From positions 1,612,001-1,676,000 of the forward strand of contig NW_026570228.1 in the NCBI RefSeq assembly GCF_019649055.1: DNA of 64,000 nt, written 5' to 3'. A program made the position numbers and the translations under genes. How positions within the stretch are numbered: position 1 is the first letter of the stretch; each line of letters opens with the position of its first letter. Shown here piece after piece: positions 1 through 64,000 of this stretch. Under the pieces are notes generated by a model that did no database searches, had not been told where the DNA came from, and saw only the letters and a program-made list of their open reading frames with translations. The DNA comes from Paramacrobiotus metropolitanus (lineage: Eukaryota; Tardigrada; Eutardigrada; Parachela; Macrobiotidae).

Positions 1-200
1 ATAGTTTCAATGCTAGAACGAAGTAATACTAAAAGAATATCTAAATATTCTGAGCGCACTCAGCGCAGTAGAAGTAATGAAAAGCAATTATTTTAAAACA
101 AGCGTTTAAGTGTGTTCGATTGCATGGGTAAAAATGCTCCGTGCTCACGCAGTTTCAAGAAAAGTATTCTGAAGTGAGCATTAAAAATCTGAATGTTTAC

Positions 201-2857
201 CGAGCACGGCTTCACCGGGTGCCGCTTGGCTGCTCAACTTTCGGCTTCCTTCCGTAGGAACTCCATTCTGGCCACCTGCAAAATGATCAACATGAACACA
301 CAGTGTTTAATGGACATCCATACACATCCAGCGGGATGTTCATACCAATTTCGGACGACACGGACAAGGCCGGCGACGCTCTACTGGACGTTGTGGACAC
401 CTCCTTGGACGTTCCGGCGGTGTGCCGAGTGAGTTCGGCCACCTTCCTCTGAAACTCATTCTTAACTTCCTCCGCGGCCGCCGTACTTTCCGATTCCGAC
501 AACTACAACCGACACACTTACGAATAACATCCCTGAACCACAGAAGTCCTTAATTTGGACGTACCCTCGGCCCGGAACTGTCCCGCGACACAGTGGACGC
601 CGGAGGCGCGGCAGCCGCTGGCACCACCGGCGCGACCGCTTTAGCCTTGGCCTCGGCTTCGGTTTTCTGCGGGATGTCCACCGTCTGATTCGTATCGGGA
701 TTAACAAAGACCAGGACGTTCTTCTTGCGTTCCGTGGGGGCGGGGACGGGGACCGCCTTGGGCTGATGGGCCGTCTGGGCGGCGTACTCCTCCGCGGTCA
801 GCAGCCGGTCATTGTAATAGCGTCTCTGCTCCGCGCCGCTGGCATCTGCCGGCTTCGGCCCGGCCGGAGCGGCCACCATCCCCCCGGGAGCGGGTCCGGC
901 GTGGGCGGGGTTCGGTGGGGGCGCCCCTTGGGGTCCGGGACCGGGTTGCTGTTGGAAGGACGCTGGACAAGAAGAAATACATCAATTTTACAAAAACCAA
1001 ACAATTAAATAAAATTCCTACCGTTCGGCACGCCCACATTCTGCGGAACCATCCCGGGCATCACCTGCTGATTGGCGCCCTGCGGCATCATCATCGGCTG
1101 GTTTCCGGGGTAGAAGGCCGGCTGGAAAACAACAATAACCCATCATTCAAGCTCATGGGTGTCTATGAAATCATCGAAAGCTCGTGTGCGCTCGAAAACG
1201 CGACACACACAGCAGCCGGTCAACGAGCAGTACACTGTCCGCGTCAAAGTTCATGAACAACATTCACACCGGTGTACACTGTCTCTGCACGGCGGATTAT
1301 CGACGCCATGCATTTTCCCTCCTCTAGTCTATCACACTTGAGAGATACTGCAATCTCCCGATTGTCAACATCTCACTAAACGCAAAATAATCCAAATTTT
1401 TTCCATAATCAAATACTCTAACCCAGTAAAATCGTTGTTTTACAAGGATAAGAGATGCTCGACTCCCCGCTGCTACCGGCGGCAACATCAATTCGGCCTA
1501 CATATTTAATTATTGACGCTGACATCGGCGGCCCCCCGTTCACGTTATGCAACACACACATCTACACCACACTGACGTGACAGACACACTGATCTGTCGC
1601 GCAAATTCCCCGCATCCGCCACAGACTGCGCTCGTACATCAGGGATTACAACTTGTCACTTGTGTGTCAGTGAGCATGTGCCAGACACTGTGTGAATGCA
1701 ACGTATCGCTCGTTCAACATTATCACTCTACTCTAATATGCACAACGGGTCTGTTTCATTCGCCGGGAAGAGAGAGGAGGAAAAAAGATGACCGAAAAAC
1801 CATCAAAATGGGGTTCGCGACGGAGTCTAAACAAAGCTGACAGGGACGGTGAAATTCTACGCCTTTCATTCACAGACATTAACATTCCTCTCGCGATATC
1901 TTATCAGAAAACGTTATTCACAAAAGTGAGGAAATCATCGCCGGAAGGATGCATGCAGCCGCGATAAAGACCCGACAACATAATAATTTAACCAAGTTCG
2001 TCATTACGAATGTTTCGCACAAATTCATATTAAAAATTCGCCACTACACCACACTCATTAATAATTAAAAACATTCACGGAAAGCCTGATATATTTGCAA
2101 TTAATTCACAGAATCGGTAACACAATACGAACAGCCGCTACACCACTACACTATGATTTCAATCAATTCCTGTAATGTTCAACAAACATCTAAACGGCTC
2201 TACCATAAACTAACGGAAATCTTGGAAAGAATTTTGTATATAAATCGGTGAACTCACCCGCACGCCATACTGATAGACCTGCGCCATCTGGGGATTATTG
2301 ACCACCTGCATGTACTGTTGGGGAATCATCCCGGCCGCCATCATCGCCGCGTACTGTTGCTGTTGCTGATGGAACTGGCCGGGCGCGGGGTAGATGGGCT
2401 GACCGGGGAAATGCTGCTGATACTGCTGCGGCGCCGGATGATGATTATGCTGGCCCCCACCGCCCTGGGCCCCTCCATAGCCCCCCTGGTAGACGACGCC
2501 CGCGTCAAACGACTGCCGCCCACCACCCCCTTGGAACGCCCCCGGGCCCCCCTCGTAGCCACCCCCGCCGGGGCCGCCCTGGGAGCCCTGCGAGGTGGTG
2601 CGGGGTTTTTGGGGTCGCTGCTGGTTGTTGTTGTAATTCTGGTGGTTCGGCATCGGTCTTGTCTGAGGTTCCAACCGTTCCATGCTGTTGAAGGAAATTA
2701 TCTGAAAAAAACCAATAAAAAAATTGGGATTTTCCACGGTTATTCCATGGACAAAAACAGGCAGTCGATCAAGCTAAAATGCGATTAGGGAAAAAATTCC
2801 AATGATATTTACCTTCTCTGGATGAGTTTCCTGTTTATCAACAGGTTCTAATTTCAT
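201..2857 (-). CDS. eIF4G-like translation initiation factor, N-terminal part (runs off the left edge)
   Basis: Six exons join in phase: 2857-2813 (start MKLEPVDKQ), 2701-2258, 1121-1022, 962-565, 502-346 and 275-201. Each acceptor ends in AG; donors are GTAAAT, GTGAGT, GTAGGA, GTACGT, GTATGA and GTAAAC. The last donor shows that the gene continues past the window edge. The roughly 400 visible residues are low complexity: an Asn/Gln stretch, Gly-rich repeats, then a Q/P/M-rich tract with GQPIYPAPGQF and MIPQQYMQVV. After these comes RKKNVLVFVNPDTNQTVDI, which resembles the RKxIRIRDPNxGGKDIT segment near the PABP-binding region of animal eIF4G. That motif and the composition support eIF4G, the scaffold linking eIF4E, eIF4A and PABP at the mRNA cap. 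No MIF4G domain is visible because the 3' part is outside the window. Another Q/P-rich RNA-binding protein remains possible; the gene structure is more certain than the name. Confidence 0.62.
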
Positions 2858-4807
2858 AGCAAAAAGATGATATTCATTCAGCTGAAGAACAAACAAGAAG
2901 GAAGCGCATCACACACAGAAATCACACAATGTGGACGAGTTTCATCAATGGAGAGAAAAACATGCCCCCTCGAAAACTGACAAACAGGGTTTCTGCGAGG
3001 AACCGGCGAGTTTTGTTACATAATCTCCCCTCTCTCGTGATGCTGTGCTGTTTACCTCTACGTTCTCATCAAATTCATCCGACCATCCGAATGAACAAGA
3101 CCGGAGCAACGTTGGTACTTCATGGACGCCGATGCTGACAAATGATTATGGATAAGAACTACAAGAACAACACACGGCCTGATTGATCAAAGCAGTGACG
3201 ATAAAAAACGGGGGCTCCTCGAAGAATTCCTGGAAATTCCACGGGGAACTTACACATTCATGGACTTGGGTCCGTGAACCACGATCAAACTCATGTACAC
3301 ACACATACACGACCGATAATGATCACAGCAAATCAAACTGGATGAATTTTCCGATCAAATTCAGTCCAAAGTATCCAATCGTGGATACAATTAATAAAGT
3401 GAAAGTGATTGTCGACTGAAGAGAGAGATAAAAACACAACCGAGGGAGAAAATATGTAGATTCTTTCCCTGAAATTCTTATGTAACGGTAAATTCGCGCA
3501 CTGAATTATAGAAGAGTAAAGATTTTTTTCCACCGTCTTACAAACCTACTTCACGGATATAAACCGTAAAGTGAAGTGAGTCGCGTAATGGATTTGAATT
3601 TTTGCGGACCGACTAGTTTACTCGTTCTTTTCGATGTCGGTGTGTGCTGCTGCTGCCTATAGCATATTGCGTACAGTCGTGTTATAGAGATGAGCAGACT
3701 TTTCCAATTGAGTGCAAAAGCGGTTGTGACCGGCCAGACTGGTCCGGCGGACCGATGCCGCAGTACAGCCTGCTGGCGCTGATTGGTCCGCTGGGACCAG
3801 CGTGCCAAATCAGCCACGAAGTCGCAGTGGACCACGTGACTGTCCACCACGTGGTGGCCCCGCGATATCGTTGGCCGACGCAATCCATGCAATCAGCGAG
3901 TGCTGCTGTATACGAATGTACAGGGTAGTATTTCCGGGTAGACCGCATTGACTGTGCGGCTGATTGCGAAAGATTCTATCGTTGATCCATCATAACCAGA
4001 AAAATAGAAACTCACTCACGATACATTCCGGATTCGTAAAATAACGACAATTGTTCTGATTTATCTAAAAAATACGTCGAATTTATCTAATTTTAAAAAA
4101 AAACTGCGTCGTCGAAAATGCCAAGAGAGTGCCACTTGCAAAAACAAAACGGTGCGAGTCGGTGCGACTGCTCATTTGTTTCTACAGTAAGCGTAATCTG
4201 AAATAAATTATTTTTTCCGTGATCATCACAATCAGATGTTCGTTTCATGATGTCAGCATGTAAACCATTTACGCCAATTATCAACCATTAAGCATGCTTA
4301 TATATTCTTAATTTTGATTTTTTCGTATGAACATTCTTAATATTTTGTTCTTCTCCTATATGCATAAATAATTCGTTTTTCGTTAGCAATTTTCGAGTTC
4401 CGGATTTTCAGCTTTTTCTCAACCTGATGTGGATACTTATTCGTGTTTTTGAAGACACAAAAATAATTTCAGCAGAAAAATTATTAACTTTGACTTTCAA
4501 AAAACACTTAGCGCAAAAATATAAACTACTGCACTGGCGAATATGCTACCACAAGTAAACAGGGTCTAAAAAAATTAAGGACATTTTAGCCATATGTGTT
4601 TTGTGGGTAGTCGTGAACTGCGAAGCATTTCTGCAAAGCATCGCCAGCATGCTTATCAATAAGGCTTTTGTTCTTCCATAAAAAATATCAGATGCCATGA
4701 CTCGCCAATTTCCGCCACTAGACACTTTATTAAACTGATCGATCAACTCTGATGGAGAAGAGCAGTCACGAAGACAATAACAAATATGAAAACATCCAGC
4801 ATCTAGT
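2858..4807. other. Spacer between the eIF4G-like gene and RPL35A
   Basis: Apart from the promoter-like island at 3720-3900, I see only AT-rich DNA. The minus-strand sequence AATAAA (TTTATT at 4726-4731 on the plus strand), about 77 nt past the RPL35A stop codon, is a likely polyadenylation signal for RPL35A. No further exon fits by phase and motif. Confidence 0.5.
3720..3900 (-). promoter_or_regulatory. Putative promoter of the eIF4G-like gene, with two E-boxes and a CCAAT box
   Basis: A GC-rich island in AT-rich DNA lies about 0.9 kb upstream of the eIF4G-like start codon. It contains two palindromic CACGTG E-boxes (3833-3838 and 3848-3853) spaced 15 bp apart, and ATTGG at 3782-3786, which is a CCAAT box read on the minus strand. 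CACGTG is the Myc/Max and USF core and is common in promoters of translation genes. The assignment is inferred from position and composition; no transcription start was determined, and ORFs across the island look like GC-driven artefacts. Confidence 0.4.
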
Positions 4808-6148
4808 TTAAACGTTTGATGGATACAGCATCTGCAAAAAAACAACGAACAACCGTCAGCAAAATAATACAGAAACCGGGTTTAAACGTTTTACGATAAC
4901 AGGATGAAAACCTACAAATTTTTACAGGTTTAATTCTAAATTCCGCACGTTAGGAAAGAGATTAAAAATAAAATGAGATTACTGTACAATTTTTTTTAAC
5001 AGCCATCGTCATGAAAATTCTGTCTATGAATAAAAGAAGCAAAAAATAATGCCATTATGTTGCTGGAACACTGAATATACCAAGCACTCCACTGTAAAAT
5101 TTTCTGAATGATTATTTCAATCATTTAATGCTTTATAGCGCTCAGATTTGAAAAAAAAAACGTGCAGGAACTCACCACGCGAACACGTCGTCCCATGGCG
5201 CTAGGAGGCAGATTCCGGCGGAATTTGGCGCGCACAACACCACTGTTACCGTGCGGTCGGGTGACTTTGCCGAAGATCACACGAAGACGGGATTTCTGTG
5301 AGGAACCCGGTGTGGATGTCGCACTACATATCACCCATATTCGTTAAAATTTGTATTCACAAGTGCTTCACGAAATTGCGTTTAACGCGGTTCAACTCAT
5401 CAACTGCAGCAAAATAGCTCAAAAAGCTGGAAAAAAATTGCAGCGAAAAAGATAAGAATTAGAGAGAATTATGAACATTACTGATTACGTACGTAACAAA
5501 AAACAGAAAGGGAAAAGCCGGATAAATTTCTGAAAAAGTACGCTGAAAACTGGAAAATATTGGGAAAAAGAAGAACGATTCACAACTGCAATTAAGTACT
5601 AAAATCTTCTTCCAGCAATTTGAATTTACTTCTTCAACTATTAAGAAAGTAGGTATCGTGATAAAACACGCACTTTTTGGCTTTGTAAACGAAAGCTGTC
5701 CGTTTTCCAAGGTAAAAATGAACATCCTTCCGTGTGAAAACCCCGTCAATTTTCAGCAGCGCGGTGTGTTCATGTTGATTCCGGAGACCTCTTCGGAAGC
5801 CAACAAACACAGCTTTGGAATATAATCTGCAAACCACACCATAAATTTCGTTATCTTCCTGCGCGACGCTCGCAAAAAAAACTTATTCAATCTCAGAATC
5901 TTACCAAGAACTACAAACCACAGAAAATCAACACATCAATATCACTATGTTAATTCGCTCAACTAGGAACGTCTCTGTACTTTAGTCAGTTAACCAGGCA
6001 ATCTGTACTGGGAAACTATGTGGTGCTGAGAAAATTGCAGCTGGAGAACTACTTACCGTCCTACGCGTCCGCCACTCTTCCTTTTCTCGACGGTCTCCTC
6101 CTTAGCGTCCTTAACTTTAGTCTCCGTCTTCTGCTGCTTTTCAGCCAT
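4808..6148 (-). CDS. RpL35A: 60S ribosomal protein eL33 (RPL35A)
   Basis: Component of the large ribosomal subunit, acting in the cytosol. Four coding exons join in phase: 6148-6057, 5826-5674, 5323-5176 and a tiny last exon 4831-4808 coding MLYPSNV then stop. The order of eL33 landmarks is complete: [63 protein letters not shown] and the terminal RVRV-MLYPS. The model gives 138 residues against about 110 in human. The excess is a charged N-terminal extension ([18 protein letters not shown]), seen in some invertebrate orthologues. The intron after KAK uses a less usual GTGCGT donor. A likely 5'-UTR intron (donor GTAAGT at 6321, acceptor at 6173) lies upstream, and a CTTTTT tract near 6341 could be a 5'-TOP start, as expected for a ribosomal protein mRNA. 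Identification is secure; the 5' end is inferred. Confidence 0.95.
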
Positions 6149-6341
6149 TGTGATGTATGTGATAAAAAATGCCTAGAAAATCGAGGATTCCAAGGCGCGA
6201 GAACTAATCCGGTGAAACTACCAGGCTGCGAGTGCGAACACCACGAAAAACGATAAAGTCAAACGATAGACCGGTCCAACATGAAAAGTAGTATGGGCAG
6301 CGACAGTGCGGTTGTACTTACCCTTCCATGCGATCAAAAAG
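6149..6341 (-). promoter_or_regulatory. 5'-UTR with intron and possible 5'-TOP start of RPL35A
   Basis: On the minus strand a CTTTTTGATC tract (from 6341) is followed by a strong donor AAGG/GTAAGT (6321) and a TTTTCTAG/G acceptor (6173) just ahead of the RPL35A start codon. A C followed by pyrimidines matches the 5'-TOP pattern that places ribosomal protein mRNAs under mTOR control. The short leader exon contains an upstream ATG in another frame, so the start could lie slightly further downstream. This is inference. Confidence 0.35.
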
Positions 6342-7602
6342 TACGTACGTGCCAAAAATTAATAATACCAAGTAGTAAAAATTTAATAAAACTTCAGAAG
6401 TAAAAATTACTTGCTCTTGTTAAATATTGTTACCTTCGAAATTAAAAATCTATTCAAATAATACCTTATTTCTTTGGTTCATAAAAAATTCTCAAATTTT
6501 GCAGTAACTAAAAATTAGGAGTGTTATTCAATTTAAACGGCTATCTATTGCCGAATGCATACAGATTGTAATACGTACTGAAGAAGTCTGAACTCTGAAG
6601 TCGAAATTGTGTCGGTTCTATCACATTTCTTTAAAATCTTTTAAACTTATTCTTCAGACAATCTGTATTTACTAATTGACATACTTTATGCGGAACGATC
6701 AAAACATATCTAAAGCACAAGGCAAGAAGGTATACACGTTTCGCGATCGGATATCACTAATTCGAATTCACACGCATTTTGCATCAGGTTTTATGATTTA
6801 TCCTGATATGTACTCGTACTCGTAGTACGTACTCATTTGGCACAATCAGTTAGAACCAGAGTAATTATTATACATGTAATAATAGCAAAAATAACCATTT
6901 GTAGTTTTTTAATCAGAAAATAACAATTATGTACGACCGAGCGCAGGTAACGGCAAGCTCTACAGAAGGTCAAAAAAATAATTATGTTAACATTAAAAAG
7001 GTCATAATCGTGGTTCATATATGTACAAAAAAGTGCCGCTCCTTGAGCTTTAGACGCCATAACATTTTCCCATCAGCCGCGCGTATCCTTGTAGACAGCG
7101 TGATCCCCTGCAAAAATTAATCTAGGGAATGGCATGTTTTTTCACTTAGCTACAAGTACTCGTAATACAATTACTATTAGCTACAGTAATTTACAACGTA
7201 ACTCACGCTTCTTACTTTGTAGTGTTAATTAAGCGCATGTTGTAAAACAGAAAATCCAAATACAAAATTAATATTCGGCTATTTCCTAGTATGTACAGAC
7301 AGTAGAGCTATACTCTGCTAAAATACACACCAGCGTCCAGAAACAGTGCATCCCGATGAAAACTCTTCCACATAAATGTTCGATTCAGCCATTTCATATC
7401 GTCTAATCTCGTTCACCGGTTTCTGGAATATAAAACAGACGAGCTAAGTCAAACTAAGAAGAGCAATTTCGATAGTTTTAACGATCGCAGTAGGAGCTAT
7501 ATCAAGTTAATCGATCATTTAATCGATTAACAGCTATTAGATATTACAAAAAAATAATTCAGCACCGATCATGTACATCAACACATTACACTGAATCTGA
7601 TA
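6342..7602. other. AT-rich spacer
   Basis: No exon, RNA gene or element is supported here. The stretch is rich in ACTCGTA/TACGAGT and GTACGT words (for example 6810-6835). The short ORFs lack motifs and plausible splice partners. Confidence 0.4.
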
Positions 7603-10160
7603 TCAGCATGCATGTTGGTTGTTTACGTACCTCCGGTACCGGTGCAGCACCAAGCAGCGCGTTATCCATCGTCGTATCCGACGAGGTGGACATGGTACGC
7701 GCTTTCTTCTTGCGCTTCTTGTTTTTCGGCTTTTAGAAGCGCCGGTATTTCGCGAATGGCTTTCCATTCGGCACACCGACATGCGCCGGCTCAAACTGCG
7801 CATCTCCCGGTCAGCGATGTCACTGGATGGCTCCGGTGCACTGGCCGCCGCACAGACGACCGCTGCCCTTGGAGCCGGCATCAACATGCTCCTCTCGTCC
7901 GGGAAAACGCGCAGCAGATACTTATCGGGTTTCTCGTCCCAGGCGTACCGGGCATTGCGTATATACGAACGCAGCAGCGGCGAGATGTGCTGGGACAGTT
8001 CCGCTTTGCTAAAGACGCCCTCACATTGTTCGCGGGTCAACTGCAACTTACAAGAAAACCATCACCATTTTTCGCTTTCGCCGAGACTGCAAACTCGTAC
8101 ACATTATTATTAACACCATCATCGTGCCGTAACCACAGTAAAAAATAAAAAATATATAGTTATAAAATAAAAAACAGTTATGCTGAGATTGAGAATATGT
8201 ATAATGGATCTTACGTTTTTGAGTGTTGACTGAACACTTAAGCGATGGTAAAGAGAAAAAACACATTCGGTTAGTTCAAGTTTACCCGTTTGTACAATGA
8301 ATTGTCGATGTCGTACATAAACGGCACGCAGCGCTTCACCAAAATACACGCCGCTTCCATTTTGTCCTCATCATAGTGCACCGAATACTCATCCGGGGGC
8401 AACAATTTTTTGATGCAGCACATAATGATTGTTGCCGGAATGAGCTTATGGCAGAAAAGCAACGACAAAAAACTGCGAATACAAAAACCACGAGTATATT
8501 AAAGCAAACATAATTCGTACGTACATATTTCAACATTAGCAGAGGCGAAATCACCGAGCGGCCATTAGTTTAATTACAGTATACGGCTAAATGATAATAA
8601 TAATAATTATTAATAATTACCGAAAGCGATGACTTACTGCATTTTTGACATGTAAATTTCGCGGTTTCGTTTCTCCTGCCGAACAATTTCCAGTGGATGG
8701 ATGTCCATGTCACCGACCTGATCCACCGCTCCACTGCCGAATTCTTTTTGCATGCGCTCCTTTAGGCGGTTCTCAAAGGTCACACAGATGCCGGACTTTC
8801 TGGACTTCGGCTGTACTTTCTGCCGCTCGATCTGCACCAGTTTCGCGCACATATCCGCCCACATCGTAGTGTCTTCCCAATCTTCCATGACCTTAAATCA
8901 CAACACATTTATTTGAAGCGTTTTCTATGTAGCCAATCGTCTGGTATTGTGACTACAGCATATGCAAGTGTTAGTATGTAAAAATTAAAAGCTATTATCA
9001 ATTCAACCTGATCGTTGCCTTAATCGATTCATACTATCTAAGTTAGCGTTTTCAAAGATCGTGAAAGGAATTATTTCACACGTATTAAAACTGACCTTTT
9101 CAATAATTCGGTCCACTGTGTAAATGATCATGGCCGACCCATCCAGTATCGGGACAGATTCCAGTTGGAGAATCAGCTTGCCGCTTTCGACGTCTTTAAC
9201 GTATTTATTCACCGACATTTTGCCGAAAAAATTGTCGACACGCCGACGTTTCTATCCAAAAGCAAAAACCACAATAATATTCACTTTCAAAAGTTTTATT
9301 TTCTTCATTATCAGTTCGATCCATCAGCAATATAGTTCAATATCAAATGCCCGTTGCGCAAGTTTTGACTGGTAGTAATAATAACTTCAACACAGGCTAA
9401 ATAATTTGTTTAAAGCCGCAAGAAAAAATAAAAGTTGAAATGAGTTCAGTAGAAATAAAACGCAATTTTACAACATTCAAAGTTTTGCTGTTTGAAAGTT
9501 CAAAAATTAATGGAACTTCGTTGCTGACACCGCCAAACGGTGCATGAATTATCCGAAAGTAAGGCCGGAAAAACAGCTAATAAAAATATTACGAGTATAC
9601 AACGGAAAATCTGGTAAAATACATGCATGAATTTTTCGAATTTATGTAATAGCGCTGCGCACCTTTTCATCGTCATTTTCTTCAGAGACTTTCTTCTTCT
9701 TGGCATTCGCACCATCATTCTGCATCAGAAAAAATTCCCACGTCAAAATCAACACAGTTTTACATATCAGAAGAACGCATACGATAAAAAGGTCAAAACC
9801 AGGCAGAAACCGTCAACACACTACAACAACTGCCATCGATCCGTTTCTGACCTTTATTTCCCCTGGCGCCATCATGATATCCGTTACGGATTCACTGCTC
9901 AGACTGCCGTACGTCGAATCCATCTCGGAAGAACTGCGTTCAGCCTCAGCGTTTCCGATGGGACAGGCAAAACTGGCGTTGGCTGCTGTCAGCTGTTGTT
10001 CCTGCAGCAGCGCACTGTTTGCCTCGTTTGCACGTTCCATGACGTCAGCCTGCAGCCTGGATGTCGTGATCGCGAGTTGGCGAAAGTGTTCTTGCAGCGC
10101 ATGCAGATTACGATTGAATCGCGACGATCGCGGCCGGCCACCATCAGCCAGTTCCTGCAT
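7603..10160 (-). CDS. MIF4G-domain protein related to the eIF4G middle domain
   Basis: Exons join in phase: 10154-9852 (or a start at ATG 10160), 9719-9663, 9251-9096, 8891-8638, 8472-8286 and 8040 (or 8046)-7603, about 466 residues. The core follows eIF4G MIF4G order: IIYTVDRIIEK, MWADMCAKLVQIE, VTFENRLKERMQKEF, then SKMHFLSLLFCHKLIPATII and CIKKLL. The last is split over an exon junction and matches the IKFIGELFKLKMLTEAIM helix of eIF4G. Upstream are a coiled-coil-like segment (LHALQEHFRQLA, SRLQADVMERANEANS) and a KKKK/KRRR basic stretch that may be a nuclear signal. MIF4G folds are HEAT-like and bind eIF4A or related helicases and RNA. This could be a short eIF4G/DAP5 or CTIF-like factor; no MA3 or W2 domain is seen. 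The C-terminus is uncertain: the frame stays open to TGA at 7603, but a strong donor GTACGT near 7627 may splice on. The first exon may also be missing. Confidence 0.75.
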
Positions 10161-10275
10161 GCAAGGAAAAACGTGATACGTGATCAGAAAACGTCAAAAC
10201 AGGCTGATAAGCAAGGCCAGAAGCGCAGCACGATGAGTTCCTTCGGCATCGCCGAAGTTATCAGCTAACGACATA

Positions 10276-12162
10276 ACAGATAAACGGCTACAAGCCTGCA
10301 ATGCAGGAGCAATAAAAACATCAACATTCAACAAAACAAATTGTGCAAAGATGTTGTTGATTGGAATTTTTTGCACTGATTCTAGTTTTGCAACTGCCAG
10401 GTCAGCGCTGACAATGCACCAGCAGAAAACAGAAAATTCGATCGCGAAAAATCATCTGTGAATCAGCATGATTAGTATGAACTACCGGGAATTCATCGCT
10501 TCCTTTCATGTACTCCAAGGCGAGGTCACAATATTAACCGTAAACAGAGTGTTACACTTACAGTACTGTTATTTCAGGCAATCATTCAGACGATTAATAA
10601 CTGAAGAAGTACAGTAAGTAATTTTAAAAACACCGTTTTGCAACTGAAAATAATTACTGGTACTCATCGTCAAAAGTGTCGCTTTCGTTTTATACCAGAG
10701 TAGTCGCCTGTTGTCGCGTTTAACGGTACTCGCGTACGCAAAACAGGAACGCTTGCTGACTCCGAAGTTCGTCAAGGTGCATAATCTGGTATTTCTGGCG
10801 TATCTTATCTATGACGTAAGATGTTTTGTCCTGACACTAATATTATCGGGAAGACGAGTAATTCTGATTTCTGATAAGGGAAAAATTAAAACAGCAACAT
10901 TCAACATTCAAACTCGCGAAAACTTACCCATTCGCAACCCTGGGAGCAATCTTCGTCGTCCATTGCTTACTTCAATCTTCTTCGTGATTCTGTGATATTT
11001 TGTGGGGAACACTTCTATAAAGTGTGCAGTTGCACAAAAAATACAGTCCGCTACCAAATTCAAACCCAAACAATTTGTCAAATTTGCCAAAGTCCAGTTT
11101 TTCGAAAGTTGTCAAAAACTGAACCTTGATGCTACTGGTCACTGATCCTACTGCGGCGCGCATTGGTCAAAGACGAAGTACACGAGGATGTCGCGGTGGG
11201 AATGAATGGCCAATACCGCGCATACAGCATGCAAAAGCCTCGTACTGTTTGAATTCGTACACATCACACCTGTACGACTAGAACAATAGGACAAATACAC
11301 CGCCGACATGGGAACGTGTGAAGCTAGTACGTACAATTTGATCTGACGTCCTGTGATTCAACACCCGCAAAAGCATTTCAACTGTCCGCGCATCCTTTAT
11401 ATTTTGTTCTGTACTTGGTATTTTTTTGTAAGTACATTTTGAATCCGTAATAATATTAAATAAATTAATAATAATATTATTATACGCGATTATTAGGTTG
11501 CACACTTAATAATGCTATGTAATATTAATTTTAGTGTAATGACTTTTTGAGTCCCGTACGTATTTTGATATGCACCAATTTCAGTTTTGCTGTGCAATGG
11601 ACGATTTGTATCGAAAGGCAACCCAACAAAGTTTGCAATTTGCACATAATAGATCAGTTAGAGGTTCAGCAACATAATTATATTATACTGTTTTAATTAC
11701 TGTTAGTAAGTACTGTACGTATATACAAACTTGATCTCAGGTTATGTGAACTGTGTTAAACTAGATGTGCAAAAATGTGTATGTAGTCAAATCTTGAAAA
11801 ATCAAAAACGCTTACTGAGAAATGATGAATCAACTTGGTACCTTTTAAATTTTGAATGTCAGTTAGAGTGCAGTTTCTTTAATTGCTTAAGAGAAATGAT
11901 GAATCAACTTGGTACCTTTTAAATTTTGAATGTCAGTCAGAGTGCAGTTTCCTTAATTGCTTAAGTGAAATGCCATACCGGTAAACGTTTACAACAATAA
12001 CAGACTTACTGCAATAATAAAAACTGGACATTTATTAATATACAGGAAAATAAAGGAAAAATACGCGGATAAAACTATATACACATAGCGTATTACGAGT
12101 AACTTATCTGTACAAGTTAGCTGAAAATTCTTAGCTTGCAAAAGATTTTTATCGCATAGAAC
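10276..12162. other. Spacer; left boundary of the tandem segmental duplication at about 10.8 kb
   Basis: No gene is supported. From about 10805 rightward the sequence has a diverged second copy beginning about 14729, sharing for example TGACACTAATATTATC (10833 and 14757 regions) and CATTCGCAACC.TGGG.GCAATCTTCGTC. A 74-bp direct repeat sits inside (see separate entry). Confidence 0.6.
11817..11964. repeat. Two-copy 74-bp tandem repeat
   Basis: Units 11817-11890 and 11891-11964 both begin GAGAAATGATGAATCAACTT and end TTAATTGCTTAA. They differ at only a few positions, so the duplication is recent. The matching part of the right-hand segmental copy does not show the doubling, so it happened after the larger duplication or was lost there. 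Confidence 0.9.
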
Positions 12163-12631
12163 TCATTTACATTTCTTCGTGGCACACGCTATTTCACAGC
12201 CGGCTTCGGCAGCTCCGGCTCCCCGGTTACCAAGAAGACCGGGTCGGGTGCATCGGTTGGTGCATTCGTCCCTTTTCCTCTTGCATTCCTCTTTCTTCGT
12301 CTCCCTCTTCTCGCGAATGTACGCCCAATCCTGGGACAGTGCAGCAGCTTCCGCGGCCCGTTTCTCCAGTGACCTTTCCGCACCAGCCTCTACAAGTTAT
12401 ACAAAAACAACGTTATTCCTTTGCTTTTGACCTTTCCAGATGCAATATTAATTAGTTGATAACAACGCAGGCTAAATTGCTCATTGTTAAAGTGAACTGG
12501 GTACTGCATATACCGGATAAAAGAAAACAAATGTAAAGGTCACAAATATTCGACAAACCTTCGGCTAAAAGGGACAGGGCCACGGGCAAGACGAGAAGAA
12601 GAGACAGGATGATTGCGGCGGAGTGGAGCAT
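12163..12631 (-). CDS. Small secreted six-cysteine protein, copy A
   Basis: Two exons, 12631-12559 and 12389-12163, donor GTTTGT and acceptor TTGTAG, joined in phase 1, give 99 residues. The first 20 or so (MLHSAAIILSLLLVLPVALS) are a clear signal peptide, so the product should be secreted. The mature part is charged and helical (ERSLEKRAAEAAALS, YIREKRETKKEECKRKRDE). Its six cysteines follow C-x6-C-x3-C, a Gly/Ala-rich linker, then C-x3-C-x4-C. Two CxxxC pairs suggest a disulfide-linked helical hairpin. It is nearly identical in plan to copy B at 15796-16242; the signal and cysteines are conserved while loop residues differ, so both probably work. I do not recognise the family. A secreted effector, antimicrobial or matrix peptide are all conceivable, and none is shown. 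Confidence 0.8.
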
Positions 12632-13791
12632 GGTCGATGCGTTCAGTTAGCTCCACCAAATAAAACGATGAGAGTAGACTCGTAGCAAAATGCAAAATGG
12701 CTAAGTTTCAAAAATAATGGTAGGTGGATCATAATTTGTCCGGCAATCGTCAGTGCTTAAATAGGCATCTGTCGCCGGTCAGGCGCAACCGTACAACCAT
12801 AACAGGCTATCCGGGATCCGGATTGCTTCGAAGCTAGTGATTACCAAATTTTTCGAAAGACTATTCCACGTAGCATTTCTTTCAGAAACGTGCAATGCGA
12901 TTTACAACGCCGCATTTGAACGCGGGGACTCCAGAATATGGGTACTGCGATACAGTTCAGTTGTACGTAACTGCAATCGAGCCTCTATATGGATTATGGA
13001 GCACGTTAAAAGTTAAAACCATCGTTACTTTCAGGACCGATAGCACGTTTTTATGCACGTTTTTTAGCACGTTTTTTTTTCAAAATTTTAAATATTTTTT
13101 AAAAGGCACTAATGGACAGCAGAAGATACATTTGTGTTTCTGTTTCTTTATCGGTATACCTAATGTACATATGGTAACGGGTCTACTCTGTATCTGTAAT
13201 TTTTGGCTAATGCGATACATCTATGCACAGAGTATATATGCCTAGCGATGAAATAAGAAATGTTAATAATTATTAGTTATTTTTAGCTGTAGCAGGACAA
13301 TGCCGGCCTGCTGTGATACCGACCGTATCGCCGGGAAACCGCGTTCGCTTATTTTACTCCAACACGATTGTGAATGCAATATTTTGATTTCCATCATCTT
13401 TAATTAACAGGTTACCGTATGTATAAATACTCGTAGATTTAAGGACGTTATGAGCAACAGCACAGCAAAAATCTTCCAGGCCACAAAAAACAATGAAATC
13501 CAAAAGCAACAAATGGACAAAATATTACCGAAGACCGATACTTATGGTTAGTTAAAACAATTCAGTTGTCTATGTAGAAAAGGACCACCAGTGGAATTTG
13601 TAAGTATTTCTCAAAAAAGAGGCCATAACAGGTCACGTGACCGTGCTTATAAAGTACTAACGGTAAAAATCTGACCGGAAGCCAAGCAAATTGCATTCCA
13701 CAAACACCAAGAAGGCGGACGGGCGTAATTGTAATTAACCAGAACAATCGACGTGGCGTAGGAGAAACGGACATGATTTACGACAAGAGAG
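12632..13791. other. Spacer in duplication copy A
   Basis: No exon is supported. The stretch contains sequence shared with 17400-17740 of copy B, such as GCATTCCACAAACACCAA and AACAACAGCACAGCAAAA-like blocks. It lies between the secreted-protein gene and the Myb remnant. Confidence 0.4.
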
Positions 13792-14689
13792 TCATGTGGA
13801 AGGATCCGTAACCGGACGACGCGAAGGAACCACCGGATGCGGCACAGCTCGGCATTTCATACGGCGACGGCATTTCGACAGGGCGTTGTCCGGTGTCTGC
13901 AGGATATTATGCGACTGCACATGGCCCTACACAACAAAATTCTTCACTCAACGATTTTTCACGGTATTGGCGATTCAATACAAGATTACAATTCACTGAA
14001 CAACTGTTTAAGCAATTTCGACTTAAGCAAAAGCAACGGATCGAGCTTATAAGTGTTTCCTTAAAACATTATCTGATAAACATAAAACTAAGTAAGGCTT
14101 TCCGCAATCCGAACAGTTAAATTCTTTGCGCTTTAAACTGACATAAACATCGTAGAATATGGGCTACGTTTCCGCTCAAATCTCTTTAAATCTCTTTAAG
14201 CGTAGGTCAGGCGATTTTAGATTTTTAGCCTAAAAACCGGCAATTAGTTAAAGGCTAAAAATCTAAAAATCATTTTGTTTCGACACTACATTTTTTATTT
14301 GACCTTACACAAAAACTTTACCGTTCGCGGCATTGTTTGCCCACGCGTCCCGGCAGCTCCTTGGCGATCTCCGACCAGCGTGTACTCAGTCCGCGGCGTT
14401 CCTGGCGCGTCGTGGCGTTGGCGGCGTCGTTCAGGTACTGCTCCACCAGCTGCGCCAGCCGGCGATCCTCCTCCGCGCTCCAGTTGCCCTTGACGATGCA
14501 CATGACGCCGCCGCAACCGGCTTTCTTCCCGGAGCGGCTCGCGCCGGGGTGTTTGGCCGGTGGCGGGGTCACCTGCAGCGGCGACGGCATCTCCAGCATC
14601 TCGTCAATCTCGGCGAAAGATTCAGCACAGGTCACTAGCGACAGCATTAAACGGGGTTTGCCTCGACCGGGTTTCTCCTGACTGCTCAT
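13792..14689 (-). pseudogene. Truncated Myb copy A (exon 1 plus frameshifted C-terminal piece)
   Basis: Exon 1 (14689-14322) is almost identical to exon 1 of the complete Myb gene at 21298-21662. It has an open frame, the same N-terminus apart from one extra codon, the same R2 half (KGNWSAEEDRRLAQLVEQY, ELPGRVGKQCRER) and a good donor (CG/GTAAAG). No R3 exon or middle exons follow. The only other piece is 13926-13792, which matches a possible sixth exon of the complete gene (QTPDNALSKCRRR) but carries a 13-nt deletion that shifts the frame. A transcript could encode at most half a DNA-binding domain. It may instead be used as an alternative first exon by read-through; that would need RNA evidence. 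Confidence 0.75.
14213..14271. repeat. Hairpin beside the Myb remnant
   Basis: Arms GATTTTAGATTTTTAGCC (from 14213) and GGCTAAAAATCTAAAAATC (to about 14271) are near-perfect inverse complements around a 20-nt loop. The outer AGGCTAAAAAT is also present at the equivalent place in copy B (about 21230-21240), but the full hairpin is only in copy A, close to where exons 2-5 are missing. Confidence 0.7.
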
Positions 14690-15795
14690 GGCGGGGAATT
14701 AAGAAAAGGAAAGAAGAAATTAAACATCTTTTCTATGACGTCAGGCGTTTTGTCTTGACACTAATATTATCTGGGGAAAGGAGAAATTAATAACAGCAAT
14801 AGTCGAGCTCGCTGAAACTTGACCCATTCGCAACCATGGGGGCAATCTTCGTCATCCATTGCTTGACTTTGTAGTTTTTCAATGCCGTTCCGATTCTAGG
14901 ATATTTGTAACAGTATAAAATCTGTACAAAAAATACTGCAATCCGCTGCCACATCGCACCCAAACAATGCATCAACAAAAGGTAAACAAAATGCGCCAAA
15001 GTTCAGTTTTTCGAAAATTGACAAAAACTGACCGCGAATATGGACTGGTCACTGATGGTATTATTGTTTTCGGCTGTCTGATGATTCTGATCCCACTTGG
15101 TGTTCACCAATCAACACCCGCAGAAGCACTGCATGCAGGAAGTATACACGCCCTTTTTTTATGTATTTGTCCTGTATTATAGGTATCTTTTTATACATTT
15201 TGAATAGGTAATAATAATTAGCCGCTATACGTAATTATTAAGTGGCATACTTAAATGCTAATTGTGATATTAAATTACCTTTTTACACTGTTACAAAAAG
15301 ATGTTACTCCGTATCCAGTTTAGGTCGTACTCAATATCAAATTTTTAATTTTGCAGTGAGCGCAGTGGACGATTTGTATTAAAAGGCAACTCAACGAAGT
15401 TTGCAATCTGCCCATAAAATATTACTTAATTAGAGGTGCAGCTAAATAATCAAATTTTTACATCATTTTTATCACGGAATAAATGATGAACTAACGTGAG
15501 AACAAAATTTGTTCCTGTTTTTTTATTAAATTTTCCAGGTTAGTCAGAGCGCAGCGTCTTTGATCGGATAAGTGAAATCCAGTTGAAACGTATACAGCCA
15601 TAACACCCTCATATTAATATATTGGAGATTTGTTTATACTGTAACTGCATAAAGACAGCACAAAGCACGCAGATAAAACTGCAAAATAAAGGTAAGCACA
15701 AGGTAGGAAATACATAGAAGTACACAAAGTGTAATTAACTGTAAATTTTTAGCTGCAAACTTGTAGAAGACCAACAGCAGATCGGACAGAACTCA

Positions 15796-16242
15796 TTAGC
15801 ATTTCTTCAACGCACACCCCACTTCGCAGCCGGCTTCAGCAGCTCCGGCTCCCCGGTTTCCAGGAACCATCGGTTTTATGCATCGGTCGGTGCATTCATC
15901 CTTCTTCTTCTTGCATTCCTCTTTCTTTGTCTCCCTCTTCTCGCGAATGTACGTCCAATCCCGGGACAGTGCCGCGGCTTCCGCGGCCCGCTTCTCCAGT
16001 GACCTTTCCGCACTATCTTCTACAAATTACATTAACAACCTCATTACTTTCCTTTCCAGTCTTCAGTACTAGCTGCAATTTCGATTACGTTCCATCAGTG
16101 CAATATTGTTAAGTGAACAACAGCTCAAGAAAACATAATAAATTTAAAGGTCATGAAAATGCGACTAACCTGCGGCTACAAGGGACAGCGTCACGGGTAA
16201 GACGAGAAGAAGAGAAAGGATGATGGCGGCGGAGTGGACCAT
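15796..16242 (-). CDS. Small secreted six-cysteine protein, copy B
   Basis: Paralogue of the gene at 12163-12631. Two exons, 16242-16170 and 16019-15796, donor GTTAGT, acceptor TTGTAG, joined in phase 1, give 98 residues. The signal peptide is MVHSAAIILSLLLVLPVTLS. The mature chain keeps ERSLEKRAAEAAALSRDW, YIREKRETKKEEC and all six cysteines with the same spacing, and ends ALKKC at the stop instead of ATKKCK. Substitutions fall mainly between the two CxxxC pairs. The intact frame and conserved splice sites in both copies suggest both are expressed. Function unknown. Confidence 0.8.
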
Positions 16243-17751
16243 GGTCGATACTGTTTGATTAAATATGGAGCGAAACTATGACAGTTAACACGTATTGCAA
16301 CACTAGCAAAAGGATTGAGTTTCAAACTGGCAAGTGCAAATGATAATCCGTCCGGCAGTGGTTGGTGCTTAAATAGGCACCTGCCCCCGCTGAGATACCG
16401 TCCGGAATGCGGCTTACGTCGAAAAAACAACTGCCAGATTTCCCAATAGTTTTTTTCCGGTTACCAGAACTTGCTTAAGGGTGCAATGCCATTCACAACA
16501 ATCGCACTTGCACTTACAAATATTTACCTTCCACCGAAATTAATTACGTTTACCTACATGTACAGAGACATCGAAATAGAAAAGAAAATAGAAGCAATAC
16601 GTCTACAATACAGCATGGCGAAACAAGCTTGAGGCGACTTTCATCACTTGCAAAAGTCGACGCCTCTTGATATTATTTTTTGTTTGTTAAGCTGGTGAAA
16701 AAACGCACGGGTGGTTTTCCCCGCACAAACACCGGGTCATGTGCTATATCTGACAGCGTTAAGTAAATGCAATTCTATTAATTAACTTCCGTGCGGGGTT
16801 TCGTCATTTTGTTTTTCTATTTTTTTCTGCCAGTGGAAAACTATTCCACTGGTAATAAATGCAAATTGCAAACCAAAACAGCCCAAAATTTTAATATGTA
16901 ACGCAAAAAAGCAATCGTAGAAAGCAGAAGATAGTTTGTTTCTTCATAATAATAAAGAAGCTAGTAGTACTTTCTTTATATAGTAATAATAAAGAAGCTA
17001 ATACTTGAATTAGTTGAATAAGCTAGTATACGTATAAACATGTATAGTCAGTATTCGACTCATCGTCAGTAACAGATATTGTTGCAGCTTGACATACTTT
17101 TACAAGTATGGTGGCTTTACAGAAGCTTTCAAGCTCACAAATTACAAGGTGATGCCTACAAATAAAAAGATGCCTATTTTTGATAATTTGTAATTTATTT
17201 TTCAATATGCACATCAATGAGCGCCACTCAGTAAATACAATCAAATAAAGAATTTGTCCCAATTAACACGAGAAGGGACTGTGCACAATACACTCATATT
17301 TTTACTGCCTATTTTTTTTCAAAGGTTAAATGTTCAAATTCAATCATTATGATTTTAATATCTTTTATGATCAGATTAGCGTCATGTATAAGATGTATAG
17401 ACATTATAAACAACAGCACAGCAAAATTCTTCCGGGCCAGAGAAACTAAGAAATCCAAAAGCAAAAACAATTAATGCAACAAATGGACGAAATATTACCG
17501 AAGACCGATTCTTTCAATTAGTTAAAAATACAGTAATCCAGCTGAGAATAAACTCTGTGTAGAAAAGGACGACCAGTGGACTGTGTAAGTGTTTCTCAAA
17601 AAAACAGATTCCGTAACAGGTTGACCGTGCTTATAAAGTACTAAAAATCAATCCGGAAGCCAAGCAAACTGCATTCCACAAACACCAAAAACTCGAACGG
17701 GCGCAGTTTAATAACCAGAACAACCGACGTGGAAGAAGGAAAGGACAACGT
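16243..17751. other. Spacer in duplication copy B
   Basis: No exon is supported. A short direct repeat of TAATAATAAAGAAGCTA occurs near 16945 and 16982. The rest resembles the equivalent spacer in copy A. Confidence 0.4.
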
Positions 17752-17910
17752 TCACAAGGGAGTCATGTGGAAGGATCCGTAACCGGACGACGCGAAGGAT
17801 CCACCGGATACAGCACTGCTCGGCGTTCCCCACTGGTCCGTTAGACGGCGACGGCATTTCGATAGGGCGTTGTCCGGTGTCTGCAGGATACTATGCGACT
17901 GCACACGGCC
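17752..17910 (-). CDS. Possible alternative last exon of the Myb gene
   Basis: After an AG acceptor at 17911, an open frame starting GRVQSHSILQTPDNALSKC runs 52 residues to TGA, ending SGYGSFHMTPL. It is in phase with a potential donor GAAGAG/GTTGGT at 18729 within Myb exon 5, which would bypass the TAA at 18711. It is GC-rich like real exons and is preserved, though frameshifted, in copy A. Against this, its donor is atypical and the family is not recognisable from the peptide. Confidence 0.35.
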   Translation of the reverse strand, partial: GRVQSHSILQTPDNALSKCRRRLTDQWGTPSSAVSGGSFASSGYGSFHMTPL

Positions 17911-18710
17911 CTGCCCAAACGAAATTCGGTCGCCTTTTCTTTTAAATACTGACGAGACGATTCGATAAAGCTTACGAATATGACACGATACACCGAAAAC
18001 TGGTTTACGCAATTTCAACCCGAGTCGAGCGTTTAGCATTTTCATCTAAGAAAATAATGTTGTTCGTAACACAACGGGAAAGGTCCTCGATTCCAATGTC
18101 TTAATAACTTAATGTGCTCACGAAAGTTGTTTAAGAAAATTGCTTAATCTTCACGTTAGTAGATTAGAGATTTCGAATTTCCAACTTTTGAAGCATATTG
18201 ATTAAGCGCGCTGTCTGCGTGAATCAGGGATTCACAGGGACAAATCGTAGTAGAACGGCATTTGGGAACGACTACTACTAAAGAAGTATTCATAGTACTA
18301 TACGAGTGCAGTTTAAAAAAATGTATGCCGTCGGTGATGGATTTACTCGAAATGGGCAAATTTTTTGCGATCTGCATAATAATGACAGCACTGACAAGAA
18401 CAAATCGGCACTAATTTCTGATTTTAACGTAATTCTTTACATATTTTTTACCAAAGCATCACAATCTACAGTAGTTGCAACTCACCTTATAATTCGCACT
18501 CAGCTGACTACACTGACTCAGATTCATCTCTCCATCAATCAACTCACTGGCATCGCTGAACAATCGATTCGGACTCTCCAGCTACAACACAAAAATTTAT
18601 TTACTACTGATCAAATTCCATTTATTAACAATTATTTAAATATAACACAAAAATTTAATTTATTGTATTGTATTAATTTACTGTAATTTATTTTTATTGT
18701 TTCACAACAT

Positions 18711-21662
18711 TTACTGTAAGAAACCAACCTCTTCCGGGCTCAGCGTTCGCCGACTGGAATCCCCGCGCGCCAGCGCCTCACGAATAGGCTGCGGGGTGAC
18801 AATGCTGCTGAGTTTCACCGGCGGCGAGAACATCATGGTCTCCTCCGCCCGGTACTCCGGTAAATTGTCCTTCACGGGCGTCCACAGAGATGTCTCGTTC
18901 AGCGTGGACGACACATGGCTGTAGCAGCGCCGCACCGGCGACATGAAACTGGCCGGATCGTCGTGGCTGGTCAGCAGGCGACCGCCGCCGCTCAGGGGAC
19001 TATAGCCGCACTCGCTCATCGGCACATTGAAGGTGGATGTCTGTTTCAGCGGCGTGGAGGTCACGGCGCGCTGCGTGTAACGTGGTGAACAGTGGAAATC
19101 GCCCATGGCTGCTTTCTGTTGCAAAAGAAAAGAAAAGGAAAAATTAATATAAAACTCGGGAAAAACGGAAAAGATATCGTTTATGCTGTTGGTAGCTCTA
19201 AGCCCATTAGAAAAAAAGCCCACAACGAAACAAACACACCAACCACAAACAACAAAATTAAAACTGTCGAAAAATATAAAGAGACTGACTTTTTTGACTG
19301 AATTTTATCGGTTGAATAAAGTTTTTAGGGTATTTGATGCCTTCCGGTGCAATCTTGAAATTGCCATTGCACTACAATCTCCACTTATTACCAGGGTCAA
19401 AGAAAGGAAAGTACTGAAGCACTTGAACCAAACGTATGTCAAATGAAGACAAAGTAAATCGGACAGGTAATCAGAACCAAAAATTTCCGACACCTTCCAT
19501 ATAAACTGCGCAACGTTTTGCTGTTTAATAATCTACAAAGTATTATTCATGAAAATAAAAAAAATCAACTCCATTGACTTTATTTACAACATGCAAAACC
19601 TACCGACAACAACGGATCGCAGGAATTATTCAGCGTGCGCAACATCTCCTCGCCAATGGTGCCCGGTTCCAGATCTAGCGGACGATAGGGGGAATAGTAA
19701 AAGGGATTCCCGTCGTGATACTGATACTCCATGGGATGCATGGGCGACGCCAGCCCCGCCATGTCGTGCTCCACTTTGATGTAGGGCTCCATGCCGCCGG
19801 CCGGCTGATGGGCCATCGGCTGCGTATACACCGCGTGGACATTGTGCAGGAACTGGTTCTCTTCATCGAATTCCCACTGCTGCTCCACCGGTTCCTGCCA
19901 GGTGCGCTGCTGGACCATGCTGACGCCGGTGGTCGCTGGCGGTGGGCAGTGGCGTTTCTTGGTCTTTTTTGTCTTTTTGACAGGTTTCTTGTGTTCGTGT
20001 AACGGCGGTGCCTACAAATGCGCAACTATAATCGTACGGTAAAAAATAAATTCAAACATCTCACCCATATTTTATTAACGAATCTAAAACAATTAACTAA
20101 TTTTTATTTGTGCTTTTACAAAATAATTAATTCAACCAGTAAAACTGATTTATCAAAGCGCACATCCAAAACTGGATAGGCACGATAACATATGTAATTA
20201 ATTTGCATTAAAGATCTTCCGACGTAAAAACATCAGTGATGCACTCACATGATAGTCACTAAGCAGATCCGGTGAAGAGACACTACGAAAACTGCCCCGT
20301 TCCTTGCGGTTGCAGGGCGTGAAAAACGGGATCTGTTCCAACTCGTCACTGTGATCCTTCAGATACTGTGTCACATGGGGCACCAAGGCTTGCTGGAAGC
20401 AATCATCATCCGCCTCTTCCTCCTAATAAACAAACAACTGCAGAAAAATCAGCCATAACATAAATTACAATATTTTGCTAATTAAACACGCAACGCTGAC
20501 CTTATTCCTAACAGTTAGCGAAAATTTCATTTTTGATCTTCTTACTCTTCTTTATTTTATATCTTCTTCTGCTTTGGTTAGCTCTGATACAGTTTAGCTC
20601 AAAGTTGATAACTTTAAAGTACCAAATTTAAACTAAAATCCAAATTATCAAAATTAAACAAATAGTGAAATTTAAATTCACAATTATTCCGAAAACTCAC
20701 TCCTTCCGGCGGCACGTAGACAGTGGACAAGTACGCATATCCCTGCATCATGAAATCGTAATACGGTTGATCCCGCTGCAGCCGGCGTTTCATATGGCAA
20801 TTCCAGTGGTTCTTGACCCGATTATCCGATCGGCTCTTCAATAACCGCGCAATCCGCGCCCACTGACTGCCCCAGTGCTTCCAGCACACGAAGATGATGA
20901 TCTCCTCGGAGAAACTCCAACGGCCCTTGTTAATGTCCGGTCGCAGGTGGTTGTGCCAGCTATTGACAAACAGACAATAAAAATACAACGGTGCCATCGT
21001 AAAAACATTGTTTACCGGCGCGTAAGCGAACAGGTGCACAGCAACTACCGCTGCGCTGTTTTACACGGGTCAACACAAAACAGTGACCGAGAGAGAAGCT
21101 GATACACCGCCAAATCGAAGACCAGGAGCACGATACACACGCTTGTAGTAATAACGCAAATGAATTTTCAAAAATCAATGTAAAATGCGCAAAGTTCACC
21201 ATAGATTCCACCAGTACAATGTAAAAAAAAAGGCTAAAAATGTATAAAATTTTTATTTCGTTGCCATATTTTTTTGTTTGGACCTTGTAATCCTTACCGT
21301 TCGCGGCATTGTTTGCCCACGCGTCCCGGCAGCTCCTTGGCGATCTCCGACCAGCGTGTACTCAGTCCGCGGCGTTCCTGGCGCGTCGTGGCGTTGGCGG
21401 CGTCGTTCAGGTACTGCTCCACCAGCTGCGCCAGTCGGCGATCCTCCTCCGCGCTCCAGTTGCCCTTGACGATGCACATGACGCCGCCGCGACCGGCTTT
21501 CTTACCGGAGCGGCTCGCGCCAGGGTTTTTGGCCGGTGGCGGGGTCACTTGCAGCGGCGACGGCATCTCCAGCATCTCGTCAATCTCCGCGAAGGATTCA
21601 GCACAGGTCAGCGACAACATTAAACGGGGTTTGCCTCGACCGGGTTTCTTCTGACTGCTCAT
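18711..21662 (-). CDS. Myb-type transcription factor (R2R3 DNA-binding domain)
   Basis: Five exons in phase: 21662-21298, 20959-20701, 20422-20249, 20011-19604 and 19115-18711 (stop), 536 residues. Exon 1 has an acidic leader (ESFAEIDEMLEM) and Myb repeat R2: KGNWSAEEDRRLAQLVEQY, then ELPGRVGKQCRER. The exon junction splits the codon before WHNHL. R2 carries an extra segment of roughly 18 residues (DAANATTRQERRGLS) between helices 1 and 2. R3 follows in exon 2: KGRWSFSEE, WGSQWARIARLL, SRSDNRVKNHWNCHMKRR. R1, present in c-Myb, is missing. The GKQCRERWHNHL and DNRVKNHWN motifs place it with animal Myb proteins, which bind AACNG sites and act in cell-cycle transcription. The C-terminal half has acidic and Ser/Pro tracts and several SP/TP sites (LWTPVKD, MFSPPVK, VTPQP) suitable for proline-directed kinases. 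Confidence 0.88.
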
Positions 21663-21690
21663 GACGGGAAATTAAGAAAAGGAAGAAGAA

Positions 21691-24454
21691 ATTAACAGGA
21701 AAACATCAACTCAACTGCAACCAAGACCGAAACCCGATTAAAATAAATAATCTTTTTCCAAACTTTAGACGAAAGACTGCAACAAGATTTCAAAGTATGT
21801 ATCGAAACATTATGAAGACTAAAAAAATTTTTCAATTATTATTTTCAATAATCATTGAAGTGACCACAAAACAACCAGTTTCAATTTAATTATAATTTGT
21901 ATCACAACTCAGGACTTAAAACAAATTATAAGAAATTAATAAAATCAACCTCTTTAATACCGAAATAATTATGCAACACGCCCAACAACAAATAATCGAG
22001 GAATTTTGTAAAAAAGAAATGTAGCCTGCTTACAAAAACATAAGAATATGCAATACTGAAAGCAGATCTTTTCATTTGAACTTGTAAGACCTCGCACAAA
22101 TACCTCGAAGATTTCCCGCCCAGAATTTTCAACAGTATTATCAGCCGGGTATATTAAAAATTCTACAGCAATTTCAAGAACTTTACAGCTTTTATATACG
22201 CGCCACCATCAATTATTGAAAAGCCGCATCCAACCGTTGTAAAATGCAATACTGAAACATACATACAGCGCGACAACAAACGATTAAATTCACATTCAGT
22301 CCCCGCTGCCGGCACAAAAGTAAGCGCGCCTTATCGATTTTGACAGCGCCTGACAAACAAAGAGAAATATGTACGAACATTTATGTCCCTGTCTGCCATA
22401 ACTGTAGTCTAAACATACAAAACATCAAAATCGCCTGTCTCTCGGCTCTCTCTCTAGTCTCTACTCTCAGCACCACAAACACACAGCAACACCCCGCCAA
22501 ATTTACCCAGAAATATGTATGCGCGGTGATGCGCTACTTTTCTCTCGTCTTGTCTTGGTACTTCTAATGCATCTTGTAAACGGATTTATCGCCGGCATCA
22601 CACAGTTACAAACAAGACCAATATAATCGAACATTTCAGGACTTGCTGCAAATTAAAACAATTTGAAAGTGCAATGCGAAAGTAATAATACGCAAAAAAA
22701 CCCTGAACAAATCTTTTCCAGTATTATCGACACCTGTAAACGTACATACATACATTCGAGATCACATGCGCATATAACAAATCAATTTTAAGAACAGAAA
22801 ATTTTTATTCAGCGTAAAATTAAGCAAAGTAAGTTTAATATTATAAATAAGCACAAAAGTGAATAAATAAATGAGTAAACATAAGCAGAAAACAACGTGT
22901 TTAGGCAAATAGCCATCACAAATACCCAAATGTGCCAGTGCGGAAGCATTCATTCAAAGATAAATAAGCGATATAAATTACGGCCAGTTTAGAAAATTAA
23001 TAACAAAAAATATGGTTGTATAGATTTCTATAATATTACGTATTTGAGGGATAGTAATCGATATATCAGTATTAAATCATAAATCACCTGAAGTCAGTCG
23101 TACTCGTATAAATCAACCGGAATTACTGCATCAATATCAATATCTCGTAAATTTTTTATGCCGAAAAATTGAACACTTAATAAGAATTTAATAATTATTA
23201 TACAATTTCATTAATCCCAGTAAAGCTGAGTAAACTACAGAAATAAAACAGCTCGAAAGAAATATTTGCGGCCAAAGATCTTTTTGCCCCAAAGATCCCG
23301 CACTTTTTCGTTTTCCCTTGAAAATTCGTCTCAAAATATAAGTATTTATTTATTAATAAATACTTTGTTGACTGGCCGATCGAGTTTCCGATAGGAAACT
23401 AGAACAAATTCTCTTTTCCAAATAAGGCACCGGAAACCTTCCCACGCGATTACGTCAGGGGCGACAAAAATGCGATAAAAAGGCGGCAAAAATGTCGAAA
23501 ACGCAATTATCAGAATTATGCCACGGCAATTGATCTCTGCCTGACGTACCGCACAGTAATCATTTGACAGCGGCAAAACCGCAAACGGCGACATTACGCC
23601 CGCTTATCAGGATAATATTGACAATTAAAAATGTCCTGCCTATCACGGTATCTGCTAAGTCAACGCGACAAAGAAAACGATACAACCTCAGTTTGGTTTT
23701 CACAAACGATAAATCGAACAAGCGCACGTCATGCGTTTTATCAGTAGCTTTGTCGCCATCCACGCTCCACTACGACGACAAGCAAATTTAAATATTCATA
23801 TTTCTCATGGAAAAAATGCGCACAAGATCAATATTATCGCAATCTCAAAAATTTTCGAAATCCATGTGAAATTAAGCACCGCAGAAAAAGCTCAAACATA
23901 CTGGTTCCTTCAAGAATAAATTCGGCACTGAACAGAGTGACTTCGGTCACATCAGGTGTTGATGTATACGCACGTAACAGGGAACTTCACCACTACTGCC
24001 GGGATTAAAAACCGTAGGCGCGAAAATCTTCGATGAGTTCTTAAAATCTTCCATTTAATATTGACGGATGATGACATACCGATAAAAACTTACCAATAAA
24101 AATCCACAGGGAATTTATAGATGACTTAATCGGTCCACGACATATTAATCAGTAAGGAGTATCATCCAGCTTTTACTGCAACATCTTTCTAACATTAATT
24201 AGCGCAGGCTGCAAAATTATTTAATCAAAATGGATAAGAATTCAAGGATGGAGAACAAAACAACGATAGTGTGATCACGAACAGATCCCCGGTTTTTATA
24301 AAAACATTTTAGTAAAACTAAATAAATATGCCACCGAAAAATTAGATGTCAGTGAGTACGGGATCCCATCTGAAATTATCAGGATGAGATCCAAAAAGGA
24401 AGAGAAGGAAAACTGGGAAAATCCTCAGAAAATTATTGGTGTTCGTTTTGCTGC
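21691..24454. other. AT-rich spacer upstream of the Myb gene
   Basis: No gene is supported. A CT-rich run around 22435-22470 (CTCTCTCTAG, CTCTACTCTC) may belong to the Myb 5' region. Short ORFs here have no recognisable motifs. Confidence 0.4.
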
Positions 24455-24679
24455 ATGTGCGATTGTGTGAGGCTTCTTATCGGGCTCAATCTGGTCAGTC
24501 AGCTGAACGATCGGTCTGTTGACCCGCTCACCGGCATAAAGAATGCGCTTTGTACGGAGTTGTCAGCGTTACCAACCCGCCAAAAGTTGCTCACCACCAC
24601 CCATAGGGTGCACGGTTACTATAAATCTGCGTATGCAACCGGCAGCGTGCTCTTGTGGATCTTTCACTTTAAAGTTTGA
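24455..24679 (+). CDS. Unassigned small ORF (74 codons)
   Basis: An ATG-to-TGA frame with visibly higher GC than its surroundings; the peptide starts MCDCVRLLIGLN and ends LWIFHFKV. No signal, domain or splice partner is clear. The end overlaps a duplicated ACTTTAAAGT palindrome (24666-24690). It could be a relic exon of a mobile element or chance. Confidence 0.2.
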   Translation: MCDCVRLLIGLNLVSQLNDRSVDPLTGIKNALCTELSALPTRQKLLTTTHRVHGYYKSAYATGSVLLWIFHFKV

Positions 24680-24776
24680 ACTTTAAAGTAATAAGCATTT
24701 ATAATACATAACTAACATAAGCAAAAATCGAAGTAATTGGTTAGATTTCCAGGAGAAACTCAAAAAACTCTAAAAA

Positions 24777-24796
24777 TAAAAAAAAAAACAAAAAAA
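24777..24796 (-). terminator. Pol III terminator of tRNA-Gln
   Basis: Immediately 3' of the tRNA on the minus strand is TTTTTTGTTTTTTTTTT, a strong oligo-T RNA polymerase III stop. Confidence 0.85.
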
Positions 24797-24867
24797 GGGC
24801 ATACCGAGAATCGAACTCGGGTCGACGGATTCAGAGTCCGACGTGCTAGCCGCTACACCATACGCCC
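24797..24867 (-). tRNA. tRNA-Gln (anticodon CTG)
   Basis: The minus strand folds as a tRNA. The acceptor stem is GGGCGTA/TATGCCC with one G-U pair. The A-box region is TGGTGTAGCGGCTAGCAC, the anticodon loop CTCTGAA places CTG at positions 34-36, and the T-arm is CCGAG-TTCGATT-CTCGG with a good B-box. The body resembles metazoan tRNA-Gln (TGGTGTAGNGGTTAGCAC, GGACTCTGAATCC). It reads CAG codons. The outermost anticodon-stem pair appears to be U-U. A T-rich terminator (A-run 24777-24796 on the plus strand) follows directly, as for RNA polymerase III. Confidence 0.93.
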
Positions 24868-25799
24868 TGTCGGTCATACTGTCCAAGAAAGTTATGTCGT
24901 ACAAAAGAACTCGTATTATGTGATTCCTAATATTTAATGCGGCTGACACTTGACGTATTGCGTAATAAAATTATAAAAATATGGCGCATATCGCACGCTT
25001 TAAATTACAATACGAGTAACAGAAATAACAGCAACAGAAGTACGAGTACTTATATCAGCTTTTAATCGAGCCATTATCAGGGCTGATTATGCGAATCTTT
25101 CTGTTATCTTGGCTTTATGCAGCATTAAAATTGACGCATACTTATACTAGGAGCACTTCTACCGCATTACCCAAAAAATTACCATAGAAAATAAATGTGT
25201 AGGTTGTGTAGACTTTTACTTTCTATGATTTACTGTAAGTACTGCCCTCACTCCCGTACACGTATTTGGTAGCTATCATTACTATTTACTAAGTTATAAA
25301 AATCAGAAGTATCGTTATCCATGCACGTTCCACCACTACTTCTGATCCCACGGTCGTGACCAAGTTAAATTATGAACATTTCGAAATCCATCATGTTAAA
25401 CTGAACAGCCGGTCGGTTAGGAAACTTTAAACCAGATACTCCCTAACTACCCAACATTTCGTGTTTTATTCCATTTTTTTGGAGTCAATAACACTTCGAA
25501 CTACTGTACAATGTGCGCCACAACGGCAAACATAAGTGACCTGCAAGCCGCGAAAAACCATTTATACTACACAGTATACACACATACCATCCAACAAGGC
25601 TAAGACGATAAAAAAGCACAAATCCAAAAGAATAAAATTAGCAAAAAAAAACCAAAACCCATTTTAAATTGCAAAAGCTAGGAACCATCCCATCACAATC
25701 GATCCTTATTCACCAGCCCGAAGAAAGAGAGAACAAACCGCTCCGCAATCGCGCAACATAAACCATCAAAACGTTAAAAACACACACTCTCCGATTCCA
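24868..25799. other. Spacer between tRNA-Gln and the 3' end of KSR
   Basis: AT-rich with several TACGAGTA/TACTCGTA words. A minus-strand AATAAA (TTTATT near 25465) could serve the KSR transcript. No exon is supported. Confidence 0.4.
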
Positions 25800-28700
25800 T
25801 TAATAGTGTATCGTCTCCTTCACGGGATGATTTCCGTGGACAGGATGACTGGGACTGCGCGCCAGACTCTTTTTCGGCACGCGTTCCAGCATCTGGAACA
25901 GCTCCGGAAATTCCTTCCGGTGCGGCATCTTGGGCGACCAACAGATACTGATCATCTCAATTAATTCCCGCGCCGCCGTCTCATCGATACTCGGCGACAA
26001 TAAATACACCGGCGCATGCACCGGGGTCGGCGGCGTCCCGGGCGTGATGGTCAGGGTCTGCGGCGGGGATCCGGGATGCTTCGAACCCCGTGGCACCCCA
26101 CCCGGGGTGGAGGTGCTCCCGGAACGCGGACCCTGCCCCGTTCGCGAGCGGAATAAACGAAAAATGGGATGCGCCCCGGACGCGATGAGGAACAGCGCTG
26201 AATCCAATGATCCCGGGAGGTTGGGATCGGGAGGCCGCGGGAGCCGGGATCCACCCGGGAAATTCAGGCTGCTGGGCGTGGAGGGCGGCAGGCTGGTGCT
26301 GGGCGTCGAGGGGGTGTCGCTGGAGGGCGTCCCCACCCCGGAATGCACGCTGGAGGTGGACATGCTGTGGACTAGGCGCTGGGCGTTGTTGGCGGAGTAG
26401 AGGAGGGGGAAGGTGCCGGTGCACAGTTCGTACAGCACCGTCCCGAAGGCGTACACGTCGCTGAAGATGCTGAAGGGGACCAGCGGCTCATTGTGGTTGC
26501 TGCTGGCGCGGAACGCGCGCTTTTGATCGCGCGGTGTGCGTAGACGGCGACAGATCTCCGGAGCGAGGTAACAGATCCAGTTTCGCGGGAACCAGAGTAA
26601 ATCGTCACTCCTGAAAGAACGATGATATTACTCTTCCTTCTAATTACATTCGAAACTCTGGCACTCCAAACCATGTCGTCCTGCCATAAGTTTTCATCAG
26701 TCGAAATTAACGTTAAATGGTTTTTACTTCAGAAAAAAACACGACTGATATCATGCAAGATTGTAGTGATTGGGCTATTCGTCAAGTATGATCTTCTTGG
26801 ACTGAATACTGGTTAATCCTTAGAGAAATGTTTACAGTCTCCTAAATGTGATTTTGTTTTTATATATCCCTGCTGCCTATGATCATTTAAAAAGAACCGA
26901 AACTGCAGAATCGATGCTATTTACTTAATACTGCAAAGATTATTTCAAATAACTACGACATCTGTCCGTTTTTTCTGTTACTTAAATTTTAATACAAACC
27001 TTTTCCGCAGTTTTATTCCAATTGGCACCCGGTATTTAATAAAACGAAACGATTTGTAAACAAAATTTTCTAGCTTGCTTTACCTTCCATGTTGCGACAT
27101 CTTGCTGACACTGAACAGCCCATAATCCGTGATGATACACTTTTCGTGCGTGACGAAGATGTTCTTGGATTTCAAATCCTTATGCACAATACCCCGCCGG
27201 TGGAGATAGCCCATGCCCTGGCACACCTGGCTGGCAATGATCAGCAGGCGATTCAGCTGGACTTTGTAGGGTGCCGTGAGGGATTTGCCGCGGGCTTCGT
27301 GGATGAGATCGTGCAGGGTCACCGAGGTGCTGGCGGTGGAGCCACTGGACAGGCCGCGCGACAGCAGACTGGTGATGATGATCTGCTGGTGTCCCATGTG
27401 CGATCGCTTCATACAGGCCCCCATAAACAGCACCAGATTGTCGTGGCGCGTCTTCCGCAATGTCGCTAACTATAAATAAAACATTAATTTTGAGGTATGG
27501 TACCCAAGTAACCCAACGTTATTACAGCAAGCATCAAGAATTATCGTAGTGATGAGGCTACAGACTTGATATTTTCCGGGATTTCAGAGGCGACTGTTAA
27601 TCTATTCTGCATCTTTATCTTTACGATAGAAACATATTTACAATTTTCTAGATAAGAACTTGGAATTTTTCTATATTGTCTATCACCGTTAATTTGAGAG
27701 AGAACTTTTTGCAATGTGTTTTGAAAGCTTTCAGCATAAAGCACAGATGAATCTTTAATCATCATCGACTGAAGATTAAAGATTCAGACCAGTGAAAATA
27801 ATTTCGAACGAGCATCGCAAAACTTACATCTTGTTTAAAGGCCTCATGCACTTCCTCCGCGTCGCTGTACAAATAATCGTCATTGAGGGTTTTTATCGCC
27901 ACATCCCCGTGCCACTTCCCCCGGTACACCTGTCCAAATGTTCCCGGTCCCAATTTCTCGCCAATAATCAACTGCTCATACGGAATGTTCAGCTCACGCA
28001 GGTACAACTGAAAACAGAATTTCAGACTGTCCAAATCATATGTATATAAAACTGTGACGGTTGAGTAAAATTTGTGTGTTCTCCTTAATAAATTCCATTT
28101 CGTAACCCTACCACGCAAGATCGTAGTGATTGGGCTACAGTCCAAGTACGAGAAAGAAGGCATTCAACTCTGTTTTCACAACATGAACAGATTACTAGAA
28201 ACGAACCCACAGTTTTTTCTTCTAGGGTTTACTGATAAAAACACAGGAAAACTAAAAACGCTTTCTCCGTGTTGAGCGAATCATTAACATTCTAAACTTA
28301 ATTGTTTATTTAACAAACCACAATATTTTCAATTTCTATCATTTCGTCTGCTAAACTTACACTCTGCTGCCTGCGCCACGCGATAGGCGACGTCTCCGTA
28401 TGATCCCCGGAGATCTCACTGGAATAACTGGGCTCATTATCATCCTCCACCTCTACGGTCGGCACTTTCAACGCCGTCGTCCCCCCGGCATGCTCCGCTT
28501 CCTCCTGTCCTTCCAACAGGGAAAACCGCCGCGGTCCCTTCTTCTCATCCTTCCCCTTTCCACTACCCTTCACCGCATCCAACAACGCATTCGGCTGCAC
28601 CAACACGGTGGGGAACGTATTGGACGGCTCCGAGGGAAACGAATCCTCCGCTTCCAACCGCACCGACTCCTCCTCTTCCTCCGGCGTCATCACGCGCTGC

Positions 28701-31700
28701 CGGGACTTCACCCCGTCGTACCACTGACTGGCCGTCTTATCCTCCGACCGGCGCCGGCTGAACACCGGGGTTTTCCGCACTTCATGCGCCCCGTCCGGTG
28801 TGTCGGTGGGGCTCTTGGGGACGCTGCCGCTGGCGTCTTTGGTGTGCGGTGCCGGCCAGGGGAAGTGCGATTTAATATGGTCTTTGACGGTTTTCATGAA
28901 GGAGCGGTAGTTGCGCGGATGCACAAAGGAGGTTAAGGCCAGCGGCGAGACGGGTGCCCCGGTGGAGCCGGAGGCGGAGCGACCGTAGGAGATGCTGCCG
29001 GGCGACGCCGGCACCGATGCGGAATTACTGGAGGGTAGACTGCTGCTAGGTGCGCTCAGCGAATCCTGTAAAACAACACTACTGAAAAACTGAAGAAAAA
29101 AAACAGGAAATACAACACGCGCAACAATGCAGAGCGAACTACATGAATGTAACATATGTTTCAAAATCAAAATAGTAACATCTCTAAGTGACACTGAGTT
29201 TTAAAAAAAAATTCCCGACTCCGCCTCTTCCCAATCCTTACATGTACAGTAAAACCTATTCTTTCCGCAATAACGTCCTTTCGGGGGCCAAAAACAAAAA
29301 TCCGTTTTTAATCTAAACACTTTCTCTTTCAGTCAAGAAAACATTTTGGTATTTCTCTTTCAGTTAAGAAAACGCTTATGTATTAAACTATTTCTTATAA
29401 GCAGAAAAATACTTCGTACTAACATATTCAGAAACAGGATTTAATTTGAACAGGATCCAACTGTAAAACTTTCCATGAGAGATGCTACCGGCCATCGTAC
29501 TACGCTATTCGCATAACGTACAGAACGTAGTTACGTAAAACGCAATTACGTACGATTCAGAAAAGTCACAATATAAATAAAATCACCTAACTGTGAAGCA
29601 TGTACCTCCATCTGCTAAATAAAAATTCAGAAAATAATTCCTAAACAAACAAACCTGGGAGTTATTTCCAGGTGACGTCCCGCCACCCGTCGACGACACC
29701 GATACCGTGCGTCCTTCATGCCCTCCCGGACCCTTATCCATCAGCGACGCTCCAGATGGCAACCGAGTCCGCGCTTTCTCCCCGTCCACTCCGCCCTGCT
29801 CGGTGGATAAACTATGGAAACTCTTACTGACTTTCGGCTCATCCTTCGGCAGCACCAGATTATTCCGCTTCCGCCGATCTTTCGGCAGACTGAAACTCCC
29901 ACTAATCCGCCGCACAATGGGTGACTTGAGATCCGGACTCAACGGCGGCGTGCGTACCGGTGTCGCCGGCGATTTCACAATCTCCCGCGCATTTCCGGTG
30001 GACATACTCCGCTGTTTCTTCAACCGGGTCTTCTTCCCGCTCGGACTATCCAGCGGCGGCGGCGTCTTAGAGGCGAACCACTTCAGATTGGCTCGCCACG
30101 TCTTCCCGCCCTCGCGGGCTATCTCCGAGCCTTTGGAAATCGTGGCAAACTTTTTATGCGTCGGCAGTACCACCTCCACATCCGAGGGTTTCCGCTTGGT
30201 GAACTCACTCAGTGTATCATCATCATCCTCCACTTTGACATCCTCCTGAACGGTCGTGGCGTCGATACTCCCGCTGCCCACTCGGAAATCCCGCGACCCG
30301 GGGTTAATCGAATGATAATACTCGCGGACCAATCCGTCTGGTAATCCACACGACGGCGGCATCTTCTCGGCGCAATCCGGGTGGAACCGCAGTTTACAAT
30401 GCCGGCATTTTCGTCCCAAGCCGCGCAGATGCTTCTCACAAAACCCGCACACCGTCTGCGTGAGGAAGAACTGATTCTTAAAGACGTGGTGAATACTGTG
30501 ATGCATCCGCCTGGAATTGTGCACCTTCTCCGGCTGCATCTTCGCCGCTGACGTAATATTACTGTTGCTGCTGTTATTACTACTCCCGCTGTTCCCCGTG
30601 GAATGATTGGCCAACGGCATCCCGGTTTCATCGGAATTCAGACGGTGCCGCAGCGACGACTCCAACGACGAACTTTTCGTGAATTTAACCAGCTCCTTCC
30701 GATGCACCGTCGGCGCCAGGGTCAAATTTGGTTGCGGCGCGTGTGGTTGCGCCGGATTCGTCCCGGTTAACAACAGCGACGGGGTGGAGGAAGACGGACG
30801 GATGATGACATTCTCCCCGGGCGAGGGGAACACCGACTGCGGGGAATGCGTATCCCGCTCATCCACTCCGGCGGCCGCGTACTGCCGTTTCATCGTCGCC
30901 GGACTGGTGTCGTACTGCTGCACTAACTGCAGAATATTGTTGGCACTGGGGAAGACCGAGTTGGCGCAGGATGACGACGCCGACGCCAGATCGGCGAACA
31001 TGGATGCGCCGTCCGCCTCGTCCCCGGTGGTGGTCGCCGTGCTGACCGAGGACATCACCGACGACTGCGACGTCAGGCGGTGCGTGGTCTTGGCCGAGGG
31101 ATTGGCCGGGACGGGATACTGCGACTGGGAGGTGGAGGGGGAGGAGAGAAAGTTGTCATCGGAGGAGAAGGAGGATAACATCGACGGCAGCCGCTGCCCG
31201 GGCGGACGCGGCTCCATCATCCCGTAGCGTTTGTCCACGGCGAGATGGATGGAGCAAAAGGGAACTTGCTGTTGCGGGGATAAAGCATCCCCACCGGATC
31301 CGGGATAATCGGGGACGGGTGGCGCGGCACTCGACGGCCGATACCGCCAACTATCCCAGTATAAGGATTTCACCGATTCCTTCCGCACCAGACTGTTGGG
31401 CGGCGTGGCCGACGAGGAAGAGGAACTGGGAATGGGCATTTGTGCGGAGGGGGTGTGCCCGCTGGGACCGGTGGGTAGGTCCGCGGGGTTGAGGTTGGCC
31501 AGCTCCCGGAGATCACTATCGTCAGCCAATAATCGATCTGTCAAATAATAAATGCAATCAAATCATGCGAACCAAATAACTCGTACTACTACGCAAAAGG
31601 CAACATCATCATTTCATTTTATGCATGAGTAATATAAATAATTGTGGGATTACACATAAAACAGCAGCATTGTATTACTTTTATAACAAACCACACCCCG

Positions 31701-34700
31701 AAGAAAAAATAATTTTTAAAATATTTCCGGCGCGACAAGACAGTGTATTCGCACCGCACCCAAATCTGCCATTATTAAGGCGCCAAAAAATTATTTTAAT
31801 CCGCCTCATTAACATTCCCGCCAGGCACAAATTGACAAACAGCATGCAGATGATCGTCCGCGAACCAAATATTCATGAATCATCAAAACAAACCCACACC
31901 TACTGCCCATCAGCTGTCATGTGGCCAATATAAATATAGAAATATTAACGCCGGTTATTTGTAATTTTTCCCACTTTCAGAACACCTACCGGTATAGATC
32001 CTCAGCAATCGGCAGGCGGTAATCAGACGCCGGACATCTTCCCGTATATGGAAGGGAAGTTTGCCTTTTTCCTTGGTGTTCCCGTTCTCCACACGCAACG
32101 TGGAATCTTTACGGCTGGTGGTGTCCTCCGACGCCGAATCCGGCACGGTCTGGCTATCATCGGAGACGTCCGCCGGGCGGCATGTACATACACCGCTGGA
32201 CGAGACAATCACCGCCTTTAATTTGGATTCCGATGTCTGTAGCAGTTCCTCCACGCTGCCCACTAATTCCATGATTGCCTGTAAGAAACAATACCAACTA
32301 TTGAAAAACCAACCAGAGAATTCACAAAGTTAGGTAAAGAATCAAATCAATCTGGTAGCATTTTTGTAAATTTTAATTCACACAAATTTTCAGTTTGTTT
32401 TAATTTTGATCCTTCTTGATTTGTTTTATTAATTCTATTATTTCTTAACTTTACCGCTTCTAATTTAATGCACACAAGTTTAACACATAAGAAATGGTCA
32501 TAAGTAAAGCTGACAATATTAAAATTATTATCAGATAACACTAATAACACGTATTTGAGTATTTATTCACTATATTAAAATGTGGCGCAGATTCGTTAGA
32601 AGACGGGTCATACTTTTTCCAGCCACCATGCTACGATTCTGATGATAAATTTTTCGTTATCCATGACAGCCTTAAAGGTGCAATGTTAAAAATACTGACA
32701 CCGGAGGCATTAAAACGACCATTAGGAAGCCCATACCCCTGGGAGCATCTAAATTTAAACTCAAGAAACAAATCAACGTAATTCATCCGCTCACACAACA
32801 TCAGGCATATTAAACAACAACCGACTGGCGCACGCACGGCACCATCGACGCACTTAACTAACGTCACCAAATACATTAAAGAATAATCTGCAACATCATA
32901 CAGGCACCACGTGCTCCCGGCAATGCACAATGTGTCCTTTATACCTTTCTTTTCGGTATTCTATAGTGTTTTCTCCGTTTGTTTTGCATTTGCTTGATGA
33001 ATTCCAAAAGGTTTATCCTTCTTAATTCTATTCTTTATTTGACCGAACATATCTGTCAGGATAGACAATTCTGAGCAAAAAGATCCGCACATGTAGTCAA
33101 TTTCAAAAAGAGGTCACATTTTTAAACAGAACGTTACTGTATTACCTTCGGTTAAATGCTTACATGTTACATAGATTTTGTTCTTAAATTTCATGCTTAT
33201 CCACAGTCCACTGCACTACGGCACATCGCTAATTCGAGGTTTGGTCTTTATTGGTCAAATCAATGCGACAATACACAAATTTGAAGAGAAATAAAGAAAC
33301 ATGCTAAACTATAACAGAAAAATTTCGTTCAGCTTATCCAGTCCTTCCATCGTGCCCAGCACTGACGCCGCATTTCCTCGTTGAATTTCTATGGACAAAC
33401 GCTGCCGCAGAAATTCGTGCGAGCGTGCTTCTCCGGTGTGCTGCTGCAGTTTTTTTCCCAGTTCTTTGATGATGGCAATCGCCGACGGTCCCCACGGGCC
33501 CAGTGTTTCAAAAGCGATCGGAACGAATAGGTAGCGGCCGGCCAGATAGGAATATAGCCCTGATTTTCTTAACTCTGCCTGGATGGCGGCCGCACCAGCT
33601 GTGATGGAAGTGGCCTTGACATGCGAAAGCGCAACCGTGTCTACACAGGTCACGTCCCAAGCGAGGCATAATCCGCGTTTCCATGCAAAAGTCGTGCAGC
33701 CATCAGGGCGGCGTTCACTGGTGTGAGAAGTGCCGCGCGGTTCCAGTTTCGCTGGCACACCGGCGGATACTAAGGCTCGGCAGAAGATACTGTTTAAACC
33801 GCCGTGGCGCGGATGTCGACCGGCGGAAAAGGCACATGACAGCCCATGGTGCCCGTAACCACCAACAGGTTTGTGGCACTTGACGCAGTCGTGGGGTTCG
33901 CAGATCGTGGCACCGAGACGGAGGCCGATGCTGATCTTCAGTTCGTCGTCACCCAGTAGATTACCGATGTGAGCGGACGGCAAAGCGTTCAACCAGATGC
34001 CGGCCTCTGGCCTAGACTGGGCAAGCAGGCGCGCTGTGTTGACTTCGTCTCCTTGAAACACCTCCAGGAGAGCCGCAAGAGATACGTTGCATAATGGCAA
34101 GTCCCAGGCCTTTTGAGACGTTTGAAATGCAGCTTCCGGGAGTACAGGTTGGCGGGCTTTTAATTTCCAAGACTCCGAGGCACCAGTAACGTCAACAGCG
34201 GTGCGGTTAGGCAGCAGTGCAGAAAGCAAACCGGATACGGAATGAATCGAAGCCAGGAAGGCTGGAAGGGATAATTCTTCCGACCGGCGGATGCCGATTC
34301 CACCTCTGCTAACCGGTAATGTTGCTTGACGCCAAGGCGGGTAGTCGTTGTGATTGGTCCGTACATTCGACAAATTCTGGAAGCAGGAGCGCATTGCTTC
34401 GTCCAGCTGGTATAGTAATGCAGGATATTTCCATGCATTACAGCACCGCAACATGTAGATAATCTTCGGGGCGCCGAGACAGTTTTTTAGGAGAAACAAC
34501 GCCTGATGGCTAGGTAACAGCTGAAGTCGTTCACACATTAATTTCGAGTTTTCAAAGCAGCATTTCATTTTTCGCTGTCGTTCTTTTTCAGCAAACTACG
34601 CTTATGATACATGCGTGTTGTTTTTACGACTTATTATTTACATATTCAATACGTTTCCGGTATGCTTTCGCATGTTCCATTTCCCGTGCACTTTACAAAA

Positions 34701-37700
34701 TAACATACTGTCATTCATTTCCCTTAAAAGCCCCCGCATTTTCCCTTTACATTTCCCCTAGATCAGCCGAACACTGTTATTAAAGGCTGCCACCCGGATA
34801 AAACGCACCGGCTAATATTGCCACCGTTTATCGTTCAACTGATCCGCACTCGATCATCGATTTTCCCCTGCTTCTTCCCCACTTGAACGACCACGTAACC
34901 AACGCCACCAGCCATCCAGGTGCCGCCATTGATTTATCCCCATCGAAAAACAACAGCCCCAACCGGGATGTATCCAACTGACAACACAGCCGGTAGATGT
35001 GCCCGAACATTATCGAAGGAAAAGCCGAATAACACAAAGCAAATACACGACGTCTCTCTCTTCCCTGCCCGCCGCGCGCGCGCCCAGGGTCGACGTATAC
35101 ATACGCGTCAATGTGTACCGCCCCACTTCAAACCTGCTGTCAATTCAGCAGAAAAAAACAACAACCTGACGCTCATCCCAATCAGCCCGTTCACCCGGCT
35201 GCAGCCGATAAGACTGGCACCGGCTGCTGGTGTACTGCCCGCTTGTTTTTACGGCACAGACAATTCCCGGAAAAAATGAGCACACTATTCCTGAATTACA
35301 CTTGCACTTAGTGTTTCATTCAGCCATTACAATGATTTAATACGATCCGATTTTTTTTATTTTACAGACAGTTGGCGCACAGTTCTATCACGGTACCACC
35401 GGAAACCACTCAAAATAAAAATATGCCGCTAACAAAAAAATGTTGAAGCATAAAAGTCATGCGTACTAATGTGATAAAAGAAGCACAACCCCAGTCAAAT
35501 TTTTTTTTATCAATCACGGATAATTTTCAGGAAGAAATAGTTAAAAAATTTACTGTCACGCAATTCCAGTTATTGATTTAACTAAGCGTTAACCCAGTAA
35601 ACAAATTTTTTGACAAAAACTGCTATCATAATACGGCAGAGCCGAATAAAATACATTAGTTCAAAATGTTCAACGTGAAATTCTAAACCGTCTCCCGAAA
35701 AATATGCTGTCTCAGGAAATACAAGAGCATCTGCTCGCAATAAAAATTCGCTCGTGTTCCATAAATTAACCCGAATTCACTAAGCAGAAATAAACTTATT
35801 TACGTCCAGAAAATATATCGCTCACATCTGGCAAAAAAAGGGTCGTCCGTCGATAACGTTTTTTTCATCGCTGGATATGACATGACAAAATCTTCAGCCA
35901 AAACATACGGATGTACTTACAAATCGCATAACGCTAGACCCTTCTTTCAGTAGCCAGTGTAAACACCGTGGCGATCGTACGACGGATCTTTACGTAATTT
36001 CGTATCTACGCGCGCGCACATGTCAAGATATACTTGGTGATTATCGCGCCAGCCATGCAGAAAATACAAAGCAAACACACGCGGCCATAATAATTCGTTG
36101 AACGTTTACGAGTGCAGATAACCTTGGTGTTTATGCAAATATTAAAACGCTTAAATCGCCCTAATTTACAGCTGATCCGCATGCCTACGCTTTAATGATA
36201 CCCCCTGCAAACCGATCCGCGCACAAAGAATTTCGTAGAAATTGCAACAAAAATAGGCCAAATTGGAGCGTAAACATTGAAATATGAACCACTTTTATAA
36301 AAACATCCGATTCATTGGTGGAATAAAATTACACCTCTCTTAAAGAATACTGCATCAAATAATTACCAGCTATAAAATAATATATTTTTTTTCTAGAAAG
36401 AAATTTATGCGTCAGAAAATAAACAGGAAAGTTAGAAAAAAATGAAAGCATACTACAAGGAGAATCTAATCAACATCCAGGCGACGAAGTTGAAAACCAC
36501 TTCGAACAAACGAGATACGGGCAAAAGGGGTGGGCGATATAAAAAAAAGATTAATAAATTGACTGATCGTATATTAACACTGATTGTCAAAAATGATCAA
36601 AATCAAAAGTGAAACCGGGAAAATTTCCAGTACATACTGCATTAATTGACTGCGCATCAGGTTAATTTCCTCGAAGCGTACCTTGACACATGCCGGTTGC
36701 AGTCCAACGATCTCCAGCCACTGCTTCAGACTGGGCAGCTGGACCAGTTCCTCGTCGAGGATGAGGCGGATCTTATCCAACACACAGGTCACGGCACTGT
36801 CGCCCGTTTCCGTCGCCAGGGACTCCCGGCTGGACACCTGTGAGTCGCCGCTGATACTGGCATCCCGCTGCGCCACAAACACATCCAAATCAGTCTCCAA
36901 ATACTGCGACAAATTCAACTCCTGGGAGATGTGCGTAAAGTGCTGACTGAGCAATCGCCGTACTGCCAACTGGCGTCCGATGCGCTGGATCAGTTTACCC
37001 TGTGTAGAAAAAAACGAAATTGTGTAATATTTGACGGAGTCATGGTGGACAAAAAAACTATCCTTCCACACATCTATTTCATCCGCTCCGCGAATTAACG
37101 AAAAGTTAAATGCGTCAGTACTACACATACGTCATAAAATGTTATCTTATCAATGTTGCATCAGATAAGATTTATGTACAAATGTAAAGCAATTAAAGAG
37201 GTACAACATTTAAAACAATCCTTTTAAGATGTAAAGCAAGCTGTATTATTTGATCGGAATCGATTTAATAATGTTAAGTAATTCTTCGCGTGCATTCCGC
37301 ACAAAGAAATCCCTTGAAGCGCATTACGTTACAAAAACGATACTGGCTCCAACCTTTCGAAAAAGCGGAAAATCAATCCCTCACCGAATACGTAAAGTTT
37401 TCAAAGAAGACATCAACGTTATCGCGTCGTTTTACGATTGCAAGATACGAGAGATTCCACAATTTCAAAAACAGTTCTAATTAATTAGCCCGAAGCCTGG
37501 CTATCGTATCTTATCATTTAAAAACATTTCCGCTGTCTGGGTTGTGCATACAGGCTGACATCCGGTGTTTTGTTTCGCTAAATCAAAAGCGCCCAATCTT
37601 CCATCGCTTAAGTTGTAAAACTATGATGTAGAAAGTTTTTTTAAGAACAAATCCTGTCTGGCCCAGGTTATTGTTCTATCGTGCCAGTAACCCTAATCAG

Positions 37701-38396
37701 TTAAACGACATCCTGCAATCTTTGATCGAACCTTCGCACTTTCACGGAAATACCAATGACAATCACATTCTTCGATCAGCTGTAGAGAAGAAAAAGGCCG
37801 AAAACCTACCGTGAAGCAATGTACGCCAAAGCGACGTCAAGAATGTATTGTGCAATGGCAAAATTCCGAAAGCGAACAATTTTTATTACGAATAAATTCA
37901 TATTAATTTTATGAATCACTGCCAAATCGATGGTAAAACCAATACACAGAACTGTACAAAATACAGGTACTTTCCCAAAAAAAATTTCGTTTCCGGTTTT
38001 ATTCCGCTTTATTCCGAAGAAAAACTTTTTTTAGTGATTTCTGATTACCCATTTGTTGCATATTTTTATATTAATACTTAACTTACCTACTCATTAACAA
38101 ACGATAATAATCGGTAAAATGCGCAAACAAGTCGATATAAAATTAACAAAAATAAAATTCCAGAAATTTTTTGAAGGGTATTGATTTATGAAATGTCTCC
38201 TTACCTCAAGCATGCGGATCTCATCTTTAATTAGCTCTCGACTGGTGGAGCAGTGCGTTCGGAATGCATGCAGGGACTGCGCCGAGGTATCCACGAGACT
38301 CTGCAGTTGCATGCACAACTCCAGCTTACTGCTGAAGAGCTCCTCGACGCGCTGCAGAATGGCCAGATTCTGCTGATTACCGTTCACCTGGGCCAT
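25800..38396 (-). CDS. KSR: Kinase suppressor of Ras (KSR)
   Basis: Scaffold pseudokinase that brings Raf, MEK and ERK together at the membrane. Eight exons: 38396-38205, 36999-36616, 32278-31990, 31537-29655, 29065-28361, 28007-27828, 27469-27084 and 26610-25800, about 1,609 residues against roughly 900-1,000 in known KSRs. In order: N-terminal CA1 region (RELIKDEIRMLE-GKLIQRI), serine-rich linker, cysteine-rich C1 domain (HHVFKNQFF, CGFC, GRKCRHCKLRFHPDC, near 30330-30510), more Ser/Pro linker, then the kinase domain. The kinase has GPGTFGQV, VAIK with lysine kept (unlike mammalian KSR), TRHDNLVLFMGAC, KSR-type HKDLKSKNIF, ITDYGLF in place of DFG, LAPEI and DVYAFGTVLYEL. The C-lobe carries two Ser/Pro/Gly-rich insertions. 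The exon 2/3 junction is the weakest: a phase-correct donor is GTTTCA (36615), while the stronger GTATGT (36637) is out of phase. Intron 2 holds a retroelement fragment. Confidence 0.95.
27748..27784. repeat. Inverted repeat in KSR intron 6
   Basis: GAATCTTTAATC and GATTAAAGATTC form a perfect 12-bp stem around a short loop, inside the intron between kinase exons 27828-28007 and 27084-27469. It could be a decayed element end; no longer arms are visible. Confidence 0.6.
33309..34568 (-). mobile_element. 5'-truncated retroelement ORF (region downstream of a reverse transcriptase) in KSR intron 2
   Basis: A 419-codon open frame with no intron lies in the same orientation as KSR. Features recall the C-terminal part of retroelement polyproteins found widely in invertebrates: LPVSRGGIGIRR, ISIGLRLGATICEPHDC, HKPVGGYGHHGLSC, RHGGLN, RRPDGCTTFAW, CLAWDVTCVDT, FETLGPWGPSA, LSIEIQRGNAASVLGT. 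The reverse-transcriptase core itself is absent: upstream in frame there is a TAG within about 60 nt. This is the 5' truncation typical of incomplete target-primed insertion. The cysteine/histidine cluster may be a zinc-binding module. The frame has no stops, so the insertion is fairly recent. A frameshifted relative lies at 61890-62215. Confidence 0.75.
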
Positions 38397-41300
38397 TGTT
38401 GCTGCATGTCCCCATACAGGAGGAAAAGCCGTGTGTTCAATGCGCGTCGTTGGCAGGGAAAGTGGCTGCTACAACAATAACCGCTTGACGACGCTCACCT
38501 GGATCATTCTGTCTTCCTTCAGCATAATCCTGCAACACTGAGGCAAAATATCACAGGAACGAGGGGATCATGTAGCGTGGGATGCTCCTTGTCAGGGCGA
38601 TGACGACATCGGATGCTAAACATCATCCGCAAATAACCCCATCCATTACTCGCGCCAACATCGGATTTCACTGGTTCAATTAGCAGCGAATGCCGTGGTT
38701 GCGCGGTGGATCGCGTTGCGCATGGCCTTCACGAATCCAGCAGGTGATTAGTAAAATTTTAAATTTGCGCAACCGAATTAATTTAAAAACAGCCGAAAAC
38801 GATAATTTAAAATCTGAAAATAATGATAATTCCACAATTATCTTACAGTCTGCCGTGCAGAGTGTTTGCTGGTGTTTTCGAAACTGAAAATAAACAGATG
38901 AAAAACAGTGGGAGAAAGCTTCAGAGAGAGCACAGTGAGTTCGTGTTCGTGTTTGAGTCACAGTGAGTTGTCTCTCCTGCGGCTGCACTTACGTAAGTAC
39001 GGTACTAGTACGTACGTCGCATCAGCAACGTAGCCGCCCTCTCGAATGTAACTTGAGATGCGTGGTAACCACCACCAGATGCGGAAAGTCAGGTATGACT
39101 TGGGCAGTTTTTCCATGTTTTGAAATCTTTTTTAGGATCGAATACTTAATCCGACGCAACTATAATCTTTTTTTCAATTAAGTTAATTACATAGTTTAGG
39201 CAGCGGCAGAAGTTTTATTATCGCTTTCTCGTCTTTAAGCTTTTAGCCTTTTACGTACCGAGGATGGAAGGAACAATGGAAGGAGCAGAAAAGTTTAATG
39301 AAATTTTGATGTTGAAAAATTAAGATGTTTTCGGTTTTGTGTAATACGTTGTACCTCAGGTAAATAAAGACACACCGAGGATTCACAGAATTATAATAGA
39401 GGACAATTCTTGCATTTGTGCGCACCTCTGCCTTGCAGGTTATTAAGGAGCCGTGGTATCCCGGCGGATTGCCGAACTATCAAACATATAGTATTACAGT
39501 ATACAGATAGTAGATCGATAACGTAATGTTTTATACAACTTTTTTTCTACATACTTATATCTATATACGTACTCGTATAATATACATACAGTGCGTAATT
39601 CTGTTGTCGTGGGACTCGTGTCTATCGGTACCGGTTGCGGCACTACCCTAGTAGTTTTGACTATTCTGCTTTTGCTGTACACAGTTTATTTCAGATTAAA
39701 ATGTTACCAACTTACCACTTAATACTTATGTGTAAACAGCGGCAATTTATGTATACGCAAGGAAACTCCGCTGCCGTAAACTGAAATTAAAACTGATACT
39801 CGTAATTAAACACAATTTCGGTACGTATCTGCCGCCGACCGATCCGACGGACCGATATTTGCTCGTTCGGGGCAAAACCCTGTACCGGCATCCATACATC
39901 CGACTATCCGAGTACCGGAATCCTGTAGGATTCCAAGTATATATATATACGCGATGCGCAAAGTGACCTGTGACCTTTTCAGAATTCCGCTTCCGATTCT
40001 TTTACGGTCGATCCTTTCTCGCCTTTCCTCTTCCGCGTGCGGTATACGAGGCTTGATCATGAGCGGCGACGGAATATGCAGTTACCAGCGTCCGAGAGTT
40101 GACTGATCGAAGATAACGCGGTGTGGAACTAGCTTCCCACTGACCATGACTCCATGAGGAACGCGCACCATGCAATTGTGAGTCATCACAATGGCCGCGC
40201 GACGGTGTCCGGTGCAGATCCTACAGTTCAGCGGCAGGGAGAACTACGTTTTTAACCAATTTCAGTTTGGACAAAACAAACCGAATATGAAGCGATATGA
40301 TAAACTGAGCCGTAGATTACAAAACTTTGTTAATTCTTGCCAATATATGCCCCAGAATTAAGACAAAACCCGTGCGTGTGTTAACGAGACTTATAATTAG
40401 TATAGTACTAGGAAAATGCAGTATTGCGTGCAGTGGTAAACCGGAGCGCAGCATGAGAGGTGGAGATAGTTTATTTCTGGCTGGTTCACAAAAAGCGCTA
40501 CTTTTACATTTTGTAGGAAAACTTTGGTGCGGCCCCAGCGGCAATCCCATTTTCTCGCGGCTTTTTGCGACACACCCTAGCTCCCGGCGCAGGGACCTAT
40601 TCCAAAACACTTTGCTCTTGAAGGGAAGGGAGGTGCGCGTACGTACCCCCCTTCCCTTAAAAACAGTGCAGTGCGTACCCTGCGTACCCCTTAAAACCAG
40701 TGCGTACCCCTTAAAAACCGGTCTGAATTACTGAATTTTCAACGCGTACTTGATTAGGTGTTGAATTTTAACAGCGTACCAAGGCTTCCATATATAGATA
40801 TATGGAGGCATTTGTTATACTCGATCCGAAACCTTTTTTAGGCGATTATATATATAGCGCCCTTCTTTCTTGATTCGTTTTTTTCTTATCTTTGTGCCGG
40901 GAGGAAAGGAAAACGGAAAATATATCCGGTTAAGTGCATCAAAACGTAAACAATTGCGTACATAAAATCATAATGTACATTCATGGAGAACTACCCAAAC
41001 GATTAATATACTGTATACGTACAAATTGTTTGCTACTGTTATACATGCAGGCCGGGGATCGAGTGGAGATTTATCCGCGGGTCACCTTTCCTATCACAAG
41101 TAAGCCATTATTATGCGAGCCGATATACAATACACATACGATATAGAATCTCTTATATGGAGATTTGCGATGCACTTACTGCACTGTCATCCGCTTTTTT
41201 GGTTTCTCCTCTGAAACTTGCACAACCACGGAAACTAAAGCAGTTTACGCGAGCATTATTTCCTAATTTTCTTGTTAGTACACAATAGTTTCCCACGATC

Positions 41301-44300
41301 CCTAAATACTGAACACTTACTACTTACTAGTTACTACTTTTAGTAAGCTAGATAAGCACAGAGTAAAGTACGTTTACTTGTGTCAATGATTTTAACCAGG
41401 CGTGCATATACAGTTGTATTATTTTGTACTTATCGTTATTACATACAGGTACAGTATTAAATGCATTCCTTACTCACTAACTGCTATTTCTTAAAACCAA
41501 TCTGTTCATCTTTTCATCCAAAAGAATTCGGGATCCTCTCTAAATACGCGGTTATAATAAGATACCGAATTCGAAATTACTTTGTTGAGCGCCCGAAATT
41601 AATAAAATTGTTTACTGTATATTTAATGCCAAATTAGTTAATGGTACTAGTACCGTACTACAAGTAATTTAAGTATTATGTTTGCCTTGGTATTTAATTA
41701 TATCATTCTGGTACTGGAGTAAAGAAATTACTTACAAAGTATACACTCGTCAGCCGTATGACACTCGTATAATATCTATATATAGATAGACGTACAATAT
41801 GATACATATATATATACGTCTAGATCTCATTATCACATTTACGGCAAAATTAATTCTACTCCAGGCAAAGTTTCCATTTGTGTGTGCTGTTGATGCAGTG
41901 TTTTTAACGAGGAAATAATTTATATTGTCTGCGCCTACAGATACGTCGGCACTTTTCATAAATTGTAACCAAGAGCGGGTGCTTTTTCGATTGAAAAAAT
42001 TATGTGCGGCTGTCCTAAGCCGTGTGGTCAATCAATACTTTTGAAACTGTACCAGTAACATACAGATCTGTATATCCAAATTCATGCACTTTTCTTCTTT
42101 CGTCCAAAGATTCGAATTTATTCATCCCGGGATTAAGACAATCCGGCCGTTTCAGTCTTTCATACTCTTTGCGGTAGCATATTTCTCAAGCAGGATAATG
42201 TCATTTCCTTTTCAATCATCTCAGCGTAAATTAATTCTGAAATGTTTCAGCTGAGCGCAGCATGTCGGCAGGCGTTGCTTCAATGTGGTTTCCAGTTTTC
42301 ACCGCAGATGGATCAGAACCGGCTGTCCATCTGGCCAAACAGCAAAGATACACGGTATTATTCGGTAAAGCACATGCTGCATTAGTTATGGTTTCTGTAT
42401 TAATTCTTTTTACAATAGAGTTAATTCCCTTTGTGCAGCAGCATTGTTTGCGCCTGCGCTCTTTTCGAAAGCTCCAGTAATCTGCATTCCGGCACGGTCA
42501 AATTTGCACTACAAAGGATAACGGCAAATATTTGTATGGATTAATTAGTAATGTCTGACAATTGTACTAATTATTATTTATGAAATTTCCGAGCGTATTT
42601 TCATAAAAACTGCATCCAAAGAATTTGACATTAATTTTATGATTACTTTACTTCGCAATATTTTAATTATGACAGACATGGATAGCAGGTCAAATGTGCG
42701 ACAGTTAACCATGTTAAATATATACGTAGTAAGTGTATTGCTACCATATACAGTTTTACGCAGAAAACAATTGTCTATTTACGCGTATTTCATGAGCGTA
42801 AAAAATTTTGTGAATAAATGAGTAATGTCAAGTTTACTTTTCATTAATGGATGTACATCATGTACACAATTACAAACTAGTAACACAAATAAAATAAGTG
42901 TTGATCACATCGCGAATTCACAATGATTTTGGGCCGGAAATGGTCTTCATTATAACGAACAGAATTGCAGAGATATTCCGGGTAAGAGATATGCAATTAT
43001 GATGATACTCTGATCAAACAAAGCGTTGAATTGCTAATCCGCGGGAGGCCGGCATTTGGAGCCGCAAGCGCAAACCGGCTGGACACAATCGCACACGGTT
43101 ATTTGAAACCACTCCAATACACACAGCATTTCCATACAGATGAGAAACAGAGACACCGCTGCCCGCGCGCTGTGCTGCTTATCAATACACACACATTCGG
43201 CCAGCTGAACAGCCCTCTGACCACTGGACAATAATGAGCCAATCGATCTGTCATACACCGTACGTGTCAACTGTGCAGACAGACAGCGCAGACAGGCACA
43301 CACATACACAACTGACAACTGTGCCAAATGCACTGCGTTATCCAATTTTCCCCCTTTTTCGCTGCCAGCGCGTCGGATTGCATTGTTACAGGGGATTATT
43401 TTTCCTTGTCCTCAAGCTGGCTTTCTGTTCGCGCTGTGCTTTGTCTTTTTAATCAGCCTGCAAGCTGCATTCTGGCAGGAAAAACTCGGCGGTTGAGGGG
43501 TAGCTAATTAAGGCGCGCAGTCAGCCGCGAGTGGACGGCATTGCTGTCGGACTGTTTTCCCAGGGCTGCTGACGCCCCTCCCGGGCCAAGGTAATCCCCT
43601 GGACTTGATTAATCTAATTAAAATTGGCCCACTTTTGTTCGCGCCAGCGTCCATGGCGCCTATTGTCACGATGCTGATGGATTGCGACCTCAAGGCAGCA
43701 GCAGCGCTGTACGGGATGGGTGAAACTTGAGTTTATTAACGCAAATACACTGGACAATGAATTTTACGACTTCAGCGGCTTTTTAATGGGGTGTGCGAAG
43801 TAATCTCTGCTAATTTAAGTATCATTGATTTATCACACTCTGCTGGCGGATCCGGTGTAGTGGACCAGTGGTCATGCACTAATTCGTGCACTGTACAGCG
43901 AAATATTAAAGATAAACTGATCACAATTTAATTGCTGTAGTGCAGCACATGCATATGCGTCAACAAGTTTACAACCGTAATAGTTATCGTACGACTTATA
44001 CGATTACTATTGCCTTACAATATACCTTTTACAGTTTACAGTCGATTGTGGTATACTTATTGTTAATGTAATTTATTCTTAAGACAGAACCAGGAAAAGG
44101 CAACAGTTTGTTCAAGCAGAGCTGAAAGCTGTCCGGTTATGAAGCCATAAATCACGAGCAAATCATTCTGTCATTTGGCTTTACCGCTTCAACAGCTTCT
44201 TGAGCTCTGTGTTTAAGTTGTTAAGCTGGGCCAGCAGATCGCTTTAGAAACTGACACTGTAGGCCAAAATTGAATATGTATTAATTTTACAAATTAGCAA

Positions 44301-47300
44301 ACTCAAATGGTGCACATAAAACATTTATGGTACACGGCCATAACCGTATTCATGCGTCATTTATATGGAATTACTGTACAAGCTGTAACGCAGTTTACCG
44401 CAAATGTGAGTTTACGTACGCAGTATGTAGATGATTATGCTTGAGTTACAGGAAAATTGGAAAATGTTAGTCGTGTTTCCAAAATATTGTTCAAAAAAAG
44501 CATAAGTTTTATGTTATTGTCGTTTGCAGTACTTGTTGAGTTAGTCTAGGACCCATAATTAACTGGTGACCTTTGTGAGAAAATTGTGAGAACTATGAAT
44601 ATCGATTCAATGGTCGTAATTTCGCAAGTCAGCTAATCGATTGGTATGTAAGATATAAGTTCTGTGCTGTTTCGATAAGCGATGTTCAGCTGCATTGTTA
44701 TGCAGCCCAGAGATAAAGGGATGCGATAAGAAACATTCCTTTTAGGCACGCATTTTCGAATTATGCCCACAAACGTGCGTGCCGGGTTAAAATGTGTTTA
44801 CAGTTGAGTGTTTTCAGCGCCAGAGCGCTTGATTTGGTATGCTATATTGGAAAGCGTGTTGATAAGCCGCAAGAGTAGAAGCAGACACGTTCTGGCTGAT
44901 AAGAAAGCATCCAGATGTCGATAGATTTCTCCAAATATGCCACTCAAAACCATCCACGGATAATAACCCCAAAGCCACACCACCACAGCCAAGACATTTT
45001 GGAAACGCATGAAATGCTTAAAAGTGTATTTTCCTTTCGCGTCGGCATGTCAAGTGTATGTTTACGAAATGGACCAATGGCTATATTAAAAGGGGGCGTT
45101 GGTCACTATAATAAGGCAAGTGACGCCGGTGGAATGATAACGATAACACGCATTACAAGGAAATTGTCAGCGCAGTCTGATTAGGCTTATCTACCCGCCA
45201 TTATCAAAATTTGGGGCACAAAATTTTTCTCAATCGAAGGCAATATTTTGCAGTGCGTTATTTGCACTAGCGTACAACTCTTTATACGTGAGGTTTATTC
45301 CATTTTCTGCGATCAGAACCTGGGTCCAGAATTTTCAAGGCCAGCCGCGGTCGTGGTCACTTCCTTGTGCGCAGACGGCACTGCTCCCTGTACTGTCCCC
45401 GCGATAATGAATTAGCCAGCAGTCAAAAGCACTCAGAGCCTCTTTTCGCCGTGGATGCCCCAGTGAAAAGATTGTGGACACCGCAAAGAGCGCACGATGA
45501 TCGTTTGAAGAATAGTTAGAGGAGAGGAAAGACGGGCCTCGCGGGCAAATGGCATTGCATGGAGGATTAAAATCGGCTCTGACCGTCGACGCTCTTGATG
45601 CATGCTGATGAGTGGAGTCGCGCCAGCCGCGGTCAGTTGCATATACAGTTGAGAGAGAAGCCACAGCTGCAGCCGTTCTATCTGTCCATCACGCACATAT
45701 ATATACACAGTCCAAATTCCTGCATTTCTTATTTCCACTTTGTTTTGCCAACGATTGGAAAGATCTCTGTCTCTTCAGACCCGCTCGTCGTGATAATATT
45801 TTATGCGCTGCAGATTACAGCTCATGGATTTGAATAAATATTTTTCCATTTTCATCCGCTTAATCGATAGATGTGACGGAACGCGATGAATCGATGATCC
45901 TGTGAAGAATCTACAGTTTATTTACCACTGCCGGAATTCGGTCGACTTTCCTCGACTTTTACGTCAGCGTTTTGCCAGTCTAATTTCCCCTTCTTTCGTT
46001 ATCAATTCGTACGATATTTTTCCGGTCATATTTATTGCGGTCAGACCACTTGAATGGTAACCATTCTGTGATTGTACGCGTGGATGTCAATTATCGTTCA
46101 ACGCGGACAATCGGCCGCATTTTTTTATCAGTGGAGATTAATTGTTGATCTGCACATACGATACATGGCTGTTTAGTTGATTGTTATGGCGGTGATAATG
46201 GTGCCAGGAGAACAGTGAAGGAGTTCCGTGGAAGATTGTTATTGCCAGTATTATATTCTGTCTGGTGGCCGCTGAAGAACGCGCACCGCGCAAAAGAATA
46301 TCCCGGCCTGTGCAGAAAGAAAACTGTCTGGGCATTTTGCAGATCATAAATCGTCCGGCCGCGTTCTACTATCCTCTCGCCAGTGATAATTATTCTTCCT
46401 TTGTGATTGTTCTGCACAGCCACTAAATCACCGAGAATTGCCATTAAAACAACAGCCAGCATCACGTTCAGTGTCCGTAATTAGATTTATGCGCTGCTGA
46501 TTGGGATTTTTAGTGTTGTGGACCGTTGGTCAGCACAAGCCAATATAAACCAGCCTCCTTGAAATGGAAAAGGTACGCCTGGTACAGTATTTAATTTGAT
46601 CGTGCTGCTTTATGATCAATTTCGTTGCAAGTGTTTGATTTATTAATTAGTTAAGCATTTTTACTTAATGTGATTTATTCATATGCACGTTCACGAAAAG
46701 CCCCAGCACCAGAACTCCAGACGGCTTAGTGGGTTTACGGTTTACTTTGCACATATAAACTGTTAAATGAATCATTCAGTGCAATAATTAAATCATTGCA
46801 CATAACTGTACATAAATGCGATTTTACTGCATTAATCTAAGTTCTTAACGATTGCAATTATTAACCACGCAGAGGTTCCAATTTAAGTACTTGAATCTCT
46901 AATTTTTAGCAACAATTAAGCTGACGGTAAATCGTTTCGCTTTAAATTGCGTACGCATCAATCTTTTGAAATAAAACTGCAGTAAGCAGGTAACACGTAT
47001 TGGATGTGATTTGATAACTTCCACTGCCGAAGTTAGAATGTGCGTAATTGGCCTCTATTAAAATATTAATGATGTTATTTGGTATTACAGCATTTTATTA
47101 TGTTTGCGCGATTTTGACTCTTGGTAACTCATTAATATACACTTGCCGTGGTAGTGAAAATTTTGTTACAATTAATCTTTAAAGTTTAAATTATGTACTT
47201 GCAGTTTTGTTATTTTGACCGTTCTATCCAGTTCTGGTGCAGATAGGCTGAGATAGCCAACGGTGTCATAGTGATTAATTTGGTATCTGATTGATTTCAT

Positions 47301-47572
47301 TCTTTTTGTTATGGCATTTTAAAACGAGCCGTTCCATTTCAATTCTCACCAAACACCAAGGTGACAATTATCCGATTAATCTGCTCCCGTATATTTTAAC
47401 CGGTTCTGTGAATTTTTAACACAAACCCGGCAATTATTGATAGGCCAAAGTTGACGCCGGGCCTACCCGCAATCACCACACGCTCAATGGACTAACGGAC
47501 AGTGTCCGCCCTGTGAATAGAGCCATCCATCGCGCATCAACACGCATCCACTTCCTGCCGCATACTGTGCTC
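38397..47572. other. Gene-poor 9-kb spacer between KSR and Frizzled
   Basis: KSR and Frizzled diverge from this spacer, so it probably holds both promoters and distal regulatory DNA. I find no exon supported by motif and splice phase. Visible structures are a near-perfect hairpin at 40621-40658 followed by short repeats to about 40730, a palindrome TCCATATATAGATATATGGA near 40788, and an inverted repeat GGAATCCTGTAGGATTCC near 39919. A GC-richer patch lies at 43030-43700. AT dinucleotide runs occur near 41770-41820. One ATG-initiated 56-codon ORF (40191-40361) is open but unsupported. Confidence 0.5.
40621..40730. repeat. Hairpin followed by short AGTGCGTACCCCTTAAAA repeats
   Basis: AAGGGAAGGG at 40621 pairs with CCCTTCCCTT at 40658, and the stem continues inward through GGT/ACC to a 2-4-nt loop. 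Right after it, the word GCGTACCCCTTAAAA or a close variant occurs about three times to 40730. The hairpin and repeats share the GTACCCC..TTAAA core, suggesting local slippage from one seed. Confidence 0.75.
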
Positions 47573-50524
47573 ATGCTCCTCATCAGCCTACTGCATCTTC
47601 CCATGCATGCCGCCCAGGCCGAGCAGCCACCGCCGCCCGTTGGCCCGGCCGTGGCCAGCAGTGAAGCGCAGATTATCTTCCGTGAATGGGATCTCCAGTC
47701 GCATCAGACCTGCCAACCGATCCCGGAGAAATCCGGCTGCCGGGTGATGCCCTACAACGCTACCACCACGCCGAATTTGGTGGGGCAGTATGATTCGCGG
47801 GAAGCCGAACAGTCGCTGGACTCGTACAGTCTGCTGGTGAAGAACGGTTGTTCGCCGCATTTGAAGTTTTTCCTGTGTGCTACTTATTTTCCCATGTGCA
47901 CTACGGTGCCGCCGGTGGATACGGTTATTATTATTCCACCATGCAGGTAATTGTCCTAATTGACACCAGACCACAAAGGTCAATATTGTTATACTGTAAA
48001 AACGTAATATTTCCTTGTTCTCGATATCACTTTTATCTCAAACTGAATTCCGGAGTAGAATACGAATAACTTCAGTGTGTGTATGTGTGTGGATCATCGG
48101 TGTTTTATAATATGGCGAATAACAAGAAAAACTTAATAAAACTGTAGTATTTCTTTGTTTTTCTGATTTTTGGAGTCTTCTATGGCTGTTCGAAAAATGC
48201 AGTACGACTATTTTCCTTTTCCGAGTAGTGTCTGCATAACTTTATTTTACACTAACCTTTAGTGGTGCGGTTTAATTTATTTGTTGAAGTACAGAGAGAG
48301 CTGTTGAGACTTTGTTGGTCGTTTTATGAATTACAGTACAAAATTCGTCCATTATTTTTGGATTTGGATGTTGATGTTTCACTACATCTCCAAATTTTGG
48401 TTATTTCTTACTTCTTAGTTAGTGGTTGACTTTCATACCTAAAAGTTCGGAATTCATACTTATTCTCGTCTTCTTACAGGGCGTTATGTTTGGCCGTGCA
48501 AGAGAAATGTCTGCCGGTGATGCAGGAGTTTGGCTACCCGTGGCCGTCCGCGCTGGACTGCGACAAATTCCCGGAAGCCAACCGCAAGGACCAGATGTGC
48601 ATGCCGGGCCCGATTGAAAACGTCCGCCAATCTTCTCCCAAACCCCGCTCCTCCAGACCGCCGCCGACCTCTCCCGCCCCGCCCGCACCTCCCGACAGCC
48701 TCGTCTGTCATCCCCATTCCGCGTTCATTCGCCTAAACGCGTCGCGCGCCTGTGCCTTCGACTGCGACGCCAATTTCATCACCACTGAGGAGGACAAACT
48801 CACCACCGACATTCTCCACGGTGTCGTCGCATCCTTCGCGATCCTCCTGGGAGGGGCGGTCTTCGGGGTGCTGTGCTGTGCGGCCGTCCGTCTCGGTCCG
48901 CTGGAGAAACCGGTTGGCTGGGTGGTGGTGTGTACCATGGTCATGTCGACGGGGTATCTGGTGCGACTGATTGGGGGACGGTTCCTGATGGGCTGCACCA
49001 TGGATGAGGAGCATGGGCGGGCGTACGTGATTGTCGATGGGGTACTGGAGGTGAAAGGCTGCATCGCCGTGTTCATCCTGCTGTACTATTTCGGGATGGC
49101 CGCCAGTCTGTGGTGGCTGGTGATGACGCTGGCCTTCTGGATGTCCTCCGGAAAGGACGGAAAGGTCCGGGAGAATCCGGGCTATATGAAAGTGGCGCAT
49201 CCGGCTGTGTGGCTGACTTCTGCGGCTCCCACCGTTACTGCACTTGTCGGAAAATATGTCGATGCCGGTAAGTTTGCGCATAACTGCAGATTTGAATTTC
49301 TGATCGTTAATGTATGCGGTAACAATAATCATCTTTCCAAGTTCTCAACGCTACATTTCTCTGACACCGGTTACACTGGTACATGGTTGTAGTGTGGTGG
49401 CTGTCATTGGCTGATGATATGTTGTCCATCTCTCCAAAGTGATACATTGGTACAGAATATTATACATACGTGGATGAACCACAGCTAGATTCGACTCGAT
49501 TAGACTGGGCTAATAATCAGAAAAATAACAGTCTCCTTGTATTTTTCGAGAGATTCAGTTTTTGTGTGCTGGGCCGGTTGGTGTTGTTTTTCCGTTTTAC
49601 GCTTATAGACTTTTCTTCACCATTGTTTTTAATCAGGAGCAAATATTAGCTGAACTAGATAAGCGTAAAAATAGCCCATTTCCAGATGCTGAATAGCTAA
49701 CGTTACGCTCTTCGACAGATGAATTATCGGCAACATGCTCCGTGGGCCAGCAGAACCCGCAAGCTCTCCTCTGGCTCCACCTCTTCCCTTTATGTCTTAT
49801 CACGCTCCTGGGCATTGTCGCCCTGACCCGCGGCGCCATCCTGCGCCGGCAGCACGCCCTCTCCGACACCAAAAGCATGAAGACCACCTCCTCCGACACC
49901 GGCACCTGCAGCCTCTCCTCCAAACGCCCATCCCGCCGCCATCACCAACTCAGCGACCACTTCCTCCTGCCGAAATGCGCCGTCTTCTTCCCCTCGGCGG
50001 TTATCGTCATCATACTCTACAGCGTCGAATACTTCCACCGCGACACGTGGACAGCGCCCGGCGTCCACGGCCTGCCGGTGGTGTACTACTTAACGCGGGT
50101 GCTGATGCAGTACGCCTTCGGGATCACACTGTCCATCTGGACGATTATGGCGGCGCTGACGCCGCGGGTCTGTGGGACCGTGGTGAAGAAGCCGCTGCCT
50201 AATCAAGCGGTTCTGCCGCCGCACTACGCCAATGTCCCGCCGTTCCCGCATGTGCCGGACATGAAGGGGGATTTTACGCGGGTGACGTTGTACGAGAGTA
50301 GTTTCCATCCGTCCAGCAATGATTATGCGTCGGTTAATATGCGGGTCCCGGCGCCCACGGAGGTCTCCTATCCGCCCAGTGTGTCGACGGCGTACCATAG
50401 TGTGGGACATCTGCACAATAATAAACTGGCGGCACAGCAGCAGAATCTGTTTGCCACGCAGGATATGGGCAGGAAGTCCATGGTGTCCTCGACGCTCAAA
50501 GACGGGAGACACGATTTCGTATAA
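47573..50524 (+). CDS. Frizzled-family Wnt receptor without a KTxxxW motif
   Basis: Three exons in phase: 47573-47946, 48480-49267 and 49719-50524, 655 residues. The start is the first in-frame ATG; it gives a signal peptide (MLLISLLHLPMHAAQA). The cysteine-rich Wnt-binding domain spans exons 1-2: CQPIPEKSGC, MPYNATTTPN, CSPHLKFFLCATYFPMC, PPC-R-ALCLAVQEKCLPVM, LDCDKFP, MCMPGP. Seven membrane segments follow, including FILLYYFGMAASLWWLVM (TM3) and VDA-DELSATCSVG in the TM4-5 loop, typical of Frizzled. The third loop is long and Ser/Lys-rich. After TM7 (YAFGITLSIWTIMAALTPRV) the expected KTxxxW Dishevelled-binding motif is missing. The tail ends GRHDFV, a possible PDZ ligand. It receives Wnt signals at the plasma membrane; coupling to Dishevelled would need another route. 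A polyadenylation signal AATAAA is at 50731. Confidence 0.93.
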
Positions 50525-50920
50525 AATTCTCGCGGGATGTTCCGTGTGCCGATCGATATGTACAGATTTCGCACCGCTATTTAATTGTTGTGCTTTAAAG
50601 ACGTGTGGATTTATCTACTCTGTCACAATAACTCTGATTTGCATTTACTTAAAAGTTGCTCGATATGATGTGTATAGTTCTTTATTTTTTTATGATTTAC
50701 CGTACATGTACTGTAAAATATCATTGATAAAATAAACGCAGAATTTTGCCAGGAACTGAAACTGAGGAACTCTCGTAAAAAATCACATAAAGCCAAATAA
50801 CAGCGAAAAAGCAAATAAAACATCATAAGCGACACCACGAATAACGAAAACAAAACAAAATGTTAAAAACTGTCTTGGCAGGAAGCAGTTTCATAATACC
50901 ACAAGGTCATGAGCGAGAAA

Positions 50921-53900
50921 TTACAAAATAACAGCACTAGTACTGAAATTCTGATTGCAACCCTGCTTATCCCAGAACGTCCGCAAATCCCTGCGCTTCC
51001 CTTTCCCAACATTGGTATGTAATTTTTCACATAATTTACAAAACGCCAACGGTGTTCCCCACGGCACCACAGTGTAGACTTTCCGCCATTCATGGAATGA
51101 ATTATACAGCAGCCGATCGGCTAAGATCCGCTGCAGATACTGCGCCAAATCCGCCGGACTATCAAAATCCAGAGCATTGACAAAGGAACCCGGCGGCGCC
51201 AGGGCCGAATAGTTGGCCCCGCCCATCACGACGGGAATCACCGGATAATCGTGAACCGCCAGGATCTTGAACAGCTTTTCCGTTACATAATCCGGACACA
51301 GGGAATTCTCCAGGGCTAAATAAAAATGGTATGATTTCAGGATGTTGTCGCAGGATGTTGTGGAGTTGTTGTCTTTGCCGCAGTCCAGCTGCCCGCACCG
51401 GCCGTATATGTCCACATCGATGTGGGAGGTCAGCTGGTCGACGTAAGTTTCCCGGTGGGAATGCGACTGGCACCGGCTGACAATCCACGCGATGGGCGCC
51501 AACTTCCGGTAGGCGGCCAACTCGAAAGCACTGCAGTTATTAAAGAAATAATGTGCTATCAATAATTCAAATCAAGAAATAATAAAATTCGTATACCGCT
51601 GGGTTATACATTCGTATTTGTAATATTAATTATTTAATTGATGTAAGAAATACGAATTCATTCAATAAGATTTCAGAAAATTTGACTGCCTAGATTTTTC
51701 TGAATAACAACTAATAAATTAACAGAAAGCCAGAAACTGCATGCTTTCAAAATTTCTTGCTATGTAATGCTAATTTAAAACACCGAATTTCATAGTTTTT
51801 TCGCTAGTACGAAAACAGAACATCATATTCATTACGGACTAAATATCACAGATTTCACTGAAGTGAAAATTAAAGACAATGAATAATGCGGGAGATGTTT
51901 TACAGTATGCACCGAAATTCTAAAATACCTATTACATATGATTTGGAATTTTGGATGATAAGCGCATAATACGGACAGTGGACAAATGTCGTAGCCTAAG
52001 GTCACTACAGGCGATTCCTTCCTGCATGGTGATTCATATAACACACAATAAAGATACAATTAGTTGTAATTTTGTATTTACTACTTACTATTGCATAGTG
52101 TGATTGATTTTTTTCTCGAAATAATCAGGCAATTTTGTTTGCGGCTTGGATCGTTTTGTGGAAAATCCATAAGGAAACAGAATATCGGAATCCAGCCGAT
52201 ACGTCATGGTCCAGTCGAACACACCGTCCAGTAACTGCTCGTCAAAGTAGGAGTATACCGGTGATTCCTTTAGGCAAAACACCCATTTCTGGTCGGCTGA
52301 GCGCGATTTCGGAAGGTGCTCCAAACGGGTGGTTTCCCGCAGTGAGAACAATACCGCGTTGGCTGTCGACAGGAACTTCCGGTCAAAGGTCATGCGGCAG
52401 TTGGGATATGTGCATTTGAAGCGCTGGAACATGTCATTTCCGGTTGTCAGCGAAAAGTCAGGAAATTTGTCCCATAATAAAATTGTGCGCATCGTCAGAG
52501 CATTTGCTTTTGATGATTTCTTTTGACCTAAAAAAATTCACCGAATTATTTTTTGGAGAATTACATATTTTTGAGATAATTAATTAGTACATTTTATTAC
52601 ATACTCAGAATATGTACTTACACACTCTGCTATCGGTAAATCGCTCATCTTACCATAAACCAGAAATTTTTACGCTATTAATTTTAATATTTGTGGACAA
52701 TTACGCGTACCGAATCGTGCGCGGTTAGTTCGCATTTGTTGAATTATTACAATATCACGGATATGTGCAATGATGGCCGTAGTTAATGGAATTATGACTG
52801 TAACGTCGCGATTTGAACTGAAAACGTACATTTCTACTAAACTACCGCGTATTTCAACTGAACAGTGGTACAGAACTACAGATACCGGTTAACTTTTTAT
52901 TTTGAAATAAATACGCTTAAAATAATTAAATATTAAATCAATACGAGTATTGTTCGTTCAGATTATATCCTGATACCGGCATTTAGGGTTTAAACGTACA
53001 CAGTAAGTAATTAAAGTGCGTTTTTATAAAATTAAGACATAGTAGACATTACCTCGATCGTGTAAAACGGCATGGGCCCCGCTTACACAGTTGAGACTCG
53101 TACTATTTGCTAACTTGGATTTTAATATTACTTAATTACTCAAGTAAGTATGTTTTGCACCAGATTTTATGACTGCAGCAAATGCATGTAAACTGTAAAT
53201 CGTACCAAAAATTTGAGCTAAAATACTTAACAAATAAATGGTTTCCGGCTACTGCTGTCTGCTGGGCCCCCAGGCGGCGGTGGTTACGAAACCCAGCGTG
53301 CTCGAAGGCATAACTTCGTGTTTCAGCTTGTTCCAGCTGAAGTCTTTGGTGATCAGTTCATTCAGCTGTCTTTGAGTCAGACAAAATTTATCGGGAAGTC
53401 CTTTTGATGTCATAAATTTATAATCACATTCTTAGTCAGCGTTCCTGAATGTTAATTTTGACTTGAGATATGTAATCAATTATCATCCGTCAACAGAGTT
53501 CCTGGTATTTGTGTAGCGGAGTCTCATTTGGGTTATTATCGAAATAATCGAATCCATTACTACCAGTTCACATCATTTGTTGTCTCGGCTGATTATGCGA
53601 TTACCGATTGTTATAAAAGTGGGGGGATTTCCGGAAAAGATATGACTCTATTTATTTATCATTTATTTTATATTGATCAAGCTTTGTGCTACGACCTGCG
53701 GAATTCCAGAAACATGTATCTCCAACGAGAATTTCTGAGCCAGTTTACGACTTTACGTGATGTGAATCAGTGAGTGTGGTTAACTGGCGACTCTCTGTAC
53801 TGTACCTGCATACTAGCCATGTAAAGTACAGAGAGTCGCCAGAAACGCCATAAAAGTCATCAGGCTGTGGATCTGCTCAGCTTTTTTTGCCAACCCAGAC

Positions 53901-54092
53901 AGTACAGCAACAGGTAAGTTACCGTAAGTAAAACCTACTTGATGTATTGGTCCGTTTAACCAAGACACGGGAACGGTCCTTGTCAACATATCTGGGAGGC
54001 TCCGGTTCGTGATGGTGCACAATCAGGAATGCCAGTACAATCAGGACGGCCAGAATGCCCAGAAATCGACATCTCCCACTGCGGAACAACAT
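50921..54092 (-). CDS. Alpha-1,3-fucosyltransferase (GT10)
   Basis: Golgi type II enzyme that transfers fucose from GDP-fucose to GlcNAc in glycans. Three exons in phase: 54092-53939, 52527-52089 and 51530-50921, 400 residues. Exon 1 gives a short cytosolic tail and one membrane anchor (FLGILAVLIVLAFLIVHHH) followed by a basic stem. Exon 2 holds the acceptor-side motif FDWTMTYRLDSDILFPYGF. Exon 3 has the GDP-fucose motif YHFYLALENSLCPDYVTEK followed by IPVVMGGANYSALAPPGSFV, and earlier AWIVSRCQSHSHRETYVDQL and VDIYGRCG. NSTT and NYS are potential N-glycosylation sites. Length and motif order fit complete GT10 enzymes, so the gene looks intact. It converges on Frizzled; a minus-strand AATAAA (50681-50686) lies beyond the Frizzled signal, so the two 3' ends may overlap. 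Substrate type (N-glycan core versus Lewis-type) is not decidable here. Confidence 0.93.
53249..53413 (-). CDS. Unassigned small ORF or exon inside fucosyltransferase intron 1
   Basis: A GC-rich island in an AT-rich intron encodes, from an ATG, 54 residues starting MTSKGLPDKFCLTQRQLNELI and ending TTAAWGPSRQQ. The frame extends a few codons upstream of the ATG to a stop, with a weak AG acceptor possible. The peptide looks protein-like (amphipathic segment NELITKDFSWNKLKHEV). I do not recognise it. It could be an alternative exon, a nested gene or a relic. Confidence 0.35.
   Translation of the reverse strand: MTSKGLPDKFCLTQRQLNELITKDFSWNKLKHEVMPSSTLGFVTTAAWGPSRQQ
53528..53773 (+). CDS. Unassigned small ORF antisense to fucosyltransferase intron 1
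   Basis: An 81-codon ATG ORF on the plus strand (MGYYRNNRIHYYQFTSFVV... ending TTLRDVNQ) lies next to the perfect stem-loop at 53784-53842. No domain, signal or splice partner is clear. Its AT-rich codon use differs from the window's real exons, so chance is likely. Confidence 0.2.
   Translation: MGYYRNNRIHYYQFTSFVVSADYAITDCYKSGGISGKDMTLFIYHLFYIDQALCYDLRNSRNMYLQREFLSQFTTLRDVNQ
53784..53842. repeat. Perfect 18-bp stem-loop in fucosyltransferase intron 1
   Basis: CTGGCGACTCTCTGTACT (53784-53801) and AGTACAGAGAGTCGCCAG (53825-53842) are exact inverse complements around a 23-nt loop. The 59-nt hairpin sits about 100 nt inside the intron from exon 1. Size and loop would suit a small pre-miRNA-like hairpin, though the stem is short for one; a mobile-element footprint is the alternative. 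Confidence 0.8.
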
Positions 54093-57000
54093 TGAAATTT
54101 ACTCCGCGCGTGATGTAGCATTACACTGTCTCAGGTACTCGTAATTCTTTTTGCATTATTATTAGATTAGATCGGTCCAGGGAAAGGTTGGTTCAACTGT
54201 TTTTCTCTTTTGAAAAAGACAAGAACATCGTTATCGTACACCCGCGCTGGAAAACTGCTTATTTTCACTTTTTTTCATTCGCTGTGTTCGGTTTACTACG
54301 GCTTATTCGTACCAGCCGTACGTGAATCGTGAAACCTGATCGTTATCATTCTGTATCCACTTTAATATCATGAGTACGAAGTATTGTAGTTTCAGAGATG
54401 TTTTCTTTGTGTAATTACTTCCCAAAGTACGGCGCCACTGACGTGAGATTTAATAAATATTACGTATCTAAAAATTTGACTTTCAATTCGTGCTGAATCA
54501 TTTATACAAATATTTTTTAAAAACATATATTTTAAAAAAACATTTTTCAGGTTGCAGAGTGCAGACTACCAGATAACAGTTTATTGGTTTAATCCCGGTG
54601 TCATTACTAACTTAGTAGCAAACTTTTTATTGTTAATTTGACCACAGACCACTTTAAATTAAATAAAGACAGGAAAATTTCTTTGTTTCCTTCTCCGCTT
54701 TTGTTTAAAATCGCAAACTGTTACGCGATATGTCTTCCATGCTTGTTGCTCCGCGGCCGAACGTGCAGTTTTAAAATTAAATAAAACCCAAGTACCTAAT
54801 ACTACCTATGCCGCTTTTCTCTGGCAGCATTGGCTAGTGTCCACTGAAAACGCAAACGAATAACAGAAAACTGCTCTCACTGGCGATTTAAGTAAAAACG
54901 ACAACAGCACCCGCCCACGTGCCCCCTCCGGAATTTTTTCCAAAATGGGTACTTCGAAAAAGTAAAGGGGGATGTACTGATTAGAAATGCTAGCCGATTT
55001 AGCAGAAAACGGAAGAAATTACTATTTTTGGTTGAATTTCTGGTGATTTTTGCAGTAAAACTGACTGTTGGCTTCGCGCTCCGCGCGAAAGTACGCTATA
55101 GTTGTTTAATGCACATCATACAAGGAATTTTTACTTCCGGTGCGAAATATAGGCAAGGTACAAGGGTTCACCATATTCTAAATACACAAACGGGTTAGTG
55201 AGTCAAATACACATTAATTTTATTAATTAACCATGCTCCAAGAAGTGCTTTACAAGAAATTCGTAATCATTTAGTATTTTTATGGAGCTTCTAGCAACAA
55301 CATGGGTCCGCTTCGCGCAAAAGTTCACGTTTTCAGTAAACTCTTTACATAATACAGTCTTAGTTCTTGCCCTTTAGCTTTCGCTGCAAAACAAACGAAT
55401 TATTTTCTGCAAATTTTAATGGATTTTCTAGCAATTTGGGCAGCGAATTCGCTTGCTGGGTTCGCGCTTCGCGTGAAAATGGATAACCAATGTAATTTTT
55501 TACCCGATACTTTGCTTCAAAAGCTGAGTACTTTTTACGAGTACGAAGATGTGCATTGCTTTCTCTCGTACTCCTAGAGTAACCGCAATGGATGGGCATC
55601 GCGTAGGAGCGGCGGGCTTGGGCTTTGGCGGACATCTCCGCCTTCAGCAGACACTTGCGACAGTTGCCCGCTCTGCGAAGGCGTGGTGGCAGAAGCGGGA
55701 GATCTCCACACCGATAAGGGCGGCCGCCTGCAGCACCGTTGTTTGTGGGATCCAAAATGTTTATCGCCCTGCAGTTGCCCACTAGAGGCAAGTCTTCACC
55801 CTTAAGGAAAGAACGGTTTCCGCTGTTTAAAATTTTTTTTGTTATGCATCAATGCAACAGTGCTTTCCTCTTGCATTTTGATCATTACGAATTTATGACC
55901 GGGCGTCTCGACCACTCGGCTGCATGAGATACGCAGACCTCTTAGCGCCCGGCTAACGTAGAACTGTGTTTGGAAACAGATCCATCATCCCTCACAATTT
56001 CACGACACTGCGGGAAGTTCTGCTCACCACCCAGGAACGTATTCAGCGTAAGCGATCATCCAAGCCAAGCCAAGATCAGCGAAAAGCTAAGATAGCTAAG
56101 TAGCGTCTAGAGTAAATACTAAAATTAATAACTTTGGAAAGCACTAGAAGTACTAGGACCCTTCTAGGAGTAGTACAGTACAAAAATTAATCATACAATC
56201 AAGTCTAATTATGTACACCGTATATCGCGTTCTATATATGTGCATAACACGGTCGATGGCCAGCGATGTACCGAGGAGCATGGTTAACGTTATCGAATCG
56301 TTTCCTGCACAAAATGGCGACCGAAAGTCTGTACAGGTTTCAGAAAACTTAAGAGGCATTAAAATTTTTTCCTGACCAGTTTGGAAAGCGATGATTATTC
56401 TCCCACATCTAATATTGAAAACGTGTGCTAAACAGTGTACTTCTACAGGTGATGTGCCAATTTGCCAAACCATGTTTGCAACAGGTACAATTGTACTTAC
56501 TACTACTGAGTTGATTACGTCGTCACTCCTGTAATGTACTGGATTTTAAGTTGCATAACTATACAACATGGAGATCAAAAGATTGGACTTTTGGCAATCT
56601 GTGCAGCTGCGAGTGATCGACTTTTCCACAATCGCCTGGAAATTAAATTTTGCTGGAAATTAATTTACTTATCTGCCGGCTTTGCAGTGGGTGTAACTGT
56701 GACTGGCCATAGAAATTACTATGAGAAGTGTACCCTGGCGCTGACATCGCAGACAACCTGGACACTCGTATCTCCTTATCGATGCAACTTTGTTGTCCAC
56801 AGGGCATAATTAATGGACTGAGCTCTAATTTTTTCATTTCTGGCACTGTAAACTTCAATCGGATCAAGAATCAGATAAAAAAGATCTAACAAATGGACGG
56901 TACTAAGAATCTTGCATTGGCCCGCCCGAGTGTGTACTCGTCTCGTATGTATATAGATGTTGTTGGATGCACATTTTTCCCGTACACGAACGCTGTGGTA

Positions 57001-58316
57001 TAACTCCTACCAGCGGGTTACAGTAACAGTAATGGACGTGCTCGAGGCCTTGAGATGTGTAACCTCGCGATCCACTCGAATTCTCGCAACCTACCGCCTG
57101 CCAAACTGGTTGCAGTAGTTTTTTAGCTAGAAACGTGACTTCAGGTGCAAGATTAAGGAGTGATTTTCAGTACTCCTGGAAACTGCAAATGATTTCCTTC
57201 GCTTTCACCCCTATCCAGACTCTGAGGAAGGAACATTTAGCAATCTGCCGGCTCTGAAGATGTTATCATTAAAAAGTGGTCTGCAAGAGCCCTATAATGT
57301 ACTTTGTATAAGACCGAGACATGCTGTGATTACACTGCAGTTGTGAATTCGGCTGGCGGACAAGCACTGTGCCACTAATTCTGCTACCGGCGAACGATGG
57401 TGATAAAATTGTGTAGTACCGTCCTTATGCCTTCACTGGCTGGATGCCCAAGCGATCAGACATGCACAGAGTACGTGCCGATTGATTACGCCGTTGCTGT
57501 TCCCTCCGGACCGAGAGCGCCAGTCGAACATTCGTTGAACGCTGAGATTTTGTTAAAGGTCGCGGTAATTTCGATTTTGTGCGCATGCACGCTTCCATTT
57601 TGAGCGCTTTTGTAATTAATCGGTTGCTTTACTGTATGTCACCTGTTATGGCCACGTCAGATGCACATTTTATTAATCTCGTTGCACTGCAGTGAATCAA
57701 CGGAATGGATAATTAATGTAATAACTGCTGCGATAAATGCTGGTACACGGCAGTGTAAATCAAAGTCAAATATTACTGTATTACGTATATTAACACGATA
57801 TCCAAGAACCACATAGAAATGCCGTTTTCACAGAATTACATCGGATTCCGTGTGTGTGCGGATCGCAATGAGCTAACTAACAGCTGTACCGTAGATTAGG
57901 GACTCAGACTTCAGAACGTGAACTGAACAAGAAAAAATTAATGATGTTACAGTACACGTTTTACAGTACAATGAAATGTCAGCCACCATATTGCAGCCAA
58001 GTGCAGAATGAAACACTGTGGCATTACGTGCGCTTTCAGATAAAAAGCGAAATTTATACTTAATACACTTGATGATTTGAATCAGTTTAGCGCGGTACTC
58101 CGAAGCCTGTAGAATACCGAGCGTGTTGATTTGAAAATGGATTTTAAACAAGTACTGTAAATAAGGACACCAAACACAAAACAGTAAAAAAATACTCTAC
58201 AGGAAAAATCAAATGGTTGCAAGGAATCGGAATCAACAAGTTTGTCGTCATCATACGTATACTGTACTCCAATTAAGGACAGCAAAAATGCATAATTACT
58301 CCAATTGGAAATTGTT
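54093..58316. other. Spacer between fucosyltransferase and the codanin-like gene
   Basis: Mostly AT-rich. A GC-richer ORF on the minus strand at 55360-55791 (about 143 codons) has no recognisable domain or clear splice sites. A CCGGGCG...CGCCCGG pair near 55905-55960 superficially recalls a tRNA but has no B-box. I see nothing else that can be supported. Confidence 0.4.
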
Positions 58317-61300
58317 CTAACCACATTTGTTAATATCTTCGGGGAAGTTAATCAACTGACGCAGCTCCGTAAACTGCAAGCTGATATTCGTCTGATCAAT
58401 CAAACGCCGGGAAAAAAAGCTGATGCCGTAGTTGGGCGTTGCTGGTAGATCAAGATAATCTGTACTTTGCAAAACACCCTTGCTTGCCTAAAACAGGACC
58501 GTAAATATTTAAATAATATAATCAAAAAAATTTTGTTTAAAGAGTTTTTTATTCTTAATCTGTACCTCGTAACCATACTGTAACAAGGTCATCCCGTGCA
58601 AGTTGGCCATAAAATGATCCTTAATATAGTTGGTGTACTGCAGAAAATAGTCCAGAATGCGCGACAGTGGCGAAGAACAGTCCGTCGCTGATCTGTCGGC
58701 AAGTCTCTGGACTGCCCTTCTAACGATAAAACATCCATTAGTCAATTGTGAGACGATTACACGCCGAACAAAACCTTACAAAAATCCCATCCAGATTTCC
58801 CGCGAACCAGAGAGCGCGGCTTCTTTGAGCGGGATGACCTCCGTCGGGGATACATCAGTGGCAGACTGCTCGGCCTGCTCCAGGGTGAAGGCGATGGTGT
58901 GGTTAAGCCAGCCGCGCCAACGCGTCACAAGGGCATCGCTGTTAGCCAGCGATTCCATGATGGTTAGATTATGCAGCGCGATGGAGATGCCCGCCGCCGG
59001 CTGGGTCACACTGGAAATCTGCGGAAGAAGGCAAAATATGTTTTCCCTAACAGAAAACACCCGTTGACGAAATCCTACTCGTATTAATTTTGTGTCAAAT
59101 TGGCTATAGTACAGAATTAAGTGCCGTTCTCTGTACGAGAAACGATGCTACCAAAACATAATCATCTAATTGTTTATTCGGCGCTTCGAAGAAGCTTCGG
59201 CGTTTAGATCGCCCCTTATAATAAGAACGGGAAAAAGAGAACTAATATCAGAGTAGAAACAGCCAGGTTTCGGTACATCTGCAGTCAGGATATCTACCGT
59301 AATTATCGAATTAGAGCCCCAGGGTTACAAATATTTCAACCGCCTCACGGGGTGGGCTCCAATTACGGGCATGGGCTTGTATTCGGAGGGAGCTTCAATT
59401 TTTCAAACTACTTTTTTTGGCATTGGCTAATATAGGCTGTATAGCATTTAATTAAGCCCATGGGCTTATATTTCGGGGGGAGCTTATAACTTTCAAATGA
59501 CTTTAAGGGTGGGCTCTAATTACGGGGGGAGCTTCTATTTCGGGGGGAGCTTATAATTCGATAATTACGGTATGCTCATGGGAGCTCGTCGAAATAATTA
59601 GCGGTCACGCGATGGTAAGCATAACACCTCGTATTTAACAGCATCAACACTTCGGATTAATTACGCTAGAATATGCAAACATCGCTCACCATGCTGTATC
59701 TTTCGGTAGCTAGAAATGCGCATATCTGCTGTCAAAAGTCAAATTTCAAAAAACATGTAGGTACAACGTTTACCAGGATAAAGCGCTCGCAAATAGCCTG
59801 GAATTCTTTGTGGATCACGTCCGGGTCGGCTTTGACTTTTTAAATAATGCCCAGTGCACTGTTGATGGCAATCATCTGCTTCAGTGTTTGACAAAAGGTT
59901 ATGGCGGCGGCATTCTATCAGAAACCGGTGTACGTGAATATCCTGCTTTTACTGCAGCTCTGACTGTTCGTCAGGCAAAATAAAAGTTGTGGAATTTGGC
60001 GTAAAATGAATACCGGCCGATAAAAAACTAATTACACAATTTACGGCCGCACTCACCAAGACCACTTGGATCTCGAAGGACAGCTGGACAGCGACAGCTT
60101 TAACCCATTCAGCATATTTGCTGGCGAATTCATACACGAACTGCAGTGTGTGCTGTATAAGTAAGCCCTATTAAGATTGTTTGCGTGTTAAATAAGAATG
60201 CATGGGGGCTTTTAGACTGTATTCGTACATTTTATTATGCGTTTTCTGATTTTAAAATAAACTGTTAACATGATTCTGTGCTTTACCGTTAAGCGGCTCG
60301 TCATAGATGGCAAAAGATGTGGGATCAGGGAGCTCGAGCCACACAGCTCAACTAGACACTGACCGATAAACTCAGTTAGTGGCTGCCATTGCAGAGCAAG
60401 GTGGAATTTTTCCGGTTGCGAAATTGTGGGAATCTGTAAGCTACATTCCGCACAAAATAAAAATATCGCACAGGTTGCAGTTTGTTACGATCTGTCATCC
60501 GTTAGCATTATAATTACGTTCGGTTATGCCGGAGATAGAAATTTTCCAGAATTTCGGGTATAGCCAGTAGCATGCCGTTAGCAATGGAGTGACCTAACAG
60601 CTGAAAAAAACATCAATATTTCCCGGGCAAAACATTGCTTAAAATAAACGCTAATCTTTATGGTGTGACATCAAAATCTAGTAAGTAAAAACAACAGATT
60701 CGGTCACAACGCGAAAGACAAACGGGTCGCGATTGGTCAAACGAAATAATCACAAAAAATATTGCTTTGATTACCCGGTCGACTTTGTACGAGTTCCTAT
60801 GGCTGAACTATTTAAGTCTCGCGTTGACTGCTGAAAACCCATGAATAATAAGTAACATGATTAATCGAGTCGTTTTTTACCCCGATGTGAACACGGAATT
60901 CGCGGAGAACGGCAAAAATGTTTTCTTCGTGTAGCCCACGGGGCAGTGAGCCGTAATTCCACAATAACGTAAACACGGTGTCCAATAAGTTTCCATGCTG
61001 CAGCTGTAGCGGAATGAGCCGGCGATCGCAGTGCGGGCGAAGCAGTTTTTTCAACTGCTGCAGCGCTAAGGCCCACCGCTTTTCCGGCTCCATGTTGCAG
61101 TACCGCTGCGGATGTTGCTGGGCGGAGAGCGCCACTGTCGCTGGAGGGGTTTCCCGCTTTCTGTTGGTTTTAATTACAGTTGGTACTTTGGTACACTATT
61201 GTAAAAATCGTAGTAGGTATTTATGGAATATAAATGAAATTGCCATAACTTGATTACAATCGGCCACTCGGCCAGTGTCTGGCTAACCTTGCTCGTTTCC

Positions 61301-61680
61301 GGCGAACAGCTGTTGGCTCGGGTGCCGGCTCGTCGGCGGAATCTTTTGGCAACATCCCACCAAATTTCCCATTAAGATTAACCGCCAATCCGGTATAATG
61401 GTAGACACACAAAATTATACTGATGGTATAGAAAATTCCGCGGCATCGTCGCTTTCCGGTGGGTATCGAATTTAAAGTTGAATAAGAGCCAGTCAACCTA
61501 CCCAGAACGTAGGTATTATTTATAAATCGCTTATACAAAAACACATGAAACTATTCTTCATCTATTTAATTCGCTTGTACAATGTTACCGCTTTACCGTG
61601 TCTTGGTCGAAATGTCCTCCTAAAACGGCCGCTACACTTGTTATATCAGGCATTGTACCGCTGATCGGTGTGGCAGACAT
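58317..61680 (-). CDS. Codanin-1-like protein (CDAN1 family), with an in-frame stop in exon 7
   Basis: Ten exons join in phase: 61680-61597 (MSATPISGTMPDITS), a less certain 61451-61288, then 61160-60881, 60600-60518, 60440-60287, 60152-60057, 59914-59774, 59018-58780, 58719-58566 and 58487-58317. Helical segments appear in the same order as in vertebrate codanin-1: HSIANGMLLAIPEILENF (compare LLTVPWLVEFLS), FIGQCLVELCGSS, LQFVYEFASKYAEWVKAV (compare TVEFVAERIGSNCVKHIK) and SVTQPAAGISIALHNLTI. Similarity is by pattern, from memory, so the name is tentative. The model has 521 sense positions, about half of human codanin-1, mainly from a shorter N-terminus. Codanin-1 binds histone chaperone ASF1 and CDIN1. 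Exon 7 carries TAA at 59842-59840 while splice phase on both sides is preserved, so this is a recent null allele, a pseudogene in decay or a sequence error. Confidence 0.6.
59297..59570. mobile_element. MITE with TA target duplication in a codanin-like intron
   Basis: The element is flanked by TA on both sides (59295-59296 and 59571-59572). It begins CCGTAATTATCGAATTA and ends with the exact inverse complement, a 17-bp terminal inverted repeat that continues imperfectly into GAGCCCC. The 274-bp interior has no ORF and repeats short blocks such as GGGGGGAGCTTAT and GGGCTCTAATTACGGG. TA duplication and short length indicate a non-autonomous Tc1/mariner-type element. It lies wholly within the intron between exons 7 and 8. 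Confidence 0.88.
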
Positions 61681-61889
61681 CGTGAGATGAAATTAATAGT
61701 TTACAATTTAAGTTTATTATGTTAACAGGTAAGTTGAAGATATTATTATATATATAGTTTTACTAATCTATTATTATTATTACATGAGATTTCGGACCAA
61801 GCGAGGTATTTCTGCATATGCAAGTGTAATGCAGCCGCTAATAATTCACATAAAAATCTACTAACTCAAAAACAAATTCTGCCTTCCAG

Positions 61890-62215
61890 GAAACAACTTC
61901 TGAAACGTGTAAGCATGTCAGAAAAGAGGAATACGTCGAAAGTAATGGAGTCGAAATCTGCATTCTTCCCTGATCCGGTATTGTGCCCAGCACGCACACA
62001 GCGTTTCTACTGTACATTTGGCTCGGGATGGAAATACTTTAGGAAAATTCTTTAGCGCGTGGCTATCCTGTGGCGCCAGCGATAAGACGATCAATTTTGT
62101 CGACCAGTTTCTTGGCACCGTCTCCCCAAGGTCCGTATAATTATTTCGAAGGCTGCGGGGATGAAATTGCACCTTGGCTGAAGCCAATGTATAACTGGAA
62201 GCCAAGTTAATTACA
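61890..62215 (-). mobile_element. Decayed retroelement fragment, relative of the KSR-intron copy
   Basis: Read across three frames, the minus strand matches the end of the ORF at 33309-34568: CNFIPAAFE then RTLG in one frame, GPWGDGAKKLVDKIDRL in the next, and SRNAVCVLGTI after another shift. The counterparts there are FVPIAFETLGPWG, IIKELGKKL and RGNAASVLGT. At least two frameshifts and stops make it non-coding. It lies about 0.2 kb upstream of the codanin-like start codon. Confidence 0.7.
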
Positions 62216-62708
62216 TTAAGCGGGGCGGATCAACGTCTGCACAGGCAAGACACTAGTCGACCGAGCCGTCGCCGGCGGCTGAACGCCCTGGCACAGCAGG
62301 ATGATGGCCTGATAGCATAATCTAGTCAGATCAACCATCTGGTGAACCCTCTCCAGTGACATCTCGAACTATCCTCCCGATTTAGTTTTTAAGGGGGTTT
62401 TGTCATTTGTTCCTCCATGGTTTCTGGCAAAAACTCGAATTTTTTAATGGGCAATACCCCCTCGTCGAAGTAGCTCGTGTCGCTACTGGCTACTTGCTGC
62501 TTGTGTTGGAATTTGTAATCAAGTTTTCCCTGGCGCTGCGTTGTTGTTTCCAACTTTTCACCTGACGGAACTGGCTCAACATCAGCGTAGATGCATGTTT
62601 CCAAATTTTTTCATGCGATAAGTTACTCGAATACTTAAAAGTACTTAGCTTGTAACAGTTGTAAGAAGTAACCTGCAGTATTTTCAATGCCGGCCAATGC
62701 CGTGTACT

Positions 62709-63211
62709 GGTGGAGGTCAATTACATTTGGGTAACTGTTGCGCGCCGGGTAATGGACAGACGCGTAAAAAATTAGCCATGACTCAGCAGAAAAACAATCG
62801 TCCAATCGTGAGTCGAGTACGCTTCCGTGCCAAGAAAGAAATTGAACACCGACGTGGAACTGAAAAACTCATTTTTAATGCTGTAATGTGGTAAATGTGG
62901 TATTACGTCAAAAACGTTAATTATGAGTTTTGGATTGTGACTCTGGGTCGTTGGATTTACTTTTGGTCCAAACATACACAAATTTTGTTGATCTGTGCAG
63001 GAGAGTTACGAGTTACTCGTGGTTTGGGTAATGGTTGCGCTTCGACGTCGAAGCGCAACGCTTACGCGGACAAGTAAGCTGAAAACCCATCCCAGATTTT
63101 GTGACGGCGAATCAGAATGTTTGCTTGGTTACGCGCTGTTACGTCACATTTTTTACGCGTTTTCCCGTTACCCGACGCGCAACGCTTACCCAAATGTAAT
63201 TGACCTCCACC
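62709..63211. mobile_element. 503-bp terminal-inverted-repeat element with central palindrome
   Basis: The left arm (62709-62773) begins GGTGGAGGTCAATTACATTT. The right arm (63150-63211) is its inverse complement with about eight differences over 62 bp, including GGGTAA, TTGCGCG and ACGCGTAAAAAAT. ACT flanks both ends and may be a 3-bp target duplication. There is no transposase ORF, so this is a non-autonomous element. Near the right side the interior holds a perfect 26-bp palindrome (63034-63059) with the same TTGCGC word as the arms. Confidence 0.8.
63034..63059. repeat. Perfect 26-bp palindrome
   Basis: GTTGCGCTTCGAC is followed directly by its exact inverse complement GTCGAAGCGCAAC, with no loop. 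It sits inside the TIR element and carries the TTGCGC word also present in the arms. Confidence 0.95.
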
Positions 63212-64000
63212 ACTGTTTATGAGTTTGTCACAAGGCATAAACAAAAGCAACTGTGCAATATTTTTCGGATAATAAAGCCAGTGGCCATCAAGTTATGATA
63301 TTCTGTATATACAACTAACTGCATCGACGAGCCAAAATTTCGTAATTATTAACAAGTCAAAACTCAAAAGAGGGCGTAACTAAAATTGTAAATATAATAA
63401 AAAATTAACCCTAAGAATAGTGCTTATCGCCAAACCACTTCGGTGGACGGTTGCATTACTTCCCGCAGACTGCAGTACTTCCGCTGTGCACTGATGCCTC
63501 GACGCTCGCGACAATCCTCATCACTTTAAATTTTCGCGTGTAATCGTGTCGCGTACAGACACTCGAACAGGTGTCTGCTCTTCACAGACTTGCGGTTTAT
63601 TCTCCGCCACTGGGTATCACAATGGATTGCACCGTATCATCGATCCACTAATTAAGTTATTAAAAATTTAAAGTTATAGTAATCGATTGATGTACTGATA
63701 AGAAACGGCGTTCAGACCGTCCGTGTCACCCTGCGAGTATGGACCAGCAATCCTGGGAAAGTTAGTTCGCTGGTTTTGTTTACATGAGACTATCACGGCC
63801 GCCTGTAACATGTGCCCCTCATGTTCGGAGTCCCTTCGCTGTTTTTCAGGCGCCAGAATGCTCCCGGATGCTTTCTGCCATGAACACCCACCAGCGTTTG
63901 CCTGTGGAAATGTTGGTCTATTCGGTAAGCAACCCCGTTCTCTTGCTGCGCACAACATGAGCATTAAAACCCTGAACCCCGTAGTTCGTCATATGGACGG
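63212..64000. other. Right-edge sequence without supported features
   Basis: A minus-strand ORF at 63674-63964 (96 codons) has no recognisable motif. No exon or RNA gene can be supported before the window ends. Confidence 0.4.

Follow-up and report, generated by a model that had tools for sequence, protein, structure and literature searches.

A Frizzled receptor of the tardigrade Paramacrobiotus metropolitanus has lost conservation in a region-specific manner, on its cytoplasmic face, with the extracellular part kept. When it is compared with the residues that are identical in human FZD1, 3, 4, 5, 7 and 10, it retains 29 of 34 in its extracellular regions and 3 of 21 in the intracellular loops ICL1 and ICL2 (Fisher test, P = 3.6e-7). 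The KTxxxW motif after the last membrane helix, TM7, is gone as well. The gene lies in a stretch of 64,000 nucleotides (contig NW_026570228.1, positions 1,612,001 to 1,676,000), which was analysed as a whole and is called the window below; all coordinates count from its first nucleotide.

The Frizzled gene and its surroundings

The gene is on the forward strand and has three exons (47573-47946, 48480-49267 and 49719-50524), separated by introns of 533 and 451 bases that both begin with GT and end with AG, and its product is 655 amino acids long. The features that are needed for the argument are the following.

47573..47946, forward strand: exon 1, with the start ATG, a signal-peptide-like start and the first part of the cysteine-rich domain, CRD (Cys 47-124)
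47711..48579, forward strand: Fz cysteine-rich domain, residues 47-158 (PF01392, E = 1.5e-28), split by intron 1 (47947-48479)
48480..49267, forward strand: exon 2, with the end of the CRD, the linker, TM1-TM4, ICL1, ICL2 and the start of ECL2
48892..48915, forward strand: ICL1, where, by alignment, LGPLEKPV replaces FSYPERPI and Tyr 2x39 is lost
49150..49176, forward strand: core of ICL2, where, by alignment, GKDGKVREN replaces GLKWGHEAI and Trp335 is lost
49719..50524, forward strand: exon 3, with ECL2, TM5, the long ICL3, TM6, ECL3, TM7, the cytoplasmic tail and the stop codon TAA
49841..49963, forward strand: ICL3, 41 amino acids, rich in Ser, Thr and Arg and without a clear match to DKLEKLM (uncertain alignment)
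50120..50140, forward strand: end of TM7, GITLSIW, with Trp 7x55 kept (W528)
50153..50170, forward strand: site of the missing KTxxxW, here ALTPRV, by ungapped alignment on GIT....W
50171..50521, forward strand: tail of 117 amino acids, with PPHY (50216-50227), three YxxV and the C-terminal HDFV (50510-50521)

Exon 1 is taken to start at the first in-frame ATG past the preceding stop, and additional 5' exons are possible; its donor is CAG/GTAATT. Exon 2 has the acceptor TTACAG, the donor CCG/GTAAGT and matches to both Pfam families, Fz and Frizzled, and exon 3 has the acceptor GACAG and a coding-type profile of GC at third codon positions (GC3). The uninterrupted frame described in the initial annotation is confirmed by the spliced frame, which is open over all 655 codons. 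For residues 400-650 the GC3 is 0.72-0.86, to be compared with a total GC of 0.33 in intron 1, 0.39 in intron 2 and 0.34 in the 3' flank, and because of this difference the tail looks coding.

The CRD carries the ten cysteines that had been reported for it (residues 47, 56, 93, 102, 109, 124, 128, 135, 152 and 165), the tenth of which, Cys165, falls outside the Pfam Fz match. Further on, a Frizzled/Smoothened 7TM domain (PF01534, E = 4.2e-34) spans residues 267-500, corresponding to positions 43-260 of the 322 in the profile. The protein thus has both the Fz CRD and the 7TM domain that mark a member of class F; two other marks of this class, YPERPI in ICL1 and KWGxEAI in ICL2, are replaced by PLEKPV and KDGKVREN. 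A hydropathy scan flagged TM1, TM2, TM3, TM5, TM6 and TM7, together with one stretch of the CRD, and missed TM4, which was located by alignment.

A GT10 fucosyltransferase gene, whose 3' end faces that of the Frizzled gene, occupies 50924-52537 of the reverse strand; it has two or more exons, and Pfam recognises both its N-terminal and its C-terminal part. Farther away on the same strand lie ORFs with a C1 domain and pieces of a protein kinase domain (25803-31562), which probably represent a KSR/Raf gene; two near-identical Myb-domain ORFs about 7 kb apart (14321-14698 and 21297-21671), by appearance a recent duplication; an open frame of 428 amino acids without a Pfam match (33312-34595), which we take to resemble a retroelement polyprotein in its C-terminal part; and a tRNA-Gln (CTG) at 24795-24868, the sole RNA found by Rfam and tRNA scans of the window.

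The missing motif and the TM6-TM7 region

After TM7, exon 3 reads GITLSIWTIMAALTPRVCGTVVKK, and the human FZD4 counterpart used as reference reads GITSGMWIWSAKTLHTW. When the two are aligned without gaps on GIT....W, the K, T and W of the motif fall on A533, L534 and V538, respectively; gapped alignments move the motif site (one gives MAALTP), and none of them recovers K, T and W together. The initial annotation had described KTxxxW as absent after TM7, and this holds for the full 655-residue receptor, with ALTPRV at the expected position. In the six frames between 45 and 54 kb there are zero starts of K[TS]xxxW, and a single antisense KSIDIW is found at 44928, upstream of the gene. When GT donors at 49950-50199 were paired with AG acceptors at distances of up to 4 kb, zero products had K[TS]xxxW within their first 40 amino acids. 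The further claim that the loss is not a splice artefact therefore stands, in the sense that neither the junctions tried from exon 3 nor any frame near the gene restores the motif.

The TM6-TM7 part of the protein scores -0.5 bits against a TM6-TM7 profile built from five human FZDs, and the piece from TM6 to the tail had no Frizzled match among PDB sequences at E up to 10, its matches being two SMR transporters alone (E 0.7-0.9). By sequence, TM6-TM7 is no longer recognisable as Frizzled. This lack of a Frizzled score is what one would cite for a gene-model or assembly artefact, where the true 3' exon with TM6, TM7 and KTxxxW is located elsewhere, and the junction scan covered splicing out of exon 3 and not out of exon 2. 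We nevertheless regard such an artefact as highly improbable. Among the best eight matches listed for each search of the six frames of the window, a human-FZD profile of TM6-TM7 reached a best E of 0.53 and a TM7-H8 profile a best E of 0.3, both at the level of noise, and the failure of all junctions tried from exon 3 points in the same direction. Moreover, TM5 and TM7 share one open exon with GIT....W, the ECL3 pattern E-x3-R-x2-W is also found in FZD7, and from about 50.9 kb the opposite strand is taken up by the fucosyltransferase gene. A single-sequence structure prediction of exon 3 placed the TM5, TM6 and TM7 helices where expected, with a mean pLDDT of 53.8 and a pTM of 0.28, too weak to use. 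Bacterial/archaeal and viral contig collections, where a relative could be present through chance contamination, gave 49 and 67 pattern stretches, respectively, with zero relatives among them.

Conservation outside and inside the cell

Of the six human receptors that define the invariant residues, FZD1, FZD3 and FZD7 were represented by incomplete sequences and the 7TM part of FZD10 by a provisional one. The linker, ECL3, ICL3, TM6, TM7 and the tail did not enter the Fisher test, because they align uncertainly or have gaps in the available sequence. On the outside, the invariant residues kept are 23/27 in the CRD, 1/1 in ECL1 and 5/6 in ECL2; on the inside they are 3/8 in ICL1 and 0/13 in ICL2; and in the membrane they are 0/4 in TM1, 1/5 in TM2, 9/10 in TM3, 3/7 in TM4 and 4/7 in TM5. 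The count for TM1-5 (17/33) also differs from the extracellular one (P = 0.004), and because these helices have diverged too, part of the signal may reflect a general divergence of the membrane domain. TM3 is thus as well preserved as first described; the broader statement that all Frizzled hallmarks are intact fails on ICL2, ICL1 and TM1 and on the degenerate TM6-TM7. About half of the 13 changes in ICL2 are conservative (L323M, W327F, F328W, L329M, A330S, A331S), and K334D, W335G, E338R and I340N are not.

The same picture emerges from pairwise identities. Over the CRD, ECL1 and ECL2 the protein is identical to human FZD4 at 77/172 positions (0.45), and human FZD4 itself has identities of 0.33-0.42 with FZD5, 7, 1 and 3 and of 0.53 with FZD10 over these regions. 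In ICL1 and ICL2 the identity to FZD4 is 6/32 (0.19), as against 22-32 of 32 (0.69-1.00) across 15 human pairs, and when the ICL1+2 identity is divided by the extracellular one, the 15 human pairs give 1.17-2.17 and the six pairs that include the window protein 0.42-0.66. If ICL3 and the first part of the tail are counted as well, the identities to FZD4 are 10/65 for the intracellular parts, 79/187 for the extracellular parts (CRD, ECL1-3) and 43/147 for TM1-7. ICL3 is longer than in FZD4 and is identical to it at 3 of 26 aligned positions (uncertain alignment).

Erosion is measured here against human FZDs, and the sole invertebrate control is one provisional fragment of Drosophila Fz. It keeps 16/21 ICL2 positions of FZD4, against 3/21 in the window protein, while the ECL2 matches to FZD4, 12/25 for the fly fragment and 13/25 for the window protein, are nearly alike. 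Because ICL2 is kept in this single, provisional control, invertebrate distance is unlikely to be the sole cause of the loss.

Several of the altered positions bear on Dishevelled (DVL) binding. W8x54 has become V, Y2x39 has become P and W335 has become G, and T237 and T240 of FZD4, which we take to be T1x50 and T1x53, are both V. The QKC next to KTxxxW in FZD4 is absent, and the ICL3 leucines that are important for DEP in FZD4 have no placeable counterpart in the long third loop. Retained are W7x55 and an aromatic residue, W, at position 328 of ICL2. The counterpart of R/K6x32 is F469, H468 or K473 depending on the anchor, as judged by eye in an ambiguous TM6 alignment; a conserved K6x32 by way of K473 was considered and dropped, since anchoring on ECL3 assigns 6x32, again by eye, to residues 468-469.

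The literature indicates how much these positions matter. In FZD5, T1x50A, T1x53A and Y2x39A reduce the affinity for DEP, R6x32A and, less so, W7x55A make it very weak, and W8x54A, which lies in KTxxxW, cuts TOPFlash strongly and BRETmax slightly with the DEP affinity unchanged (PMC10387068). In FZD4, L420, L430, L433 and W335 are cited as required for DEP binding (PMC12078226), the QKC after KTxxxW is required for DVL recruitment, and a receptor cut at the end of the motif shows no detectable recruitment of DVL2 (PMC4834752). An aromatic residue at 328 is required for Dvl2, and W at the matching site of Fz1 gives wild-type behaviour (PMC4831297). Drosophila Fz2, which lacks KTxxxW, is cited as a robust activator of Wingless-induced transcription (PMC4834752).

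Because fly Fz2 is reported to signal without the motif and FZD5 W8x54A keeps its DEP affinity, the loss of KTxxxW alone need not abolish signalling; that it would alter the recruitment of Dishevelled is a reasonable prediction. Dishevelled might also still be recruited adequately, through the aromatic residue at 328, parts of ICL3 and the TM pocket, with KTxxxW dispensable in this lineage. The W at 328, the slight BRETmax change and unchanged DEP affinity of FZD5 W8x54A (PMC10387068) and the robust motif-less Fz2 (PMC4834752) are what such a receptor would lead one to expect, but Y2x39, W335, the TM1 Thr pair, W8x54 and QKC are all lost together, W8x54A lowers TOPFlash strongly (PMC10387068), and an FZD4 that ends with the motif recruits DVL2 to no detectable degree (PMC4834752), so that we hold adequate recruitment to be improbable. 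Nor does the comparison favour the idea, put forward at the outset, that the third loop or the HDFV tail could make up for the loss: ICL3 has the 3/26 identity to FZD4 given above, and HDFV does not fit the C-terminal ES/TxV of the Fz4 class.

Receptor class, precedents and possible function

The protein probably belongs to the Fz4 class, the alternative being Fz9/10, which we take to be the class of insect Fz3. Its best PDB match is human FZD4 (8wm9) with 219 bits, followed by FZD5 with 154, and the TM part alone gives 99.6 bits for FZD4, 91.7 for FZD5 and 44 for SMO; these matches included no FZD9/10 7TM chain. Smoothened differs more, with at most 60 bits (36-60) for its chains, and human SMO is a class F receptor that, like the window protein, is not known to carry KTxxxW. 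In a tree, the split that sets the window protein and FZD4 apart from the other receptors has an ultrafast bootstrap of 81%. FZD10 is, however, about as close as FZD4 (CRD identity 0.45 versus 0.46, TM part 0.32 versus 0.31), and our confidence in the Fz4 class is lowered because the TM1-5 identity favours FZD10 (36/105) and FZD5 (35/105) over FZD4 (31/105). FZD10, of the class that includes Drosophila Fz3, has two ECL3 cysteines, where the window protein has none.

A legend in PMC4669655 gives the Fz4 signature as 1C-R-0C, which we interpret as the linker Cys, a TM2/ECL1 residue and the ECL3 Cys. Read in this way, the signature is found in the window protein (one linker Cys in LVC, the R in VRL and zero Cys in ECL3), and it fits FZD4, FZD5 and FZD10, as well as FZD7 in its last two terms. 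Human FZD4 thus shares with the window protein the linker Cys, the VRL Arg and the Cys-free ECL3, but its KTLHTW, YPERPI, KWGHEAI, DKLERLM and C-terminal ETVV are all changed or unrecognisable there. Membership in a class that never carries the motif, named at the outset as a possible objection, seems inapplicable to Fz4, given KTLHTW in human FZD4 and the KTXXXW that every Platynereis Frizzled is reported to carry (PMC4669655).

The branch of the window protein in the tree is very long, 1.69 substitutions per site, and together with an unrecognisable TM6-TM7 and the 17 of 33 invariant residues kept in TM1-5 this could mean that the gene is decaying, with its membrane and cytoplasmic parts under relaxed constraint ahead of loss. 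Decay is nonetheless very unlikely, in view of 655 stop-free codons, consensus splice sites, a GC3 that stays coding-type to the end and an extracellular part that is conserved about as between human paralogues.

Frizzleds without the motif, Fz4 included, have already been published, which lowers the surprise of its loss here. According to PMC10560568, Fz4 of Diptera and Lepidoptera lacks KTxxxW through a loss called recent in insect evolution, the effects of an fz4 knockout are taken to be non-cell-autonomous, as a Wnt decoy would lead one to expect, and the developmental role of Fz4 in Drosophila and Tribolium is elusive; another study is cited there for the proposal that Fz4 of butterflies is an activator of signalling in pupal stages. 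The insect Fz4 shares with the window protein the probable Fz4 group and the lost motif, and has a proposed decoy function. In the same source the motif of Fz3 has its Thr replaced by Ser, and Drosophila Fz3, a full 7TM Frizzled and competitive antagonist, is called a Wg decoy. Among other lineages, the motif is missing in FzdB of the ctenophore Mnemiopsis, known from RACE fragments (PMC2959043), and absent or divergent in FzdB of a glass sponge (PMC5684314). KTxxxW is present in the Fasciola Frizzleds (PMC11805424) and in Schistosoma SmFz1 (PMC4050651); Fz1-Fz4 are listed for two tardigrades in PMC8711157, whose main text does not use the term KTxxxW. Comparable wider erosion is not described in these literature passages, and other cases may exist. 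The present protein goes further than the precedents in that its cytoplasmic face is eroded more widely than at one short motif.

The most likely function, about which our confidence is evenly balanced, is that of a decoy or clearance receptor held in the membrane. Wnt or a similar ligand would be bound by the CRD and the outer loops, the usual docking of Dishevelled would fail to follow, and the ligand would be withheld or internalised, with the result that signalling is lowered. On this reading, which is the simplest, the receptor would act as a decoy or in clearance because it binds its ligand and does not recruit Dishevelled in the usual way. The CRD of secreted Frizzled-related proteins binds Wnt without signalling, and these proteins are soluble, whereas the window Frizzled spans the membrane. 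The decoy reading is favoured by a conserved outside, eroded ICL1 and ICL2, several DVL positions changed together, and the precedent of Fz4 in Diptera and Lepidoptera (PMC10560568). It is weakened by the retained aromatic residue at 328 and W7x55, the conservative half of the ICL2 changes, the reported signalling of fly Fz2 without the motif (PMC4834752), the unchanged affinity of FZD5 W8x54A (PMC10387068) and the proposed signalling-activating butterfly Fz4 (cited in PMC10560568). The wider loss of the interface would be a second kind of evidence, one that opens the decoy idea to direct tests and helps to reveal which Frizzled surfaces are kept for Dishevelled.

Instead of a decoy, the receptor could be one in which signalling persists through heterotrimeric G proteins or through a lineage-specific partner whose evolution has kept pace with that of the altered loops and the long tail. 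The 9/10 invariant residues of TM3 and the kept W7x55 would suit this, as would an ICL3 and a tail that are long and coding-looking, the latter with PPHY and three YxxV. Class F receptors present ICL1 and ICL2 to G proteins as well, and it is these loops that are not conserved; R/K6x32 has no firm placement in the ambiguous TM6 alignment, and PPxY and YxxV are not significantly enriched in the tail (P 0.055 and 0.09, respectively, by shuffling). We judge this explanation unlikely, though less so than adequate recruitment of Dishevelled. A narrower version of the decoy reading, which we consider unlikely, would make the protein a dedicated Wnt sink, where selection holds the extracellular half and frees the half that faces Dishevelled, and where a new, long tail with PPxY and YxxV would serve not signalling but a constitutive uptake that depends on AP2 and on ubiquitin ligases with WW domains; its function would then be like that of a membrane-bound sFRP, with an origin independent of the insect losses.
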